A DNA stretch of 64,000 bases, from the NCBI RefSeq assembly GCF_023520895.1, contig NZ_CP026029.1, forward strand, positions 496,001-560,000, written 5' to 3'. Source of the DNA: Paenibacillus sp. PK3_47. Lineage in GTDB: Bacteria; Bacillota; Bacilli; Paenibacillales; Paenibacillaceae. Position 1 is the stretch's first letter; every line of letters begins with the position of its first letter. Of the stretch, positions 1 through 64,000 are shown one piece after another. The notes under the pieces are model-generated. The model searched no databases. It was not told where the DNA came from and saw only the letters and a program-made list of their open reading frames with translations. A program made the translations under genes and the position numbers.

Positions 1-474
1 GTTACGCTTGTGTTCTATGACCAGAGTAATGCCCCTATTGCATACAATACTGAAAAGGTCGAATTTACGATCAAGCGGCCAATACTGGATGGTACAGCCA
101 GCGGGCTGACTGAGGGCGTTCAAATTACCAGCAAATATGTCGGAGAAATAAACAACATCACATTGGATGTATCTGAGATACTTAATAATGAACAATTAGG
201 GGTCTCTTATTACACAGTGACTTCCAAAAGAGAACTCGGCGGTGAAGCAGGCTTTACGGTTGAGAATGCAGCCCTGCAGCGGAACTTCCTGCAAACTAAC
301 GATACATCTACGGTTGGCAGCTATGGTGAAGAGGAATTTTTGATCCTGTTCTACGACAGCAGCTATAAGGTGCTATATTACTATAAAACCAAGAACCCTC
401 TGAATGTAGAGTTTGCTCCTGGGGTAACAGATTCGGGAAATGTCAGTATCCCTGGGGCTAATGATGAAGAGTGA
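1..474 (+). CDS. Hypothetical protein, 3' part (5' end outside window)
   Basis: The frame is open from base 1 (first codons V-T-L-V-F-Y-D) and ends at a stop at 472-474, so this is the C-terminal 157 residues of a longer protein. It is rich in Tyr, Thr, Asn, Asp and Glu, with alternating hydrophobic positions that suggest beta-strands (for example ILFYDSSYKVLYYY near the end), and it finishes with an acidic tail, GANDEE. I see no membrane segment or catalytic motif and do not recognise the family. The style resembles extracytoplasmic beta-rich lipoproteins of Bacillota, but that is only an impression. A rho-independent terminator lies about 190 bases downstream. Confidence 0.6.
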   Translation, partial: VTLVFYDQSNAPIAYNTEKVEFTIKRPILDGTASGLTEGVQITSKYVGEINNITLDVSEILNNEQLGVSYYTVTSKRELGGEAGFTVENAALQRNFLQTNDTSTVGSYGEEEFLILFYDSSYKVLYYYKTKNPLNVEFAPGVTDSGNVSIPGANDEE

Positions 475-532
475 TGTAGAGAGATGATATAGAGTGATAT
501 AGAGTGATGTAGAGTGATATGTAGGGTGATCC
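466..532. repeat. Short ~10-bp direct repeats after the first gene
   Basis: Immediately after the stop codon the sequence repeats the words GATATAGAGT and GATGTAGAGT about five times with small variations. It looks like slippage-type simple repetition; no function is evident. Confidence 0.6.
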
Positions 533-659
533 CGTCTTTTCATGAATAAACTCGCCTAATGTTTTTAAATTACTTGGCTTGAATTACTAAAGATTAAATT
601 ACTAGGGTTACACTATCATGCTTAAGCCTAATGCTTGAAACGTCCTGTGGTTTGGCTGG

Positions 660-697
660 AGCCCCGTTCTTCTTGATGAAGGCGGGGCTTTTCTTAT
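660..697 (+). terminator. Rho-independent terminator
   Basis: AGCCCCG and CGGGGCT form a 7-bp GC-rich stem around a 16-base loop, followed by TTTTCTT. It sits downstream of the plus-strand partial gene and is the likely end of its transcript. Confidence 0.75.
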
Positions 698-723
698 TTC
701 CTGATCCATTATGAACGATTGGT

Positions 724-1371
724 GCGGATTCGGTGGTATTTGTGCCTTTCATTTCACCATATTGCACGATTTATGCGGATTCAAAGGTATTAGTACCTTT
801 CATTTCACCTATCCGCCCTAGATCCAAGGATTCGGAGGTATATGTGCTTTTCATTTCCCCAAATCGACCAATTTGCGCAAATTCAAAGGTATATGTGATT
901 TCCATTTATCTCCACCACCTGGTTTCGGCGAATTCAATGGGACTTTTCCCGCTCATTTCAGCCTTGGGCCTGATTTCGGTGAAATCAACGGGACTTTTCC
1001 CGCTCATTTCAGCTATCTGTCTGGTTTCGGCGAATTCAACGGGACTTTTCCCGCTCATTTCAGCTATCTGCCTGGTTTCGGTGAAATCAACGGGACTTTT
1101 CCCGTTCATTTCAGCTATCTGCCTGGTTTCGGTGAAATCAACGGGACTTTTCCCGCTCATTTCAGCTATCTGCCTGGTTTCGGCGAAATGAACGGGACTT
1201 TTCCCGCTCATTTCAGCTATCTGCCTGATTTCGGTGAAATCAACGGGACTTTTCCCGTTCATTTCAGCTATCTGCCTGGTTTCGGTGAATTCAACGGGAC
1301 TTTTCCCGCTCATTTCAGCCATCTACCTGGTTTCGGTGAAATCAACGGGACTTTTCCCGTTCATTTCAGCT
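724..1371. repeat. 13-unit, 51-bp tandem array with a palindromic core
   Basis: Thirteen units follow one another at exactly 51-bp spacing. Equivalent positions fall at 724, 775, 826, 877, 928 and so on to 1336. The nine right-hand units are nearly identical; the four left-hand ones are diverged. Each good unit has a core in which GAAATCAACGGGA and TCCCGTTCATTTC pair over about 13 bp with a 4-base CTTT loop. In the diverged unit at about 783-800 the arms read AAAGGTA and TACCTTT, so the hairpin is kept while its sequence changes. Because 51 is divisible by three, long frames open on both strands; I treat these as artefacts. No gene is credible in this stretch. Confidence 0.9.
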
Positions 1372-1426
1372 GCGAGTATCTTTACTCCTCCCTGCCTTCA
1401 GCAGGAGCCATATCCACCCCATTACA

Positions 1427-1457
1427 CAAAAAAACCGCCTCTCCCGAGGCGGCTCAA
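1427..1457 (-). terminator. Rho-independent terminator downstream of sigF
   Basis: Read on the minus strand, GAGCCGCCTC and GAGGCGGT form a strong stem around GGGA, followed by a run of seven T. It is the first good terminator after sigF and probably ends the spoIIA transcript. Confidence 0.8.
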
Positions 1458-1519
1458 CACCGTACCAGTTACTGCACCCGTCACATACTTCGTCATACTC
1501 TCACTGCAGATCGCCACTA

Positions 1520-1765
1520 AGTTCTTTCCATACTCATACATACTCAATACTACACTCTACTCCTACTTACTTAATACCGCACTCATACTCATACTCATAC
1601 TTACTTACTTAATACTACACTCTACCCATACTACTCATATTCAGACTCATGATCATACTCATGAGCATACTTTACTCATACTACTCACACTCATACTCAT
1701 TACTCGAACTCATTACTCATACCCAGACTCACACTTGCTCATGCTCATACGCGTGTCCGTAACCT
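1520..1765. repeat. Degenerate CTCATACT simple-sequence tract
   Basis: About 240 bases made largely of variants of ACTCATACT, TACTCAT and TACTTACTTAA, strongly strand-asymmetric (C, T and A rich on plus). The open frames across it are low-complexity and have no plausible start signal. Together with the 51-bp array it fills the 1.4-kb gap between the first gene and sigF. Confidence 0.7.
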
Positions 1766-1880
1766 TACACCGCTCGTCCACACATACTATCATTCAAGTC
1801 TGCTATCGCCTCTCTTGACGCTGCTCCTGCTCTTCCCCGCTTATACGGGGTGAGGCAAAGTCCAGCGGGCTCCGCAGACC

Positions 1881-2636
1881 CTACTGCGCAATCTGCTCGC
1901 GGATGTTCGCGAGGATCTTTTTCTCCAGCCTCGACACCTGGACCTGCGAGATGCCGAGGCGGCTGGCGACTTCGGACTGGGTCTGGTCGCGGTAGTAGCG
2001 CAAATAGACGATCAGCCGCTCGCGCTCGGTCAGGGCGCCGATGGCTTCGTTCAGCGCCAGCTTGTCGAACCATCGCTCCTGTGTATCGTCGGCGATCTGG
2101 TCAATCAGGGTGATCGGATCGCCGTCGTTCTCGAACACGGTCTCGTGAATCGAGGTCGGCGGCTTGTTGGCTTCCTGGGCAAACACGATTTCTTCCGGTG
2201 TTACGCCCAGTGCCTCTGCGACTTCGCCGATCGTCGGCAGACGATCGAGCGTTTTGGACATCTCATCCTTCATCTTGCGGACCTTATTCGCCATCTCCTT
2301 GAGCGAGCGGCTGACCTTCAGGGTTCCGTCATCGCGCAGAAAACGCTGGATCTCCCCGATAATCATCGGCACCGCATAGGTGGAGAATTTGACCTCATAG
2401 CTGAGATCGAATTTATCGACGGACTTCAGCAGCCCGATACAGCCGATCTGGAACAAATCATCCGGCTCATACCCGCGGTTCATGAACCGCTGCACCACCG
2501 ACCAGACGAGGCGGATATTGCAGCTTACAAGCGTATCACGGGCCAGATTATCTCCGGCCTGGCTGAGTGCAATAAGACGTTTGACCTCCGCATCGTCCAA
2601 GTAGGTCGGCGGAGCTTTTTTTGACTCTGTATCCAT
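1881..2636 (-). CDS. sigF: RNA polymerase sporulation sigma factor SigF (SpoIIAC)
   Basis: A 251-residue sigma-70 family protein. It is the forespore-specific sigma factor that switches on early forespore genes after asymmetric division and is held inactive by SpoIIAB. Region 2 is clear (VQRFMNRGYEPDDLFQIGC and KFSTYAVPMIIGEIQRFLRD), as is region 4 (LTERERLIVYLRYYRDQTQSEVA, then GISQVQVSRLEKKIL). Length matches the B. subtilis protein (about 255). It begins 11 bases after the spoIIAB stop, with GGGG/TTGGAG just before the ATG, and is the last gene of dacF-spoIIAA-spoIIAB-sigF. Unlike B. subtilis, no spoVA genes follow; a terminator and repeats do. Confidence 0.97.
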   Translation of the reverse strand: MDTESKKAPPTYLDDAEVKRLIALSQAGDNLARDTLVSCNIRLVWSVVQRFMNRGYEPDDLFQIGCIGLLKSVDKFDLSYEVKFSTYAVPMIIGEIQRFLRDDGTLKVSRSLKEMANKVRKMKDEMSKTLDRLPTIGEVAEALGVTPEEIVFAQEANKPPTSIHETVFENDGDPITLIDQIADDTQERWFDKLALNEAIGALTERERLIVYLRYYRDQTQSEVASRLGISQVQVSRLEKKILANIREQIAQ

Positions 2637-2647
2637 GGCTCCAACCC

Positions 2648-3106
2648 CTAATTGTATAAAGCTTTTTTCGAGACGATGGTTTTCTTCATAGAAATGGACG
2701 TACCGCGGCCTGCTTCACTGGTGACTTCAAATTCATCCATGAAACTCTCCATAATCGTAAAGCCCATACCCGACCGCTCCAGCTCCGGCTTGGACGTATA
2801 CAGCGGCTGCTGGGCGAGTTCCAGATCTTCAATTCCATTCCCCTGGTCCTCAATCTTAAGATAGACGGTCTCATTCTCGATCTTGGCCGAAATACTGACG
2901 ATGCCTTCTGGGTTGCTGTCATAGCCGTGAATGATACAGTTGGTGACAGCTTCCGATACGACGGTTTTGAGATCGTTCAGCTCTTCCATCGTAGGGTCAA
3001 GCCGCGAAATAAAGGCAGCCACCACGACTCGCGCGAACGATTCATTCTCCGACAGGGCGGCGAACTGGACACTCATGAAGTTTCCTGCAGCTTCACTCTT
3101 TGTCAT
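2648..3106 (-). CDS. spoIIAB: Anti-sigma F factor / serine kinase SpoIIAB
   Basis: A 152-residue GHKL-type ATPase. It binds and inhibits sigma F and inactivates SpoIIAA by phosphorylating it. The Bergerat-fold motifs are visible: N box [15 protein letters not shown]1 box DQGNGIED and G2 region [14 protein letters not shown]. The ATG overlaps the spoIIAA stop by four bases (ATGA) and has GGAGG seven bases upstream, which favours this start over an internal Met at residue 11. The partner-switching trio is complete and in the usual order. Confidence 0.97.
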
Positions 3107-3456
3107 AACGCAACCTCCAAATCCGAGAGTGCAGCACTCTCATCATCATATAAGGACATGATCTTGAACAAGCCTGACATATCCAGCAGCCGCTTCACAG
3201 GCGCGGTCGCATCGCAGATTGCCATTTTTCCGCCTTTGCTGCGAATCAGCTTGTACCTGCCAAGAATAACCCCAAGGCCTGAGCTGTCCATAAACTGCAG
3301 ATCTTTAAGACTGAGGATCAGATGCTCCACCTGGCCCCGCATAATCGCCTCGTCCATTTCCAAACGTACATAATCGGCTGCGTGATGATCCAGCTCTCCA
3401 AATAACCTGACAATCAGCACACCCCGGTGATGCTCCATCTCCACATGAGAATTCAT
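3103..3456 (-). CDS. spoIIAA: Anti-anti-sigma F factor SpoIIAA
   Basis: A 117-residue STAS-domain protein. In its unphosphorylated form it displaces sigma F from SpoIIAB. The segment [15 protein letters not shown] contains the regulatory serine; with the start chosen here it is Ser58, the same number as the phosphorylated serine of B. subtilis. I chose the ATG at 3456 because GAGGAG lies about ten bases upstream; a GTG three codons earlier is too close to it. The serine is intact, so the switch should work normally. Confidence 0.95.
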
Positions 3457-3526
3457 GCTTGCCACTCTCCTCTTCGCTGCTATTGAAACCGCCCTGAATT
3501 AATGTTCTTTTCCCCTTCAGGACAAG

Positions 3527-3556
3527 GTTTTCTACATGGCAATTGAGGAATCCTGC
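3527..3556 (-). promoter_or_regulatory. Candidate sigma-H promoter for spoIIA
   Basis: On the minus strand GCAGGATTC, 12 bases, then GTAGAAAAC resembles the sigma-H consensus (AGGAWWT ... GAAT) with one mismatch in the -10. It lies about 70 bases upstream of spoIIAA, where B. subtilis has its sigma-H/Spo0A-dependent spoIIA promoter. Inferred by eye only. Confidence 0.45.
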
Positions 3557-3629
3557 CCCCCGACAAAACTAGAAGAAAACCCCTATGAATCTACAGAAGA
3601 CACAAGGGGAATCTACAAAAAACAAGAAA

Positions 3630-4832
3630 TTAATCAATCGTGAACAGCGATCCCGTTGTACGCTTGAACAGCTTCCACCAGCCTGCCTTAGGTACATCCT
3701 CGCCTGCCTTCAGCTCATATTCCTTGATTACCTCTGTCCCCTGATAGACTACCAGCTTCCCGACGGTCTGTCCTTTGGCAACCGGAGCTTTGATGCTGGC
3801 CGGCAGTTCCACGCTGTGGCGGATTCCCTCCTGGGTAACGCCTTTGCGCAGCAGAACGCTGTAGGTTTCTTCAGCAGTGATCGGCAGCTCTTTTTTCACG
3901 CCCTTTTCAATCTTCAGTGTCCCGATGGCGTCGCCTGCTTTGTGAACCGTGTGCATTTTGTATTGTGAAAAGAGATAGTCGAACATGCCCGATACTTCAC
4001 TGTTGCGGGTCTTGGTGTTCGGCTCCCCGAGCACAACCGCCACTGCACGCAGTCCGTCTCTGGACGCTGTAGCGGAGAGGCAGAACTTCGCTTCAGAGGT
4101 ATAACCTGTCTTCAATCCGTCAGCCCCTGTGTAAAAGCGTACCAGCTTATTCGTGTTCACCAGCCAGAACGGCTTGGCCGAATCCTTGCGCAAATAATCC
4201 TGGTAGGAGCCGGTATATTTAATAATCCGTTCATGCTTCAGCAGCTCGCGGCTGATGACGGCAATGTCGTGGGCGGAGGAGTAGTGATCCTTAGCCGGCA
4301 GGCCGTTACAGTTGGCAAAATGCGTGTCCTTAAGCCCCAGCTCTTCCGCCTTTTTGTTCATCAGGTCGACAAAAGCGCTCTCCGAGCCGGCAATTTTCTC
4401 CGCCATCGCTACAGAAGCATCATTGCCTGAGGCCATCGCGATGCCTTTGAGCATTTCGTCCACCGTCATTTCTTCACCCGGCTCCAGAAAAATCTGCGAA
4501 CCGCCCATAGAAGCCGCATACTCGCTCGTCCGCACCATATCGGTCAATTTCAAAGTTCCTTTGTCAAGCGCCTCGACGGTGAGCAGCATGGTCATAATTT
4601 TGGTAATGCTGGCCGGCGGCAGCTTGTCATGACTGTTTTTCTCATAAATGACTGTACCGGTGGCTGCATCCATCAAAATGGCGGAACGTGCACTAGGCGC
4701 CAGGTCCACAGCCGGAGCATTGCTGCTGCCGGTGCCTGCTTTGGCTTTTTCCTCCGCATATACACTCCCGGCCGATCCTAGAGCCGAAACGGCAATACAC
4801 AACACGAGCATCCAATAACGCAATTTTCTCAA
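3630..4832 (-). CDS. dacF: D-alanyl-D-alanine carboxypeptidase DacF
   Basis: A class-A low-molecular-weight penicillin-binding protein of 400 residues, secreted and membrane-associated, trimming pentapeptides of the spore or cell wall peptidoglycan. The three active-site motifs are present: SITK at about residue 75, SGN at about 135 and KTG at about 241. Residues 1-26 (RKLRYWMLVLCIAVSALGSAG...) form a signal peptide cut near VYA/EE. A TTG at 4832 has AGGAGG eight bases upstream and gives a normal signal peptide, so I prefer it to the upstream ATG at 4862. Position directly before spoIIAA matches the B. subtilis dacF-spoIIA arrangement. Confidence 0.93.
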   Translation of the reverse strand: MRKLRYWMLVLCIAVSALGSAGSVYAEEKAKAGTGSSNAPAVDLAPSARSAILMDAATGTVIYEKNSHDKLPPASITKIMTMLLTVEALDKGTLKLTDMVRTSEYAASMGGSQIFLEPGEEMTVDEMLKGIAMASGNDASVAMAEKIAGSESAFVDLMNKKAEELGLKDTHFANCNGLPAKDHYSSAHDIAVISRELLKHERIIKYTGSYQDYLRKDSAKPFWLVNTNKLVRFYTGADGLKTGYTSEAKFCLSATASRDGLRAVAVVLGEPNTKTRNSEVSGMFDYLFSQYKMHTVHKAGDAIGTLKIEKGVKKELPITAEETYSVLLRKGVTQEGIRHSVELPASIKAPVAKGQTVGKLVVYQGTEVIKEYELKAGEDVPKAGWWKLFKRTTGSLFTID

Positions 4833-4928
4833 AATGTTCCCCTCCTGAACGTAGACCTTCATTTCACAGGTACTGTGTTTCAGTGTCGTCAGAAAGGCTG
4901 GAAATTATTCCATTACACCGCAAAAATC

Positions 4929-4978
4929 CCCGTAAGGAGCAGTTACCCTGGACGGTGTAAATGCTCCTTTAACGGGGA
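4929..4978 (-). terminator. Hairpin terminator between the acyltransferase and dacF
   Basis: CCCCGTTAAAGGAGCA and TGCTCCTTACGGGG can pair over about 14 bp around a 20-base loop. It lies in the gap after the acyltransferase gene and before dacF. There is little T-tract, so efficiency is uncertain. Confidence 0.55.
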
Positions 4979-5006
4979 CCCGGATTACGGCTGTCTATAT
5001 GAGCTG

Positions 5007-6020
5007 CTAGTGCAGACGTTCTCCATAGTTCACGGCCGGGCGGCGTCCGCCCGCATGTCCAAGATACAGCCTGGACAATGCCGGATAACGGCTTGCCCAC
5101 AAAGCTGCCAACAGCGGTATGCCAACGCCCGCAGCGGTGAACATCAGCAGTCCGTAATCTGCGCCGAGAAGATATTTTAACGCGTAATTCACAGGCAAGT
5201 GCAGGTACATGACCGCAATCGTGTTGCGTCCCAAATTCCCCAGCCATGTCAGCGGGAGCAGCTTGGAAAGATGGTACACAGCCGTACAGATCGTCAGGGA
5301 AATCAGCAGCGGGACTGCCAGATCAAGGACAATTGCGTCATATTCTTTATATTTCATGTTGAGACTATAGCTGATTACACCGGCAAATTCCATGGCAAAA
5401 ACAATAGCACATAGCGGCAGCAATACAGCCAGAGCAGTGCGGGTACGGATCAGCGCAGGGATCATTGTCCGCCCGTAATAACCGATCGCATAATAAGTGA
5501 CGGCCAGCAGCGCAACATCCATGTTCCAGGGGAGATTGAAATGTTTTAGGGAGGTGAGGGAAATCAGGTGGGATATGGCGTAGGCGGAAGCAATTAGAAG
5601 GAATTGCGTTCTTTTTGAATATCTGACGATAAATCCGAAGAGGAGCTGCGTAAACAGGAGACAGGTAATGAACCAGAATACCCCATAAGGTCCGGTCAGC
5701 GACAGGCCGCCATAAAGAAGTCTCGCGAGATTTTCGGCAAAACCCATGATATTGAGGTTAAACAGCAGCAGCACAGCCGCAATGAGGAGTCCGTAGGCAA
5801 AATAGGGAGTCATCAGCCCCTTCGTCCTCTTCACTGCCCAGCCGGCGTAACGCCCGGGGTCAATCGGTTTGAAAACCAGTCCGCTGAGCAGAAAGAACAG
5901 GGGCATTCGGAACCAGGACAAATAATGATTCGCTACCGCGTCGCCGGAGTGTCCCATGACTACAAAAACAATACTGAAGCCTTTGGCTGCATCTATCCAC
6001 AGCTCACGCCGTTTTTCCAC
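5007..6020 (-). CDS. Acyltransferase family 3 membrane protein
   Basis: A 337-residue integral membrane protein of the Acyltransferase_3 (OatA/fucose-O-acetylase-like) superfamily, which transfers acetyl groups to surface polysaccharides. It opens with the family signature RRELWIDAAKGFSIVFVVMGHSG, where the His of MGH is the usual catalytic residue, followed by FRMPLFFLLSGLVF. About nine to ten hydrophobic segments follow. There is no extracellular SGNH domain, so the acceptor cannot be guessed. It is flanked by terminators on both sides, so it is probably transcribed alone, and it is absent from the corresponding B. subtilis locus. Confidence 0.85.
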   Translation of the reverse strand: MEKRRELWIDAAKGFSIVFVVMGHSGDAVANHYLSWFRMPLFFLLSGLVFKPIDPGRYAGWAVKRTKGLMTPYFAYGLLIAAVLLLFNLNIMGFAENLARLLYGGLSLTGPYGVFWFITCLLFTQLLFGFIVRYSKRTQFLLIASAYAISHLISLTSLKHFNLPWNMDVALLAVTYYAIGYYGRTMIPALIRTRTALAVLLPLCAIVFAMEFAGVISYSLNMKYKEYDAIVLDLAVPLLISLTICTAVYHLSKLLPLTWLGNLGRNTIAVMYLHLPVNYALKYLLGADYGLLMFTAAGVGIPLLAALWASRYPALSRLYLGHAGGRRPAVNYGERLH

Positions 6021-6181
6021 TTATCTTCCAACTCCTCCCAGTCTAGTTTAATTTATATTTAAGTATAGGAGAATTAACCTTATAATTCAATTTTCAACAA
6101 TAAATTGGGACTTACGTCACAAGTGTGTCCGGGGTCATATACGGGAGATCAAACACCACCGATTCGCGCTAAAAAACGCAT

Positions 6182-6222
6182 AAAAGCCGCAAGGAGCATT
6201 ATTTGCTCCCTACGGCTTTCAA
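6182..6222 (-). terminator. Terminator of the deoB-pnp-pdp operon
   Basis: AAAGCCGTAGGGAGCA and TGCTCCTTGCGGCTTTT pair around a short AAATAA-type loop. It lies 60 bases after the pdp stop and 160 bases before the acyltransferase start. Confidence 0.75.
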
Positions 6223-6280
6223 TTAAGCTGAAATGTTGGCCCTGCATTAGACATATCAGGGTCTATTCTGAAAAGATTCC

Positions 6281-7612
6281 CTAATACCGGGTTACCCCGT
6301 CTTTGGTCACCAGTGCAAATACCAAAGGCTGTGGAGGAACAGGATTAGAGGTGATGCGGTAAGCTTCCAGCACCTTGGCTTCAGCTTCACGCACCTTGCC
6401 CTCACTGGCGTCATTCACATGCAGCACTGCCAGCGTATCGCCTGCAGATACTGCGTCCCCGACCTTCAAGGAGAGCTGGATGCCGACAGCCAGATCAATC
6501 AGCGATTCTTTGGTCTCGCGGCCTGCGCCGAGCAGCATCGCAGCTACGCCGATCTCTTCGGCCTGGATGCTCTCGATATAACCGGCAGATGCCGCTTTGA
6601 CCTCAATGAACTTCCGCGCGGAAGGAAGAGTGTCCGGCGCCTCGACCTGGGAGACATCTCCGCCCTGTGCAGCGACCAGCTGCTTGAACTTGTCAAGGGC
6701 GCTGCCGTCCTCAATATGGGACTGCAGAATGGCGCGCGCTTCGGCCTCGTCCTTCGCCTTGCCGCCAAGCACAAGCATCTGGCTGCCCAGAATCAGGCAG
6801 ACCTCCTGCAGATCCTTCGGTCCGTGGCCCTTCAGGGTCTCGATGCCTTCCTTGATTTCCAGCGCATTACCGATGCCGTAGCCCAGCGGCTGATCCATAT
6901 CGCTAATGACCGCAACCGTATTGCGGCCAAGGTGCGTACCGATATCGACCATGGCCTGGGCCAGGGCGATCGAATCATCCAGCGTTTTCATGAATGCGCC
7001 GCTGCCGGTTTTGACGTCAAGCACGATGGCGTCAGCGCCGGCGGCAATTTTCTTGCTCATGACGGAGCTGGCGATCAGCGGAATGGATTCCACAGTTGCT
7101 GTTACATCACGCAGTGCATACAGCTTCTTGTCGGCTGGAGTAATGTTGCCGGACTGGCCGATAACAGCCGCGCCGATCTCGCCGACCTGGCTGAAGAACT
7201 GCTCCCGCTTCATCTCTACCGAGAATCCGCTGATGGACTCCAGCTTGTCCAGCGTGCCGCCGGTATGTCCGAGTCCGCGGCCGGACATTTTGGCTACCGG
7301 CACGCCGGCCGAAGCGACAAGCGGTGCCAGAACGACTGTTGTTTTGTCGCCTACGCCGCCGGTCGAATGCTTGTCTACTTTGATTCCGGCGATCGGGCTC
7401 AGATCCACCTGGTCTCCGGACATCGCCATCTCCAGCGTCAGATCGCCGGTTTCACGGGCGTTCATTCCGCGGAAATAGACAGCCATCGCCCAGGCCGAAA
7501 TCTGATAATCCGGAATTTCACCCTTGCTGTATCCTTGGATCAGAAAGGCAATTTCTTCACGGGTCAGCTCTCCGCCGTCCCGTTTTTTCTGGATCAGGTC
7601 AACCGCACGCAT
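6281..7612 (-). CDS. pdp: Pyrimidine-nucleoside phosphorylase
   Basis: A 443-residue enzyme of the thymidine/pyrimidine phosphorylase family. It splits uridine and thymidine with phosphate, giving the base and (deoxy)ribose-1-phosphate. The family signature is obvious: [14 protein letters not shown] for phosphate, then [20 protein letters not shown]. The C-terminal barrel-sandwich domain is complete. The ATG overlaps the stop of the upstream phosphorylase by one base (TAATG), implying translational coupling. With deoB and two purine phosphorylases it forms a complete nucleoside catabolism operon. Confidence 0.95.
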
Positions 7613-8472
7613 TATACCTGCACCTCACGCACAAAGGCACGGACAAGACCGATAAATTTCGGTTTGGTCAGGTTAGCGACTTTTACCACCTGCTCATGGG
7701 TCAGCGGCTCCAGCTCATCTCCGATCGCCATGTCAGTGATACAGGTGATGCCTAGCACACGCAGCTGGCTGTGGCTGGCTACAATGACTTCCGGTACGGT
7801 GGACATGCCGACAGCATCTCCGCCCAGGTATGCGAGCATTTTGAGCTCGGCCGGTGTCTCATAAGTAGGGCCGCTGATACCGGCATAGACACCCTGCTGC
7901 AGCACCAGCGCTTCGCCGTCAACACCTTTCACCTCAGGCGCAAGCTTCTTGGCAAGCTCAATATACTTCGGATCATAGGCACGGGACATATCCGGGAAGC
8001 GTACCCCCAGCTCCGGATCATTCGGCCCGATCAGCGGGTTGTCACCGGTCATGTTGAGGTGGTCGGTAATCAGCATCAGGTCACCGGCTTTGAACGCTCT
8101 GTTCATACCGCCGCCGGCGTTGGTGATGACCAGTGTGCCGATGCCCAGCTTGGCCATTACATATACAGGCAGCACTACCTTGCGCATTTCATAGCCTTCA
8201 TAATAGTGGAAACGGCCCTGCATAATCATGACATCCTTGCCTTCCAGCTTGCCGATGACGAACCGGCCGGCATGGCCTTCCACCGTGGAACGCGGGAAAT
8301 GCGGGATTTCTTCATACGGCAGATAGACTGCATCTTCGATTTGATCGCCCAGATCGCCGAGGCCTGAACCGAGAATCAGCCCGATGCTCGGGGAGTATTG
8401 TCCGAATCTGGATTTGATATATTCGGCCGCTTCTTTTACCTGCGTACCATAAGGGATAGTTGCTTGTGTCAT
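7612..8472 (-). CDS. Purine-nucleoside phosphorylase (trimeric type), copy 2
   Basis: A 286-residue PNP of the trimeric PunA/MTAP family, acting on inosine and guanosine nucleosides in the cytosol. Motifs are [13 protein letters not shown] (phosphate loop), [20 protein letters not shown], and [12 protein letters not shown] with the base-contacting Glu region. It is a paralogue of the gene directly upstream. The residue after the conserved TNAGG differs between the two (TNAGGGMN here, TNAAGGVN upstream), hinting at diverged substrate preference. Start: ATG with GGAGGATC upstream. Confidence 0.93.
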
Positions 8473-8537
8473 AAGTTGATCCTCCCGGATATAAATTGTG
8501 GATTGATATTATACAATCAGGCGCTTCAGACCCGAGA

Positions 8538-9362
8538 TTACATCTTAGGAATGAATGCCAGAACCAGCTTCAGGAAGCGTTCACGCACACGTTCCGCTGT
8601 CTCCATCACCTCTGCATGGTTCAGCGGCTGCTCCAGAATTCCGGCAGCCATGTTGGTGATGCAGGAAATACCCAGCACTTCAATTCCGGCATGACGGGCC
8701 ACGATGGTCTCCGATACGGTGGACATTCCTACCGCATCCGCACCCTGGCGGCGCAGCATGACGATTTCGGCAGGTGTTTCATAGTTCGGTCCGAGCAGTC
8801 CGGCGTACACACCTTCCTTGAATTCAAAACCCTGCTCTGCTGCAGCTTCTTTGGCCACAGCGATCAGACGCGGACTGTACGCGGTGGACATGTCCGGAAA
8901 ACGTACGCCAAGCGCATTATCGTTAGGTCCCATCAGCGGGTTGCGTCCGGTCAGGTTCAGGTGGTCGGTAATCAGCATCAGATCGCCAGGCGTAAAGTCC
9001 GTGTTCACTCCGCCCGCAGCATTGGTTACAAGCAGACTGGTTACTCCCAGCTCCTTCATAACCCGTACAGGGAATGCCGTTGTCTCCGGACCGTAGCCTT
9101 CGTACATGTGGAACCGGCCCTTCATCATCACTACTCGGCGGCCTTCGATCATGCCGATCAGAAGCTCGCCTTCATGTCCTTCCACTGTGGATACAGGGAA
9201 ATGGGGAATCTCATTGTAGGGGATAACCACTTCATCAGTGATCAGATCTGCCAGTACACCGAGACCGGAGCCGAGAATCAGCCCGATTTCCGGTGCCACC
9301 GTACATTTATCCTTGATATATACCGCTGCTTCCTGAATGTTGTTTTGCGTTACTGCTTCCAT
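8538..9362 (-). CDS. Purine-nucleoside phosphorylase (trimeric type), copy 1
   Basis: A 274-residue protein of the same PunA family: [42 protein letters not shown]. It is closest in architecture to B. subtilis PupG, which also lies next to drm (deoB). It starts 47 bases after the deoB stop with GGAGGCAAC upstream of the ATG. Two adjacent PNP genes are more than B. subtilis carries here; a local duplication or specialisation for guanosine versus inosine or deoxynucleosides is possible. Confidence 0.93.
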   Translation of the reverse strand: MEAVTQNNIQEAAVYIKDKCTVAPEIGLILGSGLGVLADLITDEVVIPYNEIPHFPVSTVEGHEGELLIGMIEGRRVVMMKGRFHMYEGYGPETTAFPVRVMKELGVTSLLVTNAAGGVNTDFTPGDLMLITDHLNLTGRNPLMGPNDNALGVRFPDMSTAYSPRLIAVAKEAAAEQGFEFKEGVYAGLLGPNYETPAEIVMLRRQGADAVGMSTVSETIVARHAGIEVLGISCITNMAAGILEQPLNHAEVMETAERVRERFLKLVLAFIPKM

Positions 9363-9408
9363 GATTGTTGCCTCCTTGAGGTTAGTCCTTATGGTTTATA
9401 ACGGGTAT

Positions 9409-10587
9409 TTACTTAAGTTCCGCCAAAAAGCTTGTCCCGTACTGCGGCGCTTTTGCCCCGAAGTTCTCGGCGATCGTTGCTGCCACATCCGAGAAGGTCT
9501 GACGGATGCCGAGGCTGCCCGGATTCTTGAAGCGCGGGCTGTAGACCAGCAGCGGCACATATTCACGTGTATGATCCGTTCCGCTGTGGATCGGGTCATT
9601 ACCGTGGTCGGCAGAGATGATGAGCAGATCATCTTCGCTTAGAGTTGAGAGCAGCTCAGGCACCGCCTGGTCAAAGACTTCAAGGGCACGGCCGTATCCT
9701 TCCGGATCCCGGCGGTGGCCGTACAGCGAGTCAAAGTCTACAAGATTGGTGAACAGGAAGCCGTCAAACGGCTTGCGCAGCTCGTCGATCGTAAGCTGGA
9801 TACCATGTTCATTGCTCTTGGTCGGGTAGCTTGCTGTTACCCCTTCACCTGTAAAGATATCATTGATCTTGCCCACTGCGATGACATCCTTGCCGATGTC
9901 CTGCAGTGCGTTCATCACCGTCGGCTCCGGCGGCTTCACTGCATAATCGTGGCGGTTCGGTGTGCGGACGAAGCTGCCCGGTTCACCGACATAAGGACGG
10001 GCGATGACGCGTCCGACAGAGAACTCCGGAGCCATTGTGAGCTCACGGGCGATTTTGCAGGCGCTGTACAGCTCTTCCAGTGGAATAACATCTTCATGTG
10101 CTGCAAGCTGGAATACACTGTCCGCAGAGGTGTAGACAATCCATGCACCTGTTTTCATCTGCTCTTCCCCGTATTCAACCAGAATCTCGGTGCCGGAAGC
10201 CGGCTTGTTGCCAATGACCTTGCGGCCGGTTGCCGCTTCAAATTTCTCGATCAGCTCAGCGGGGAATCCATCAGGATACACATTGAACGGCACCTCGATC
10301 TTCAGGCCCATCAGCTCCCAGTGGCCGGTCATCGTATCCTTGCCGACCGATACCTCCTGCATTTTGCCATAATATCCGGCAGGGGCTTCCACCGCTTCCA
10401 GCGGAGGCAGCGGAGCAATATTCGCAAGCCCGAGCTTCTGCAGGTTCGGCAGCTTAAGGCCAGGCACACGCTCCAGAATATGGCCCAGCGTATGGGCGCC
10501 CTTGTCTCCAAATCCTTCAGCATCCGGCGCTTCGCCGATTCCTACACTATCTAGTACAATAAATCCGATTCGTTTAAAAGAGGACAT
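9409..10587 (-). CDS. deoB: Phosphopentomutase DeoB
   Basis: A 392-residue alkaline-phosphatase-superfamily enzyme. It interconverts (deoxy)ribose-1-phosphate and -5-phosphate and so feeds sugar from the downstream phosphorylases into central metabolism. Visible motifs are [14 protein letters not shown] (metal site), [13 protein letters not shown] (the phosphothreonine loop), ISADHGNDP and [12 protein letters not shown] place the start at 10587 (MSSFKRIGF) by homology and a GGAGT upstream; the frame continues ten codons further. It is the first gene of the salvage operon and follows a structured leader. Confidence 0.94.
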
Positions 10588-10644
10588 TGCCGTCTTCACT
10601 CCTTCATTGATGTACATACTCTTCAGGGAACTTCTTCAAAACAA

Positions 10645-10768
10645 GAAGAAACGGCTCTACCTTCCCCGTGAAGGAATCTCCCCACGAAGACCGCAGCAGA
10701 CAGCGCCGCTGGCCAGGTACCCGTTTCTTCCGAAAGAACCTGTCCGGCCGCAGGGGTCCGGGTGATCC
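10645..10768 (-). promoter_or_regulatory. Structured leader or attenuator between xerD and deoB
   Basis: GAAGAAACGG and CCGTTTCTTC form a perfect 10-bp closing stem about 76 bases apart, followed on the minus strand by TTGTTTT. The enclosed segment contains further pairings, for example CCTTC with GAAGG, and GC-rich arms around CAGCGGCGCTG. Upstream of it another GC-rich segment can fold. This could be an elaborate xerD terminator or a leader attenuator for the deoB operon. It matches no riboswitch consensus I can recall. Confidence 0.4.
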
Positions 10769-10879
10769 TTTCAGTATATTTCCATCATAACTATCTTACT
10801 CACAAAAAGCATCTTTTTAACACGTTAGTGCACTATTCAGCAGCAATATTTACACTTATTCCAGTCATCACTTCAGGCC

Positions 10880-11773
10880 TTATCTCGCCCGAGGATGATG
10901 GCTCTCATAGACTTCCTTCATGTTTCTGCGGGCAATCCCGCTGTATATTTGCGTCGTGGAAATATCGGAATGTCCAAGCATCTGCTGTACAGAACGCAGA
11001 TCCGCTCCGCCTTCCAGCAAATGTGCGGCAAAAGAATGTCTCAGCGTGTGCGGTGTGATATCCTGCTCAATGCTGGCTTCGCGGGCATACTTTTTGATGA
11101 TTTTCCAGAAGCCCTGCCGGGTCAGGCGTCCGCCCAAACTGTTCAGGAACAGGGCCTGCTCATCGGGGTTGCCCCGCAGCAGCTTGTCCCGCATACCGGC
11201 TGTGTACACGGCTACACTCCCGGCGGCAATGGCTCCGATCGGTACCACCCGCTCCTTCCCCGAGGCTCCTGTGCAGCGGGCGTACTTCAGCTCTGTCTGC
11301 ACATCCTCCACATTAAGCGAGATCAGCTCGGAGACCCGGATGCCGGTTGCATACAGCAGCTCCAGCATTGCCTTGTCCCGCGAACCCTGGGGAGTTCCTT
11401 CATCCGGGGCTGCCAGCAGCCGCTCAATCTCTTCGATGGTGAGGATCATCGGCGGTTTTTTGCTGGGTTTGATCATTTCCATATCCAGTGTCGGGTCCTG
11501 CATTATCAGACGTTCTCTCAGCAGATAGTGAAAAAAAGCCCGGAGTGACACCGTATTTCTGTTCACAGTAGCCGTCGCCCGTCCTGCACCCCGCAGGCTG
11601 GCGAGATACTGGACAATATGGGTTCTCCGGATATCCTCCAGTGAAGCTGCCCCCCGTTCTTCGGCAAACTCCAGAAACTGTGTTACATCACGTCCGTAGG
11701 ATTCCAGCGTACTCGAAGACAATCCTTTGTCTACGGTCAGATACTGCATAAAAGGCTGCAAGTGTGACTTCAT
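10880..11773 (-). CDS. xerD: Site-specific tyrosine recombinase XerD
   Basis: A 297-residue tyrosine recombinase that with XerC resolves chromosome dimers at dif. Catalytic residues are all visible: Arg in YATGIRVSELISLN, His and Arg in HTLRHSFAAHLLEGG, His in MLGHSDISTTQIYSG, whose Tyr is the nucleophile. An N-terminal SAM-like core-binding domain precedes them. The ATG at 11773 has AGGAG ten bases upstream; a GTG at 11782 is too close to it. B. subtilis ripX/xerD occupies the same place between fur and drm. Confidence 0.95.
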   Translation of the reverse strand: MKSHLQPFMQYLTVDKGLSSSTLESYGRDVTQFLEFAEERGAASLEDIRRTHIVQYLASLRGAGRATATVNRNTVSLRAFFHYLLRERLIMQDPTLDMEMIKPSKKPPMILTIEEIERLLAAPDEGTPQGSRDKAMLELLYATGIRVSELISLNVEDVQTELKYARCTGASGKERVVPIGAIAAGSVAVYTAGMRDKLLRGNPDEQALFLNSLGGRLTRQGFWKIIKKYAREASIEQDITPHTLRHSFAAHLLEGGADLRSVQQMLGHSDISTTQIYSGIARRNMKEVYESHHPRAR

Positions 11774-11938
11774 TTCATTCACGCTCCTGTCTGCTCAAGG
11801 CTGCTGTCAGCGCATTGCAGCACATAGACATAAGGGTATTATAACCGGGTACACGGCACCTGCTGTGCCTGCCCCTCCTTAGCTTGTTTCGACAAGCTTC
11901 TACCTTCTTCCTGCTTTTGCGTTAACTATAGAGAGCAA

Positions 11939-12172
11939 TCACTCGCCATACCAATAGTAGAGCCGGAGCCGCTCTCCGGTATTCAGCCCCCCGCCGCCCG
12001 GCGGACTTTCCTGAAATGCCCTGACGGCTGTTCCTTCCGGAATTTCATAATTATCAATCGGACTGACCCAGCTGCTAACCCAGCTCAGGGCATAATAAAG
12101 GAAGCAGCTTACCGCTACCATCAGTGTCATAAAATACAACCGGCGCACCGTTTTCGGCACAGAGATAATCAT
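11939..12172 (-). CDS. yqzK: YqzK-like DUF4227 membrane protein
   Basis: A 77-residue protein with one N-terminal transmembrane segment (RLYFMTLMVAVSCFLYYAL), then a short extracellular tail ending GERLRLYYWYGE. It matches the DUF4227/YqzK family, which sits between fur and xerD in Bacillales. The function is unknown. The ATG at 12172 has AGGAGG at seven-base spacing, so the ten upstream codons of the frame are not used. Confidence 0.85.
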   Translation of the reverse strand: MIISVPKTVRRLYFMTLMVAVSCFLYYALSWVSSWVSPIDNYEIPEGTAVRAFQESPPGGGGLNTGERLRLYYWYGE

Positions 12173-12188
12173 TTGGATACCTCCTGAA

Positions 12189-12308
12189 AGTTTTGGGAGC
12201 ATCAGCAGCTATGGGCTGCTTCGTACAAAACTTGCTTCGAAAGCATACACTCAGTTTTGGGAGCATCAGCAGCTATGGGCTGCTTCGTACAAAACTCGCT
12301 TCGAAAGC
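12189..12308 (-). repeat. Tandem pair of 56-bp hairpin repeats upstream of yqzK
   Basis: Two copies (12189-12244 and 12253-12308) differ at one base. Each has outer arms AGTTTTG/CAAAACT and inner arms GCAGC/GCTGC, with a flanking GCTTTCGAAGC palindrome. They abut the yqzK ribosome binding site. A diverged tandem pair of the same family lies before bkdB. Confidence 0.85.
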
Positions 12309-12387
12309 GCAGTCCATCCCGCGCTGACTCGTCCTTCACTTTATGCACAAGGTATCCATGTTATGTATCCAGCCTGCAAAAATCATT

Positions 12388-12424
12388 TAAAAAGCTCCCT
12401 CCGGCAGCATACCGGGGAGAGCTT
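12388..12424 (-). terminator. fur terminator
   Basis: On the minus strand AAGCTCTCCCCGG and CCGGAGGGAGCTT pair around TATGCTG, followed by TTTTT. It sits 34 bases after the fur stop. Confidence 0.85.
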
Positions 12425-12457
12425 GTGCGGTAATTCCTCAACTAATTCATCTATAAG

Positions 12458-12925
12458 CTATTCGGGCGTACCGCCTTCTGCCGTGTTCTTATCCTTGCAG
12501 CGATAGCAGATCCCGTGAAAATCAAGTCTATGATCAAGCACCGTAAAATTAAACTCTTGTTCAAGACGTTCTTCCAGCGGCCCGAGCCAGTCTTCACGAA
12601 TCTCATCCATGGTGCCGCATTGCACACAAATCAGATGATGGTGATGATGCTTGGCCGTATCTGTCCGCAAATCATAGCGGGCAACGCCGTCTCCAAAGTT
12701 AATCTTCTCTACCACATGAAGCTCGCTGAGCAGTTCGAGGGTACGATATACGGTGGCGAGACCGATCTCTGGAGCCTTCTCTTTTACAAGCATAAATACA
12801 TCTTCAGCGCTTAAATGATCGTCTTCGTTCTCCAGCAGCACTCTTAAGGTCGCTTCCCGTTGGGGTGTAAGCTTATATCCTTGGGATTGTAGCTGTTGCT
12901 TTATCTTGTCTATCCGGGCTTCCAC
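12458..12925 (-). CDS. fur: Ferric uptake regulator Fur
   Basis: A 155-residue Fur-family repressor. The winged helix (LTPQREATLRVLLENEDDHLSAEDVFMLVKE, ATVYRTLELL) is followed by the metal-binding dimerisation domain with HHHHHLICVQCG and a second Cys pair in GICYRCKDK. The GTG at 12925 has GGAGG seven bases upstream and gives the usual length (B. subtilis Fur is 149); the frame runs on upstream without a second binding site. Place next to yqzK and xerD supports Fur rather than PerR or Zur. Confidence 0.92.
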   Translation of the reverse strand: MEARIDKIKQQLQSQGYKLTPQREATLRVLLENEDDHLSAEDVFMLVKEKAPEIGLATVYRTLELLSELHVVEKINFGDGVARYDLRTDTAKHHHHHLICVQCGTMDEIREDWLGPLEERLEQEFNFTVLDHRLDFHGICYRCKDKNTAEGGTPE

Positions 12926-13124
12926 CTGTCTCCCTCCCCCTTGGAAAATTACCGCACCGGGCACAAAACCACTTCTTACATTATAGGGGGAGTCCCTTTG
13001 AGAAGTCAAACGGTTTTAGTGTCCTGCACCAGGAGACATGCTGTATGCAGGTGTACGCTACTTGAGTATTTTTCCTCATGCTTAACGCTTAAGGCGGCAT
13101 TAGAGTGACAAAATCTTATCGGAC

Positions 13125-13365
13125 ACGCTACCCGGCCATTTGACAGGAACAGCAGCTTTACCCTAACGGACCCAGGGTCCCTTATTTCCTCCAAAAACCT
13201 ATGTTCCGGACAGCTGACGGACCACAGTTCCGTTATGCAGGGAATTCCACTATGAAAAAGCCTGTTAACGATGAAATAAGAGACCTGTGGTCCGTTAGCC
13301 TGCTGAAGTGTACATTTTTCGGGAAAATAACGGATCTACGGTCCGTTAAGGACAACTGAACGTGA
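13125..13365. repeat. Intergenic cluster of TAACGGA/TCCGTTA hairpins
   Basis: This part of the 0.7-kb gap between fur and spoIIM contains at least four copies of a motif whose ends read (A)TAACGGA or TCCGTTAG, for example CTAACGGACCC at about 13159, CTGACGGACC...TTCCGTTA at about 13213-13236, GGTCCGTTAG at about 13291 and ATAACGGATC...GTCCGTTAA at about 13328-13350. The same hairpin type occurs in the two longer elements at 25.7 and 40.7 kb. I see no gene in the gap. Confidence 0.7.
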
Positions 13366-13481
13366 TAGGTAAGAACAACCTCCGTCTATCCAATGCAACC
13401 TTCCAGCGGATTCATTGAATAATAGCGGCTCCGGCAACGTATCAGGGCGATTCCAACTTCAGACAATCAAGGTTTGTCCCC

Positions 13482-13518
13482 AAAAAAAGTGACCCTGCGC
13501 TGCTTCTGCGAGGGTCAA
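13482..13518 (-). terminator. spoIIM terminator
   Basis: TGACCCTCGC and GCAGGGTCA pair around GAAGCAGC-type loop bases, followed by CTTTTTTT on the minus strand, about 100 bases after the spoIIM stop. Confidence 0.8.
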
Positions 13519-13621
13519 GGTCTATTGTAAGGGGGTCATGTGACTACTATAGAGCTCCAAGCTTAAAACAGGATGAATTTCAGATAAAGGTTTGCTTAAG
13601 GGGTTGGTGTCTGTTAAGGTG

Positions 13622-14254
13622 TTACCCTGCAAATACCAGCATTGGGGTCACCCATCTCATCATGGTCGGCGTCACCCACGCCTCAAAACCCGATATCCCC
13701 AGCACCAGCAGCGCCATCCCGACGGAGAGAAGTGTGTACATCGCAAAAGGCCTTGTCACCGGCGTACGCCGCTGGCCCAGCACACGGCTGCGGATCATCA
13801 GCAGGGAGAATGCGATCGCCGATGCGCTGCATACAAGGAGCACGGGGATCAGCACGAGATTGTGCGGGGCAACTGAGACCAGGGCGAACAGCATGCCGTG
13901 CCAGGAATATTCACTGACCAGACAGCCGACGGTGAACCCGATCAGCACACCTTTCAGAAAATCCAGAATCAGAATACCGGGCAGCCCGATGACAGACAGT
14001 CCGAGAATCCAGATCAGACCTACCCACTTCAGATTCAGCGCGGCAATGCTCCAGAAGGAATCCGGTGCGGCGGGCAGCCCCTGCTGATCAACCGTCACGA
14101 AGAAGTTGCCCAAATAATCCCCCAGCTCCTGCTGCTGGTCCAGTGTAAGCGCACTGACAATCAGCGCCCCGAACACAACCCCTACCAGAAATAATACCGC
14201 GACAAAAATATAAAGAGGCGTCTGTTCCTTCATCATCTGCCTTAAGCTGCGCAT
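13622..14254 (-). CDS. spoIIM: Stage II sporulation protein M
   Basis: A 210-residue polytopic membrane protein. It is the scaffold of the SpoIIDMP peptidoglycan machine that drives engulfment in the mother cell. About five hydrophobic helices are visible (for example LYIFVAVLFLVGVVFGALIV and LIGFTVGCLVSEYSW). The ATG at 14254 (MRSLRQMMKEQ) has AAAGGAG nine bases upstream, so the first eight codons of the longer frame are excluded; the result matches the 214-residue B. subtilis protein. Gene order spoIIM-yqzK-fur-xerD is conserved. Confidence 0.93.
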   Translation of the reverse strand: MRSLRQMMKEQTPLYIFVAVLFLVGVVFGALIVSALTLDQQQELGDYLGNFFVTVDQQGLPAAPDSFWSIAALNLKWVGLIWILGLSVIGLPGILILDFLKGVLIGFTVGCLVSEYSWHGMLFALVSVAPHNLVLIPVLLVCSASAIAFSLLMIRSRVLGQRRTPVTRPFAMYTLLSVGMALLVLGISGFEAWVTPTMMRWVTPMLVFAG

Positions 14255-14346
14255 CGGGACGTGCTCCTTTCCGGTCATATGTTACACCATATGAGGAGAT
14301 GTCCCGCGGTATGACTTGTCCAGCAAATCCTTCAGCCTGCTGCAGC

Positions 14347-15546
14347 TTACAGCTTGTCCTGCTTCATTACTTTGCCGTAGGTTCCGCCGCCGCCCGCAGA
14401 CAGCGAAAGCTTACCGGTGCGTGCCAGCACGATTTGTCCGGCTAGCTCCGCTCCGGCTACAGCGGCAAGGTCTGCTTCAGCGGCCCTGTGCAGAATATTC
14501 ATTTCTGTGCCAAAAGCCTGCAGCAGCGCATTCATCTTCGCCTTTCCCAGCCCGGGTATGAACTCAAGCGGCACCTGGTAGTGGTACGGCGGGCGGTAGT
14601 CCGGGATGACAGGTGTCTCCCTGTCGGCGATGTCGAGAATCCGGTCGAACACGCCTTTAACAAGCTTCTGGCTGCCGCAATACGGACAGCGCTCCGAGGT
14701 CGCATAGGCTTCGTCAATGATGCTGCCGCAGGCGGCACAATAGGTCCGGTGGTATTTGCCGAGACGGGGATTCAGCCCGAAGTTAGCGCTGACCCGCCGC
14801 CCATCCTTCCGTTCCAGCGCCATACGCAGCTCTTTGAATGAAGGCCCGGCGAGTTCGATGAGATTGTATTCGCGGCCTATTTTTCCCAAGGAATGAGCAT
14901 CTGAATTGGTCACAAAAGAGTACCCGTCCAGCTCGGAAATATATCCGGCCATCTCTGAATCCGCACTGAGCCCCAGCTCCACTGCCGCAATCCGCTCCAG
15001 GTCAAACAGCTCTGCCATCCGCTCAGCAGCACAGCCGTACAGGCCCTTATGCGGTGTAAAAATATGAGCCGGTATCAGAATGCCGCCGCGCCCGTAAATC
15101 TCGTCCTGCAGATCTCTGGAAGAGGCGTACAGGCGCTGGGAGCTGAGATTGATGTTCCGCATATGCCTGCCCATCCAGCCGCTGAAGTCTTCCATCGCCG
15201 TAAGGTCCGGCATAAAGGCCAGCACATGGCATTCCTTATGTCCGGGTTCACGGATCTCAATCTCACTTCCCAGCAGTATTGTCGTTCCCCTGTAAGCGAT
15301 CCCCCCGCCATCGGCAACGCTCATTTCCCCGGACTCCAGGGACTGATGAATGTCGTGCAGCACGCCCGGCGAATGGCTGTCGATGATGCCGATCAGCTCA
15401 ATTCCTTTGCGTTCAGCCGCTTCCTTGGCAATTCCGGCAAAGGTGAGATTGCGGCTGCCGCTGATTTTGACGGCCTGTCCTGCTGACGTGCGGCCGATAT
15501 GCACATGCAGATCACAATAGTAGCCCTGTAACTCCGGTGTCAGTGC
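14347..15546 (-). CDS. EndoQ-like PHP-domain DNA endonuclease
   Basis: A 399-residue protein of the TIGR00375/endonuclease Q family. This family cleaves 5' of deaminated or abasic bases. N-terminal PHP motifs are YYCDLHVHIGR, GIIDSHSPG and FVTNSDAHSLG. A zinc ribbon follows (YCAACG ... CPYCG), then a helix-hairpin-helix (FIPGLGKAKMNALLQAFG), all as expected. The chosen ATG overlaps the nudF stop (ATGGCACTGA), and the frame stays open ten codons upstream; neither start has a strong binding site. The nudF neighbour is the same as in B. subtilis, where the homologue is yqxK. Confidence 0.85.
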   Translation of the reverse strand, partial: ALTPELQGYYCDLHVHIGRTSAGQAVKISGSRNLTFAGIAKEAAERKGIELIGIIDSHSPGVLHDIHQSLESGEMSVADGGGIAYRGTTILLGSEIEIREPGHKECHVLAFMPDLTAMEDFSGWMGRHMRNINLSSQRLYASSRDLQDEIYGRGGILIPAHIFTPHKGLYGCAAERMAELFDLERIAAVELGLSADSEMAGYISELDGYSFVTNSDAHSLGKIGREYNLIELAGPSFKELRMALERKDGRRVSANFGLNPRLGKYHRTYCAACGSIIDEAYATSERCPYCGSQKLVKGVFDRILDIADRETPVIPDYRPPYHYQVPLEFIPGLGKAKMNALLQAFGTEMNILHRAAEADLAAVAGAELAGQIVLARTGKLSLSAGGGGTYGKVMKQDKL

Positions 15547-16112
15547 CATTGTCCCGTCAGCGTGTAGAGATGCCATGCGTACACCGCCATCATCGTTTTG
15601 GCATCGGCAATCCGTCCGTCTGCAATGTACTGGTATGCTTCCTCCAGCGTAAGCTCGGAAACCTCCAGGAACTCATCTTCATCCAGAGCCATATCGCCAG
15701 CTTGCGCATTGTCGGTTACATACAGATGGATAATCTCATCGGCAAAACCAGGGGAAGTATAGAACGATTTCAGCAGCTTCAGATCTCCGCTGTGATAACC
15801 CGTCTCCTCCTGCAGCTCGCGTCCGGCGGCAACAAGCGGATCTTCCCCCGGATCGAGCTTGCCGGCAGGGATTTCCACTTCTGTCCGGTGCATCGGCTGC
15901 CGGTACTGCTCGACTACGAGCATTTTCCCTTTATTCAGGGCCAGTACTGCTACGGCTCCCGGATGAGTGACGACCTCGCGGGTGGCTGTCTTGCCGTCAG
16001 GAAGCTTTACGGTATCTACCTGCAAAGATATGATTTTGCCTTCGAAAATAGGCTTCGTGGACAAAGTCTCTTCATCCAGCGCCGGATTGCTGTGAGTTTC
16101 ATTTTTTTTCAT
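15540..16112 (-). CDS. nudF: ADP-ribose pyrophosphatase NudF
   Basis: A 190-residue Nudix hydrolase that splits ADP-ribose to AMP and ribose-5-phosphate. The Nudix box runs from GKLDPGEDPLVAAGRELQEE through TGY, with all the Glu ligands present, and is preceded by EQYRQPMHRTEVEIPAG, typical of the ADP-ribose subgroup. It is translated from the strand opposite the small mciZ gene, with 76 bases between the two starts, and is probably co-transcribed with the EndoQ gene. Confidence 0.93.
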   Translation of the reverse strand: MKKNETHSNPALDEETLSTKPIFEGKIISLQVDTVKLPDGKTATREVVTHPGAVAVLALNKGKMLVVEQYRQPMHRTEVEIPAGKLDPGEDPLVAAGRELQEETGYHSGDLKLLKSFYTSPGFADEIIHLYVTDNAQAGDMALDEDEFLEVSELTLEEAYQYIADGRIADAKTMMAVYAWHLYTLTGQWH

Positions 16113-16188
16113 AGTTTATGGTCTCCTTTAGCTCAGATCTGCATAGGGTGTATTATAGCAAACTTAAGGGGAAAGAAGGAATGCAGGC

Positions 16189-16362
16189 ATGAACGATATC
16201 CTTATCCGTACAAGCAAAGCTGCGGTCACTATGGTTGGTACACCGGAGCAGATTAAAGAGGTGCTCTCCAGGTGGACCCGGCAGTATGGACGTGATATGC
16301 CACTGGCCTACATTCTGCGGCTGCATGCCGATTCACATGTGAATGAGCATAAAGCCTGTTAA
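16189..16362 (+). CDS. mciZ: MciZ-like FtsZ assembly inhibitor
   Basis: A 57-residue protein missed by length cut-offs: MNDILIRTSKAAVTMVGTPE at the N-terminus, then QIKEVLSRWTRQYG. The pattern K-x-V-x-x-VG-x(4)-I-x(3)-L resembles B. subtilis MciZ (40 residues, PKGVVLVGKAWEIRAKLKEYG), which caps FtsZ filaments in the mother cell. B. subtilis mciZ also lies next to nudF, so synteny and pattern agree. AAGGA lies eight bases before the ATG. The C-terminal extension (about 15 residues) is longer than in B. subtilis. The call rests on short similarity. Confidence 0.7.
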   Translation: MNDILIRTSKAAVTMVGTPEQIKEVLSRWTRQYGRDMPLAYILRLHADSHVNEHKAC

Positions 16363-16386
16363 CAGTAAGCGTATATAACTAAACAT

Positions 16387-16428
16387 AAGGAGCTGTTCCC
16401 GGGGTATCCCCAGGTAACAGCTCCTTCC
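16387..16428. terminator. Bidirectional terminator between mciZ and the M20 peptidase
   Basis: AAGGAGCTGTT and AACAGCTCCTT form a perfect 11-bp stem around an 18-base loop that itself contains a GGGG/CCCC pairing. It lies between converging genes and can serve both. Confidence 0.8.
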
Positions 16429-16461
16429 TTCGGTTCATGCAAGTGCAGTAACTGTACCTGC

Positions 16462-17589
16462 TTAGCCTTTTACACTTTCTTGTACAATAGCAACAACCAG
16501 CTCGGCTGCTTTGACGATATCCTCGGCTCTGATCCGCTCCTGCGTCGTATGGATATGCTCATAACCGATCGCCAGGTTCACTGTCGGAACCTTCAGGCCG
16601 TTGAATACATTGGCATCGCTGCCTCCGCCGGAATGGAACAGACGGGTCTTCAGGCCCAGGGAAGTGATGGCACGGTCCGCGAGCTGTACAACAGGATCAT
16701 GTTCGTTGAAGCTGAATGCCGGATAGATGATCTCACTGCGGAATTCACTCTCCGCGCCGTATTCGCGTACGGTTGTCTCCAGTGCTTCACGCATGGATTC
16801 AATCTGCAGACTCACCTTCTCCTGTACAATACTGCGTGCTTCGGCATCCAGCTGTACATGATCACAGACGACATTCGTCGGGCCGCCGCCCGCGAACTTG
16901 CCGATGTTAGCGGTGGTCTCGTTGTCGATGCGGCCCAGCTTCATGGCGGAAATGGCTTTGCTGGCCACCTGAATGGCGCTGATGCCATCCTCAGGGTTCA
17001 CACCGGCATGGGCGGATTTGCCGAAAATCTGCATGGTGATTCTCGCCTGTGTCGGTGCGGCTACGGCAATCGCCCCAATCTCGCCGTTGGAATCCAGGGC
17101 AAAGCCCAGGTCCGCGTCCAGATGGCCCGGGTCCATGGCACGTGCGCCAAGCAGACCGGATTCCTCACCCGCTGTAATCACGAACTGGATTTGGCCGTGC
17201 GGAAGCTTCTGCTCCTGGATCACACGGATTGCTTCGAACAATGCAGCGAGTCCCGCTTTGTCATCTGCACCAAGAATGGTACTGCCGTCACTGGTAATCC
17301 ACCCGTCTTCCCCGAGTGATGGCTTGATGTTCTGTCCGGGCACCACGGTGTCCATATGGCAGGTGAACAGCAGCTTGGGTGCAGCTCCGCCGTTCTCGGC
17401 AGGCCAGGTTACGAACAAATTACCGGCTCCGTGTCCGGTACGTTCCATGGAATCATCTTCGACCGCCGTAAGGCCAAGTTCGCTGAATTTCTTAATGAGC
17501 ACATCCGCAATCTGCCGTTCATTTCCTGTCTCACTGTCTACACGGACAAGCTCCATGAATTCTTCGATCAAACGGTCCTTTGCTATCAT
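16462..17589 (-). CDS. yqjE: M20 family metallopeptidase, YqjE/PepT-like
   Basis: A 375-residue dinuclear-zinc aminopeptidase-like enzyme. Metal and catalytic motifs are LLFTCHMDTVVPG, LGADDKAGLA, ITAGEESGLLGAR (the EE pair) and LFHSGGGSDANVF, with a dimerisation insert containing GKSAHAGVNPEDG. Length and motifs fit the tripeptidase T-like group and B. subtilis YqjE. The substrate is probably short peptides; the precise one cannot be read from sequence. Single gene, divergent from prli42. Confidence 0.88.
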   Translation of the reverse strand: MIAKDRLIEEFMELVRVDSETGNERQIADVLIKKFSELGLTAVEDDSMERTGHGAGNLFVTWPAENGGAAPKLLFTCHMDTVVPGQNIKPSLGEDGWITSDGSTILGADDKAGLAALFEAIRVIQEQKLPHGQIQFVITAGEESGLLGARAMDPGHLDADLGFALDSNGEIGAIAVAAPTQARITMQIFGKSAHAGVNPEDGISAIQVASKAISAMKLGRIDNETTANIGKFAGGGPTNVVCDHVQLDAEARSIVQEKVSLQIESMREALETTVREYGAESEFRSEIIYPAFSFNEHDPVVQLADRAITSLGLKTRLFHSGGGSDANVFNGLKVPTVNLAIGYEHIHTTQERIRAEDIVKAAELVVAIVQESVKG

Positions 17590-17683
17590 CGGACTTCCCT
17601 CTCTTTCACAGATACGTTACAATAGTCGTAATACGCTTAACATCTATACCTTTTAACTTAAACTAATTCCAAAGGAGTCACAC

Positions 17684-17785
17684 ATGCAACGTCAAAAATG
17701 GTTCAAAATCGTCATTTACATCATGCTCATCGCGATGATTGCCTCTACCCTGCTGCTTGTGGCCGAGCCCTTTTTGGCCGGTTAA
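17684..17785 (+). CDS. prli42: Stressosome-associated protein Prli42
   Basis: A 33-residue single-pass membrane miniprotein beginning MQRQKWFKIVIYIMLIAMIA and ending VAEPFLAG. Basic N-terminus, one hydrophobic helix and a short tail match the Prli42 family, which anchors the stressosome to the membrane in Listeria and relatives. AAAGGAG lies seven bases before the ATG and a terminator follows within 30 bases, which makes a discrete gene convincing. Confidence 0.85.
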   Translation: MQRQKWFKIVIYIMLIAMIASTLLLVAEPFLAG

Positions 17786-17810
17786 TCATACGCAGCCTCG
17801 GGTCGTTATT

Positions 17811-17842
17811 AATAACGTCAGGGAGATTTCCCTGGCGTTATT
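17811..17842. terminator. Bidirectional terminator between prli42 and lipB
   Basis: AATAACGTCAGGGA and TCCCTGGCGTTATT pair over about 14 bp with a short GATT loop, flanked by T and A runs. It overlaps the end of lipB. Confidence 0.8.
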
Positions 17843-18545
17843 TGGCGTACTCCGGAGCACAACTCCCCTCATACCCGAAATGCCGCAAAAAATAAGGAAC
17901 TAACTCTCCGGCAACCTCAGCCACATCAAAAGAGCGGCCTGTGCACTCTTCCAGCGAAGTGACTCCGTACTGGGCAATCCCGCATGGAATAATTCCCGAG
18001 AAGCCGCTGCGGCCAATCCCTTCCGTAACATTAAAAGCAAAGCCATGGCTGGTAATGAACCCTCTGCGGTGCTTGCTCTTGTTAAACTTGACGCCGATTG
18101 CGCAAATTTTCTCATCGCCGACCCATACTCCGGTATACTCCGGCTTACGTGTTCCTTCAATTCCATGGGATGCCAGGTAGTCAATAATGACGGACTCCAG
18201 CGTGCGGAGATAGCCGTGCAGGTCGACCCGGCCGTGCTCGCCGAGCTTAATGAGCGGATAACCGACCAGCTGTCCCGGGCCATGATATGTAATATCTCCT
18301 CCCCGGTCAATTTCAAACAGGGCAATGCCCTGTTCCTGGAGCTGCTCGCTGCTGAGGAGAAGATGTTCAGGGTGATGCTGTGATCCGATAGTATAGGTGG
18401 GCGGATGCTGCAAAAGAATAAGCTTTTCCGATGCGGTTCCGGCATCAATGGCCTGAACCCTTTCCTTCTGCAGCTCCCACGCCGCACCGTATTCCATCAG
18501 GGGGTGGTATGAAATTTCCAGCTTTGCAAATTCCGGCATGTTCAT
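17838..18545 (-). CDS. lipB: Octanoyl-[ACP]:protein N-octanoyltransferase LipB
   Basis: A 235-residue LipB-type transferase that loads octanoyl groups from ACP onto lipoyl domains, the first step of lipoate synthesis. Signatures are RGGDITYHGPGQLVGYP, KICAIGVKF with the catalytic Lys, and SGIIPCGIAQYGVTSLEE with the catalytic Cys. I prefer the ATG at 18545 over an upstream GTG because GGGG lies about ten bases before it. It directly precedes the bkdB side of a lipoate-dependent dehydrogenase operon, a sensible functional link. Confidence 0.93.
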   Translation of the reverse strand: MNMPEFAKLEISYHPLMEYGAAWELQKERVQAIDAGTASEKLILLQHPPTYTIGSQHHPEHLLLSSEQLQEQGIALFEIDRGGDITYHGPGQLVGYPLIKLGEHGRVDLHGYLRTLESVIIDYLASHGIEGTRKPEYTGVWVGDEKICAIGVKFNKSKHRRGFITSHGFAFNVTEGIGRSGFSGIIPCGIAQYGVTSLEECTGRSFDVAEVAGELVPYFLRHFGYEGSCAPEYAK

Positions 18546-18613
18546 GACATCAGGTCCCCTTTGGATTAAAAGTCGAAAGTCCACAATACAGTCCTGTGCT
18601 GGCTTAGCAGTGC

Positions 18614-20032
18614 TTAATACAGCTTGGTATCCGGAGTGTAGGCTTCCATGTTGTCCTTGACACGCTGCAGGAACCGTCCGCAGATTACGCCGTCCAGAAT
18701 CCGGTGATCCAGTGACAGGCAGATATTGGCCATTGAGCGGACAGCAATCATGTCGTTGATGACGACAGGCTTTTTGACGATGGATTCAAAGGTCAGAATG
18801 GCCGCCTGCGGGTAGTTGATGATCGGATAGGACAGGATCGAGCCGAACGAACCGGTGTTGTTGACCGTAAAGGTGCCGCCCTGCATATCGTCAAGGCGCA
18901 GCTTGCCTTCGCGGGTCTTCTGGGCCAGCTCGTCGATCTCCCGGGCCAGTCCGGCGATATTCTTCTGGTCAGCCTTCTTGATAACCGGCGTCATAACCGA
19001 ATCTTCTGTGCCTACCGCCAGCGCGATGTTAATGTCGCGTTTGACGATAATTTTGTCCACGGCCCAGACGGAGTTCATGATCGGATAATCCTTGATCGCA
19101 CTGACCACAGCCTTCATCATAAAGGCCAGATACGTCAGATTAATGCCTTCCTTACGTTTGAACTCCTCCTTGAGCTTGTTGCGGAGCACGACGAGATTGG
19201 TCACGTCGACCTCGATCATGGTCCAGGCATGCGGGATTTCCGATACGCTCTGGCGCATTCTGGTCGCAATCGTGTTGCGGATCGGCGTCACATCGATCAG
19301 ATACTCCGAGCTGCTGCCGCGGCCGCCTTCCACTTCGATCGTCGGGATGCGCGGGGATTCGCTCAGGTGCAGGCCGGAATGGCGTACAGGCGGCAGAGCC
19401 TCCTGTACTTCTTCCTGAACGGCCTGCAGCACCGGCTGCTGCTGCGGTTCCGGCACCTGCCGGCTGGCAGGTGCATGCTGGGCTGCCTGAGGCTGCTGCA
19501 CGGCACCGCCGCTTTCCAGGAACGCCAGCACATCCTTGCGTGTGATGCGTCCGCCGAGCCCTGTGCCCGGCACCTGCGTCAGATCCAGCCCGTGCTCTGC
19601 CGCCAGGGTCTGCACAGCAGGTGAATAACGGGAGCGCATCGGCGCATTCCCGTCAAAGGCTGCTGCCGCAGGCACTGGCGGTCTGCCGGAGGCAGGAGCG
19701 CCGGAGGCGGCAGGCGCAGCATTGCCGGCAGAAGGAGCTGCAGGCGCCGCAGATGCGGCAGGTGCTGCCGAAGCCGGAGCGGCCACTGCAATGCGGGCGA
19801 TCACCTCGCCGACGCTGACAACCTGGCCCTCCTCCGCAAGCAGCTCCACCAGCGTGCCGTCCACGGTGGACGGCAGCTCCGCATTTACTTTATCTGTGAT
19901 CAGGTCACAGATCGGTTCGTATTGCTCTACCTGATCGCCCGGCTGCTTCAGCCATTTGCCGATCGTTGCCGATACCAGTGATTCTGCCAGCTGCGGCATT
20001 ATTACGTCCGTCAGCTTAGTATTGTCAGACAT
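18614..20032 (-). CDS. bkdB: Branched-chain 2-oxoacid dehydrogenase E2 (BkdB)
   Basis: A 472-residue dihydrolipoyl acyltransferase. Order of domains: N-terminal lipoyl domain with ITDKVNAELPS (the Lys is lipoylated), a long Ala/Pro linker (about 85-125), a peripheral-subunit-binding domain (SPAVQTLAAEHGLDLTQVPG, then GLGGRITRKDV), a second Gln/Pro/Ala linker, and the catalytic core ending in SLDHRILDG with the active-site His and Asp. It forms the core of the complex that makes isobutyryl-, isovaleryl- and methylbutyryl-CoA, primers for branched fatty acids. AAGGAG precedes the ATG. Confidence 0.94.
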   Translation of the reverse strand: MSDNTKLTDVIMPQLAESLVSATIGKWLKQPGDQVEQYEPICDLITDKVNAELPSTVDGTLVELLAEEGQVVSVGEVIARIAVAAPASAAPAASAAPAAPSAGNAAPAASGAPASGRPPVPAAAAFDGNAPMRSRYSPAVQTLAAEHGLDLTQVPGTGLGGRITRKDVLAFLESGGAVQQPQAAQHAPASRQVPEPQQQPVLQAVQEEVQEALPPVRHSGLHLSESPRIPTIEVEGGRGSSSEYLIDVTPIRNTIATRMRQSVSEIPHAWTMIEVDVTNLVVLRNKLKEEFKRKEGINLTYLAFMMKAVVSAIKDYPIMNSVWAVDKIIVKRDINIALAVGTEDSVMTPVIKKADQKNIAGLAREIDELAQKTREGKLRLDDMQGGTFTVNNTGSFGSILSYPIINYPQAAILTFESIVKKPVVINDMIAVRSMANICLSLDHRILDGVICGRFLQRVKDNMEAYTPDTKLY

Positions 20033-20047
20033 ATTGTCACTCCTTAA

Positions 20048-20165
20048 AGTTTTGTAAGCAATGGCTTACTGTATAACTTCGTACCAACTCGCTCCGGAAG
20101 CATCTACTTAGTATTGTGAGTGCTGCTCTCCTGAATAAGCTTCGTACAATACTCGCACCAAAATC
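20048..20165 (-). repeat. Tandem pair of diverged hairpin repeats upstream of bkdB
   Basis: Two copies (20048-20101 and 20110-20165) of the family also found before yqzK. The second has outer arms AGTATTG/CAATACT, a compensated change relative to AGTTTTG/CAAAACT. The first keeps an inner GTAAGC/GCTTAC stem. The box GCGAGT-TTGTACGAAG is shared on the minus strand. The pair fills most of the bkdAB-bkdB gap and touches the bkdB ribosome binding site. Confidence 0.75.
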
Positions 20166-20185
20166 ATGCGCTCATCAAAATCAAT

Positions 20186-21172
20186 TTAATATTCTGCCAG
20201 CCGGAGCATTTCCGCCTTCACTTTATCCTTGCTCAGCATGAAAAATTTCTCCATCGGCGGGCTGATCGGCATGGCCGGCACATCCGGTCCGCAGAGCCGG
20301 AAAATCGGCGCGTCCAGCTCGAACAGGCAGTGCTCGGCAATAATGGCAGCGACTTCGCCGCCGATTCCGCCGGTCTTGTTGTCCTCATGGACAATCAGCA
20401 CCTTACCTGTCTTGCGGGCGGCAGCGATGATCGCTTCACGGTCCAGCGGCTGCAGCGTGCGCAGATCCAGGATATGAGCGGAAATTCCATGCTCGTTCTC
20501 CAGTTCCTCCGCTGCCTGCATCGCAAAATGCAGCGGCAGGCTGTACCCGATTACCGTGATATCACTGCCTTCACGCAGCAGGTTCGCTTCACCGATCGGC
20601 ACGATATAATCGCCTTCCGGCACATCTTCCTTGATCAGCTTGTAGCATTTCTTGTTCTCGAAGAACAGGACCGGATCGGGATCGCGCACCGCAGCCTTCA
20701 GCAGGCCTTTGGCATCAGCAGCCGAATACGGCGCTACGATCTTCAGGCCCGGCGTTCCGAAGAAAATCGATTCCGGACACTGGGAGTGGTACAATCCGCC
20801 GAAAATCCCGCCGCCGATCGGTGCACGGATGACGACAGGACAGTCCCAGTCGTTGTTGGAGCGGTAGCGGATTTTGGCCGCTTCACTGATAATCTGGTTC
20901 GTTGCCGGAAGCATGAAATCCGAATACTGCATCTCCGCGATCGGCTTCATGCCGTACATCGCCGCTCCGATCGCCACACCGGCAATCGCTGATTCTGCCA
21001 GCGGTGTATCCATCACGCGCTCTTCCCCGAACTGCTCCTGCAGTCCCTTGGTGGTCGTGAATACGCCGCCCTTCACACCGACATCTTCGCCGAGCACGAA
21101 CACCGATTCGTCCCGCTCCATCTCTTCCTTCATCGCCAGCCGGATGGCATCGATATATTCCATCATCGCCAT
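20186..21172 (-). CDS. bkdAB: Branched-chain 2-oxoacid dehydrogenase E1 beta (BkdAB)
   Basis: A 328-residue transketolase-like beta subunit. It begins MEYIDAIRLAMKEEMERD after two short residues, with VFVLGEDVGVKGGVFTTTKGL and DTPLAESAIAGVAIGAA as in all E1 beta chains, and a C-terminal transketolase domain with VIGYSLPLHFAMQAAEEL and VLIVHEDNKTGGIG. It pairs with BkdAA to decarboxylate branched 2-oxoacids. GGAGGAG lies ahead of the ATG, four bases after the bkdAA stop, so the two subunits are tightly coupled. Confidence 0.94.
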   Translation of the reverse strand: MAMMEYIDAIRLAMKEEMERDESVFVLGEDVGVKGGVFTTTKGLQEQFGEERVMDTPLAESAIAGVAIGAAMYGMKPIAEMQYSDFMLPATNQIISEAAKIRYRSNNDWDCPVVIRAPIGGGIFGGLYHSQCPESIFFGTPGLKIVAPYSAADAKGLLKAAVRDPDPVLFFENKKCYKLIKEDVPEGDYIVPIGEANLLREGSDITVIGYSLPLHFAMQAAEELENEHGISAHILDLRTLQPLDREAIIAAARKTGKVLIVHEDNKTGGIGGEVAAIIAEHCLFELDAPIFRLCGPDVPAMPISPPMEKFFMLSKDKVKAEMLRLAEY

Positions 21173-21175
21173 AAT

Positions 21176-22207
21176 TTATGCTCCTCCTTCAAGGCCAGGA
21201 TCGCTGTACACATGCAGCAGCGTATCTTCCGGTTTCGGGAACGGCGCATTTTCGGCGTATTCAATAGCCTCTTTTAATTCCAGGTTAATGCTTGCTGCCA
21301 GATCACGCTCCTGCTCATCACTCCACAGGCCCAGTCCGGTCAGATACTTGCGGAAAGCGGCAACGCCGTCCTTGGCCCAGTTCTCGTCAACCTCTTCCTT
21401 GGTCCGGTAAGCCAGATCATTGTCCGAGGTGGAGTGCGGGGACAGGCGGTACATCATCGCTTCAATCAGCGTCGGCCCCTCACCCCTGAGAGCCCGCTCG
21501 CGTGCTTCCTTCACTGCCGCATACACTTCCAGCGGATTATTGCCGTCTACGCGGAGACCGGGGAAGCCGTAGCCAAGCGCACGGTCGCTGACTTTGCCGG
21601 CCAGCTGCTTGTGGACCGGAACAGAAATCGCATACTGGTTATTCTGGCAAAAAATTATAACCGGCAGCTTATTCACCCCTGCAAAGTTACATGCCTCGTG
21701 AAAATCCCCCTGGTTGCTGGAGCCTTCCCCGAAGGTTACGAAGGAGACAAACTTTTTCTTCTGCATTTTGGCGGCCAGCGCAAAGCCCACCGCATGCGGA
21801 ACCTGCGTCGTCACCGGACTTGAGCCCGTAACAATCCGCAGCCGTTTGCTGCCGAAATGGCCCGGCATCTGGCGGCCGCCGCTGTTCGGGTCCTCAGCCT
21901 TCGCGAACACGGACAGCATCAGCTCCCGCATCGTCATCCCGACAGACAACACAAACGCATAATCACGGTAATACGGTAAAAAATAATCTTGCTCGCGGTC
22001 CAGTGCAAACGCTGCGGCAACCTGCGCCGCTTCCTGGCCGATCCCGGAGACATGGAAATTGATTTTGCCGGCACGCTGCAGCAGCAGACTGCGCTCATCG
22101 TATTTCCGCCCCATCAGCATATATTTGTACATATCAATGACCTGGCCGTCGCTGAGTCCAAGCTGCTTATGTCTGTTAGCCGTTTCTACAGTACCTTGGG
22201 AATCCAT
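21176..22207 (-). CDS. bkdAA: Branched-chain 2-oxoacid dehydrogenase E1 alpha (BkdAA)
   Basis: A 343-residue thiamine-diphosphate-dependent alpha subunit. The TPP/Mg region reads FGEGSSNQGDFHEACNFAGV followed by IFCQNNQYAIS, and the phosphorylation-loop-like RLSPHSTSDNDLAYR follows. HFGSKRLRIVTGSSPVTTQV is typical of the bacterial branched-chain type. The ATG at 22207 has AGGAGG seven bases upstream; the frame opens seven codons earlier without a signal. Confidence 0.94.
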   Translation of the reverse strand: MDSQGTVETANRHKQLGLSDGQVIDMYKYMLMGRKYDERSLLLQRAGKINFHVSGIGQEAAQVAAAFALDREQDYFLPYYRDYAFVLSVGMTMRELMLSVFAKAEDPNSGGRQMPGHFGSKRLRIVTGSSPVTTQVPHAVGFALAAKMQKKKFVSFVTFGEGSSNQGDFHEACNFAGVNKLPVIIFCQNNQYAISVPVHKQLAGKVSDRALGYGFPGLRVDGNNPLEVYAAVKEARERALRGEGPTLIEAMMYRLSPHSTSDNDLAYRTKEEVDENWAKDGVAAFRKYLTGLGLWSDEQERDLAASINLELKEAIEYAENAPFPKPEDTLLHVYSDPGLEGGA

Positions 22208-22404
22208 TCTGGTACCTCCTAAAAACATTATTTATAACCATCTATGCCCTGATCTTATAACCAGGTACTAAGACTAAACCTGCATTCATTATAATCCCTT
22301 TCGGGGCAAAAAGAAAAGTCAAGAAAAGCCGGCAGGAAGCTATTTCGACGTATAATTCCGTCTTAAGCACCATCCGGCATTGTCTTGGGACCCCGATTGT
22401 TATT

Positions 22405-23826
22405 TTATATACCGGTTGCTCTGCCATCCACCGCAAGCATCGCTTCCCCGATAATCTCCGAGAGTGTCGGGTGGGCATGGACTGCTTCCCCGATTTCCCA
22501 AGGGGTTGCATCCAGAAGCTGGGCGAGCGCCGCTTCCCCGATCAGATCCGTAACATGCGGCCCGATCATTTGCACGCCCAGGAGATCACCGCTGGTGCGG
22601 TCGGCAACAACTTTGACGAAGCCGTCCTTCATGCCGTGGACAATCGCTTTGCCGATGGCGGAGAACGGAAATTTACCGGTAACCACGTCATGCCCCAGGT
22701 TTTTGGCTTCCTTCTCCGTATAACCTACACTTGCTACCTCCGGACGGGTGTAAACACAGCGCGGCACCATGTGGGTATGATACGGATGCAGCTTGCTGCC
22801 GGACAGATGATCGACCGCACGGATACCCTCGTGGCTGGCGGCATGAGCAAGCTGCAATCCGCCGATACAGTCGCCGATCGCATAGATATGCGGCTCATTG
22901 GTCTGCATGTTGGCGTTGACCTCAATAACCCCCCGGTCAAAACGGATGTCGGTATTCTCCAGCCCGATATTCTGGATGTTGGCTGCTCTGCCTACCGAGA
23001 CCAGCAGCTTCTCAGCGGACAGGCTCTGGCTCTGCTCTCCTTTGCGCGCTTCAATGGTTATTCCGCTCTCTGTTACCACACAAGTCTCTGCATCAACGGT
23101 AGTGTCTGTTAATACCTTGACACCGCGTTTCTTGAGCAGGCGCTGAAGCTCCCTGGCAATCTCTTCGTCTTCCTGCGGCAGCAGCTGGCCAGCGGCCTCT
23201 ACCACAGTGACCTGCACACCGAAATCAACCAGCATCGAGGCCCACTCGACACCGATAACTCCGCCGCCGACAATGATCATTGAAGCAGGCAGTTCTTCCA
23301 GGGTAAGCGCCTCTTCACTGCTCAGAATGACTTTCCCGTCCGGAGCAAGCCCCGGCAGGACCCGCGGTCTTGAGCCCGTAGCGACGATCAGATTGGTGGA
23401 GACTACCGTCTCCATTTCGCCGTCTTCCAGTTCTACCGCCACCGCACCGCTGCGCGGGGAGAAGATGGACGGGCCGATAATCCGCCCCTTGCCTTTGATG
23501 ACCTGAATCTTGTTTTTGCGCATCAAAAACTGCACCCCCTGATGCAGCTGCTCAACCACAGCTTCCTTCCGGCGCTGCACTTTAGGGAAAACCAGCTTCA
23601 CGCCGGTGGTCTCGATTCCGTAGCTTTCACTCTCATTTATTTCAGCGTATACCTCTGCACTGCGCAGCAGCGATTTGCTTGGAATACAGCCGCGGTGCAG
23701 ACAGGTCCCGCCCAGTTTGTCCATTTCAATGACGACGACGGACTTTCCCAGCTGGGCAGCGCGGATGGCCGCCACATAGCCGCCGGTACCTCCGCCCAAT
23801 ATGGCCACGTCACAGGAAATTGTCAT
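22405..23826 (-). CDS. lpdV: Dihydrolipoyl dehydrogenase (E3) LpdV
   Basis: A 473-residue flavoprotein that reoxidises the lipoyl groups of E2. FAD-binding AILGGGTGGYVAAIRAAQLG, the redox disulfide GGTCLHRGCIPSK, the NAD site VGGGVIGVEWASMLVDFG and the C-terminal catalytic dyad HAHPTLSE are all present. It is the first gene of the bkd operon; B. subtilis also has lpdV upstream of bkdAA, with ptb, bcd and buk before it, but those three are absent here. GGGAGGATAC precedes the ATG. Confidence 0.93.
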   Translation of the reverse strand: MTISCDVAILGGGTGGYVAAIRAAQLGKSVVVIEMDKLGGTCLHRGCIPSKSLLRSAEVYAEINESESYGIETTGVKLVFPKVQRRKEAVVEQLHQGVQFLMRKNKIQVIKGKGRIIGPSIFSPRSGAVAVELEDGEMETVVSTNLIVATGSRPRVLPGLAPDGKVILSSEEALTLEELPASMIIVGGGVIGVEWASMLVDFGVQVTVVEAAGQLLPQEDEEIARELQRLLKKRGVKVLTDTTVDAETCVVTESGITIEARKGEQSQSLSAEKLLVSVGRAANIQNIGLENTDIRFDRGVIEVNANMQTNEPHIYAIGDCIGGLQLAHAASHEGIRAVDHLSGSKLHPYHTHMVPRCVYTRPEVASVGYTEKEAKNLGHDVVTGKFPFSAIGKAIVHGMKDGFVKVVADRTSGDLLGVQMIGPHVTDLIGEAALAQLLDATPWEIGEAVHAHPTLSEIIGEAMLAVDGRATGI

Positions 23827-23994
23827 ATATGTATCCTCCCACTATTGTCTCAAAAGTTCAGCATAACCTACTACATTGTACTCCCTTTTCAGCCTAATAC
23901 AAAACTTATAAACGTCATGTATACATAGACTTTTAACCATTAAAGCGTTATCATAGGAGTGAATCCACTGGGCTTATGGGGAGATGGGATACTT

Positions 23995-24300
23995 ATGAAA
24001 CTGCTGATTTCACGCTTCATTGCCATCCTTATACTGGTTATTCCCGGCCTGCTGGCCATGACAGGCTTCCTCATGATGAAGGACGATATCTTTAACTATA
24101 TCTCCATGCACGGGGATGAGACGACAACTCCGGATTTTGCCTGGCTGCATTTCGGCGGCGGGCTGCTGCTGTTCGCGGCAGGAATGAGCTTTCTCGGAGG
24201 CTGGATACTGACCCGTGACCGCAAAAAGAATTATGTTGGCCCAAGGTTCAGGGAAAAACAAAAATCCCAGCAGCCTCCCGCTGCAGAAAGCAATTCATAA
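23995..24300 (+). CDS. yqzF: DUF2627 membrane protein (YqzF-like)
   Basis: A 101-residue protein with two transmembrane helices (FIAILILVIPGLLAMTGFLM and GGGLLLFAAGMSFLGGWIL), a short acidic loop between them and a basic, Pro/Gln-rich tail. It matches DUF2627, typified by YqzF near the bkd genes of B. subtilis. Function unknown. The ATG at 23995 begins MKLLISRF; the twelve upstream codons of the frame look non-coding. Divergent from lpdV. Confidence 0.8.
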   Translation: MKLLISRFIAILILVIPGLLAMTGFLMMKDDIFNYISMHGDETTTPDFAWLHFGGGLLLFAAGMSFLGGWILTRDRKKNYVGPRFREKQKSQQPPAAESNS

Positions 24301-24307
24301 AATAAAC

Positions 24308-24345
24308 CAGGCAGTTCCGGTTACATCCGGAATTGCCTTTTTCTT
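24308..24345 (+). terminator. yqzF terminator
   Basis: GGCAGTTCCGG and CCGGAATTGCC pair around TTACAT, followed by TTTTTCTTTTTT. A classical intrinsic terminator eight bases after the stop codon. Confidence 0.92.
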
Positions 24346-24365
24346 TTTTACGGACAGCTGATACC

Positions 24366-24418
24366 TTGACACCCGATATATCGGATAATATACTATGTCC
24401 ATCGATATATCGAGTGTC
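24366..24418 (+). promoter_or_regulatory. padR promoter with two 12-bp palindromic operators
   Basis: TTGACA (24366-24371), a 17-bp spacer and TATACT (24389-24394) form a near-consensus sigma-A promoter. A perfect palindrome CCGATATATCGG (24373-24384) fills the spacer and a second, TCGATATATCGA (24402-24413), lies just after the -10. Outer ACAC and GTGT extend the symmetry. The layout strongly suggests autorepression by the PadR protein encoded next. Confidence 0.75.
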
Positions 24419-24443
24419 ATTATATAGGGAATGGGGATAAACA

Positions 24444-24761
24444 GTGAATCCTTTGTCAGAATCCACTTATTTGGTACTGTTGGCACTTTATCATGAACCC
24501 CTGCACGGATACGGCATCATCAAAAGCCTGGAAAGCGTAAGCGGAGGCGATTTTGTCATATCTCCGGGAACGCTGTATGGTGTCCTCAACAATCTTGAAA
24601 AGCAGAAGCTGATTGAAGCTGTGAAGCAGGAGTCAGACAGCCGCAAAAAGAAAACCTACGCCCTCACGGACCAGGGAAAAGAAGTGCTGCTTGCAGAATT
24701 CCGCAGGTTCCAGCGGATGGTGCAAATGACCGGAATAATTATGCAGGAAGGGAAGAACTAA
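24444..24761 (+). CDS. PadR family transcriptional regulator
   Basis: A 105-residue winged-helix repressor: LALYHEPLHGYGIIKSLE, SPGTLYGVLNNLEKQKLIE and RKKKTYALTDQGKEVLLAEF are the PadR N-terminal domain. The C-terminal dimerisation helix is short, as in PadR subfamily 2. Start is a GTG with GGGGA upstream. The downstream DUF2812 gene starts four bases after its stop, a common operon pair in Bacillota in which PadR probably represses both. Confidence 0.92.
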   Translation: MNPLSESTYLVLLALYHEPLHGYGIIKSLESVSGGDFVISPGTLYGVLNNLEKQKLIEAVKQESDSRKKKTYALTDQGKEVLLAEFRRFQRMVQMTGIIMQEGKN

Positions 24762-24764
24762 CCT

Positions 24765-25331
24765 ATGAAGAGCACAAGCACGGAACTTAAAAAGATCAAT
24801 AAAAAATTCACCAATTTTAGCGAAGAGGAGCAGTGGCTGCAAACCATGGCCGGCGAAGGCTGGATCCTAAGAGAGTATGACAATGAGAACATTGATGCCT
24901 GCCGTTATGTGTTTGAAGCGGTCCAGTCCCCTGAGCAGAAGCTGCGGATCTATAAGATTGATTTCCGTTCCTTTGATAAGAAAGACGATTACGAGGAGTA
25001 TATAGAATTGTTTGAAGAGACGGGATGGGCGGTACTTTCCAGGAATAAAGGGTACTCCAAGCATATCTTTTACACGGATGCCCGCAACAGCAATACAACG
25101 ATTTTTTCCGACAAGGAATCCTACCGTGACCGTGAAAAAAGAAAAATGGCCGACTCTTTATCGCTGACAGCAGTGTCTGTCATTCTGTTCGTTGCTTCAG
25201 TGGTCATTTACAGTATTTACGGCAGCCGGGGCTTCATGTTCGCCGGATTAGTGTCGCTCGGTTCAGGCCTGAAAGGTTTGCTGGATTATTACAGACACCG
25301 TAAGAGCTTTAAGTCCTTAATGGGGAGATAA
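24765..25331 (+). CDS. DUF2812 domain-containing membrane protein
   Basis: A 188-residue protein. The N-terminal 115 residues are the soluble DUF2812 domain (EEEQWLQTMAGEGWILREYD, YKIDFRSFDKKDDYEEYIELFEE with GWAVLSRNKGYSKHIFYTDA). Two transmembrane helices follow near 130-170. It is nearly always encoded with a PadR regulator. Its role is not established; membrane stress sensing is a guess from the arrangement. Confidence 0.85.
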   Translation: MKSTSTELKKINKKFTNFSEEEQWLQTMAGEGWILREYDNENIDACRYVFEAVQSPEQKLRIYKIDFRSFDKKDDYEEYIELFEETGWAVLSRNKGYSKHIFYTDARNSNTTIFSDKESYRDREKRKMADSLSLTAVSVILFVASVVIYSIYGSRGFMFAGLVSLGSGLKGLLDYYRHRKSFKSLMGR

Positions 25332-25340
25332 ACGGCTATG

Positions 25341-25675
25341 GGAAAAACCGAGGATATTCGACCACTTCGAGGGGAAACGAGCCATTGCATGCGAAAAACC
25401 GAGTACATTCGGCCACTGCGACGGGAGCCGGGCTCATTGTATGCGAAAAACCGAGTACATTGGGCCGCTGCGAGCGGAAACGAGACCATTATACTCGAAA
25501 AACCGAGCACATTCGACCGCTACGAGCAGAAACGAGACCATTATACTCGAAAAACCGAGTACATTGGGCCACTGTGACGGGAGCCGGGCTCATTGTATGC
25601 GAAAAACCGTGTACATTCGGCCACTGCGAGCGGAAACGAGACCATTATACTCGAAAAACCGGGTACATTACTTAG
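25341..25675. repeat. 52-bp tandem array (six units plus a partial)
   Basis: Units begin with CGAAAAACCG at 25392, 25444, 25496, 25548, 25600 and 25652; the first unit (25341) is 51 bases and diverged. Two unit types occur: one containing CGACGGGAGCCGGGCTC, the other CGAGCGGAAACGAGACC. In order they run diverged, A, B, B, A, B, partial. Most carry CCGA...TCGG potential for a small hairpin. It starts ten bases after the DUF2812 stop. The overlapping open frames are repeat artefacts. Confidence 0.9.
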
Positions 25676-25693
25676 TTCCCCTACCCGCATAGC

Positions 25694-26126
25694 AGGTGTT
25701 AAGGCAGTCGAGAAAGTCACGACAACCTTATTTATGTGATTTGGATCTCATACGACACCGCGTTAACGATTGCCGACTCCAACCCATCACCTCATACGCA
25801 CCAGGACATATTAATGACTTGGAAATGCTAATGCTAACGGACCCCAGATCCGTTATTTTGCGTTAGAGGTGTGTATGGGAAAGCTAACGGACCCTAGATC
25901 CGTTATTTCATCCGAAAGGGCTTATTTTACTCATCATTTAGCAGAATAAAGGAACAACGGTCCGTTAGCCATGGAAACGGGGCGATTTTCAGCAAATAAC
26001 GGACGCAGTGTCCGTTAGCGTACGAAAGAGGAGGAGACAGATAACGGGTGCAGCGTCCGCAGACATGGAAACACAGCAAAGAAACCCAAGACCCTTAAAA
26101 GAGCTGGGTTTCTCAACACTCTGTCC
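25694..26126. mobile_element. Dispersed non-coding element, copy A
   Basis: About 430 bases align, same orientation, with 40709-41131 at roughly four-fifths identity by eye. Contents: GAGAAAGT...CGACA near the left end, four hairpins with TAACGGA/TCCGTTA arms, then a terminator-like GAAACCCA...TGGGTTTC stem. The 11-mer ACCCGCATAGC occurs on both sides (25683-25693 and 26127-26137), as a target duplication would. No reading frame is credible, so if mobile it is non-autonomous. Confidence 0.55.
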
Positions 26127-26182
26127 ACCCGCATAGCCGTGTTTTTGCGCGGTTCACACACTCCACTGACTTATGCCATAAC

Positions 26183-26218
26183 AAAAAGAAATCCAAGTCA
26201 TAAACAACTTGGATTTCC
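26183..26218 (-). terminator. Terminator of the ABC exporter operon
   Basis: GAAATCCAAGT and ACTTGGATTTC form a perfect 11-bp stem around TGTTTATG, then TTTTT on the minus strand, 26 bases after the last stop of the exporter operon. Confidence 0.88.
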
Positions 26219-26243
26219 GGTACCAGTCTAATACCGTCCTGCC

Positions 26244-28097
26244 CTAAGCCCCGCCCGGCGCCGCCTTGCGCGCGCCATGCACAAGCTCGCTGTACAGCCC
26301 GCCCTGGCGCAGCAGCTCATCATGTGAGCCCTGCTGCAGCAGGCGGCCGTCCTGAAGCACGAGAATGCGGTCCGCGGCGCGGATGGTGCCGAGCCGGTGG
26401 GCAATGACGAAGCTGGTCCGCCCCTTCATCAAGGCCTGCAGACCCTCCTGGATCTTGATTTCGGTGACTGTATCGATGCTGCTTGTCGCTTCATCCAGCA
26501 CCAGCATCGAAGGATTGGCGAGTATCGCCCGCGCAATCGCCAGCAGCTGCTTCTGCCCCTGGCTGATGCCGCTGCCGTCTACGGACAGCATCCGGTCATA
26601 GCCTCCGCGCATCCGTACAATGAACGAATGGGCGTTGGCGAGCTTGGCCGCCTCTTCCACCTCCGCGTCGGTGGCATCCAGCCGGCCGTAGCGGATATTG
26701 TCACGGATCGTTCCTTTGAACAGGAAGGTATCCTGCAGCACAAAAGCCATATGGCTCCGCAGGCTTTCCCGGCGGACGGAGGATAAATCCCTTCCGTCCA
26801 GCGTAATACTGCCCTTGCTCGGATCATAGAACCGGGACAGCAGGCCGATCAGCGTCGTCTTGCCTGCCCCAGTCGGCCCGACAAGCGCAATCATTTCACC
26901 CGGCTTGGCCTCAAAGCTGATATCATACAGCGTATCTTCTCCCCCGTCGTAGGAGAAAGATACATTCTTGAACGTAACCGCACCATCCACCTGATCCAGG
27001 GTGATTGCTGCGCCTTCGTCCCGCGCTTCCGTCTCTTCATCCATTACCTCAAACACCCGCTCCGCGCCGGCAATCGCCGACAGCATAGTATTCCACTGGT
27101 TGGCCAGATCATTAAGCGGGCGCGTGAACTGGCGCGTATATTCCACAAAAGCGATAATAATACCGACCGTGACCAACCCGCGGATTGCCAGCAGACCGCC
27201 GATCCCGGCGACAATGGCAAAGCTCAGATTGTTCAGCCCATTCATCAGTTTGGGAATCATGCCGGAGATCGTCTGCGCCCAGAATCCGGACAGCATAATC
27301 CGCGTATTGCGCTCACGGAAGCCGGAGATTACCCTTTCCTCCTGTGAAAACGCCTTAATGATCCGCTGGCCCGACAAGGTCTCTTCAATGTAACCGTTCA
27401 TATCGCCCATATTGCGCTGCCGCTCCTTGAACAGCGGGCCTGTCCGCCGCGTAATCCAGCGCATGCCCAGGAACATCAGCGGAACCACGATGAACGTCAA
27501 AAGCGTAAGCAGAGGACTCAGCCACAGCATGACCCCGAGCGTACCGACCAGTGTCAGCACACTGGAAAAAATCTGGATCGCCGAGCTGTTCAGCGTCGAG
27601 CTGACGTTCTCAATGTCATTGGTCAGGCGGCTCATAATTTCGCCCTGCTGCCTGCGGTTAAAGAACGAAATCGGCAACCGGTGCAGATAGGAGAACAAAT
27701 CGGTGCGCATCCGGTATACCGTTTCCTGGGCTACCTCAATCATCCATATATTCTGCAGCCAGGTAGTCAGTGAAGTGAACAGATAGACGAGGGCAAGCAT
27801 GATCAGGAACATCCCCCAGGTTTTGCCCCCGTCCCCCTCAAGATAATGGTCCACTGCCCGGCTGATGAGATAAGGTCCCAGCAGTGCCAGGCCGGAGCTG
27901 AGCAGAACCATCAGCAGCACAAGAGTCAGCTTAGCTTTGCGTTTGGCCAGGTAGCTCCAGATCCGTCTCAGTGTCCCGGACCAGTTCTTGGGTTTTGCCT
28001 TCGGTTTACGGTTAACAGCCGGAGCTGTATCCCGTCCGCCTCCGGTCCCCAGCTCAAGCTTGGGATGGCGGAAAGGCTCAAGTAATGCTTTGAACAT
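26244..28097 (-). CDS. Heterodimeric ABC exporter subunit with intact Walker site
   Basis: A 617-residue fused permease-ATPase (six-helix ABC exporter fold, then NBD). Walker A is GPTGAGKTT, Walker B SMLVLDEATSSID with the catalytic Glu, and the H-loop is VIAHRLGT. Its signature is SGISQGQKQ rather than LSGGQ. With the degenerate partner upstream it should form one active and one inactive ATP site, as in BmrCD, TM287/288 and YfiB/YfiC. The ATG at 28097 follows GGAGGAGG and overlaps the partner by 20 bases. The substrate, perhaps drugs or lipids, is unknown. Confidence 0.9.
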   Translation of the reverse strand: MFKALLEPFRHPKLELGTGGGRDTAPAVNRKPKAKPKNWSGTLRRIWSYLAKRKAKLTLVLLMVLLSSGLALLGPYLISRAVDHYLEGDGGKTWGMFLIMLALVYLFTSLTTWLQNIWMIEVAQETVYRMRTDLFSYLHRLPISFFNRRQQGEIMSRLTNDIENVSSTLNSSAIQIFSSVLTLVGTLGVMLWLSPLLTLLTFIVVPLMFLGMRWITRRTGPLFKERQRNMGDMNGYIEETLSGQRIIKAFSQEERVISGFRERNTRIMLSGFWAQTISGMIPKLMNGLNNLSFAIVAGIGGLLAIRGLVTVGIIIAFVEYTRQFTRPLNDLANQWNTMLSAIAGAERVFEVMDEETEARDEGAAITLDQVDGAVTFKNVSFSYDGGEDTLYDISFEAKPGEMIALVGPTGAGKTTLIGLLSRFYDPSKGSITLDGRDLSSVRRESLRSHMAFVLQDTFLFKGTIRDNIRYGRLDATDAEVEEAAKLANAHSFIVRMRGGYDRMLSVDGSGISQGQKQLLAIARAILANPSMLVLDEATSSIDTVTEIKIQEGLQALMKGRTSFVIAHRLGTIRAADRILVLQDGRLLQQGSHDELLRQGGLYSELVHGARKAAPGGA

Positions 28098-29826
28098 GCT
28101 GCGCCTCCTCCCCTGTCTGGGATTCATATATTTTCCGGTACAATGGTGCGGATTTCATCAGGTCCTGATGCGTACCCTTGGCAATTAGACGGCCTTCATC
28201 CAGCAGCAAAATCAGGTCAGCTGATTCCGTCGAGCTGATCTTCTGGGTAATCAGCACCGTGGTGCAGGACATTCGCTCCAGCTCCTCCAGCAGCAGCCCC
28301 TCTGTCACAGCATCCAGTGCACTCGTACTGTCATCAAGTATCAGAATAGCCGGCTTTCTCACCAGCGCCCGGGCGATACTCAGCCGCTGCTTTTGCCCTC
28401 CCGACAAATTCACACCGCGCTGGCCGATCATTGTATCGTAGCCCTGGGGCAGACCTTGTACCGTGGCGTGAATTTGCGCCGCTGCAGCTGCCCGTTCAAT
28501 TTCTTCCCCGGACGCATGCTCATTCCCCCAGGCAATATTCTCCCGGACCGAACCGGAGAAGAGCAGCACCTCCTGGGGAACGTACCCGATTGATCTGCGC
28601 AGCCTTGAAATATCAATTTCAGAGCTGTCCAGGCCGTCAATCCGGATGACTCCCCCGGTCTGCTCATACAGTCTCGGAATCAGGCTTACGAGCGAGGATT
28701 TTCCGGATCCGGTCGCTCCCATAATGGCCACCCGTTCTCCGGGTTTAACCTTAAAAGATATATCCTCCAGCACCGTGATCTCACTATCGGGATAGCTGAA
28801 GGTAACATCAGCAAATTCAATTTCTCCTTTAAGGGGGGCCCCGGCACTGTCAGCTTTTGCAGAAGACAACAACTCTCCCCGTCCTTCAGGGGAAGCCATT
28901 ACCTCGGATACCCGCTGCTCTGAAGCTACCGCACGCGAGAAGGTCGACATAATCCAGGACAGCGCGGACATCGCTCCAATGGTACGGAGCGAATAGTTAA
29001 TTACTGCGACGGTCTCTCCAAGCGTAGCATCTCCTGCAGCAATCTCGATTCTTCCGAACCACAGCACAGCGACAATGCCCGCGTTCACGATGAGCATAAT
29101 GAGCGGTCCCATGGTTTCAGTTAACCGCAGTGCAGTAACTGTCGATTTCATCAATTCTCCGCTGAATTTGGCGAACCGGCCGATTTCATGCCCCATGCGC
29201 ACAAATACCCGGATAAGACGGATGCCTGTAAGATTTTCCTGAATGATACCGTTTACACCATCAAGCCTGCCCTGGACAATCCGGAACAAGGCCGAAGACC
29301 TGCGCATCACCCACACAAGAAACAGAATCAGCACCGGCAGCGTAACCGCCAGCAGCAGTCCCAGCTTCACATGCACCACAAGCGCCATAACCACACTGCC
29401 AGTCACCACCAGCGGGACCCGGGTCATAAACCGCAGTGCCATAAATACAGTATCCTGCAGCTGTGTCACATCTCCGGTCAGCCGTGTAATCAGCGAGGAG
29501 GTTGCAAACCGGCTGAATACTTCATAGGTTAAGGACTGCACCTTCTCGTACAGCCTTTCCCTGAGATCGAAGGCAAAGCCCTGGGCGGCATGCGAGGCAA
29601 AAAAAGAGCTCAGCACCCCTGCCCCAAACGCAACCACTGCACTCAGCGTAAGCACTCCACCCCACAGCCAGACTACTGAAATGTCATCCTGCATAATTCC
29701 GTTATCGATAATTTTCGAGATCAGCAAAGGCTGTGAGAGCTCCACTGCCAGCTCGATAACCATCATCACCAAGGCAGCAATTGCGGTGACCCGGTACTTT
29801 TTGAGATAGGAGAAAATTAAGTTCAT
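28078..29826 (-). CDS. Heterodimeric ABC exporter subunit with degenerate ATP site
   Basis: A 582-residue fused permease-ATPase resembling B. subtilis YfiB. Walker A is GATGSGKSS and the signature a canonical LSGGQKQR. The Walker B ends ILILDDSTSALD, with Asp in place of the catalytic Glu, and the H-loop reads LITQKISS, with Gln in place of His. These changes are the hallmark of the non-hydrolysing site of asymmetric exporters. I use the ATG at 29826 (GAGG nine bases upstream). Confidence 0.9.
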   Translation of the reverse strand: MNLIFSYLKKYRVTAIAALVMMVIELAVELSQPLLISKIIDNGIMQDDISVVWLWGGVLTLSAVVAFGAGVLSSFFASHAAQGFAFDLRERLYEKVQSLTYEVFSRFATSSLITRLTGDVTQLQDTVFMALRFMTRVPLVVTGSVVMALVVHVKLGLLLAVTLPVLILFLVWVMRRSSALFRIVQGRLDGVNGIIQENLTGIRLIRVFVRMGHEIGRFAKFSGELMKSTVTALRLTETMGPLIMLIVNAGIVAVLWFGRIEIAAGDATLGETVAVINYSLRTIGAMSALSWIMSTFSRAVASEQRVSEVMASPEGRGELLSSAKADSAGAPLKGEIEFADVTFSYPDSEITVLEDISFKVKPGERVAIMGATGSGKSSLVSLIPRLYEQTGGVIRIDGLDSSEIDISRLRRSIGYVPQEVLLFSGSVRENIAWGNEHASGEEIERAAAAAQIHATVQGLPQGYDTMIGQRGVNLSGGQKQRLSIARALVRKPAILILDDSTSALDAVTEGLLLEELERMSCTTVLITQKISSTESADLILLLDEGRLIAKGTHQDLMKSAPLYRKIYESQTGEEAQHVQSIT

Positions 29827-29845
29827 CGGCATTTACCTCATTTGT

Positions 29846-30055
29846 TTATTCGTAGAGAGCATCCCGCAAACGTGTAGACATTGCTGAACCTTGTCCATTT
29901 TTCAGAATCACCCGCCGGAGGGCCTTGTTGCTGCGGTTCAGTTCAGCCAGCTCCTCCAGCATCTCCTTCATCAGGCTGTCTGCCTCCTGTGATAGTTCCC
30001 CGCGCTCCTGAAGAGCCGCCATTCTTGTCTTATAATCCTCCAATTTGTCCGACAC
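29846..30055 (-). CDS. Small coiled-coil protein, function unknown
   Basis: A 69-residue, highly charged helical protein (LQERGELSQEADSLMKEMLE, then ELAELNRSNKALRRVILKN) with heptad-like leucines and no membrane segment. It starts at a GTG with AGGAAG about nine bases upstream and ends about 20 bases before the exporter operon, with which it is probably co-transcribed. I do not recognise the family; an accessory or regulatory role for the exporter is possible but unproven. Confidence 0.65.
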   Translation of the reverse strand: MSDKLEDYKTRMAALQERGELSQEADSLMKEMLEELAELNRSNKALRRVILKNGQGSAMSTRLRDALYE

Positions 30056-30267
30056 CTTCCATAACTTCCTTTCTGTAGAATATCCCCTGCTGAATTTCGT
30101 AATTCGTACATTATATCATATACCCCATAAAAACAGGTTGAAGTGACAAGACTCAAATTTGCTTAAAATCCGGGCAATGTTTCACTGGCTAGTTCATCTG
30201 TGAGTATGATACTCTAATAAGGTCGCATTTTTCGGCATATACACACAGGTTAACAGTGAAAGGATAG

Positions 30268-30843
30268 ATGGACGTGGCACAGTTGTTTTTCAAGTATGGG
30301 GCAATGAACAGCGGCAAATCCATTGAGATTCTCAAGGTTGCCCACAATTATGAGGAGCAGGGCAAGTCGGTGCTCATTTTTACGCCATCCATTGATAACC
30401 GGGACGAGGTCGGCTATATTTCCTCCCGGATCGGACTGCGCAAGCAGGCCATAGCCATAGACGATCATACAGACATCTACGGCATTGTCAGCAGCAATCT
30501 GCCGAAGCCCCACTGTGTACTGATTGACGAGTGCCAGTTCCTGAGCAAAGACTGCATTCTCCAGCTGGTCCGCATTGTCGATGAACTGAACATTCCCGTC
30601 ATGGCGTTCGGACTCAAAAATGATTTTCAGAACAATCTGTTCGAAGGCAGCAAATATATGCTGATCTATGCGGACAAAATCGAAGAGATGAAGACGATCT
30701 GCTGGTTCTGCGAACGTAAAGCGACTATGGCGCTGCGCGTGGAGAACGGCAAGCCTGTATACAGCGGCAAGCAGATCCAGATCGGCGGTAATGAAGCGTA
30801 TTATCCGGTTTGCCGTAAGTGCCACAAGAATCCGCCGCTCTAA
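30268..30843 (+). CDS. tdk: Thymidine kinase
   Basis: A 191-residue type-II thymidine kinase, phosphorylating thymidine in pyrimidine salvage. P-loop [15 protein letters not shown], the Mg-binding [10 protein letters not shown], lid-region Cys pairs CWFC and CRKC for structural zinc, and the nucleoside-binding [18 protein letters not shown] segment are present. Start ATG after AAAGGATAG. Divergent from the exporter operon and followed by a strong terminator, so probably monocistronic. Confidence 0.94.
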
Positions 30844-30851
30844 AAATATAA

Positions 30852-30885
30852 AAGCATTCCAGCCCGAAACGGCCGGAATGCTTTT
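30852..30885 (+). terminator. tdk terminator (also usable from the right)
   Basis: AAGCATTCC and GGAATGCTT plus inner GCCC/GGC pairs around GAAA, followed by TTTGTTG. Placed nine bases after tdk and just before the converging small gene. Confidence 0.85.
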
Positions 30886-30889
30886 GTTG

Positions 30890-31153
30890 TTAACGGGCCT
30901 GATGAATCACCGATGCCGCCCTGTGTTCGTCTTCCTTGCGTACGTAGAGGTCGTGCTGAACCATACTTCTTGCCCTAAAATGGCTTCCCTGCCCTCCGCT
31001 GCCCGTCCCGCCTGTAATCTTGGAGCGTTGGGGAATACCTTCGGATGCAAGACGGGCTTTGGCGCGGAAATACTGTTCCTGATTAAAGGTTGTAAGAATT
31101 AATGCCCGTTCTCGCGGTATGAAGAAATGCAGGATGCTTCTGAACAAGCCCAT
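30890..31153 (-). CDS. Small protein of unknown function
   Basis: An 87-residue protein starting MGLFRSILHFFIPRERALIL, with a central Gly/Ser-rich stretch (TGGTGSGGQGSH) and an ending QHDLYVRKEDEHRAASVIHQ. The RALILTTFNQEQYFRAKARL and YVRKEDEHRA portions suggest a small alpha/beta fold like DUF2007-type modules, but I cannot confirm the family. GGGAGGGG lies before the ATG. It sits between tdk and the broken DinB gene, with 30 bases to the latter. Confidence 0.65.
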   Translation of the reverse strand: MGLFRSILHFFIPRERALILTTFNQEQYFRAKARLASEGIPQRSKITGGTGSGGQGSHFRARSMVQHDLYVRKEDEHRAASVIHQAR

Positions 31154-31183
31154 TCACGTCCCCTCCCGTCTTGTGGGCACAGG

Positions 31184-31701
31184 TTAATTCAAATACCGCT
31201 CTTTAAGAATGTTCATATGATGCCGTTCATGTCCGATAATGATGCAGGCCTTGGCTCTGGCCGTCATTTCCGCGTCATAGAATTTTCCCGCCCGGTCCAG
31301 GCATCCTCCTTAAAACTTGCCATCAGGGCGAGAGTGGATTGGCGTACAATCCCGTAATGCTCCACCATCTCCTTAAGCGTGAAGCGGTCAAATTCTCCGG
31401 CAGCAGCGTAGTCATTCTCATCATAACCAGGCAGCGGCGCCTGTTCCCCTCTGGCGAAGCAGAGCATACGGTAGGACATAATCCGGTCATTGTCGGTAAG
31501 GTGGCCGATTACCCCTTTGATGCTCCATTTCTCCGGCGCATATCTGTAATTCCCCTGCTCCTCGGTTAATCCCCCAAGCAGACTGTGCATTTCTGCGGTC
31601 TGTTCCTTTAGAATGGTGAGCAGATCCCCTTCAGCCGGAACTAGAGAAACATACCGCTCCTGAGATTCAAGATATTCATTTTTGCCTGGCCGCTGAAACA
31701 T
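31184..31701 (-). pseudogene. Frameshifted DinB-family protein
   Basis: The first 136 or so residues are a DinB/YfiT-like domain (TAEMHSLLGGLTEEQGNYRY, APEKWSIKGVIGHLTDNDRI), ending prematurely at 31264. Beyond that a second frame continues the family: E-M-T-A-R-A-K-A-C-I-I-I then GHERHHMNILKERYLN and a stop at 31184-31186, including the expected C-terminal metal-binding His. Restoring one base in GAAAATTC (about 31280-31287) would join them. It is either a recent pseudogene or a sequencing error in a short homopolymer. Confidence 0.85.
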
Positions 31702-31722
31702 AATACAATCCCCCTCCTATAT

Positions 31723-31787
31723 TTTTACAAAATAATTGGTGAAATGTGTAAAATCTTATTGTTGTATTTTAGTTCATTATGTATAAT
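31723..31787 (+). promoter_or_regulatory. Promoter of the Agr-like cluster with upstream inverted repeat
   Basis: TTGTTG (31759-31764), 17 bases and TATAAT (31782-31787) make a good sigma-A promoter about 45 bases before the first gene. Upstream, TTTTACA (31723-31729) and TGTAAAA (31747-31753) form a 7-bp inverted repeat with 17 bases between, a possible regulator site. I cannot match it to the LytTR consensus. Confidence 0.6.
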
Positions 31788-31834
31788 ATTTGCAAGATTA
31801 GGATTTTGTCAGTCTGGTCTTCGGGAGTGTCAGC

Positions 31835-32500
31835 ATGCTGAATTTCGGGCTTTTTGTGGTTTTTTCTGTGATAGAGACTTTTGCGATGTTCTTTTTTGGC
31901 TTCAAGCTGTTCAAGATTGATATTTATCCGAAAGAAATGATTTTCGCTGGTGCTATTATGGCTTTTTTCTCATATATCATCAGGGCCAACAATCAATGGG
32001 TAGAAGTAGATATCATTATTCAATATGGTTTAATGTTTTGCTTTTATTGGCTGCTGTTCCGTACTCACTTATTTTACGCGGCAATCCTCACAGGAATTAC
32101 TTATCAGGCTTACAGCTTTATTCAGCTGGTCTATATTTTCCTCCTTAATAGAATAGGCAATTTTTCGTCCCATACGTTTTATGGCATGGAAATCAGCACT
32201 TATGTAATGCAGTTATTAACATCTTGCACCGCCATTATAATTGGATACTATATCGGCCGCAAGCGCAAGGGCTTCGACTTTATTCCGGATAAGCCTGACG
32301 GCACGATCACACCCAGCAAACGTGAAATCCTCATGTTTATCCTTAACCTGCCTACTGCAGCCATTATAATTTCCATCACGCATCTTTATAACTCCGACTA
32401 CTTTTATACTGTCCCTCTAATTTATGGATTTCTATTGTTTTGTTATATTTATTTATCCTATAAAAAGGACAGGAGCGGACATGAATACCTTAAGTTATAG
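31835..32500 (+). CDS. Polytopic membrane protein of an Agr-like cluster
   Basis: A 221-residue, very hydrophobic protein with about six to seven transmembrane helices and a short basic C-terminus (YKKDRSGHEYLKL). It has the size and layout of the sensor half of AgrC-type receptors but carries no histidine-kinase or ATPase domain. GGGAG lies seven bases before the ATG; its 3' end overlaps agrB by 20 bases, so the two are translationally linked. Receptor, exporter or immunity function are all open; I do not recognise a named family. Confidence 0.75.
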   Translation: MLNFGLFVVFSVIETFAMFFFGFKLFKIDIYPKEMIFAGAIMAFFSYIIRANNQWVEVDIIIQYGLMFCFYWLLFRTHLFYAAILTGITYQAYSFIQLVYIFLLNRIGNFSSHTFYGMEISTYVMQLLTSCTAIIIGYYIGRKRKGFDFIPDKPDGTITPSKREILMFILNLPTAAIIISITHLYNSDYFYTVPLIYGFLLFCYIYLSYKKDRSGHEYLKL

Positions 32501-32999
32501 AATCGCTTCCTTAATCAAACAGGCTAATCCGCAAGAGACCAGCTCGATTGAGGTTATGCAATATGCCCTTAACATAATACTCAACAGTCTGCTCATCGTA
32601 ACGGGTTCGCTGTTCATCGGCTTGCTCACCGGCAGCTTACCGACTACCGCCGCTGCTCTCTTCAGCTTCGGCATTATCCGCTTTTTCTCGGGGGGAAGAC
32701 ATCTTACAACGGCAGCCGCATGCAATATCTTCTCCATAACCTTATGTGCATCTATACCACATCTCGCCTTCCTTATCGAAAATCACCTATGGATCATTAA
32801 CATCATTTGCTGGATTATTATGCTTATATTCGCTCCTAACCCTGACGCCAATGCTAATATTCCTCTACATTGGTATCCCTGGATGAAAGTCATAGCACTT
32901 CTATTGGTTTCTGCTAATTTTTTTGTTCATTCGGCTGTCATAGGATTGGCCTTCCTGGTCCAATCTCTAACATTAATTCCCATGAAAAGGAGGGACTAA
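32481..32999 (+). CDS. agrB: AgrB-like autoinducer-processing protease
   Basis: A 172-residue integral membrane cysteine endopeptidase that trims AgrD-type prepeptides and forms the cyclic autoinducer. The catalytic pair is visible in FFSGGRHLTTAAACNIFSI: His74 and Cys81, seven residues apart as in Staphylococcus AgrB (His77, Cys84). About five hydrophobic helices follow. The ATG at 32481 has AGGAG five bases upstream; the longer frame is the tail of the previous gene in another phase. It is followed at one base by the small peptide gene. Confidence 0.92.
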   Translation: MNTLSYRIASLIKQANPQETSSIEVMQYALNIILNSLLIVTGSLFIGLLTGSLPTTAAALFSFGIIRFFSGGRHLTTAAACNIFSITLCASIPHLAFLIENHLWIINIICWIIMLIFAPNPDANANIPLHWYPWMKVIALLLVSANFFVHSAVIGLAFLVQSLTLIPMKRRD

Positions 33000-33000
33000 T

Positions 33001-33120
33001 ATGAAAAAGACTCTTGCCCGCTCTGCATCGAAATTACTGACATCGTCTGCCCGTGTCTTTTCAACTGTATTAAAGCCTTGGGCATACAGCCCAGAAGCGC
33101 CAAAAGAATTACGGAAGTAA
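33001..33120 (+). CDS. agrD: AgrD-like autoinducer prepeptide without cysteine
   Basis: A 39-residue peptide: basic amphipathic N-terminus MKKTLARSASKLLTSSARVF, then S-T-V-L-K-P-W-A-Y, then the AgrB-recognition tail SPEAPKELRK, comparable to VEVPKEL of S. aureus AgrD. AGGAGG lies eight bases before the ATG. There is no Cys anywhere, so a thiolactone is impossible; Ser21 or Thr22 could give a lactone like Enterococcus GBAP. It was identified by position after agrB and by its tail. Confidence 0.85.
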   Translation: MKKTLARSASKLLTSSARVFSTVLKPWAYSPEAPKELRK

Positions 33121-33141
33121 TTGAACAAGGATGGGGAAAAC

Positions 33142-33474
33142 ATGCGAGTCTTACTAAACGACGGCTCTTCCCTGAATATCAGGGAAGAAGAGATATTGTA
33201 TTTTTCCAGCTATAAGAATACAATATTCGTCCATACGAAAGAAGGCGAGTTTGTTCTCCCCACTTCTCTGTCCGACCTGTATGCCGCCTATGCCAGCATC
33301 GGTTTTGAACGTCTCGACCGCAGCAATGTGGTCAGTCTCAACAATGTAGAGGATTACGATTCCGAGCGGAAGGTTGCTCTGTTTAATCAGGGGGAACAAT
33401 TCGTTACGGTATCGGAATCCAATGAATCCCGCGTCAAACGGTTTTTAGCTTTGCGCAAGAAAAAGCCACAGTAG
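33142..33474 (+). CDS. Stand-alone LytTR DNA-binding regulator
   Basis: A 110-residue protein that is essentially one LytTR domain: REEEILYFSSYKNTIFVHTK, GEFVLPTSLSDLYAAYASI, FERLDRSNVVSLNNVEDYD. This domain binds DNA in AgrA, ComE and VirR. There is no receiver domain, so it cannot be controlled by phosphotransfer in the usual way. The ATG at 33142 follows GGGGAAAAC. It lies 21 bases after the agrD-like gene and a terminator follows, closing the operon. Confidence 0.88.
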   Translation: MRVLLNDGSSLNIREEEILYFSSYKNTIFVHTKEGEFVLPTSLSDLYAAYASIGFERLDRSNVVSLNNVEDYDSERKVALFNQGEQFVTVSESNESRVKRFLALRKKKPQ

Positions 33475-33496
33475 TGTTTTAAGGTTTACGCAAAAG

Positions 33497-33535
33497 ATCC
33501 CGGCACATTTACTGTTCCGGGATCTTCCTTTTATC
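33497..33535 (+). terminator. Terminator of the Agr-like operon
   Basis: GATCCCGG and CCGGGATC pair around a 13-base loop, followed by TTCCTTTT, 20 bases after the LytTR stop. Confidence 0.85.
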
Positions 33536-33695
33536 GGATCTGAAATCAGCCAAATATTATCTCATAAAAACTATTTTATGTAAATAAAAATTCGCAGGGC
33601 GAATGACAGGAGACGGCTAACCTTCCAAATGGTACCATTTAGTTATATTAGCTGTTTTTTTACCCACTCTACTAAATAACCGATGGAGGAATCTA

Positions 33696-33875
33696 ATGGA
33701 ATATTATTTTCATCCTTCTCCGCGCCCCTCTTCTCTGGAATTGTTATCTGACGAACAGTTATTGAACATCTATGAATTGGCGGTGGAGGCAAAAGCTTCG
33801 CCTGATTTTATTGAAATTATCAAGAATGTACTTTCCGGACGAAAATTATTGGAATCAGAACATCTGGATTCTTGA
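33696..33875 (+). CDS. sda: Sda-like sporulation histidine-kinase inhibitor
   Basis: A 59-residue protein. After a short N-terminal extension (MEYYFHPSPRPSSLEL) it reads LSDEQLLNIYELAVEAKASP, then DFIEIIKNVLSGRKL. This aligns with B. subtilis Sda ([35 protein letters not shown]), the helical hairpin that blocks KinA/KinB when DNA replication is perturbed. GGAGG lies seven bases before the ATG. The N-terminal extension of about 15 residues is not present in B. subtilis Sda. It sits just after the Agr-like operon but has its own gap and terminator. Confidence 0.85.
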   Translation: MEYYFHPSPRPSSLELLSDEQLLNIYELAVEAKASPDFIEIIKNVLSGRKLLESEHLDS

Positions 33876-33937
33876 TTATAGTATTTTCACCTTCTTCTAC
33901 ATATACATTCTTTCCGCAGAATCCTTCGTATCCAGCA

Positions 33938-33983
33938 CAAAGAAGCCATTCTTCAATTCATCATGAAGAGTGGCTTCTTTGTT
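33938..33983. terminator. Bidirectional terminator after sda
   Basis: AAAGAAGCCA and TGGCTTCTTT with inner TTCTTCA/TGAAGAG pairs form a long stem around ATTCATCA. It lies between sda and the converging hypothetical gene. Confidence 0.85.
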
Positions 33984-34007
33984 GCTGCACACATGCAGTT
34001 GTCCGGA

Positions 34008-34316
34008 CTATTCAATAACCTCTGTTTTGAACACATTGTCGAGCTTGGCCCCGAGTCTTTTTTTGAGGGGAACCTTGATATCACGGCCCAGTTCCTTGAA
34101 GAACGTATCGACATCACATTTCACGTTCTGTGCCATAGCAACCACTGTCCCGTCGGCTACGATATTCTGGTTAATCTCCACAGGCACTTCGATTTCGATG
34201 TCATATTTCTTGGTCAGGGTCTTGATATATCTGGCGAAGATCTCCAGCAGCTCTTCATTGGTGAAATTCTCAATTGCCGCTTTTCCCTTTGTCGTAAACT
34301 TCATGTTGATTCTCAT
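34008..34316 (-). CDS. Hypothetical protein, 102 residues
   Basis: A soluble alpha/beta protein: MRINMKFTTKGKAAIENFTN, a Lys-rich helix (ARYIKTLTKKYDIEIEVPVE), then DGTVVAMAQNVKCDVDTFFK and a basic C-terminal part. No transmembrane or catalytic motif, and I do not recognise a family. GGGG eight bases before the ATG at 34316 supports this start. Isolated between terminator-flanked units. Confidence 0.7.
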   Translation of the reverse strand: MRINMKFTTKGKAAIENFTNEELLEIFARYIKTLTKKYDIEIEVPVEINQNIVADGTVVAMAQNVKCDVDTFFKELGRDIKVPLKKRLGAKLDNVFKTEVIE

Positions 34317-34590
34317 TTAGGCATCCCCTTTTCTGTATAACCATTTGTTTAGCTGGTTTATGGATCAAGATGAATAGATGGCTGCAAGAAAGGGCAAGCA
34401 TTATTCATAATTGAAAACAATCTGGCAGGTGCATGCATTAATTATGGTTTACAAAATTTATATGCGAAATACATACCCCGTCCCACTATCATACCACAAG
34501 ATCGCACTTTTTGTTTCAATATAACCATTTATCCCATAAATTCTTATGGCTAATTTGGTTAAAATAGCAAAGGACGACGCCGCAACGTAC

Positions 34591-34615
34591 AAAAAACAGA
34601 TCACGAAGTGATCTG
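34591..34615 (-). terminator. Terminator overlapping the flippase stop codon
   Basis: CAGATCA and TGATCTG pair around CTTCG, followed by TTTTTTG on the minus strand. The stop codon of the flippase gene is in the stem. Confidence 0.85.
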
Positions 34616-36010
34616 CCCTTTGATTAATCTCACCGAGCTCATTATTTTTTTATAACTGAATAAAAGATAGACTGCATAGGTTGCGGCATACACAAGAATG
34701 GAATAATCCAAAACGTAAAACCAGCTGGTTAAAATAAAGATCATAATGATACCTGACTCCAGCACCAGCTCTTTATTCAACGACAATCCCATCACTCTGG
34801 CCAGTTTAATTTCAGATATTATACATTTCACAGCGGATACCAGCAGGATCGAAAAAACAGCCATGTCCAGATTTCGGATCAGCACGATCGTAATAAAGAC
34901 CATGAGAAAGCTGAACCCCAGGGAGAGCAGATTAATCGAAATCATTAATTTTTCTTTTCTCAAGGTTTTGAGGAAGGTGTTCACGAGCAGTGACATTCTG
35001 CCTTCATACAGACAGAGCGGGAATAACATCGCCAGATAGCTTATGCTATCCGTATACTGCGGCAGCCAACTGTTCAATATCAGCTTGAGCGGCCAATAAA
35101 AAATCAGGATCCCAAACAATAAAGAAAGAAGTATGCTGCGCATGGCAAGATAAATTCCGGGATACTTCTCTTCATCACTCCGCCGTAAAAGCGGGAACAG
35201 TACCAGGCTCAGCGCGTTGATAAACAGCATGAACATATTGGAGATACTCAGGGTCAAAGAAACTTTACCAAAGGTTGTGACGTCCCAGGCCCGCTCTATT
35301 CCGACTCTGATAATCCCGATATTCAGTATGCTGGCCACATCAGCAAAGACTAATTTGATCCCTGCGTTAATATTACTGGCGGTCTCCTTCATATTGAATT
35401 TAAACACCCGCAGGTTATGTACTACAATATCCTTGCAGCAATAGACAGCGTACAGCAACGAAACCGACTTGCCGAAAAGATCTGCCATAATCAAATACTT
35501 ATGGTCCTTAAATCCGAGGGATAAAGCGGCGACGATCACGATACAATACAGCAGGCGGTCCAGTATATTGGATTTTGCATGCTCTTGAAGCCGGTTGGTG
35601 GCCAGCATGGTGTAGTGCAGCATCGCTCTTACATTGGTAAGGAACATACAAGCGATCAAAGCAAACAGGATAAAGGTATGAACCTTTAGAAGCGTGGCCA
35701 CCGCTATGGCTGAAGCAGACAGGAGAATCTGAAACCAGACCATCATATGAAATTGGGACAAAAACAAAGGTTTATCAAGATCCTTATAATTTTGCCCGCC
35801 ATATCTCAGATAAATGCCGTCATTCCATCCTAAGTTAGCGAGAAATACGTAAGAGGAGTAAAAAATGTACAGCTGCAGATAACCATACTCCGCCACGCCC
35901 ACCAGCTTTGGAATAATCAGTATAACCAGTGTCGAGATGAACAGCGAAATAAAATTGGAGCCTATCGTATAAGATGCATTTTTGATAATTCTAGTTGTCC
36001 TGTTATTCAT
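34601..36010 (-). CDS. Polysaccharide flippase (Wzx/MATE-like)
   Basis: A 469-residue membrane protein with about 12-14 transmembrane helices and the start TTRIIKNASYTIGSNFISLF, followed by PKLVGVAEYGYLQLYIFYSS, characteristic of lipid-linked oligosaccharide flippases of the MVF/RfbX type. It probably moves undecaprenyl-linked repeat units across the membrane. It overlaps the DUF6625 gene by eight bases, so the two are one transcript. The region is more AT-rich than the flanking backbone, as is common for horizontally exchanged surface loci. Confidence 0.88.
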   Translation of the reverse strand: MNNRTTRIIKNASYTIGSNFISLFISTLVILIIPKLVGVAEYGYLQLYIFYSSYVFLANLGWNDGIYLRYGGQNYKDLDKPLFLSQFHMMVWFQILLSASAIAVATLLKVHTFILFALIACMFLTNVRAMLHYTMLATNRLQEHAKSNILDRLLYCIVIVAALSLGFKDHKYLIMADLFGKSVSLLYAVYCCKDIVVHNLRVFKFNMKETASNINAGIKLVFADVASILNIGIIRVGIERAWDVTTFGKVSLTLSISNMFMLFINALSLVLFPLLRRSDEEKYPGIYLAMRSILLSLLFGILIFYWPLKLILNSWLPQYTDSISYLAMLFPLCLYEGRMSLLVNTFLKTLRKEKLMISINLLSLGFSFLMVFITIVLIRNLDMAVFSILLVSAVKCIISEIKLARVMGLSLNKELVLESGIIMIFILTSWFYVLDYSILVYAATYAVYLLFSYKKIMSSVRLIKGQITS

Positions 36011-37007
36011 TTTTCCCGACCCGTCTGTAAGCAGACTGAGTCAGCATCCGCTTGATTTTACTTTTGGCCCTGTTGAGGTTGTAGTAATACAAGTCGAACA
36101 GCATCAGTCTTTTATTATTGTACTTACTGAAATCTTCCTTGGTCATCACCGCAGTCTTTTTAACTTCAAAACCGTTAGGGGTAATGAAAAAGGAGGCTGC
36201 ATCCAGTGCGTTACTATGTAATTTCATCTTCCTTTTTTGAAAATGGATATAAGCAAACGAATCATGCCGCAGGCTTTCATATCTGTCATCCAGATACTCC
36301 CGGAACACTTCCCCGTTCTCCCAATAAAATACCTGATGCTTGTGATTATGCAGTTCGGTCAGGGTCAGCTTGTTATACTTGTGGGAAATATCGGCAAAAA
36401 TAATGTTGCTGTACTGCTTGATCTGCGCCAGATGGGCAATGACATCCATACCGCCATGTTCGTCAAAGAAACGGCACTCCGGATCTGCAAATACCTCCTT
36501 ATAGTTTACGTGCCCGTTCTGGTACATAAACAGCTTGTTGACCGAGGGAGTGTTTCTATAGATGGTCAAATGTCCGCAGAACAGTATTTTATCGTGGGTA
36601 TGCAGAATTTCATCCGTTATAAACTTGCGGATATCCCCAAAAATCAGGTCTATATCGCAATGCCCCCAATAGGAGTAACCCTTCAGCAGATCCTCAAAGA
36701 CAAATCCGTATGTAGGCTTAAAATCACACAGCTTATACGCATCGCGGATAGCCACCGACATATCCAGCTTCTTGGAAATAATGTCCCGGAAGTCCTCGAG
36801 TCTGGTCTCAATAATTCTGACGTTGTCAGGCAATGCAACCGCAGGGGGCTTATCCACGAACAAAACCCAATCTATAGTGGGGTTATACTGGCATGATTTT
36901 AACCATAACGGAAAATGGTCGGGCAGCTGCCCAAAGTAAGGCGCAAATAACAAAATGCGGTTATTAAAGACGGTTAGCTCCTTAGTGTCTGTTTCCTTAC
37001 TTATCAT
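36003..37007 (-). CDS. DUF6625 family putative glycosyltransferase
   Basis: A 334-residue soluble protein. Near the N-terminus it has ILLFAPYFGQLPDHFPLWLK, then DWVLFVDKPP, then GHCDIDLIFGDIRKFI with a DxD-like motif, and FDEHGGMDVIAHL further on. This layout (retaining GT-A-like fold with DID) fits DUF6625 proteins found in capsule and exopolysaccharide clusters. The donor and acceptor sugars are unknown. It lies directly upstream of the flippase. Confidence 0.75.
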   Translation of the reverse strand: MISKETDTKELTVFNNRILLFAPYFGQLPDHFPLWLKSCQYNPTIDWVLFVDKPPAVALPDNVRIIETRLEDFRDIISKKLDMSVAIRDAYKLCDFKPTYGFVFEDLLKGYSYWGHCDIDLIFGDIRKFITDEILHTHDKILFCGHLTIYRNTPSVNKLFMYQNGHVNYKEVFADPECRFFDEHGGMDVIAHLAQIKQYSNIIFADISHKYNKLTLTELHNHKHQVFYWENGEVFREYLDDRYESLRHDSFAYIHFQKRKMKLHSNALDAASFFITPNGFEVKKTAVMTKEDFSKYNNKRLMLFDLYYYNLNRAKSKIKRMLTQSAYRRVGKNE

Positions 37008-37192
37008 AACTCTCTCTCCCCAAGTGTTTAGTAAAAAATGTCCCCTCCAAATGTTGGCGCTTGCAACAAACCTGCGTATAGAGGGCTATAGACTTATACA
37101 CATAAATCATTATCTTGAAAACAAGAAATGAAGTAGGATTATTTTACCATAAAAATAGTAAAAAGTATGGAGTTTTTTGTCTTAGCCGCAAC

Positions 37193-37248
37193 GAAAAAAA
37201 AAGCTTCTCCATTGGAATACCCATCCAATAAAGAAGCATTTTCATTAA
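37193..37248 (-). terminator. Terminator of the GT2 gene
   Basis: AATGCTTCTTTATTGG and CCAATGGAGAAGCTT pair on the minus strand around ATGGGTATT, followed by nine T. It lies 32 bases after the GT2 stop and so separates it from the DUF6625 gene. Confidence 0.85.
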
Positions 37249-37279
37249 TGCATTAATTGGGTCTGACAGCGGGCTGCAA

Positions 37280-38284
37280 TTATCCGATTTTATTGTTACG
37301 GAGCACAACGAAGGCAAATTTGAACAGCGAAGCATACATTTTTTTATTCAGAAACAGCAGGCTGATACTTAATTTATTTTTAAAATTCAGCGTATTGTTC
37401 CGGAAAAAAGGATTGATATTATGCTTCAGAAATTCGACAAATTCCTCGCAGCGTTCATCATTGGCCTTGATTCCTTTTTTGATATAGTAGTTGTAATAGT
37501 TAAAGCCGTACTCCACCACATTATCAAGATATTGTCTGGAGATGTCCTGGTAAGACGGGTTCTTCCCGTTAGTCTTCAGGTCATTGTATCTGTCAATTAC
37601 AGCACAATAGTAGTTATAAAAGCTGTTGTCGTCCCATACCTGCGTAATGCTGCCGCCCCGCTGCAGATAATGATATTTCGGATCCCATACCCGTACCGAT
37701 TTGTTGGCATTTTTGAATAAGAAATACATCGCCCACAGATCCTCATAGGTTTTGCCGACCGGGAAACGGACATTCTCAAACAGCTCTCTTCTGAACAGCT
37801 TGTTCCACAGGTAGCTTTGAATCTCCACATCCTCAACGATCTTCTGCACACCCTCCACATTGCTGTACACAATTTCGCCTTCAAAATATTCGTACAGCGG
37901 TTCGGTGGAATCATCCTTAACTACGTAATGACCGCAAATCGCAATATCCGCATTGTGCTTCTCAATAAGCTTATGCAGGAGCTCGAACATGTCATTCTCC
38001 AGCCAGTCATCGCTGTCTGCAAAGCCGATATATTTGCCCCTGGCAATATCAAGTCCGCAGTTCCGGGCTTCGGATACTCCGCCGTTCTTTTTATGAATGA
38101 CGCGCACCCTGCTGTCCTGGCTTGCATAATGATCGCAGATTTGCGGAGAATCGTCAGGCGAACCGTCATCAATCAAGATCAGCTCAAAATCCGTAAAAGT
38201 CTGCTGGAGTATCGATTCAATACATTTAGGCAAATAGTCAGCAACATCATAGACCGGAACAATAATACTGATTTGTGGCCCCAT
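37280..38284 (-). CDS. Glycosyltransferase family 2
   Basis: A 334-residue GT-A enzyme. The N-terminal catalytic domain has ISIIVPVYDVADYLPKCIES, LILIDDGSPDDSPQICDHYA, KKNGGVSEARNCGLDIARG and IGFADSDDW, with the DxD motif. The C-terminal part is helical with many aromatics, as in EpsJ/CpsI/WchA-type capsule enzymes. It likely adds a sugar to the surface polysaccharide handled by the neighbouring flippase. Its own promoter region lies in the gap to the right. Confidence 0.9.
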   Translation of the reverse strand: MGPQISIIVPVYDVADYLPKCIESILQQTFTDFELILIDDGSPDDSPQICDHYASQDSRVRVIHKKNGGVSEARNCGLDIARGKYIGFADSDDWLENDMFELLHKLIEKHNADIAICGHYVVKDDSTEPLYEYFEGEIVYSNVEGVQKIVEDVEIQSYLWNKLFRRELFENVRFPVGKTYEDLWAMYFLFKNANKSVRVWDPKYHYLQRGGSITQVWDDNSFYNYYCAVIDRYNDLKTNGKNPSYQDISRQYLDNVVEYGFNYYNYYIKKGIKANDERCEEFVEFLKHNINPFFRNNTLNFKNKLSISLLFLNKKMYASLFKFAFVVLRNNKIG

Positions 38285-38607
38285 TCTAATACCCCCGCAT
38301 TCTTGTAGTATTGCCGCCGAGCTTGGCGGATTTCATCCTTTTTTTACAGCTTATCCATGAATTTCTTATAAAAATGTTACTGTTAGTGTACCACATGATG
38401 TATGCAAATTGACGGATTCAGGCTATTTTAATACTGCAATGATTATCATATCATGGTTGATGTAACTGACGGTGAATCATATGTATTCGGAGCGCCTGTA
38501 AGTATCTATAACGGATTGTGTAATTGCTGCGCTTTGTATTACCCATTTTCATTTGGTTAGAATCAGGTCTTGCTTTCTATTTGGAAATGACCGTGACTCC
38601 AGAGAAT

Positions 38608-38715
38608 GTTTGGACTTCCGGCCGCTGTTGTCTGCAGATTTCTCTAATTTATACCACTGTTCGTAGTGGAAATCCGCAGACAAAGGCGGACGCTAATGCT
38701 CCTACAGTTCCAAAC
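38608..38715. repeat. Long imperfect inverted repeat upstream of the ABC-F gene
   Basis: Successive paired blocks are GTTTGGA/TCCAAAC (ends), TTGTCTGC/GCAGACAA, AGATTTC or AAATC, and CCACT/AGTGG around TGTTCGT at the centre. The whole is about 108 bases and would fold as one arm. The rest of the 0.6-kb gap (38285-38916) shows no gene; an ATGATTATCAT palindrome occurs at about 38435-38445. Confidence 0.65.
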
Positions 38716-38916
38716 TTCTCCTCCGCCACTCTTTCCTTATAGGATAATTTTCAAGCCTATTCTTTGATGAGATAAAGATGCAGTTCCATCCGAACTGAAA
38801 TGATTGAAGTTGGTTGTAAACAGTGTTATTCTAACAACTTAGCGTAACGCAAAATCCATGCATTTCAGTACATTTATATAGTAGCCACTAATTCGTCAAT
38901 AAAGAAAGGTAGCCGT

Positions 38917-40656
38917 ATGATAACAGTTGATAACTTATCCTTTTCATTTCCGCAAAAAGAATTATATAAAAACATCTCTTTTACACTTGAAGAAGCACAG
39001 CATTGCGCTTTTATCGGAACCAGCGGGAGCGGCAAAAGCACGCTGCTCGATATATTGATGGACCCGGAAAGATATCTGTACGATGGCAAATTGGAGATTG
39101 ACCCTGTTTGCACAATCGGATATGTAAGCCAGTTCCCGCAGCTGGATGAGAATAAAGAAGCAACCGTTTTTGAATATATAGGGGCAGAATTTATCAGGAT
39201 CCAAAATGAAATCAATGCGATTTGCACGGAAATGGAAACCTCGGACGATATTGAACCTTTACTGGAAAAGTATCAAGCCGCATTAGACGCGTTGGATTCG
39301 ATGGGCGGGGATGATTTTGAAAGCAATATTAATAAGCAGTTAAACCTGGCCAACCTCATGAAGCTGAAAGATGTCAGAGTATCCGACCTCAGCGGCGGGG
39401 AATTCAAGCTTATACAAGTAATAAAGGAAATGCTCTCTAAACCGGACCTCATGATTATGGATGAACCGGATGTGTTCTTAGACTTTGACAATCTTAATGC
39501 ACTGAAAAATCTGATTAATTCCCACAAAGGGATACTGCTCGTTGTTACACATAACCGGTACTTGCTGAATCATTGCTTTAATAAGATTATTCACCTGGAA
39601 AACATGGAGATTCAGGAGTTCGATGGCCGGTATATTGATTACAATTTCTCACTGCTTCAGACGAAAATCGAGCTGCAGGAGCTCACCATCGCTGAGCAGG
39701 AAGAAATCGAGCGTAACGAGAACATTATCACTAACCTCAGAGCGATTGCAACTTATAATTCAGAAGCCTCCAGAGGGAAAGCACTCAAAGCCAGAGTTAA
39801 GTTTCAGGAACGACTGGAAGCGCGCAGACTTAAAGCCCCATTCGTTGATATTAAGCAGCCGGAAATCCGCTTTGGTACCGGTCATGAAATTGAAGACAGT
39901 GTCGTTATAAGTGTCCATAATTACAGTGCTGCCTTTGATGAGCTGCTTTTGGAAAAAGTGAATTTCGAGATCCACTCTATGGATAAAGTAGCCATTATCG
40001 GTCCCAACGGTACCGGTAAAACGACGCTGCTCCGGGATATTTTCAACAACAATCTCGATTCGATTAGAGTGCACCCTGATGCTAAAGTGGCTTATTTATC
40101 CCAGCTTCAAGGCGAAGTGCTGAATGATTCTAACACCATCCTGGAGGAATTCATCGATGCCGGTTTCAGCACCTATGATGAGGTTAGATCATATCTGGCG
40201 GACTATGGTTTTGAGGGAGAAATCTTTACTCAGAAGATTGAGGCTTTATCCGGCGGAGAAAAAAATATGCTGCAGTTGGCCAAAGTTTCTGCCAGTAACG
40301 CAAACGTGCTGCTTCTGGATGAACCTACAAGCCATTTAGACCTTTATTCGCAAATTGCCCTGGAGAAAGCCATTGAAGATTACAAAGGGGCAATCCTCAT
40401 GATTTCTCATGACTTCTATTCCGTGGTAAATGGGATGGACTATGTGCTCATTATTGACGAAAAGACGATTAGAAAAATGAGTATGCGCAAATTCAGAAAG
40501 ATGATCTATGCCGGCCATTTTGACAAAGATTACTTGGAAACCGAACAGCAGAAGAAATCAGTCGAAACGAAAATAGAGCTGGCTTTAAAAAAGACTGATT
40601 TTGAATCCGCAAAAGGAATGCTTGATGAGCTGGAAGAGTTGAATAAGCGGCTGTAA
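38917..40656 (+). CDS. ABC-F family ATPase
   Basis: A 579-residue soluble protein with two ABC domains and no membrane region. NBD1: GTSGSGKST, LSGGEFK, LMIMDEPDVFLD. NBD2: GPNGTGKTT, LSGGEKNML, VLLLDEPTSHLD. The linker is highly charged and helical (IAEQEEIERNENIITNLRAI), as in ABC-F proteins that enter the ribosomal E site. Members protect ribosomes from antibiotics or aid translation; which applies here is unclear. The first Walker B has DEPDVFLD instead of the usual DEPTNHLD. AAAGGTAG precedes the ATG. Confidence 0.88.
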   Translation: MITVDNLSFSFPQKELYKNISFTLEEAQHCAFIGTSGSGKSTLLDILMDPERYLYDGKLEIDPVCTIGYVSQFPQLDENKEATVFEYIGAEFIRIQNEINAICTEMETSDDIEPLLEKYQAALDALDSMGGDDFESNINKQLNLANLMKLKDVRVSDLSGGEFKLIQVIKEMLSKPDLMIMDEPDVFLDFDNLNALKNLINSHKGILLVVTHNRYLLNHCFNKIIHLENMEIQEFDGRYIDYNFSLLQTKIELQELTIAEQEEIERNENIITNLRAIATYNSEASRGKALKARVKFQERLEARRLKAPFVDIKQPEIRFGTGHEIEDSVVISVHNYSAAFDELLLEKVNFEIHSMDKVAIIGPNGTGKTTLLRDIFNNNLDSIRVHPDAKVAYLSQLQGEVLNDSNTILEEFIDAGFSTYDEVRSYLADYGFEGEIFTQKIEALSGGEKNMLQLAKVSASNANVLLLDEPTSHLDLYSQIALEKAIEDYKGAILMISHDFYSVVNGMDYVLIIDEKTIRKMSMRKFRKMIYAGHFDKDYLETEQQKKSVETKIELALKKTDFESAKGMLDELEELNKRL

Positions 40657-40674
40657 GCCTCTGAAGGTATGATA

Positions 40675-40705
40675 AAAAAACACTGATGACTGACTCAGTG
40701 TCTTC
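40675..40705. terminator. Hairpin after the ABC-F gene
   Basis: ACACTGA and TCAGTGT pair around TGACTGAC, with AAAAAAA on the left and TCTT on the right. It may end the ABC-F transcript; as an intrinsic terminator it is stronger on the minus strand. Confidence 0.5.
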
Positions 40706-40708
40706 AGG

Positions 40709-41131
40709 ATGCCGAGAAAGTCTCGACATCCTTATTTATGTAATTTTGATCCATACGATAACATGTCTACGATTGCCGGCTCCCCCCCATCACCTCACGC
40801 GACCAGAACCTATTAATTCCTTGGGAATGCTGAATGCTAATGCTAACGGACCCTAGTTCCGTTATTTTGCGCTAGAGGTGTGTTTTGGAATCCTAACGGA
40901 CCCTGGATCCGTTATTTCATCCGCAAGGGCTTAATTTGCCTATCATTCAGCAGAATAAAGGAACTACGGTCCGTTAGCGATGGAAACAAGGCGATTTGCG
41001 GCAAATAACGGACGCAGTGTCCGTTAGCGTGCCAAAGAGGACGAGGCATACAAGGGATGCAGCGTCGCAGATCTGAAAACACAGAAAAGAAACCCAAGAC
41101 CCTTAAAAGAGCCGGGTTTCTCAACACTCTG
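40709..41131. mobile_element. Dispersed non-coding element, copy B
   Basis: It aligns with the element at 25694-26126 in the same orientation, with four TAACGGA/TCCGTTA-type hairpins and the same terminal stem (GAAACCC...GGGTTTC). The 13-mers TCAGTGTCTTCAG (40696-40708) and CTGAAGACACTGA (41129-41141) are perfect inverted repeats bracketing it. It fills the 0.7-kb gap between the ABC-F gene and spo0A, and I see no gene in it. Confidence 0.55.
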
Positions 41132-41166
41132 AAGACACTGAGAGTTTTAAAACCAGTCATAATAAT

Positions 41167-41212
41167 AATACCGCCCTTCATTGGATTTGGAAGCCCAACA
41201 AACAGCGGTATT
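41167..41212 (-). terminator. spo0A terminator
   Basis: On the minus strand AATACCGC and GGCGGTATT pair, with an inner TTGGGCTTCC-AAATCCAA pairing, followed by ATTATTATT. It is about 130 bases after the spo0A stop. Confidence 0.65.
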
Positions 41213-41342
41213 TATAGCTTATTGATAATAATATTTATCGGTTTAATCGGACCATTTTCCGAAATTTATCGGTATCCTTGCGTTACCTTCAACCTCGTCA
41301 CAATCCCCCGTCAGCCTTCTACGTATCCTGATCCTTACCCTT

Positions 41343-42164
41343 TCAACCTACCTTATGCTCAATCCGGAGCTTGTCGGCTACCATGGCAATAAATTCCGAG
41401 TTAGTGGGCTTCGATTTGGAGATATTAATCGTATAGCCGAACAGATGGGAGATGCTGTCGATGTTGCCGCGGGTCCAGGCCACTTCAATCGCATGGCGGA
41501 TCGCACGTTCCACGCGTGAAGGCGTAGTCTTGAACTTCTCGGCAATAGCCGGATACAGTGTTTTGGTAATAGCTCCAAGGATTTCAATATTGTTATAGAC
41601 CATTGTAATGGCTTCGCGCAAATACTGGTAGCCCTTGATGTGGGCAGGCACACCAATTTCATGAATAATCGAAGTAATGTTGGCGTCAAGGTTTTTGCCC
41701 TTGGAGAGCGGAACTACATTGTTGCTGCTTGGCCGTGAACTGCTGTAATTGGACATGCTGGAGGACGTGCTCATGCTGCCCTGGGACCCTACAAGCTGAC
41801 GCACACGGTTGGCTAGAACCTCCATATCGAAAGGCTTCAGGATATAATAAGATGCGCCAAGCTGGACAGCTCTCTGCGTAATATTCTCCTGGCCGAAGGC
41901 CGTAAGCATGATGATCTTCGGCTGCGGGTTAAGATCCATATCGCGAAGGCGCTCAAGCACGCCTAGACCGTCCAAATGCGGCATAATGATATCAAGGATC
42001 AGTACATCGGGAATTTTGCGTGCTCCGCTCAGCATTTGAAGCACTTCTTCCCCATTATAGGCAATACCTGTCACGGTCATATCTTCTTGTTCCGAAATAT
42101 ACTCAGCAAGCAAGTTCGTGAATTCCCTGTTATCATCGGCCAACAACACTTCAATATTCTGCAC
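41343..42164 (-). CDS. spo0A: Master sporulation regulator Spo0A
   Basis: A 273-residue response regulator. The receiver has LLADDNREF, the phosphoacceptor Asp58 in [13 protein letters not shown], and Lys in [11 protein letters not shown] Ser/Asn-rich hinge (about 130-150) leads to the Spo0A DNA-binding domain with [20 protein letters not shown] and [20 protein letters not shown], which reads 0A boxes. It starts at a GTG with AGGAGG nine bases upstream. Directly downstream of spoIVB as in other Bacillales. Confidence 0.97.
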
Positions 42165-42232
42165 TGGTTGCTTCCTCCTTATTTATATCTGCTATTCGAA
42201 AATAACATTTTTTATCAGCTCTCCTTTACGAT

Positions 42233-42351
42233 TTCGACACACCATTTAAATATCCTTCTGTCGAAAATTATTTTTCTTTATTTTTTTTTGCAGTTGGATT
42301 ATAATTAAATATTTTATTTCATTATTCGATCTTTATCGTTTGACTTCGACA
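42233..42351 (-). promoter_or_regulatory. spo0A control region with three 0A boxes
   Basis: The heptamer TGTCGAA (or TTCGACA) occurs at 42233-42239, 42259-42265 and 42345-42351. On the minus strand AGGATAT, about 13 bases, CGAAAT resembles a sigma-H promoter and overlaps the two proximal boxes. This matches the known logic of spo0A autoregulation with a sigma-H promoter. The box is short, but three in 120 bases of this gap is well above chance. Confidence 0.65.
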
Positions 42352-42384
42352 AAAAAATCTTAAGGCTATACGGCCTTAAGATTG
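42352..42384 (-). terminator. spoIVB terminator overlapping its stop codon
   Basis: AATCTTAAGGCC and GCCTTAAGATT pair on the minus strand around GTATA, followed by seven T. The stop codon of spoIVB is inside the stem. Confidence 0.85.
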
Positions 42385-43499
42385 TAAGGAGTGATCTCAT
42401 CAAGCTTGGTTACACCGGAGTCCTTGAGCATCCACTCAATGAAGCAGCCATACCCTGATTTGGGGTCGTTGACAAAAACATGGGTCACTGCCCCGATCAG
42501 CCGGCCGTTTTGCACGATCGGACTGCCGCTCATGCCTTGGACAATACCTCCGGTCTTATTAATGAGCCTAGGATCTGTAATGCGCAGTACAAGCCCCTTG
42601 GTTGCGGGAGTCTGCTGGTGGGCAACATGGATGATTTCCACATCAAAACGTTCCACCTGCTGTCCATCGACAACAGTCAGAATTTCTGCCGGTCCTTCCT
42701 TGACTTCACTGCTCATGGCGATTGGAATCGGCTGCTGATACAGGCTGTGCTCCGGATTACGCGACATTTTGCCAAAAATCCCGAAATCCGTGTTGCTTTG
42801 TACATTGCCGAGCACCTGGCTTTCCTTCAGAAAAACAGCACGCTTTTCTCCCGGATCACCGTCCTGGCTCTTGGAGATGGAGGTCACGCTCGACTGAACG
42901 ATATGGCCGCTGCCGACTACAATCGGCGTTCCTGTGTTCATGTCTGTAATGACATGCCCCAGAGCGCCGTATACACCCTGCTCCGGCGCGTAAAAGGTCA
43001 GAGTTCCGACTCCTGCAGCTGAATCGCGGATATAGAGCCCGAGCCTCCACACCTTGTCGTTGCGGTCATAAGCCGGCTTCAGCTTGGCTGTAAGCTGCTT
43101 GCCTCCGCGCTTGTAAACAATGTCCAGCGGTTTATCGGCTTTGCCGGCCTGCTCCACCAGCTTCGCTACCTTGGACACCTCGTCCAGCTTCACACCGTTG
43201 ATCGAGATCATTAAATCCCCCGGTACCAGGCCGCTGTTCTCGCCCGGTGAAATCTTGGACTGCTGGGACACTTCAACCAAATGATGGCCCACAACGAGGA
43301 CGCCTGCTGATTTTACTTTTACGCCGATCGTCTGGCCCCCGGGAATGACTTTGAGATTTCTGTCAATCCCTTGTACAGGCTGCCCAGGCGGGTTATCCAG
43401 TGGTGCGGCATAACTCTGGAGTGGTCCCGTAAGTCCTGAAAAGCTGAGAAAGAAGGCAAATAAAAGGCCTGGCATTAACTTCCTGAGGTTAGGCTTCAA
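42366..43499 (-). CDS. spoIVB: SpoIVB serine peptidase
   Basis: A 377-residue S55 peptidase made in the forespore, which cleaves SpoIVFA to trigger sigma-K activation. Signal/TM segment near residues 8-28 (MPGLLFAFFLSFSGLTGPL), a PDZ domain (about 85-155, SGLVPGDLMISINGVKL), then the protease domain with GHVITD (His) and QGMSGSPIVQNGRLIGAVTH (Ser). It starts at TTG after GGGAG. About 50 residues shorter than the B. subtilis protein. Place between recN and spo0A is conserved. Confidence 0.94.
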   Translation of the reverse strand: MKPNLRKLMPGLLFAFFLSFSGLTGPLQSYAAPLDNPPGQPVQGIDRNLKVIPGGQTIGVKVKSAGVLVVGHHLVEVSQQSKISPGENSGLVPGDLMISINGVKLDEVSKVAKLVEQAGKADKPLDIVYKRGGKQLTAKLKPAYDRNDKVWRLGLYIRDSAAGVGTLTFYAPEQGVYGALGHVITDMNTGTPIVVGSGHIVQSSVTSISKSQDGDPGEKRAVFLKESQVLGNVQSNTDFGIFGKMSRNPEHSLYQQPIPIAMSSEVKEGPAEILTVVDGQQVERFDVEIIHVAHQQTPATKGLVLRITDPRLINKTGGIVQGMSGSPIVQNGRLIGAVTHVFVNDPKSGYGCFIEWMLKDSGVTKLDEITPYNLKAV

Positions 43500-43613
43500 T
43501 GGCTGTCACGCTCCCTTTTGCTTCTTCCGCTTGACGAAAAAGGTGGTCGCCAATTGCGTAACTATAAGATAACCTTGGCCCCAGGCTTTTATTACTGTCA
43601 ATCATTGTCCCGC

Positions 43614-45341
43614 TTAGCTCATAGCGGCTTTGCTGGCTTCCGCCAGACCCAGCATCTCCTGGGCATGGTGCAGTGTTTTTTCGGTAATTTCGACGCCGCC
43701 CAGCATCCGGGCAAGCTCCATAACGCGTCCTTCCTGCGACAGGGATTCCACCTCAGTCATTGTGCGGCCGTCCTCAACCTTTTTACGGATCAGGTACTGA
43801 TGGTCAGCCATACAGGCCACCTGCGGCAGGTGGGTAATGGAGAACACCTGGCAGGTCGAAGCAAGCTGTGACAATTTGTTCGCAATGGACTGGGCCGCAC
43901 GTCCGCTGACCCCGGTGTCCACTTCATCAAAGATCAGAACGGGAATTGCATCATGCCGCGCAAAGATACTCTTCATCGCCAGCATAATCCGGGACAGCTC
44001 CCCGCCGGAGGCAATTTTGCCGAGCGGTCTCAGCGGTTCTCCAGGGTTAGGGGAGATCATGAATTCTGCGCTGTCAATGCCCTGCCTTGTAAGGCGGTAA
44101 CGGCGTTCCCGGTATTCCACTCCCCGCGGGTCCTCCAGCGTATCCAGCTTAACCTGTAGCGAGGTCCGCTCCATCTGAAGGTCCTTAAGCTCACCTTCCA
44201 CCTGGGAAGCCAGTTCGGCGGCACACTTGGCCCTTGCGTGGCTTAATTCAAACGCGGCCTCCATTAATACCTCCAGGAGCCCGTCCCGTTTGAGCGTCAG
44301 CTTCCCGATATATTCATCTTTGTTCTCCAAAAGATCTGTCTCACGGTTAATCTGATCATAATATGCCAGAATCTGCTCCACGCTGTCCCCGTACTTACGG
44401 CGCAGGCCGGTGATCAGATCCAGCCGGTTCTCAATCTCCTCCAGGCGAGCCGGGTTGAACTCGATATCCTCACGGTAATCACGCAGCTGAAAAGCGGCAT
44501 CCTCCAGCTGGTAATAAGACGACTGCAGCTGATCCAGCACAGTCCGGAGCCCTTTCTCATCATAACGGACCGCATCTTCCAGCTTGGATATCACATTACC
44601 GATCGACGAGAGGCCTTGCCTGTCATACAGCAGTTCATACGCTCCGGATACCGAATCCATCATTTTCTCGCTGTGGGATAGTTTGACCCTTTCTTCGGCA
44701 AGTAATTCATCTTCGCCCGGTTTTAATCTTGCAGATGAAATTTCCTCCAGCTGAAAACGGTACAAATCCAGCATCTGGTACGCCTTCTGGCTGGATTCCT
44801 GCAGTTCGCGCAGCTCTTTTTCCACTTTGGCAAAGGCGGTATATTTCTCCTGGTAATCCGCTTTGAGCGGTCCGATCACTGCGTCGCCATATGTATCCAG
44901 CAGACCCAGATGGCGTTCAGCCTTCAGCAGATTCTGGTGCTCATGCTGCCCGTGAATATTGACGAGCTGTTCGCCGATCTCCCGGAGCATGCTGAGGTTG
45001 ACCATCTGGCCATTAACACGTGAAGTGCTTTTGCCCTGTGAGGTGATCTCACGCCGGATGACCAGATGTTCCTCCCGTTCCGCTCCGATCCCAAGACGCT
45101 CCAATGTGTCCCATACTGGATGAGAGCCCGGCAGGCTGAATAGCGCTTCCATCTCGGCCTTCTCACAGCCATAGCGGATGGAATCCGCTGAGCCGCGGCC
45201 GCCGGCGATCAGGGCAAGCGCATCAATAATAATCGATTTACCTGCACCGGTCTCCCCTGTAAGTACGTGAAAACCGGGGTGAAAATGCACATCCACCGCC
45301 TCAACAACGGCAAGATTGCGGATCGATAAAGTTTCTAACAC
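43614..45341 (-). CDS. recN: DNA repair protein RecN
   Basis: A 575-residue SMC-like ATPase that gathers double-strand breaks for recombination. Walker A is TGETGAGKSIIIDALALIAG, the two coiled-coil arms flank the middle, and the C-terminal NBD has KIASGGELSRIMLAMKSIFA and VLIFDEVDTGVSGRAAQSI. Start is GTG with GGAGG about ten bases upstream. It lies between argR and spoIVB as in B. subtilis. Confidence 0.96.
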   Translation of the reverse strand: MLETLSIRNLAVVEAVDVHFHPGFHVLTGETGAGKSIIIDALALIAGGRGSADSIRYGCEKAEMEALFSLPGSHPVWDTLERLGIGAEREEHLVIRREITSQGKSTSRVNGQMVNLSMLREIGEQLVNIHGQHEHQNLLKAERHLGLLDTYGDAVIGPLKADYQEKYTAFAKVEKELRELQESSQKAYQMLDLYRFQLEEISSARLKPGEDELLAEERVKLSHSEKMMDSVSGAYELLYDRQGLSSIGNVISKLEDAVRYDEKGLRTVLDQLQSSYYQLEDAAFQLRDYREDIEFNPARLEEIENRLDLITGLRRKYGDSVEQILAYYDQINRETDLLENKDEYIGKLTLKRDGLLEVLMEAAFELSHARAKCAAELASQVEGELKDLQMERTSLQVKLDTLEDPRGVEYRERRYRLTRQGIDSAEFMISPNPGEPLRPLGKIASGGELSRIMLAMKSIFARHDAIPVLIFDEVDTGVSGRAAQSIANKLSQLASTCQVFSITHLPQVACMADHQYLIRKKVEDGRTMTEVESLSQEGRVMELARMLGGVEITEKTLHHAQEMLGLAEASKAAMS

Positions 45342-45389
45342 GAATAGAACACCTCCGAAAAGATGATTGAATCCAATGAATGTATAAAA

Positions 45390-45839
45390 TCAGGAGATAT
45401 AACCCATCACCTGCGAAATCACGGTTTTGCTGTCCTCCGGCAGACGGCAGATAATCAGAATGGTATCATCACCGGAGATGGTGCCCATAATTTGCGGCCA
45501 GTCGATATTGTCGATCAGTGCAGCTACAGAATTAGCCGTTCCCGGAAGACACTTCATGACGACAAGGTTCCCGGAATAATCGATGTGGACAAAATTATCC
45601 ACCAGCACACGCTTCAGTTTCTGGGTCGGGTTGTAGCGCTGATCCGTCGGGAGTGAATATTTATACCGGCCGTCATCCATCGGCACCTTGATGAGCAGCA
45701 GCTCCTTGATATCACGGGATACGGTCGCCTGGGTAACCTGGAATCCGGCATCACGCAGCGCCTCCACCAGCTCATCCTGTGTTTCAATTTCCCTTTGGGT
45801 GATAATCTCACGAATCTTGATATGCCTGTGTCCCTTCAT
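45390..45839 (-). CDS. argR: Arginine repressor ArgR/AhrC
   Basis: A 149-residue hexameric arginine-responsive regulator. The winged helix has [20 protein letters not shown] and [20 protein letters not shown], and the C-terminal core has [20 protein letters not shown] and [12 protein letters not shown], where arginine binds via the GTANSVA and GDDT segments. It starts 29 bases downstream of the previous gene's stop, with GGAGGC upstream of the ATG. Confidence 0.95.
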
Positions 45840-45868
45840 TATTGCCTCCTGTATTTATAAGTTGAACA

Positions 45869-46345
45869 TTAAGTCGATTCTCCATCATCTTTGCCAAATC
45901 TGATGACATGAATAGCCGAAGCTGCGGTATTTACATACAACACTCCGCTGCATTCGGGATAAATCAGCAAATACGGCAGCAGCGTATCACGGAGACCGCT
46001 TCCGGTAAACTCCAGCTGCTTGCGCGGCCGGGATAATATTACGAGATACAGCGAATCCTCTTCTTTGCTGGCCACATAATCTATAAACAGGCGGCTGTAC
46101 ATGGAGGACCCGTCCACATTAAAGGATAACGGGATCTTCAGCTTTCCGCCAATCACTTCATAGCCTGCAGCTTCCAGCAGACCGATACAAGGATGCGGTG
46201 CAATTTCCTTGTTAATCGGCACTCCGTCCTTCAGGAAGGAACGCGGAGAGCTCTGCAGCCATACCACCAACCGGTAAATCAGAAATACCGCTACTGCAAC
46301 TCCTACGAGTACCATAATGACCTGATCGGAGCTTGCCAACGCCAT
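45869..46345 (-). CDS. Hypothetical protein with N-terminal membrane helix
   Basis: A 158-residue protein. One transmembrane helix near residues 9-30 (QVIMVLVGVAVAVFLIYRLV) leads to a soluble domain with KEIAPHPCIGLLEAAGYEVI, SRLFIDYVASKEEDSLYLVI and YPECSGVLYVNTAASAIHVI. The soluble part resembles a small nuclease-like or PD-(D/E)XK-like fold only vaguely; I do not name a family. Start uncertain: ATG 46345 is used here, but a TTG two codons later is better spaced from GAGG. It lies between tlyA and argR. Confidence 0.75.
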   Translation of the reverse strand: MALASSDQVIMVLVGVAVAVFLIYRLVVWLQSSPRSFLKDGVPINKEIAPHPCIGLLEAAGYEVIGGKLKIPLSFNVDGSSMYSRLFIDYVASKEEDSLYLVILSRPRKQLEFTGSGLRDTLLPYLLIYPECSGVLYVNTAASAIHVIRFGKDDGEST

Positions 46346-46415
46346 CACCTCGGTGATTACTTCGCGCGAGGGGCAATGAAATCCTGCTTTTTTCCGCCCC
46401 GGAACTATACCTGCC

Positions 46416-46466
46416 GGAAAACAAGAAGAAACGGCGTCCCGTCATCCTGGATAACGATACCGTTTC
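46416..46466 (-). terminator. tlyA terminator
   Basis: GAAACGG and CCGTTTC pair, with an inner CGTTATCC/GGATGACG arm, followed by TTCTTGTTTT on the minus strand. The closing stem and tail (CCGTTTCTTCTTGTTTT) are the same 17 bases as in the deoB leader at 10.6 kb. Confidence 0.8.
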
Positions 46467-46501
46467 GCTGGTCCATCCCTATAGCATTAGCAAAAGAAAA
46501 C

Positions 46502-47374
46502 TCATCGTTTCTTCGGTGAGTTTCCATTGGTGTTGGCCGTAAAAGTCACTGTGGCTTCCTTAATTACGGCATCGGCAAGTGTCCCGAAGGTCTCCGCAGA
46601 CTGATCCGCAGGAGTCTCCACGCCTTCCTCAGGCAGCAGCTTCCAATGGGCCAGAAATTCAATATTCCCTTCACCACCGGTAATCGGTGAGAAGGTCAGG
46701 CCTTCAAGCACGTAGCCCAGCTCTGCCGCCATCGTCAGTACGTTGACCAGCACCTCTTTATGCACAGCGGAATCACGCACTACCCCGGATTTCCCGACCT
46801 TCTCCCGGCCGGCTTCAAATTGCGGCTTGATCAGCGCAGCGATATCCGCCGGACGGTTCAGCAGAGCCATGAGTGGCGGCAATATGATTTTAAGTGATAT
46901 GAAGGAGACATCAATGCTGGCAAAATCGGGGACCGGACCCTTAAGGTCAGGCGGCATCATATAACGGAAGTTGGTCCGCTCCATTACGCTGACCCGCTCA
47001 TCATTGCGCAGGCTCCAGTCCAGCTGGTTGTAGCCGACATCAATGGCATAGACATGGCTGGCCCCGTTCTGCAGGGCACAATCCGTGAACCCTCCGGTGG
47101 AAGCGCCGATATCCAGCATAATCCGGCCGTTAAGGTCAATCCCGAACTTGCGGAGCGCTTTCTCCAGCTTCAATCCGCCGCGGCTGACATACGGGTGCAC
47201 TGCACCTTTGACCTTCAGGGCCGCATTGCGGGATACCTTCATCCCCGCCTTCTCAATCCGTTCTTCATCCGCCAGCACCAGGCCTGCCATAATGGCAGCC
47301 TTGGCCTTCTCGCGGCTTTCATAAAAACCCTGCTCTACCAGCAGGACATCAATCCGTTCCTTAGGGTGTTCCAT
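46502..47374 (-). CDS. tlyA: TlyA-type 16S/23S rRNA 2'-O-methyltransferase (YqxC)
   Basis: A 290-residue protein with an N-terminal S4 RNA-binding domain (ERIDVLLVEQGFYESREKAKA) and an FtsJ-like methyltransferase domain (LDIGASTGGFTDCALQNGA for SAM, VDVGYNQLDW, ASIDVSFISLK). The C-terminus after about 245 is an unconserved Glu/Thr/Asn tail. Start chosen at 47374, six bases after GGGAG. It follows dxs as in B. subtilis. Confidence 0.9.
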   Translation of the reverse strand: MEHPKERIDVLLVEQGFYESREKAKAAIMAGLVLADEERIEKAGMKVSRNAALKVKGAVHPYVSRGGLKLEKALRKFGIDLNGRIMLDIGASTGGFTDCALQNGASHVYAIDVGYNQLDWSLRNDERVSVMERTNFRYMMPPDLKGPVPDFASIDVSFISLKIILPPLMALLNRPADIAALIKPQFEAGREKVGKSGVVRDSAVHKEVLVNVLTMAAELGYVLEGLTFSPITGGEGNIEFLAHWKLLPEEGVETPADQSAETFGTLADAVIKEATVTFTANTNGNSPKKR

Positions 47375-47422
47375 GGTCATCTCCCGATCATTCTTGGGTT
47401 GCAGTAATAAAGCTTCCTTGCT

Positions 47423-49327
47423 TCAAGAAGTTGAAGTTGTTTTATAGGTATATTTACTTAGCGCCTTCATTGCACGGATACGTCCGCATAATGCTTCAAC
47501 GGTAAGATTGGTCTCCTGGCGCTGCTCTTTGATGGAGCCGTGCTCGACAAATACATCCGGCACACCCATCAAATGTACACGGGCATCGTAAATCTCATGC
47601 TCTGCAAAGAACTCCAGCACGCTGCTTCCCAGGCTTCCCGCCTGGCAGGCTTCCTCCAGTACGACCATACCGGTTCCGGCACGGGCCAGACTCAGCAGCA
47701 TATCATTATCCAGCGGCTTCAGGAAACGGGCATTGACAACGCTAAGCTGGATGCCTTCACGCTTCAGCAGCTCTGACGCCTCTTCGGCCACCTGCACCAT
47801 CGGCCCGCAGGCCAGTACAGCATAATCGTCGCCGGGACGCAGCCGCTCCCAGGATCCGATCGGCAGGCTGCGCAGCTCGGTATCCAGCTCTACCCCGGTT
47901 CCTTCAATTCTCGGATAACGGTACGCAATCGGCCCGTCGTTGTATTCCAGCGCTGTCTTCATCATGTGGCGCAGTTCATTTTCATCCTTCGGCATCATCA
48001 TCACCAGATTCGGAATATGACGCATGAATGCAATGTCATACACCCCCTGGTGCGTCTCTCCGTCGGCGCCTACAAAGCCTGCCCGGTCAATCGCAAACAT
48101 AACATTGGCATTATGGCGGCAGATATCATGGACAATCTGGTCGTAAGCCCGCTGCATGAAGGTGGAATAGACGGCATACACCGGCTTCATCCCTTCCATC
48201 GCCAAAGCTGCGCAGAGGGTAGCGGCGTGCTGCTCGGCTATACCAACATCAATCATCCGGTCCGGAAATTCCTTGGCAAAAGGAAACAGACCGGATCCGC
48301 CAGGCATCGCCGGAGTTACCGCAATCAGACGTTTGTCCACATGGCCGAGTTCAATCAGCGTCTGGCCGAACACCTCGGTGTACATCGGATTGCCGACAAC
48401 CTTAAGCGACTGGCCTGACTCGATTTTGTAAGGGGAAATGGCATGGGATTTATAGAAATCGGTTTCAGCCGGTTTATAGCCCTTACCTTTGGTAGTCAGA
48501 ACATGCACCAGTACCGGACCCGATACATTGTCAGCCTGATGGAAGGCGTCGATCAGCTTCTCTACATCATGGCCGTCTACCGGTCCGAGATACGTAAAGC
48601 CCAGCTCCTCAAATAAAACGCCGGGAACCATCATATATTTAAGACTGTCCTTCACCTTCTCGGCCGTCTTGGCAAGCTTGCCGCCGATGGCCGGAATTTT
48701 GCGGAGCAGCCCCTCCACTTCATCCTTGGCGCGCAGATAATGTTTATCTGAGCGGATTTTGCTCAGGTAATTGTGCATGGCCCCTACATTCGGTGCAATG
48801 GACATTTCATTATCATTCAGGATAACCATCAGCTTGCGCTGCTCATGGCCGATATGGTTAAGGGCTTCAAAGGCCATCCCGCCGGTCAGCGCCCCGTCAC
48901 CGATTACAGCGATGACTTTGTTGTCCTCGCCTTTCAGATCACGGGCCATTGCCATACCTATTGCCGCTGACAGGGAGGTGCTGCTGTGCCCGGCTTCCCA
49001 GACATCATGCTCACTCTCCGAGCGTTTGACGAAGCCGCATAAGCCGTCACGCTTGCGCAGGGTGTCAAAACGGTCCTTGCGGCCGGTCAGAATTTTATGG
49101 ACATAAGCCTGGTGTCCGACGTCATATATCATTTTGTCCCGGGGACTGTCATAGCAATAGTGCAAGGCCAGCGTGAGCTCCACTACCCCGAGATTGGATC
49201 CAAGGTGCCCGCCGGTCAGGGTTAGCTTCTCGATCAGAAACCGGCGGATCTCCTCCGCAAGGGTAGTCAGTTCCCCGACTGACAAGGTTTTCAGTTGCTT
49301 CGGATCATTTATTTGTGGAAGCAGCAC
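47423..49327 (-). CDS. dxs: 1-deoxy-D-xylulose-5-phosphate synthase
   Basis: A 634-residue thiamine-diphosphate enzyme that makes DXP from pyruvate and glyceraldehyde-3-phosphate, the first step of the MEP isoprenoid pathway. N-terminal [23 protein letters not shown] motif [20 protein letters not shown], and the transketolase domain with [20 protein letters not shown]. The GTG at 49327 has GGGG eight bases upstream and gives the standard length; the 29 extra codons of the longer frame overlap the promoter. Feeds IspA next door. Confidence 0.95.
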
Positions 49328-49369
49328 GAGTATTCCCCGCTTTCCTAGATGTTGTAAAATATAAACCCC

Positions 49370-49411
49370 ATTATAACACAAACGAAACGGCTGTCGAAAC
49401 ACAGCCGTTTC
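49370..49411 (-). promoter_or_regulatory. ispA terminator and dxs promoter
   Basis: GAAACGGCTGT and ACAGCCGTTTC pair around GTTTCG just after ispA. The descending arm doubles as a promoter: TCGACA (49392-49397), 16 bases, TATAAT (49370-49375). A TGTCGAA heptamer on plus (49392-49398) overlaps the -35, so Spo0A binding is possible, but a single 7-mer is weak evidence. Confidence 0.5.
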
Positions 49412-49420
49412 CAAAATGCT

Positions 49421-50368
49421 CTAATGATCCCTGGCCATTAAGTAATCCGCGATTTCCAGCAGGCGTGACGGATCGGGAAAACCGCCCTCCAGGACGGCCT
49501 TCCTGGCTGCATCCGTCAGCCGTTTCACTTCATCACGCGAGGCTTCCAGCCCGATGAAGTAAGGATAGGTTACCTTCTGCTGCTTAATATCGCTGCCAGT
49601 CTTCTTGCCGAGCTTGCCTTCATCCCCGACAAGATCAAGAATATCATCCTGGACCTGAAAGGCCAGGCCGATATGTGTGCCGAATTCACGCAGCGCCGCG
49701 AGCTGCTCCGTGTCCGCCCCGGCAATCCGCCCTCCCGCAAGCAGCGAGAAGACAATCAGATCGCCGGTCTTGTGAAGGTGGATGTACTGCAGCTGCGCCA
49801 GATCAGTAAGGCCCTGCTCCCCTTCCATGTCGGCAATCTGTCCGCCGACCATGCCGCGCGGTCCGGCCATTTCCGCCAGATCCTCCACAATGGAAAGCGT
49901 GTGCTCTGCAGGAATGCCGTATTTGCGTGAAGACTGCACAATGCTGTAGAACGCATGGGTCAGCAGTGCATCGCCGGCCAGAATAGCAGCGGCTTCACCG
50001 AACACTTTATGGTTCGTCAGCTTCCCCCGGCGGTAGTCGTCGTTGTCCATCGCCGGCAGATCGTCATGGATTAAGGAATAGGTATGGACCATCTCGATAG
50101 CTGCCGCCACCGGAAGAGCCGCCTCCCGGCGTCCTCCCAGCGCTTCGCATGCGGCGATGACGAGCAGCGGGCGGAGGCGTTTGCCTCCGGCCTGCAGCGA
50201 GTAGTTCATCGCTTCCTTAAGATGGGCCGGGACTGTCCACTCCGCCGGAAGCGTGCCGCCCAGCTCCTTCATCACATCCGCGCCAGCCTCGGCAATGTAC
50301 TCCTCCAGCGGCTTGCGGCCGGACACCTCAGCCGCGGAGGCTGCCTCCAGGCTGTGCTCAGAACGGCT
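49421..50368 (-). CDS. ispA: Polyprenyl (farnesyl) diphosphate synthase IspA
   Basis: A 315-residue trans-prenyltransferase that builds farnesyl diphosphate from IPP and DMAPP. The first Asp-rich motif is in SLIHDDLPAMDNDDYRRGK, the second in FQVQDDILDLVGD, and GGKRLRPLLVIAACEALGG is the IPP-binding segment. ATG at 50368 has AGGGG six bases upstream and overlaps the xseB stop by 11 bases; the longer frame extends into xseB. Confidence 0.93.
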   Translation of the reverse strand, partial: SRSEHSLEAASAAEVSGRKPLEEYIAEAGADVMKELGGTLPAEWTVPAHLKEAMNYSLQAGGKRLRPLLVIAACEALGGRREAALPVAAAIEMVHTYSLIHDDLPAMDNDDYRRGKLTNHKVFGEAAAILAGDALLTHAFYSIVQSSRKYGIPAEHTLSIVEDLAEMAGPRGMVGGQIADMEGEQGLTDLAQLQYIHLHKTGDLIVFSLLAGGRIAGADTEQLAALREFGTHIGLAFQVQDDILDLVGDEGKLGKKTGSDIKQQKVTYPYFIGLEASRDEVKRLTDAARKAVLEGGFPDPSRLLEIADYLMARDH

Positions 50369-50615
50369 CATCGCTATCCCCTTCCAGGCGGGCGCCGAAA
50401 GGTTTCTTGCGCAGTTCTCCATCCTCCACTGTGATCATCTCAATCTTGCGTTCCACCTGCTCCAGCTTGCTGCCGCACAGCTGGGACAGCTTCATGCCCT
50501 GCTGGAACAAATCGATTGCCTTCTCCAGGGGAACGTCTCCGTGCTCAAGCTCCCGCACGATTTCTTCCAGCCGCTCCATGGCTCCTTCAAAATCAAGCTC
50601 CGCTTCCTTCGTCAT
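50358..50615 (-). CDS. xseB: Exodeoxyribonuclease VII small subunit
   Basis: An 85-residue helical-hairpin protein: DFEGAMERLEEIVRELEHGD, VPLEKAIDLFQQGMKLSQLC, then KLEQVERKIEMI. It binds along the large subunit to form the ExoVII nuclease. Overlaps xseA by 23 bases and ispA by 11, a tightly packed operon in the usual order xseA-xseB-ispA. Confidence 0.94.
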   Translation of the reverse strand: MTKEAELDFEGAMERLEEIVRELEHGDVPLEKAIDLFQQGMKLSQLCGSKLEQVERKIEMITVEDGELRKKPFGARLEGDSDEPF

Positions 50616-51972
50616 TCGTTTTACCCTCCTCCTTCATTCCCCATACCTGGCAGCTTAACTTGCCGTCACTCAGCTTTATATTCACCAGGTCGCCCATTTC
50701 AACTTCCTTAAGCGACTTGATCAGATGCTCTTCATTCTCGTCGTACACGAGGCTGTAGCCCCGTGACATTACCTTCAGCGGGCTGAGCGCATCCAGATGC
50801 CTCAGCTCCGATACATAACGTGAACGCTTGTCCCGCAGGCGCGCCTGCATGGCCCCCGTCAGCTGACGGGTCACGCTCTCCGTGCGCTGCCGGGCCGCGC
50901 TCACACTGGCCAGCGGGTGGAACCGCTGCAGGCTGTGGTGCAGCACCGCCTGGCGTTCACGCGCCAGGCGGTGCCGGGTCTGCGCGGCGCGGCTCAGTGC
51001 CACGCGCAGATTGTCCAGCCGCTGCGCGTGCTGGGCCAGCTGGCGGCGGGGGCCGACCAGCGCCAGCGAGCGCTGCAGCGAGGCCAGGCGCTCGCCGCCC
51101 CGCTGGGAGCGGCGCAGCAGGCCCTGGCGCAGCCGGTGCTCGGCTGTGCGCAGCTGCGCGGCCAGCTCGGCCGCGTTCGGCACGGCGAGCTCCGCGGCCG
51201 CCGTCGGTGTCGCCGCGCGCAGGTCAGCGGCGAAATCGGCGATCGTGAAGTCGGTCTCGTGCCCCACGGCCGAGATGACCGGAATGCCCGAGGCGGCAAT
51301 CGCCCGGGCCACAGGCTCCTCGTTGAAGGCCCACAGCTCCTCCAGCGAGCCGCCTCCCCGGCCGACGATCAGCACGTCGGCTTCACCCATATCGTTCAGC
51401 GCCTCTATCGCCTTCACGATGGAAGGGCCTGCACCCTTGCCTTGTACCAGCACGGGATAGAGTACAACTGAAACCTGCGGGAACCGCCGCTGCAGTGTAA
51501 TGATAATATCCCGGACGGCTGCTCCCGTCGGCGAAGTCACCACCCCGACACAGCGCGGATACCGCGGCAGGGGCCGTTTGCGTTCCGCAGCGAACAGCCC
51601 TTCCTGCTCCAGCTTGCGCTTGAGCTGCTCATACGCCATATACAGGCTGCCGATTCCGTCAGGCTGCATATGGGTCGCATAGAACTGGTACTGCCCGTCC
51701 CGTTCATAGACGGTTACGTTGCCCCTTGCTATGACCTTGGTGCCTTCCTTCGGGACAAACGGCAGCCGCTGGTTGTGCGAAGCGAACATGATCGATTTGA
51801 TCCGGCTGCTCTCATCCTTCAGCGTGAAGTACATATGGCCGCTGCCGTGATGGGTGAAGTTCGAGATCTCTCCGCGGATCCATACGTCTGAGAGAACGAC
51901 GTCAGAGTCCAGCTTCATGCGGATATAACGGTTAAGATCTTTAATCGAGTAAATTTTCCGTTCTGCCGCCAT
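50593..51972 (-). CDS. xseA: Exodeoxyribonuclease VII large subunit
   Basis: A 459-residue subunit with an N-terminal OB fold (LDSDVVLSDVWIRGEISNFT), the catalytic domain (VGVVTSPTGAAVRDIIITLQ, VLIVGRGGGSLEELWAFNEE, AVGHETDFTIADFAADLRAA) and a long Arg/Gln/Ala-rich coiled coil. The coiled-coil segment is visibly more GC-rich than the rest of the gene. Degrades single-stranded DNA from both ends in repair. Confidence 0.95.
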   Translation of the reverse strand: MAAERKIYSIKDLNRYIRMKLDSDVVLSDVWIRGEISNFTHHGSGHMYFTLKDESSRIKSIMFASHNQRLPFVPKEGTKVIARGNVTVYERDGQYQFYATHMQPDGIGSLYMAYEQLKRKLEQEGLFAAERKRPLPRYPRCVGVVTSPTGAAVRDIIITLQRRFPQVSVVLYPVLVQGKGAGPSIVKAIEALNDMGEADVLIVGRGGGSLEELWAFNEEPVARAIAASGIPVISAVGHETDFTIADFAADLRAATPTAAAELAVPNAAELAAQLRTAEHRLRQGLLRRSQRGGERLASLQRSLALVGPRRQLAQHAQRLDNLRVALSRAAQTRHRLARERQAVLHHSLQRFHPLASVSAARQRTESVTRQLTGAMQARLRDKRSRYVSELRHLDALSPLKVMSRGYSLVYDENEEHLIKSLKEVEMGDLVNIKLSDGKLSCQVWGMKEEGKTNDEGSGA

Positions 51973-51981
51973 AAGCAGCTC

Positions 51982-52839
51982 CTATTCCAATCCGTGACGG
52001 CGTTTGGCCGCGATCAGCGTGTTGCTCATCAGCATGGTGATCGTCATCGGGCCTACTCCGCCAGGAACAGGTGTAATATATCCGGCTACTTCCTTGGCAC
52101 TCTCATAATCTACATCACCGGCCAGCTTGCCGTTGTCGAGCCGGTTCATCCCGACATCAATAACTACAGCACCCGGCTTCACATACGAACCGTCAATGAA
52201 ATTGGCGCGGCCGATCGCCACAACCAGGATATCCGCCTGGCGGCAAAGTTCGGCCATGTTCGCTGTGCGGGAATGGCACATGGTCACCGTAGCATTCTCG
52301 CGCTGCAGCAGCAGGGAGACCGGCTTGCCGACAATATTGCTGCGGCCGATGACCACGGCATGCTTGCCGGACAGTCCGGTGCCTGTCCGTTTGATAAGCT
52401 CAATGACGCCGGCAGGCGTGCATGGAAGCAGGCTGTCATCGCCAATCACCAGATTACCGACATTTACGGGATGAAAACCGTCAACATCCTTCTCAACGGC
52501 AATCGCATCGATGACCGCCTTCTCTTCAATATGCTTCGGCAGCGGCAGCTGTACCAGAATACCGTCAATATTATCCCGGCTGTTCAATTCTGCCACAAGC
52601 GCCAGCAGCTCCTCCTGGGTAGTGGAAGCATCCAGCCTGTGCACCTCCGAGTGGAATCCAAGCTCGATGCAGGATTTCTCCTTGTTGCGCACATAGACCT
52701 GGGAAGCCGGATCTTCACCGACAAGAACGACAGCAAGACCGGGCTTCACATTATGCTCCGCCAAGGCTTTAACCTCCCGGGAAATGTCAATACGAATTTC
52801 GTCTGATACCTGTTTACCGCTGATGATTGCTGCTGTCAT
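51982..52839 (-). CDS. folD: Methylenetetrahydrofolate dehydrogenase/cyclohydrolase FolD
   Basis: A 285-residue bifunctional enzyme converting 5,10-methylene-THF to 10-formyl-THF. Catalytic Lys in [16 protein letters not shown], the folate loop [12 protein letters not shown], and the NADP-binding [20 protein letters not shown]. It ends nine bases upstream of xseA and starts 37 bases after nusB, so it sits within the nusB-folD-xseA-xseB-ispA transcript. Confidence 0.95.
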
Positions 52840-52876
52840 TGTAAGCCTCTCCCCTTTTGTCTGCTTTGTATTACAT

Positions 52877-53326
52877 CTACAGCTCGCTTTTGAGCTTGTC
52901 GATATCCTGAATCATTTTGCCAAGTACGCCGTTAACGAATTTCCCCGAATCATCTGTGCCGAAGTGTTTGGCCAGATCAATCGCCTCATTGACGGCAACC
53001 TTGGCCGGAACATCATCCGCAAAGACCATCTCAAACGTTGCCAGACGCAGAATTTGGCGGTCCACACGCGACAGGCGGCTCATCTGCCAGCCCTTCAGGT
53101 AATGCTCGAGCATATCATCGATGCCTACCTTGTGCTCCCACACACCGTTTACATGCTCCACAACATAAGCCTTCAGCTCATTCTCATCTGTAATAACACG
53201 TTCGGTCTCGTTCTCTTCCGAAGCTTCCTCAAGCAGCATTTCCACGGCTTCCGCGCTGTCCACATCATTCATTTCCATCTGGTACAGGCTTTGAACAATA
53301 ATCTCTCTTGCTAAACGTCTCTTCAT
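52877..53326 (-). CDS. nusB: Transcription antitermination factor NusB
   Basis: A 149-residue all-helical protein that binds boxA RNA with NusE/S10 to keep RNA polymerase elongating through rRNA operons. N-terminal [20 protein letters not shown], an acidic insert ([14 protein letters not shown]), and C-terminal [20 protein letters not shown] with [17 protein letters not shown] precedes the ATG. First gene after a 0.7-kb gap, so a promoter must lie there. Confidence 0.94.
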
Positions 53327-53429
53327 GTGTTCCTCCTAAAATCATATCTCGCATTCTTATATGGTCAAACATTGTTTCTGTTATTCTAATGCAGGCATAC
53401 ACTGCTGCTCATTACTACAGCTTCCATAG

Positions 53430-53585
53430 CAGCACTTCGTACAGTTATTGTAAGCAAATAACGGTAATCTCTATCCCTAATTGTATTTCGTACAGTTAAA
53501 AACCGGCCGTTGCTTCACTGGGGTGCATATGCCGGTATCTAATTGTACGAAATACAGTTAACCGGATTTTTAAGCGTTGAACAGC
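53430..53585. repeat. TAATTGTA/TACAGTTA hairpin repeats upstream of nusB
   Basis: Two complete hairpins, at about 53479-53500 and 53540-53561, share arms TAATTGTA and TACAGTTA. One loop reads TTTCG, the other its complement CGAAA. A half copy (TTCGTACAGTTA) is at about 53436-53448. The rest of the gap up to 53940 shows no gene or clear signal. Confidence 0.65.
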
Positions 53586-53945
53586 CGGAATAGCTGCACA
53601 TATTACATTTCAGCAGTTCATTGCTCTGCCATGCGCCGGCTCTGGATAGTAAAGTTCCAGCACTAGCTGGATTTCCTCCACTTAATTTCATCTTATTACC
53701 GTTGATTAGGTCATTTGGTGGAATGCCTCCCGTTAATTCAGCCCATCATTCATTTTCGTAAGAAAAGCTGCTGATTTAAAAGGAGTTTTTCAACTAAGAC
53801 CGCATATACCGGTGTTAACGGGAATTTAAGCGGAGAAATTCCCATTAGATATTTTTGGAGAACGCTCAAGGCCAGCTACCCGGCATTATCATTCGGGGTA
53901 CCCGCAGCGGCTGCCCCAATCTAAGCACAAGGCCCCTTTCAGCAA

Positions 53946-54036
53946 AAAAACCGCACAGTCCTTCTTCCGGTCAAGCAGGCAACTCAAACATAAGGGTTCC
54001 AGGCTCCGGGAAGAAAGACTATCGCGGTTCACTTGA
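53946..54036 (-). terminator. Large terminator hairpin after the DUF2273 gene
   Basis: On the minus strand AACCGCGATAGTCTTTCTTCCCGG pairs imperfectly with CCGGAAGAAGGACTGTGCGGTT over some 22 positions, enclosing about 38 bases, and is followed by TTTTTTTG. The start of the stem lies at the end of the DUF2273 gene. It closes the asp23-amaP operon. Confidence 0.75.
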
Positions 54037-54262
54037 AGGGACGCCAGCGTCCGGACAGCCGCGACACCAGCTCCTGCCAGTCAAACAGCGGAGGCTGTGC
54101 GGTATCCTTTCTTTTGCCAAGCGTATATCCGATGAACACTACCAGTGCAAAGAACAGCATATCCCAAAAACCGCTAATTAAATAAATCAGCCCGAGAACA
54201 ACACCGAAGGTGACTCCGGCAATTCTACCCCCGTGACTTTCCCATACTTCTCTCCAGGACAT
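54029..54262 (-). CDS. DUF2273 small membrane protein
   Basis: A 77-residue protein with two adjacent hydrophobic helices (RIAGVTFGVVLGLIYLISGF and MLFFALVVFIGYTLG) and a basic C-terminal tail (SRLSGRWRPFK). It matches DUF2273, usually encoded with AmaP and Asp23 in envelope-stress operons of Bacillota. It begins 15 bases after amaP. Probably part of the same membrane complex. Confidence 0.85.
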   Translation of the reverse strand: MSWREVWESHGGRIAGVTFGVVLGLIYLISGFWDMLFFALVVFIGYTLGKRKDTAQPPLFDWQELVSRLSGRWRPFK

Positions 54263-54277
54263 AAGGGAAACTCACCT

Positions 54278-54826
54278 CTATTCCACTCGACTTTTGAAGC
54301 TTGGAGACTGTGTGAGGTTGGCAATATATACAGATACATCAGCTACCGGAATTCCGGTCGTTTCCTGCACAAAATCATGCACCTGACGCTGCACCTCTGT
54401 CGTCAGCAGCGGGAGGGAATGCTCACCGTCCACCACTGCGCGGATCGTAATTTCAAGCCCGGCCTGGGACACGCGGATGCGGGACCTCAGATCCCTGATC
54501 CCTTTGACCTTGCCCGCAGCCTTGAGACTCAGGTTCTCAATGGTTTCCATAGAGATCTGGATGTCCCCATACTCTGTGCGCTGATCGACTGAAGGCATCG
54601 AGGCACGGTCTCTGCGCAAAGAAATGTAGAAGAAACGGATGCTGAGCAGAAACAGAATGACTGCCACGGCAATCGCGGTAATATAAGCTGCCGGCCCGTC
54701 CGAAATTTCCAGGGTGTCCGGGATAGCCCCGCTTAAAAGGAGGATGGCAATCACAGATAATATTCCGATGCTTAAGCTGTAAATGAACAGCAGAAGCCTG
54801 TCTAAAATTTTGGCCACGAGTCTCAT
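54278..54826 (-). CDS. amaP: Alkaline shock response membrane anchor protein AmaP
   Basis: A 182-residue protein with two N-terminal transmembrane helices (LLLFIYSLSIGILSVIAILL and AAYITAIAVAVILFLLSIRF) and a C-terminal domain (TEYGDIQISMETIENLSLKA ... GIPVADVSVYIANL) that is itself a degenerate Asp23-like fold. In staphylococci AmaP tethers Asp23 to the membrane. It lies directly downstream of an Asp23 gene. Confidence 0.9.
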   Translation of the reverse strand: MRLVAKILDRLLLFIYSLSIGILSVIAILLLSGAIPDTLEISDGPAAYITAIAVAVILFLLSIRFFYISLRRDRASMPSVDQRTEYGDIQISMETIENLSLKAAGKVKGIRDLRSRIRVSQAGLEITIRAVVDGEHSLPLLTTEVQRQVHDFVQETTGIPVADVSVYIANLTQSPSFKSRVE

Positions 54827-54892
54827 AACCTCCTCAAATTAGAGTAAACCCTCGACGGTGCTGTCGGGGGTTTATGGAAATACGCTCTGCCC

Positions 54893-55309
54893 TTATTTCA
54901 CGCGGAGAACCGCATCTGTATCTTCATGCTTATCCGTAGTGGTGCTGTTTCTGAACTGCACATCATGAATATGCACGTTCACTTCCACAACAGTCAGTCC
55001 GGTCATTGTCTCGATGGAACGTTTGACATTGCGCTGGATCTCCCCGGCTACTTCCGGAAGACGGTTGCCATACTCGATGATTACGGATACATCCACTGCA
55101 GCCTCGCGCTGTCCGACTTCAACCTTAACACCTTTGGACAGGTTCTTGCGTCCGAGAAGCTCCACGATTCCTCCGGCAAATCCGCCGCTCATTCCGGCTA
55201 CGCCTTTAACCTCTACAGTAGCCAATCCTGCGATAACCTCGATCACTTCAGGAGCGATCTGGATCTCGCCGATCTCCGTACGTTCGTATTCCGTCGGCAA
55301 TGTACTCAT
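54893..55309 (-). CDS. yqhY: Asp23/Gls24 family envelope stress protein (YqhY)
   Basis: A 138-residue soluble protein: TEIGEIQIAPEVIEVIAGLA, VEVKGVAGMSGGFAGGIVEL, EVGQREAAVDVSVIIEYGNR and GLTVVEVNVHIHDVQF are the Asp23 fold. In B. subtilis yqhY is next to accBC and affects acetyl-CoA carboxylase activity; the same neighbour is found here. ATG at 55309 preferred; the frame extends seven codons to a TTG. Confidence 0.9.
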   Translation of the reverse strand: MSTLPTEYERTEIGEIQIAPEVIEVIAGLATVEVKGVAGMSGGFAGGIVELLGRKNLSKGVKVEVGQREAAVDVSVIIEYGNRLPEVAGEIQRNVKRSIETMTGLTVVEVNVHIHDVQFRNSTTTDKHEDTDAVLRVK

Positions 55310-55382
55310 TTTGGACTTCAACCCTTTCAATAAAAAAGTTGTTCAACAATTCAAGCCGCTAAGCACGTCTCTTATTAAACAT

Positions 55383-55411
55383 ACTATATCATTTGCCGAA
55401 CTTTATGACAA
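55383..55411 (-). promoter_or_regulatory. Sigma-A promoter of the Asp23 operon
   Basis: TTGTCA (55406-55411), 17 bases, TATAGT (55383-55388) on the minus strand, 70-80 bases before the gene. It shows that yqhY, amaP and the DUF2273 gene can be transcribed separately from accBC. Confidence 0.7.
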
Positions 55412-55427
55412 ACAATGAGAAGACGTC

Positions 55428-56771
55428 CTAAATTTCATATTCTTCCAGGAACTTGATATCAAAATTGCCGTCCAGGAACACCGGATGCTCCAGCAGTTTC
55501 TGATGGAAGGGAATCGTTGTATGTATGCCTTCCACAGCAAATTCCGCAAGCGCGCGCTTCATTTTGGCTACAGCCTCCTGACGGGTTGGCGCCCAGACAA
55601 TCAGCTTTGCAATCATGGAATCATAGAATGGTGAGATTGTATAGCCGGGGTAAGCTGCACTGTCCACACGTACGCCGAGACCGCCCGGCGGCAGATAAAA
55701 GCCGATTTTGCCCGGTGAAGGCATGAAATTGCGTTCCGGATCCTCTGCGTTAATGCGGCATTCCAGCGACCAGCCGTTAATAACAATATCCTCTTGGGCA
55801 AAAGAAAGCGGGTTACCTTCAGCGACAGAGATCATTTCCTTGATCAGATCCACACCGGTAATCATCTCCGTAACAGGATGCTCCACCTGAATGCGTGTAT
55901 TCATCTCCATGAAATAGAACTGCCCGTCAGGTCCCAGCAGAAACTCAAGCGTCCCCGCTCCGGAGTAATTCACAGCCTGTGCCGCTCTGACTGCCGCCTG
56001 GCCCATCGCTTCACGGATTTCAGGGGTAAGGACGGAGCAAGGCGCTTCCTCCACCAGCTTCTGGCGGCGGCGCTGTACGGAGCAGTCCCGTTCACCAAGG
56101 TGAACTACATTTCCGTGCTTGTCGGCAATGATCTGAATTTCCACATGCTTCATGCCTGTCAGGAACTTCTCCAGGTAGACTCCGGCATTGCCGAAGGCCT
56201 TCTGGGCTTCCTGCTGGGCAGCGGTGATCTGCTTCACCAGGGATTCTTCATCCTCGGCAATGCGGATCCCCTTTCCGCCGCCGCCGGCTGTTGCCTTGAC
56301 GATAATCGGATAACCGATGTCACGGCCCAGCATTACGGCCTCCTCAATATCATCCACAAGACCGTCAGAGCCCGGAATGATCGGAACTCCGGCGAGCTTC
56401 ATTGTCTCTTTGGCTACTGCCTTGTCCCCCATGCGGGTGATCGCATCCGGTGAAGGACCGATGAAGGTGATATTGCAGGATTCGCAGATTTCCGCGAAGT
56501 CTGCATTCTCAGCCAAAAAACCGTAACCGGGATGAACGGCATCGCATTCGGTTAATGTAGCTACACTCATAATATTGGTAAAGTTCAGATAGCTGTCCTT
56601 GGACGGCATCGGACCGATGCAGTAAGCCTCGTCCGCCAGCCGGACATGCAGGGAATCCCGGTCCGGCTCCGAATAAACCGCGACGGTTGCAATCCCCATT
56701 TCACGGCAGGCCCTGATAATGCGGACCGCGATTTCGCCGCGGTTGGCAATCAACACTTTTTGAATGTTCAT
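55428..56771 (-). CDS. accC: Biotin carboxylase subunit of acetyl-CoA carboxylase
   Basis: A 447-residue ATP-grasp enzyme that carboxylates the biotin of Acc[21 protein letters not shown], the ATP loop [20 protein letters not shown], and [20 protein letters not shown] are all present. GGGAGGAAACGC precedes the ATG. Encoded with accB, catalysing the first committed step of fatty-acid synthesis, which also uses the branched primers from the bkd operon. Confidence 0.96.
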
Positions 56772-56826
56772 GCGTTTCCTCCCAAAGTTTAACGAAGCTT
56801 GCTAGCTCCTCATGTTCTGCGTCACC

Positions 56827-57336
56827 TTACTCCGGTTTTACCAGAAACAGCGGCTGGCCGTATTCCACCAGCTGGCCGTTCTCGGCAAGGACGGACACGA
56901 TTTCGCCCCGAACTTCCGCTTCAAGCTCATTCATCAGCTTCATCGCTTCAATGATGCAGACGGTTGATTTCTCGCTGACCCGGTCACCTACTTTTACGAA
57001 CGACGGGGAATCCGGAGAAGCGGCACTGTAGAAGGTCCCTACCATTGGTGAGACAATTTTATGTAATGCGCCTTCAGCTGGTGCAGAAACTGCCTGAGGT
57101 ACGGCAGGGATCTCGGTTACGACCGGAGGTGCAGTATGCTGCGGACTCACCGGCTGCGGTGCAGGCGCAAAAGGATAGGCAAAAGGAGCCGCCTGTAGTA
57201 CATTTCCGTCCCCTTCAGCACGGTCCGGCTTGCGGATGGCCAGCTTCATTCCTTCGCTTTCAATCTCCAGCTCGTGTACGGAGGAGGTCTGGTCCAGCAA
57301 TTTAATTAATTCCTTAATCTCGCTTAACTTGAACAT
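56827..57336 (-). CDS. accB: Biotin carboxyl carrier protein of acetyl-CoA carboxylase
   Basis: A 169-residue carrier. The N-terminal helix [20 protein letters not shown], a Pro/Ala-rich linker (about 50-88), and a C-terminal biotinyl domain with [20 protein letters not shown], in which Lys133 carries biotin. It ends 55 bases before accC. A TATAAT-like sequence near 57504-57509, upstream of the start, may be its promoter. Confidence 0.95.
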
Positions 57337-57525
57337 TTAATAGTTCACTCCTTCAGCTTTCTCATGAAGCCGCACCTTGGCAGTGCGGTCAGCAGAACGG
57401 CTTTGCCGCTTTTTCTAAAAAGAAGCAGTACGCTTCAGATGACATGCGATTCCTTAAATGGCGACCGGAACTTACGCAGCTTTTCCAAGATAACTTTATG
57501 TATTATATCACAAACGAACGAAATG

Positions 57526-57556
57526 GAAAGAGCCCGGGCAGCGCCCGCGCTCTTTC
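57526..57556 (-). terminator. spoIIIA operon terminator
   Basis: GAAAGAGC, GGGC, a 3-base loop, GCCC and GCTCTTTC pair into a GC-rich stem, followed by CCATTTCGTTCGTTTG on the minus strand. It lies 30 bases after the spoIIIAH stop; the T-run is interrupted. Confidence 0.6.
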
Positions 57557-57585
57557 GGCATTTTATGCTGTTATCCGCATGTTTC

Positions 57586-58518
57586 TTATTGTGCTGAAAC
57601 ATATTGGACTCTGATTTTGTCCTGCGTAACACTCAGTTCCTTCATTACCATATCCACGATGCCTACCGCCTGCTTCACATCCAGCTTCTCGCTCATCACC
57701 ACTACAGTATAAGCATTTCCGGTTTCTTCCTTCACGATTGCTTCCCCGTATTTCTGCTGCAGCTTCACTTCAATGTCGCTGATTTTGGATTCTTTTTCCT
57801 CAAGCTTGCTGAGCTGCTCATGGGCAGCTGCGTTCTCGGCAGGCGTCTTCTCCATATCATTGATTTGGGCAAGAAGATCGTTGTAGTTCTTCAGGTTCTG
57901 CTGCTCGCGTTCGTACTCATAATTGTTGAACAGGCTGCTTGCGGAAGCGCTTTGTGCGGCTACCTCTTTCAGGATTTCTTCATCGCCTTTTGCCGGTTCT
58001 TCTGCATCAGCTGCCGCGGAGCTATCCTTGTCTGCGGCAGCACTTCCGGAGTCCGTAGCTGCAGGCTTTCCGGTATTGGTGTCCGCAGCTGCCGTATCCT
58101 TGCTGCCGGCTGCAGCGCCACTGTCAGCTGTAGTGCTGCTGTCAGCTTCCGTGCTGCCGTCAGATGCCGCGCTGCTGTCCTCTGTTACTGCCGCTGCAGG
58201 GTCTTCCGTTACAGCAGCTGCACTGCTGTCTTCTGCAGCCGTATTATCACTGCTTTCGCCTGTGACTGCCGCTGCTTCAGTATCAGCATCAGTGGTGAGC
58301 GCGTCCTGAGTATCGACTTCATTAATGACCAGTCCGCTGTCGAGCACGGCTGCATCACTGTTGCCGGCCCCGTCTTTTACAGTGTCCACCTGGATGCTGC
58401 CCGCCGTTTCCTGCGGAATTGAAGTTCCTGAATCCTCGGTAAATAAGTAGTAAGCAGAGAGCACCACCATCAGACTGAGCATGGATACTAACCAGATCGT
58501 TTGTCTTTTGCCCTTCAT
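57586..58518 (-). CDS. spoIIIAH: Stage III sporulation protein AH
   Basis: A 310-residue mother-cell protein whose ring-forming domain meets SpoIIQ across the intermembrane space. One TM helix (QTIWLVSMLSLMVVLSAYYL), then about 110-120 residues made almost only of Ala, Ser, Asp, Thr and Glu, then the helical and YscJ/FliF-like part (YEREQQNLKNYNDLLAQIND ... AVGIVDMVMKELSVTQDKI). The B. subtilis protein is 218 residues, so the low-complexity spacer explains the extra length. ATG 58518 has GAGGAGG upstream. Confidence 0.92.
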   Translation of the reverse strand: MKGKRQTIWLVSMLSLMVVLSAYYLFTEDSGTSIPQETAGSIQVDTVKDGAGNSDAAVLDSGLVINEVDTQDALTTDADTEAAAVTGESSDNTAAEDSSAAAVTEDPAAAVTEDSSAASDGSTEADSSTTADSGAAAGSKDTAAADTNTGKPAATDSGSAAADKDSSAAADAEEPAKGDEEILKEVAAQSASASSLFNNYEYEREQQNLKNYNDLLAQINDMEKTPAENAAAHEQLSKLEEKESKISDIEVKLQQKYGEAIVKEETGNAYTVVVMSEKLDVKQAVGIVDMVMKELSVTQDKIRVQYVSAQ

Positions 58519-58589
58519 TACCAATTCCTCCTCAAATTTATACTCCTTGCCTCACTTCAGATACACTTTCCGGGAAGCTTCACCTGGTA

Positions 58590-59234
58590 TCATTCCTGCT
58601 TGCGCGGGACTACGGAAATGCGGTGGCCCGGTACGTTCAGCCCCCGCTCGACGGCCTCTTCAATCAGCCCCCGGACCACCTTGTTCTCCGCGCCTTTCGC
58701 AACAACAAGGACGCCCCGGATCTGCGGCTTAATGCGTTTCGTAATGATCGGTGTCTCGTCTCCCGACTGGCTGTAGGTGACAATCTCGCCATCCCTTGTG
58801 TACTGGGTAGTATGGCGTTTACCGCCGCTGGCGTCGGTTTCTTCGCTCTGCTGCTGGGAATCATTCATATTGCGGACCACTACAATTTCCTCTGTCGAAT
58901 CTACCGTAACCATAATATCGACGGTGCCGACGCCTACAATTTTCTCCAGAATTTCCTTGGTGCGGTCTTCCATCGCCTGCTCTATACCATCAAATGAACC
59001 GGGAGACGGGCTCTCCCCCTGCTGCAGCGCAGCCTGTGCAGACTCAGCGGCCGGCGGCTCCCGCCCCGTATTCTCGCTGTCCAGCTTTTTGACATTGACA
59101 AAGGAGTTGAACAGCATGATCGCCACCCCCAGCAGCCCCACAATGATCAGCCAGCGGAAAACATGACTCCTCTTCGCACTTCCGCCGGCTCCGCCTCCTG
59201 CCCACTGCTCCAGTTTTTTCAGCCAATTGCCCAT
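58590..59234 (-). CDS. spoIIIAG: Stage III sporulation protein AG
   Basis: A 214-residue protein: cytosolic N-terminus, one TM helix (HVFRWLIIVGLLGVAIMLFN), a Ser/Gln/Pro-rich spacer, then the ring-building domain with KEILEKIVGVGTVDIMVTVD and KRIKPQIRGVLVVAKGAENK. SpoIIIAG forms the large ring of the forespore-mother-cell channel. It lies between spoIIIAF and spoIIIAH in the usual order. Confidence 0.94.
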   Translation of the reverse strand: MGNWLKKLEQWAGGGAGGSAKRSHVFRWLIIVGLLGVAIMLFNSFVNVKKLDSENTGREPPAAESAQAALQQGESPSPGSFDGIEQAMEDRTKEILEKIVGVGTVDIMVTVDSTEEIVVVRNMNDSQQQSEETDASGGKRHTTQYTRDGEIVTYSQSGDETPIITKRIKPQIRGVLVVAKGAENKVVRGLIEEAVERGLNVPGHRISVVPRKQE

Positions 59235-59289
59235 GCTTCCTATCCCTCCCCAGTTATCCGAAGGTATGCCTTATTCTCTGACTCGACAG

Positions 59290-60072
59290 TTACGACTTCA
59301 CTGTACCGGAGCCGGCGTTCTGCACCTGTATAACATCAGGGTCCAGATTCCAGTTCTGCTCAAGCAGCCGGATGACAGACTGTGCTTCGGCGGCTGCTGC
59401 CTTATCCTCCAGCCCGTTTCCGGAACCTGCCGAAGCCGGAGATGAATCCTCCCGCTTCTCCGTTCCTGCATTTCCTGCACCCAGCCTCACCTGAACAGGC
59501 TCTACTGGCTGTATGACGATCGGCTCTGCAGGGGGATCTGCGGAAGACGGGATTCCAGCGTCCACGCTGGAGTCCGCAGCAGCATCCGGGTCCTGAAGGA
59601 TCACATTTACCGCTGATATAACAGGGACTTCCTCGCTGCCTCCGGTTCCCGGGACTTTTCCTACACCCAGCTTCACTGTAACTTTTACTCCCTGAACTCC
59701 AGTGCTTGCCGCAATTTGCTCGCGCATCTGTCCTGCCACCTCCTCTGCCGCCAGCTGCAGGCTCTGCTCCCTGGCTCCTGCTGCCAGCATCCGGCCGTCA
59801 GCCAGAATCTTCTCCAGTGAACCGGCGCCTTGTCCGGCCCCGCCAAGCAGGCCGCCATTCTGGTCCTGCTGCACCAGTGCCAGCTTCAGCTCTGCGGCGG
59901 CATCGCCCTTCAGCAGGGAGATGATGGGACTCAGCATGGTGAGCAGGACCAGCAGGCTGAGCACAAGCCTGGCATAACGCTCCATCGACTTTCCCGGAAG
60001 CAGCATTTCCACAAAGGCGGCCATCAGCACCACCAGAATGAGCTCCCGCAGCCATCCGCCTAACCAGGTCAT
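59290..60072 (-). CDS. spoIIIAF: Stage III sporulation protein AF
   Basis: A 260-residue protein with two N-terminal TM helices (LRELILVVLMAAFVEMLLPG and YARLVLSLLVLLTMLSPIIS) and an extracellular domain containing EVAGQMREQIAASTGVQGVK and VTVKLGVGKV. The C-terminal third (about 165-235) is a Pro/Ala/Glu/Ser-rich extension that is longer than in the B. subtilis protein (206 residues). Part of the SpoIIIA channel. Confidence 0.9.
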   Translation of the reverse strand: MTWLGGWLRELILVVLMAAFVEMLLPGKSMERYARLVLSLLVLLTMLSPIISLLKGDAAAELKLALVQQDQNGGLLGGAGQGAGSLEKILADGRMLAAGAREQSLQLAAEEVAGQMREQIAASTGVQGVKVTVKLGVGKVPGTGGSEEVPVISAVNVILQDPDAAADSSVDAGIPSSADPPAEPIVIQPVEPVQVRLGAGNAGTEKREDSSPASAGSGNGLEDKAAAAEAQSVIRLLEQNWNLDPDVIQVQNAGSGTVKS

Positions 60073-60130
60073 GGTAACCTCCTAAAAGATCCTTTTCATT
60101 CATTCACTTTGCCTGCTCTTGTAAAAGGCT

Positions 60131-61369
60131 TCACCTCATCATCACCGTGACATTGCCTGCGGTCAGCATGATCGTGACAGCCAGAAAGAACATCAGCGAG
60201 ACGGCGGCGAGTGCGGCGAACACGTAAATCATGCTCTTGCCGATCGTCTGCAGGCAGGACACAATCGGCGTTTCGCCCAGCGGCTGCATGACTGCAGCGG
60301 CCACGTTGTAGATCAGCGCCAGCACGAGGATTTTGATCGCCGGGAACGCGCAGAGAAACAATATAATGATGACTCCCGAGAGCCCGATGGCATTCTTGAC
60401 CAGGAGCGAAGCCGAGATGACCGTATCGGTGGCATCCGCAAACATTTTGCCGATGACCGGCACGAAATTGCCTGTAATATATTTGGCGGCGCGGATTGTT
60501 ACCCCGTCAGTAACCGAGCTCGTAATGCCCCTGACCGAGATCACGCCGAGAAAAACAGTCAGCAGCACTCCCAGCAGTCCGGCACCGATATTGCGCAGCA
60601 GGTTGGCCAGCTGGGTCAGCTTGTATTTCTCCGACATCGCGCTCACCAGATGCAGCACCGCCGAGAAGAACAGCAGCGGGAACACGATCGTGTGGATGAG
60701 CGTACCGACGGTATGGATCATAAATACAATCAGCGGATGCGTGACCGAGACGGTAACGATGTTGCCCATGGAGGCGAGAAGCGCGAACAGGAGCGGGATC
60801 ATCGCCATCATGAAATCGATCATCCGGTCAATGGCATCCTTGGCATAGCCCATGGCGATATTGAAGCTGTTGACGGCGATGACGAGCACCACCATGTAAC
60901 AGAGCATGTAGGCAATTTTGCTGACTGCCTTCCGTTCAAAAGCGGTCTGCAGCGTCTCCAGAATCATGCTCAGCACACTGACCATCACAATCGTGACCAG
61001 CAGCTTGCCGTTATAGAGCACTTCGTGCCACATGTAGGAACCGAGACCGGCCAGTACACTTTTGAAGCTGAGTCCATCATCGCCGGGAAGCAGCATATCC
61101 ATCAGTGCCGGGGTTTTTCCATCCGGGAAAAATCCGCCGTACTCCTTCATCAGCTGGTCCCAGTAAGATTCCACACCGTCTGTCGGCAGGTTCTGCATCT
61201 GTCCCCTGACCCATCCGTCCACAGGTGATGAGCTGTCTCCGGAAGCCTGCGGGAGTGAGGCCCCGGATGCTGCCGAAGCTGTACCTCCCAGGCACAGGAA
61301 CACCAGAAAAGGCAGGAGCAGCAGGAGTCTTTTTATTTTTGGCGGCCGGAAAACACAGCGCTCATGCAC
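60131..61369 (-). CDS. spoIIIAE: Stage III sporulation protein AE
   Basis: A 412-residue polytopic protein with a signal-like N-terminus (KRLLLLLPFLVFLCLGGTAS), an extracellular region and about seven to eight TM helices with ILETLQTAFERKAVSKIAYM and MIDFMMAMIPLLFALLASMG. The GTG at 61369 has AGGAGG seven bases upstream, so the first 15 codons of the longer frame are excluded. SpoIIIAE is the largest membrane component of the feeding-tube complex. Confidence 0.94.
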   Translation of the reverse strand: MHERCVFRPPKIKRLLLLLPFLVFLCLGGTASAASGASLPQASGDSSSPVDGWVRGQMQNLPTDGVESYWDQLMKEYGGFFPDGKTPALMDMLLPGDDGLSFKSVLAGLGSYMWHEVLYNGKLLVTIVMVSVLSMILETLQTAFERKAVSKIAYMLCYMVVLVIAVNSFNIAMGYAKDAIDRMIDFMMAMIPLLFALLASMGNIVTVSVTHPLIVFMIHTVGTLIHTIVFPLLFFSAVLHLVSAMSEKYKLTQLANLLRNIGAGLLGVLLTVFLGVISVRGITSSVTDGVTIRAAKYITGNFVPVIGKMFADATDTVISASLLVKNAIGLSGVIIILFLCAFPAIKILVLALIYNVAAAVMQPLGETPIVSCLQTIGKSMIYVFAALAAVSLMFFLAVTIMLTAGNVTVMMR

Positions 61370-61417
61370 GATCCTTCCTCCTGTCCCACTCAGGTATTCC
61401 TGCTTGTACCGCATCCT

Positions 61418-61807
61418 TTAGGCGGGAAGCAGCTTCATCACGGTTTCGATAATAATGCTGATGATCGGCACCGCCAGCACCATGATCAGCACCTTGCCGG
61501 CAAGCTCGATTTTGGAAGCGATCGATTCCTGTCCGGCGTCGCGCACGATCTGGGCACCGAATTCTGCAATATAGGAGATGCCGATGATTTTGAACACGGT
61601 TTTAATGTAGATCATTTCCATTCCCGATGATTCCGCCACCCGCTCAAGCGTGCCCAGCACCGTACCGATTTTGCCGATGAGAAACAGGAAGATCAGAATC
61701 CCGGCTCCGGTGGTCAGCAGAAACGCGAACATCGGCTTTTGTTCCTTAAGTACGAGGATCAGCACTGTTGACAAGAGACCAATTCCTACTACCTGAATGA
61801 TTTCCAT
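61418..61807 (-). CDS. spoIIIAD: Stage III sporulation protein AD
   Basis: A 129-residue membrane protein with about four helices (IIQVVGIGLLSTVLILVLKE, FAFLLTTGAGILIFLFLIGK and two more). Belongs with SpoIIIAC to the SpoIIIAC/AD family, proposed to resemble small type III export components. It starts ten bases after spoIIIAC. Confidence 0.94.
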   Translation of the reverse strand: MEIIQVVGIGLLSTVLILVLKEQKPMFAFLLTTGAGILIFLFLIGKIGTVLGTLERVAESSGMEMIYIKTVFKIIGISYIAEFGAQIVRDAGQESIASKIELAGKVLIMVLAVPIISIIIETVMKLLPA

Positions 61808-61816
61808 AAGGCCGTC

Positions 61817-62020
61817 CTACTGAAAGAGAAAAATGGTTTTGATTTCCTGAAGCAGCCCGTCCAGCATGCGGATGACCATAAACAGCACGATGATAAATCC
61901 CACAATGGTCACCCAATGGGCGATATCTTCTTTGCCCATCTGCTTCAGGACTGTGTGAATCATGGCGATAATGATGCCTATGCCGGCAATCTGAAAGATC
62001 GCGTTGACTTCAATATTCAT
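61817..62020 (-). CDS. spoIIIAC: Stage III sporulation protein AC
   Basis: A 67-residue protein with two TM helices: MNIEVNAIFQIAGIGIIIAM and WVTIVGFIIVLFMVIRMLDG. The ATG at 62020 has GAGG eight bases upstream; the preceding codons of the frame are GTG-CCA-GGA. Starts 14 bases after spoIIIAB. Confidence 0.94.
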   Translation of the reverse strand: MNIEVNAIFQIAGIGIIIAMIHTVLKQMGKEDIAHWVTIVGFIIVLFMVIRMLDGLLQEIKTIFLFQ

Positions 62021-62033
62021 TCCTGGCACCTCG

Positions 62034-62552
62034 CTAAAAGATCAAAATGACGATCAATGCCCCAAGCAGCAGCCCCAGGCTTTTGCTCATCTTTTCATAC
62101 TTGCCCTGATCCTCCCTGGCCGCTGTCTCCTCCTGCTTCAATTGCTGCAAAGCCAGCGAAATATGCGTGCTCTGATTCGACCTGTCACTGGTGCCGAGCG
62201 TGCAGCTGAGCTGCCGCAGAATTTCCTTCTCCGCACCCTTCAGGGCAGCGGATCTGAAATGGGCCTCCATCGCCCGCTGAATGGCCTCCTCGGCGCTGCG
62301 GTCCAGCGGCGGGCTCATCTCTTCAGCCGCAGTGGTGAAAAAGGACCTCAGCGGTTCCTTCGACTGCTGCCCGATCCGGCGGAGCGCTTCCGGCAGCGGT
62401 GTATACCCGTACTGGATTTCAGTTTCCAGCCGCTGCAGCGCTGCAATAAGACCTCTGATATTCCGGGGCCTGTCTGCATACTGGGCAGCCCGGACGAATC
62501 CGGCGAGTGTACCGGCAAGCACGATCAATACGGCTCCGAACAGCTTAAGCAT
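62034..62552 (-). CDS. spoIIIAB: Stage III sporulation protein AB
   Basis: A 172-residue protein with an N-terminal TM helix (MLKLFGAVLIVLAGTLAGFV), a helical GspF-like cytoplasmic domain (ALQRLETEIQYGYTPLPEAL) and a C-terminal TM helix (LGLLLGALIVILIF). The ATG at 62552 has GGGGAG eight bases upstream and overlaps the spoIIIAA end by eight bases; the long upstream part of the frame is out-of-phase spoIIIAA sequence. Confidence 0.94.
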   Translation of the reverse strand: MLKLFGAVLIVLAGTLAGFVRAAQYADRPRNIRGLIAALQRLETEIQYGYTPLPEALRRIGQQSKEPLRSFFTTAAEEMSPPLDRSAEEAIQRAMEAHFRSAALKGAEKEILRQLSCTLGTSDRSNQSTHISLALQQLKQEETAAREDQGKYEKMSKSLGLLLGALIVILIF

Positions 62553-63546
62553 GGCGGTCACTCCCCGCCTGATCCTCCGGCACCATCTGGAGCATCCCCC
62601 GCTTCTGTCCGTCCAGAATGCGGAAGGAGAGGCCGGTTTCTGCCCGGTGCAGGATGACATAGCGTTCAAACATCCGGTGCTCCATCAGGCCGCCCAGCCC
62701 CGGCCTGCGGGCCAGCTCGGCCACTTCCTTGCCGTGGGCCGAGGCCACGACGGTGATTCCGGCATGCAGCGCTTCGGTCACCGCCGCAGCATCCTCCGGC
62801 CGGCCGATTTCATCAGCAATCAGCACATCCGGTGACAGGGAGCGGATCATCATCATCATCCCTTCCGCTTTGGGACAGCCGTCAAGGATATCCGTCCGCG
62901 GCCCGACGTCAAAGGCCGGAATGCCGCGCCTGCTGCCGGCGATCTCGGAGCGTTCATCCACGATGCCTACCTTCAGACCGGGGCGGCTGCCGTCGCGTCC
63001 GGAACGGCTGCCCGATGAAATCTGCCTGGCGAGGTCCCGCAGCAGCGTAGTCTTGCCATGCTGCGGCGGCGAGAGGATCAGCGTATGCATGATCCTCTGC
63101 TTGCTCCTGTCCACCAGGTAAGGGAGGATGCTGTCGGCCAGTCCCGGCATCTCCCGGGCAATCCGGACGTTGAAGCCGGTAATATCCCGCAGATGCTCCA
63201 CGCCTCCGCCGCTGAGTACAGTCCGGCCGGAGAGGCCGATCCGGTGCCCGCCGGGGATGGTAATAAAGCCTTTGCGCAGCTCTTCTTCCATCGTATAAAG
63301 CGAATGGTTGCTGATCAGGTCCAGCAGCCGGTGTGTATCCTCCCGGTTTGGCTTGTACGCTTCACCGGGGCTTTGCGTCATGCTGCCGTCACTGCAGAGA
63401 AAATGGTATTTCCCTGAGTAGTTGACTTCCAGCGGACGTCCCTCGCGGACACGGATCTCTTCCACCTTGTCCAGAAGCAGGACGGGAAGCCCCCTCAGCA
63501 GCGCTCTTACTTTCTCGGGAAACAATAAAAGCCAATCATGAGCCAT
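62545..63546 (-). CDS. spoIIIAA: Stage III sporulation protein AA (ATPase)
   Basis: A 333-residue RecA-like ATPase, the energy source of the SpoIIIA channel. Walker A is SPPQHGKTTLLRDLARQISS, Walker B region LSPDVLIADEIGRPEDAAAV, preceded by GLSGRTVLSGGGVEHLRDIT. The ATG at 63546 has GGGGG eight bases upstream. First gene of the spoIIIAA-AH operon; in B. subtilis the operon is read by sigma E. Confidence 0.95.
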   Translation of the reverse strand: MAHDWLLLFPEKVRALLRGLPVLLLDKVEEIRVREGRPLEVNYSGKYHFLCSDGSMTQSPGEAYKPNREDTHRLLDLISNHSLYTMEEELRKGFITIPGGHRIGLSGRTVLSGGGVEHLRDITGFNVRIAREMPGLADSILPYLVDRSKQRIMHTLILSPPQHGKTTLLRDLARQISSGSRSGRDGSRPGLKVGIVDERSEIAGSRRGIPAFDVGPRTDILDGCPKAEGMMMMIRSLSPDVLIADEIGRPEDAAAVTEALHAGITVVASAHGKEVAELARRPGLGGLMEHRMFERYVILHRAETGLSFRILDGQKRGMLQMVPEDQAGSDRHA

Positions 63547-63629
63547 ACAGAGTACCCCCAAGCTGAACTCTACTTTAATAGCTTTATTCCATATTTATGC
63601 TTGTACGCGGACTTTATGACTATCATCTA

Positions 63630-63893
63630 TCATTTTTTCAGAATTCCGATTAAGAGAAAGGCAACCCCGCAGGCGATCCAGCCAATCTTGCCCCATGAGA
63701 GCTGCGCGGCCATTCCGCTCAGGCCGACCGCTGTCGTCAGTATCAGAATTGTCGGTCCGACCAGAGCCAGCCCGGAATTGACCGCCAGCGCTTTATCGAC
63801 CTGGTTCAGCCGCAGCATAATCAGTGCAGCGGTAATCTCCACACTGCCCGAGAGCAGCCGCAGCACCGCCATCCAGCTTACATACTTGTCCAA
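63630..63893 (-). CDS. yqhV: YqhV-like DUF2619 membrane protein
   Basis: A protein of 87 residues with three hydrophobic helices (LRLLSGSVEITAALIMLRLN, AVNSGLALVGPTILILTTAV, IGWIACGVAFLLIGILKK). It matches the YqhV/DUF2619 family located just upstream of spoIIIA in Bacillales. Function unknown. I favour the TTG at 63893, nine bases after GGAG, over the TTG at 63902 that touches it. Confidence 0.85.
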   Translation of the reverse strand: MDKYVSWMAVLRLLSGSVEITAALIMLRLNQVDKALAVNSGLALVGPTILILTTAVGLSGMAAQLSWGKIGWIACGVAFLLIGILKK

Positions 63894-64000
63894 TCTGCTC
63901 AACTCCTTTTTACAAGTCTACTGCCTGTCTCCAGCCCATTTTCCGCAGAAAAAATGCCGTTATCCATGGATATGCGGAACTGGCCCACTTTAGACAACAG

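Follow-up and report, generated by a model that had tools for sequence, protein, structure and literature searches.

Genes and signals at the locus

The window, a 64,000-nucleotide stretch of Paenibacillus sp. PK3_47 (contig NZ_CP026029.1, positions 496,001 to 560,000), contains a compact cluster of four genes (Table 1) that an original prediction, made from the sequence alone, had described as an agr-like quorum-sensing operon without a histidine kinase. Open reading frames and Pfam searches gave the gene order membrane protein (MP), AgrB, AgrD-like peptide and LytTR protein, and the predicted spacing was borne out by the reading frames, with a 20-bp overlap of the MP and AgrB genes, 1 base between AgrB and AgrD, and 21 bases between AgrD and LytTR. 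The AgrC kinase and the AgrA receiver said to be missing were indeed absent, as Pfam detected neither a kinase domain in the MP nor a receiver in the LytTR protein. The claim of one promoter and one terminator around the genes also held: the promoter is conserved in relatives, and folding gave a hairpin with a T-rich tail. The promoter, the -35 of which is weak (3/6 match), was unlisted in a consensus scan, and the terminator was missing from the list of a pattern scan; its hairpin (33494-33526) had a dG of -21.6 kcal/mol and a z of -2.56, with 4/200 shuffles equally good.

Table 1. Features of the kinase-free agr-like cluster, with positions in the window.
Feature	Position	Strand	Basis
Conserved box, candidate LytTR operator	31727..31753	+	directly 5' of -35; group-I upstream alignment
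Promoter, TTGTTG-N17-TATAAT	31759..31787	+	sequence reading; kept in relatives
Membrane protein (MP), 221 aa, seven predicted helices, putative receptor of the pheromone	31835..32500	+	ORF, AlphaFold2, homologues, profile link
MP loop 5, RKGFDFIPDK, residues 144-153, proposed LytTR contact	32264..32293	+	invariant residues, loop entropies
AgrB peptidase, 172 aa, His74/Cys81 intact	32481..32999	+	PF04647, E 3.2e-18
AgrD-like pheromone precursor, 39 aa, MKKTLARSASKLLTSSARVFSTVL-KPWA-YSPEAPKELRK	33001..33120	+	ORF; 62 orthologous copies including the window
Lys25 codon (-9 from P of PKEL), proposed ring-closing residue	33073..33075	+	invariant in group I
Lone LytTR DNA-binding protein, 110 aa, without receiver	33142..33474	+	PF04397, E 3.3e-12
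Intrinsic terminator, stem of 10 pairs in the centroid structure, T-rich tail	33494..33534	+	folding

The individual proteins largely matched their predicted descriptions. The AlphaFold2 model of the MP had seven helices (pLDDT 81.6, pTM 0.81) where six or seven had been foreseen; no Pfam family matched this protein at E up to 1, and a fold search of the model against the PDB found no convincing relative. The catalytic residues of AgrB (His93/Cys100 in the longer form of its reading frame) were intact here as predicted, and were present in 155/155 aligned AgrB proteins at least 140 aa long. The LytTR protein, predicted to be a lone DNA-binding domain, gave PF04397 alone among Pfam domains (E up to 1), and its sequence matched no PDB chain. 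The 39-residue AgrD-like peptide stood as an open reading frame, but scored 15.6 bits against TIGR04223 (NCBIfam AgrD), under the cut-off of 19, and carries Leu at -10 and Lys at -9, with Cys and Ser absent from the cyclising position.

Conservation and cassette exchange

The original prediction took the four genes to be one functional unit, and comparison across related species agrees with this, as the same order was found in 60 further Paenibacillus loci. In the window's own family (group I), MP-AgrB-AgrD-LytTR, followed by sda, was seen in the window and in 60 of 61 fetched loci, the 61st (L059, 2,147 bases) giving no gene match and being dropped. Homologues of the MP occur in 67/100 genomes of the genus. 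A second, paralogous kinase-free family (group II) has the same gene order and is represented by one copy in the window's genome, and the four-gene order also extends to other families of Paenibacillales. Across the order, the MP family was found in 262/392 genomes and 36/49 genera, with open frames of 324 aa or shorter among the matches listed. No HMM match to an AgrC-type kinase or AgrA-type regulator was obtained in the 60 group-I loci and the window; the kinase HMM was built from two AgrC-like seeds and would overlook unrelated kinases near the loci. Isolated copies are broken, with the MP split in L105 and the LytTR protein short in L066. The LytTR gene went undetected within the fetched stretch in 12/68 group-II loci and 18/40 loci outside the genus, so MP-AgrB-AgrD can occur with no LytTR gene next to it. 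Because similarity to the MP guided the choice of some loci and the AgrB matches listed that of others, the shares of locus and precursor types are not a census.

Nucleotide comparisons revealed a block of divergence. In six locus pairs, which were chosen among the most discordant loci and are not all independent, identity was 87-98% in the promoter, fell to 51-62% over the MP and AgrB genes and the initial 75 bases of agrD, and returned to 92-97% in the AgrD tail and 92-99% in LytTR. Three control pairs showed no such dip. Pairwise distances over 60 loci gave correlations of 0.83 for MP-AgrB, 0.71 for MP-AgrD and 0.46 for MP-LytTR, the MP tracking AgrB more closely than AgrD. Judged by these alignments, MP, AgrB and AgrD are replaced jointly between near-identical flanks while LytTR remains constant, in the manner of agr specificity groups.

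The precursor and its lysine

Lysine at -9 was present in 62/62 group-I precursors, encoded by AAA in 33 and AAG in 29. All 189 precursors found carry either Cys/Ser(-10) or Lys(-9), under a script that, for loci of the genus, favoured C, S or K by a bonus of 0.01 where anchors tied and was run without the bonus on extra-genus and outgroup loci; a further 16 loci gave no precursor. The script missed precursors in 4/68 group-II, 6/22 kinase-type, 1/4 unassigned, 3/40 extra-genus and 2/5 outgroup loci, and two group-II precursors that it missed, L118 (Lys) and L156 (Ser), were read by eye. Three precursor types coexist in the window's genome: a Cys type with a kinase, and Ser and Lys types without one.

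A four-residue ring closed by a Lys(-9) lactam, here K-P-W-A, would have 16 atoms, the same size as the classical thiolactone. Closure through Lys25 was judged to have about an even chance. Ser(-4) is a less likely ring-closing residue, because it lies within the conserved tail and is replaced by T or N in 2/73 Lys-type precursors, which were themselves selected for Lys(-9).

Phylogenetic reconstructions differed in their placement of the lysine type. Lys types did not form one clade in a tree of AgrB only (155 proteins), and two origins of lysine appeared in an MP+AgrB tree of 127 loci. An MP+AgrB tree of 173 loci, which left out L087 and the split L105 and was rooted on three Cys-type outgroups, gave one origin, with a single clade of 71 (support 0.975). 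We lean to the view that the lysine type arose once.

The membrane protein as a putative severed sensor half

Conservation in the MP was distributed unevenly across the membrane. Cytosolic loops 1, 3 and 5 had an entropy of 0.77 bit against 2.41 for extracellular loops (p 1.4e-6), a comparison that excluded the variable C-terminal tail (2.16 bit), which is cytosolic in the same topology. The inner halves of the helices were likewise more conserved than the outer halves (1.21 versus 1.63). Loop 5, placed in the cytosol by the positive-inside rule, has seven residues (R144, G146, F147, D148, P151, D152 and K153) that were invariant in 62 sequences. AgrD ring residues covaried with MP residues of the outer side no more strongly than with those of the inner side (p 0.35).

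The first five helices of the MP match, profile to profile, 5-helix units from other classes of the phylum. With a profile of 11 such units, hhalign gave 97.4% for group-I MPs and 98.0% for group II, against 0.2% for an AgrB control and 5.9% and 58.8% for the AgrC sensor halves of the genus. In five of the 11 loci inspected (L221, L223, L225, L228 and L230) a HATPase/SPOB_a gene is adjacent, the SPOB_a match of L221 being below its cut-off, and the 5-helix homologue of L233 forms a fusion with a SpoOB/GHKL-type kinase, which brings the loci with a kinase to 6/11. AgrB also adjoins the units in 5/11 loci. The link requires the 11-sequence profile, as L233 taken as a single sequence gave no significant match to the MP (0.8% and 16%). 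Direct comparison of MP profiles with the sensor halves of the two AgrC groups in the genus gave 0.3-0.9%, and is uninformative because those two groups match each other at only 1.7%. Compared with the 5-helix units, the MP of Paenibacillales has two extra helices, and its chain stops at the point at which the kinase would start. The original prediction had likened the MP to the sensor half of AgrC, and the profile link to a membrane core found beside, or fused to, SpoOB/GHKL-type kinases favours a likeness of this kind: the MP appears homologous to the sensor half of a sensor kinase, and looks like a sensor half that has been severed from its kinase.

Comparison with known systems

The cluster shares with the agr system of Staphylococcus aureus (AgrB-AgrD-AgrC-AgrA) the catalytic His and Cys of AgrB, an AgrD-like precursor with a conserved tail, and a LytTR output. 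The available part of PMC10482373 describes a hypervariable agrB-agrD-agrC region, so that the two also have in common a cassette in which peptide, processing enzyme and sensor vary. Unlike agr, the window's cluster has no histidine kinase and no receiver, its sensor gene stands first, and its precursor lacks the ring-closing Cys or Ser and has Lys one residue later.

The LytTR Regulatory Systems HdrRM and BrsRM, as presented in the available text of PMC6193735, provide the second likeness, being composed of a receiver-less LytTR protein and a membrane protein, with no kinase and with direct control proposed. In that text the gene of the membrane inhibitor directly follows that of the regulator, and four of the five LytTR-system inhibitors of S. 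mutans carry DUF3021 or DUF2154; in the window the MP comes first and LytTR last, with AgrB and AgrD between them, and neither domain was found in the window's MP (E up to 1) or in 44 MP members (E up to 0.01). Those systems have direct repeats immediately 5' of the -35, the position at which group I has its conserved box (gAAa.atttG..G.AaagTgt.aa in the upstream alignment of 60 loci). No distinct 21-22 bp direct-repeat peak was present upstream in either family. The scores at 21 bp (5.88) and 22 bp (5.62), set against 5.56 for five mononucleotide shuffles, were below those at 12 bp (6.25) and 17 bp (6.40), 59/60 group-I loci being used and L069 left out.

Proposed mechanism and alternatives

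The reading considered fairly probable is that of a quorum-sensing circuit that operates without a kinase. AgrB would cut the precursor and close its ring, the secreted peptide would bind the MP as its receptor, and the MP would itself retain or let go of the LytTR protein by direct contact, in line with the example that the original prediction had given of signalling without phosphotransfer. By analogy with the streptococcal LytTR regulatory systems, the MP probably inhibits the LytTR protein and the peptide relieves this inhibition, with positive feedback expected on the promoter. A more specific version is put forward tentatively, at somewhat below an even chance: the autoinducer would be a Lys(-9) macrolactam, formed when the AgrB acyl-thioester is resolved by the lysine amine, and this stable molecule would address a severed sensor half, which in turn would switch a LytTR domain standing alone, with no transfer of phosphate. 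Under this version the circuit would operate in bacteria and also in phages, where it may bear on the choice of lysogeny.

The most serious alternative, although unlikely, is that the MP serves as a partner of AgrB in peptide export, leader removal or stability, the receptor being elsewhere. The MP remains with AgrB and AgrD in those group-II and extra-genus loci where LytTR was not found, its distances follow those of AgrB best, and three homologues outside the class (L220, L222 and L234) are neighbours of AgrB, and their short flanks showed no kinase. However, kinases adjoining or fused to the 5-helix homologues are what would be expected of a sensor, and the conserved cytosolic loops better fit a constant cytosolic partner than transport. 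The original prediction had also allowed that a kinase encoded elsewhere might be borrowed, and the genome search for AgrC-like kinases that it proposed gave candidates, as two of 15 GHKL matches were AgrC-like (E 1.2e-21 or better) and are accompanied by LytTR regulators, at 3.90 and 4.37 Mb. A neighbourhood check of these two found that each adjoins a LytTR regulator of its own (260-286 aa), and that the one at 4.37 Mb is further equipped with an AgrB and a Cys-type AgrD of its own. Moreover, the lone LytTR protein offers no receiver to phosphorylate, and it is the MP, a receptor candidate that swaps with AgrB and AgrD, and not a distant kinase, that travels with them; sensing by a borrowed AgrC is quite improbable.

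A bacteriocin-like role of the peptide, with the MP as its immunity protein and LytTR answering an unrelated signal, would suit a small variable peptide beside a membrane protein that changes with it, and also the phage copies described below, three of the four examined being near an integrase or recombinase gene. This was thought very improbable in view of the AgrB-type processing, the AgrD-type tail and the profile match of the MP to kinase sensor units; no Pfam immunity family was found among 44 MP members, which gave DUF2244 twice and PAP2 and 7TMR-DISM_7TM once each (best E 0.001). Decay to a functionless agr locus stripped of its kinase and receiver would explain the absence of both, and would also fit the single broken copies in L105 and L066. 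As a general account it is rejected, and extremely improbable, because of the cluster's conservation: the order is kept in 61 loci, the AgrB catalytic residues are universal in the alignment, K(-9) is fixed with both codons in use, the MP family is widespread in the order, and the cassette is carried by phages.

If the kinase-free circuit is correct, cyclic-peptide quorum sensing needs no two-component system, and a sensor half by itself can serve as receptor of the peptide and govern a transcription factor directly. A lysine-closed ring, if true, would add a third agr pheromone class to the thiolactones and lactones. Being an amide, it should on chemical grounds resist the hydrolysis that opens those two. 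The three precursor types of this genome would allow direct comparison within one organism. Beyond the original prediction, the analysis adds a putative pheromone of lysine type, a second kinase-free family, the swapping of cassettes and the copies on phages.

Phage copies

A search with AgrB recovered the kinase-free kit on phages; the four examined keep the same gene order, and an integrase or recombinase gene was nearby in three of them. The window's MP gave no tblastn match among phage records, no MP match was found on plasmids, and IMG/VR scans with three MPs returned the Abouo phage contig again and nothing further. These copies would place agr-type communication on phage genomes. A possible parallel is the Clostridium difficile phage phiCDHM1, for which the available part of PMC3901668 describes phage-borne agr-type signalling genes.

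A kinase-free cluster conserved in the genus

The window spans bases 496001-560000 of a single contig of 6.81 Mb, whose relatives mark it as Paenibacillus. Reading frames bore out the four-gene arrangement of the original prediction, in which a membrane protein (MP), AgrB, an AgrD-like peptide and a LytTR protein follow one another. The cluster is preceded by a TTGTTG-N17-TATAAT promoter, conserved in relatives, and is closed by a hairpin terminator. AlphaFold2, given 62 sequences, predicted seven helices for MP (pLDDT 81.6), and our reading of the positive-inside rule puts three loops (FKIDIY, FRTH and RKGFDFIPDKPDGTITPS) and the C terminus in the cytosol.

Genes of the cluster and its downstream neighbor, in window coordinates
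Feature	Position	Remarks
MP	31835-32500	no Pfam family
AgrB	32481-32999	reaches Pfam cut-off
AgrD-like peptide	33001-33120	15.6 bits vs AgrD cut-off of 19
LytTR	33142-33474	reaches Pfam cut-off
sda	33696-33875	Sda-family sporulation-inhibitor gene, directly downstream of the cluster

Within the genus, 67 of 100 genomes carry MP homologues. The order MP-AgrB-AgrD-LytTR, then sda, was present in the window and in 60 of 61 fetched loci of the same MP family (group I); the 61st, L059, gave no gene match and was left out. These 60 loci and the window provide 62 copies because one locus, L087 (G025), carries a tandem pair of complete MP-AgrB-AgrD-LytTR cassettes (3920-7862) ahead of sda. HMM searches of the 60 loci and the window, flanks included (about 1.5 kb per side for L045-L073, mostly at least 3 kb for L074-L105), gave no match to an AgrC-type kinase or AgrA-type regulator. 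Two loci contain a single broken copy: L066 encodes a short LytTR of 67 aa, and MP is split in L105.

A second kinase-free family and spread in the order

The same genome encodes another MP-AgrB-AgrD-LytTR cluster at 1.42 Mb (L027), a member of a paralogous family (group II) that is common in the genus and whose MPs are homologous to those of group I (hhalign, 99.8%). The 156 AgrB genes examined, a biased sample of types, comprised 68 of group II, 62 of group I, 22 from kinase-bearing loci and 4 unassigned; for 12 of these 68 group-II loci no LytTR was detected. Across the order, a profile built from the two groups detected MP in 262 of 392 genomes, representing 36 of 49 genera, with no frame longer than 324 aa among the matches listed.

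Several variants were seen. Loci L236-L252 and L256, from outside the genus, showed MP-AgrB-AgrD(Ser) with no LytTR gene detected in the fetched stretch of 2.5 kb. In L107, L109, L112 and L116 the LytTR protein is 239-245 aa long, and in three of these loci a second LytTR gene comes after the long one; the N-terminal parts tested (L107, L112) gave no receiver match at E up to 0.1. Among 12 of the 68 group-II upstream regions listed, those of L027, L136, L143, L144, L148 and L191 share a TATACG-type box near -35, ahead of TATAAT-like boxes; it reads CTATACG in most of these clusters and differs from TTGACA, and such promoters may need an activator. At 3.90 Mb of the window's genome (L029), an AgrC/AgrA-like kinase-regulator pair adjoins ABC transporter genes, and none of the genome's AgrB matches lies near it.

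Origin of the membrane protein

MP-profile matches occurred in 26 of 398 sampled genomes of the phylum, four from the window's own family and 22 from outside its class. Most of the other-class matches (18 of 23) were 150-190 aa long and spanned the first five helices of MP. Eleven of these loci were inspected; four further matches, whose frames run to 403-480 aa, lie outside this set. In five loci (L221, L223, L225, L228, L230) the five-helix unit sits immediately next to a separate gene for a kinase of about 300 aa, with HATPase in all five kinases and SPOB_a above cut-off in four. AgrB adjoins the unit in five (L220, L221, L222, L230, L234); L226 and L227 had neither within their short flanks. 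L233 encodes a fused protein, with SPOB_a at 255-307, HATPase_c_5 at 350-454 and, by eye, seven hydrophobic stretches N-terminal to SPOB_a.

A profile of 11 other-class sequences matched group-I MP at 97.4% (E 1e-11) and group-II MP at 98.0% (E 1.5e-13), with 99.3% for the fused L233; the controls gave 0.2% for AgrB, and 5.9% and 58.8% for the sensor halves of the genus's two AgrC groups. Comparison of MP with L233 as a single sequence was not significant (0.8%, 16%), so it is the profile that links them. Given this match to units that can adjoin, or be fused to, a kinase, MP resembles a sensor half, stopping at the point at which a kinase would follow.

The putative pheromone precursor

Residues of the precursor were counted back from the proline of the P-x-E-L tail. 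All 62 group-I precursors have Lys(-9), encoded by AAA (33) or AAG (29), with variable positions -8 to -6; at -10 there is no Ser and a single Cys. For kinase-type AgrD, 16 precursors were found, all with Cys(-10), and 6 were not found. In group II, position -10 is Ser in 57 and Cys in 2 of the 64 found, 59 together, and the other five have Lys(-9), with 4 not found; L118 is a sixth Lys type, recognized by eye. Newly collected loci agree with this: of 40 from outside the genus, 35 have Ser and 2 Lys, and 3 yielded no precursor; the five outgroup loci gave 3 Cys and 2 not found, and the four phage precursors all have Lys. In total, all 189 precursors found (62 + 64 + 16 + 3 + 37 + 3 + 4, the first 3 from four unassigned loci) have Cys/Ser(-10) or Lys(-9), none has neither, and only one, from the first cassette of the L087 tandem pair, combines Cys(-10) with Lys(-9). 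The script detected no precursor in 16 loci. The 71 Lys-type loci formed one clade (support 0.975) when MP+AgrB of 173 loci were placed in a tree with three Cys-type outgroups as its root; a smaller MP+AgrB tree gave two origins, and in a tree of AgrB alone the Lys types did not group together.

According to excerpts of the relevant papers, S. aureus AIP-I has a thiolactone ring of 16 members that arises when Cys28 attacks an acyl-thioester of AgrB (PMC4979651), and altered ring size is not tolerated there (PMC10482373). A lactam closed by Lys(-9) across four residues would also have 16 ring atoms (7 from Lys, carbonyl included, plus 3 x 3), as would a Cys/Ser(-10) ring over five residues (4 + 4 x 3); this equality by atom count rests on arithmetic and chemistry, and the product may possibly be linear instead. 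The lactam in the excerpt of PMC10482373 is an analogue with the thiolactone sulphur replaced. Among the matches listed from the literature covered, to which subscription papers and preprints mostly do not belong, no title or abstract was found on a natural lactam pheromone of AgrB, or on an AgrB-AgrD system without a kinase in Paenibacillus.

A specificity cassette

Six locus pairs were taken from the most discordant by distance comparison; some share relatives and are not independent. They are 87-98% identical in the promoter region, 92-99% in LytTR and 91-97% in sda, but only 51-62% across MP, AgrB and the initial 75 bases of agrD (the leader up to the Lys codon), returning to 92-97% over the last approximately 36 bases, the conserved tail. 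Three control pairs showed no such dip, and L043 compared with L033 gives a like picture across about 7 kb, with flanks mostly 90-99% identical. Pairwise distances over 60 loci correlated at 0.83 for MP-AgrB and 0.71 for MP-AgrD versus 0.46 for both MP-LytTR and MP-Sda, and MP-AgrB remained at 0.76 once LytTR and Sda were removed. Judged by these comparisons, MP, AgrB and AgrD are a specificity cassette. Staphylococcal agr groups differ likewise, sensor, processing and peptide genes varying as a block, the hypervariable agrB-agrD-agrC region (PMC10482373, excerpt).

Within MP, extracellular loops were more variable (2.41 bit) than cytosolic loops 1, 3 and 5 (0.77 bit; p 1.4e-6), as were the outer (1.63) relative to the inner (1.21) helix halves; the cytosolic C-terminal tail, excluded from the loop comparison, is also variable (2.16). 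This pattern is consistent with ligands that vary on the outside and with an inner partner that stays constant. The test of whether ring residues covary with MP residues on its outer face was negative (p 0.35).

Proposed mechanism and output

AgrB would cleave the precursor after position -6 and link the new C terminus to Lys25, the Lys(-9) of the window, a host protease would take off the leader, and the secreted peptide would bind MP outside. Without peptide, MP would hold LytTR inactive at the membrane, perhaps via loop 5 (residues 144-153); with peptide bound, LytTR would be freed to act at a conserved box upstream of the promoter, creating a positive loop. The sign of this switch, inhibition relieved by peptide, is inferred by analogy with streptococcal LytTR regulatory systems (PMC6193735).

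The sda gene follows the cluster at each of the 61 group-I loci (the window and the 60 fetched); in the window the terminator stands between the two. A perfect palindrome, AAATGGTACCATTT (33627-33640), is strongly conserved upstream of sda in an alignment of the 61 loci.

Copies in phages

PHROG family 15604, a membrane protein, matches MP (E 5.6e-18), and PHROG 36013 weakly matches AgrD (E 0.006). An AgrB search returned eight phage records, representing five phages: Paisley and Harrison of Paenibacillus larvae, and Abouo, Davies and Emery of Brevibacillus. All four inspected (Paisley, Abouo, Davies and Emery) have the order MP-AgrB-AgrD-LytTR; their LytTR genes exceed the Pfam cut-off in two and miss it in two, and all four match the LytTR model built here (E 3e-10 or better). 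Paisley, Abouo and Davies have an integrase or recombinase gene close by, and in Emery the cluster adjoins an XRE-type regulator; from position, we would guess at a role in lysogeny. An AgrB gene appears in a list or table of two phage genome papers, as far as their excerpts go (PMC4909266, PMC4168068), and none of the terms sought occurs in a study of 48 P. larvae phages. Both Emery and Davies have a tandem pair of differing MP genes ahead of AgrB (L277 1604-3005, L279 1601-3005), the extra one possibly a second receptor.
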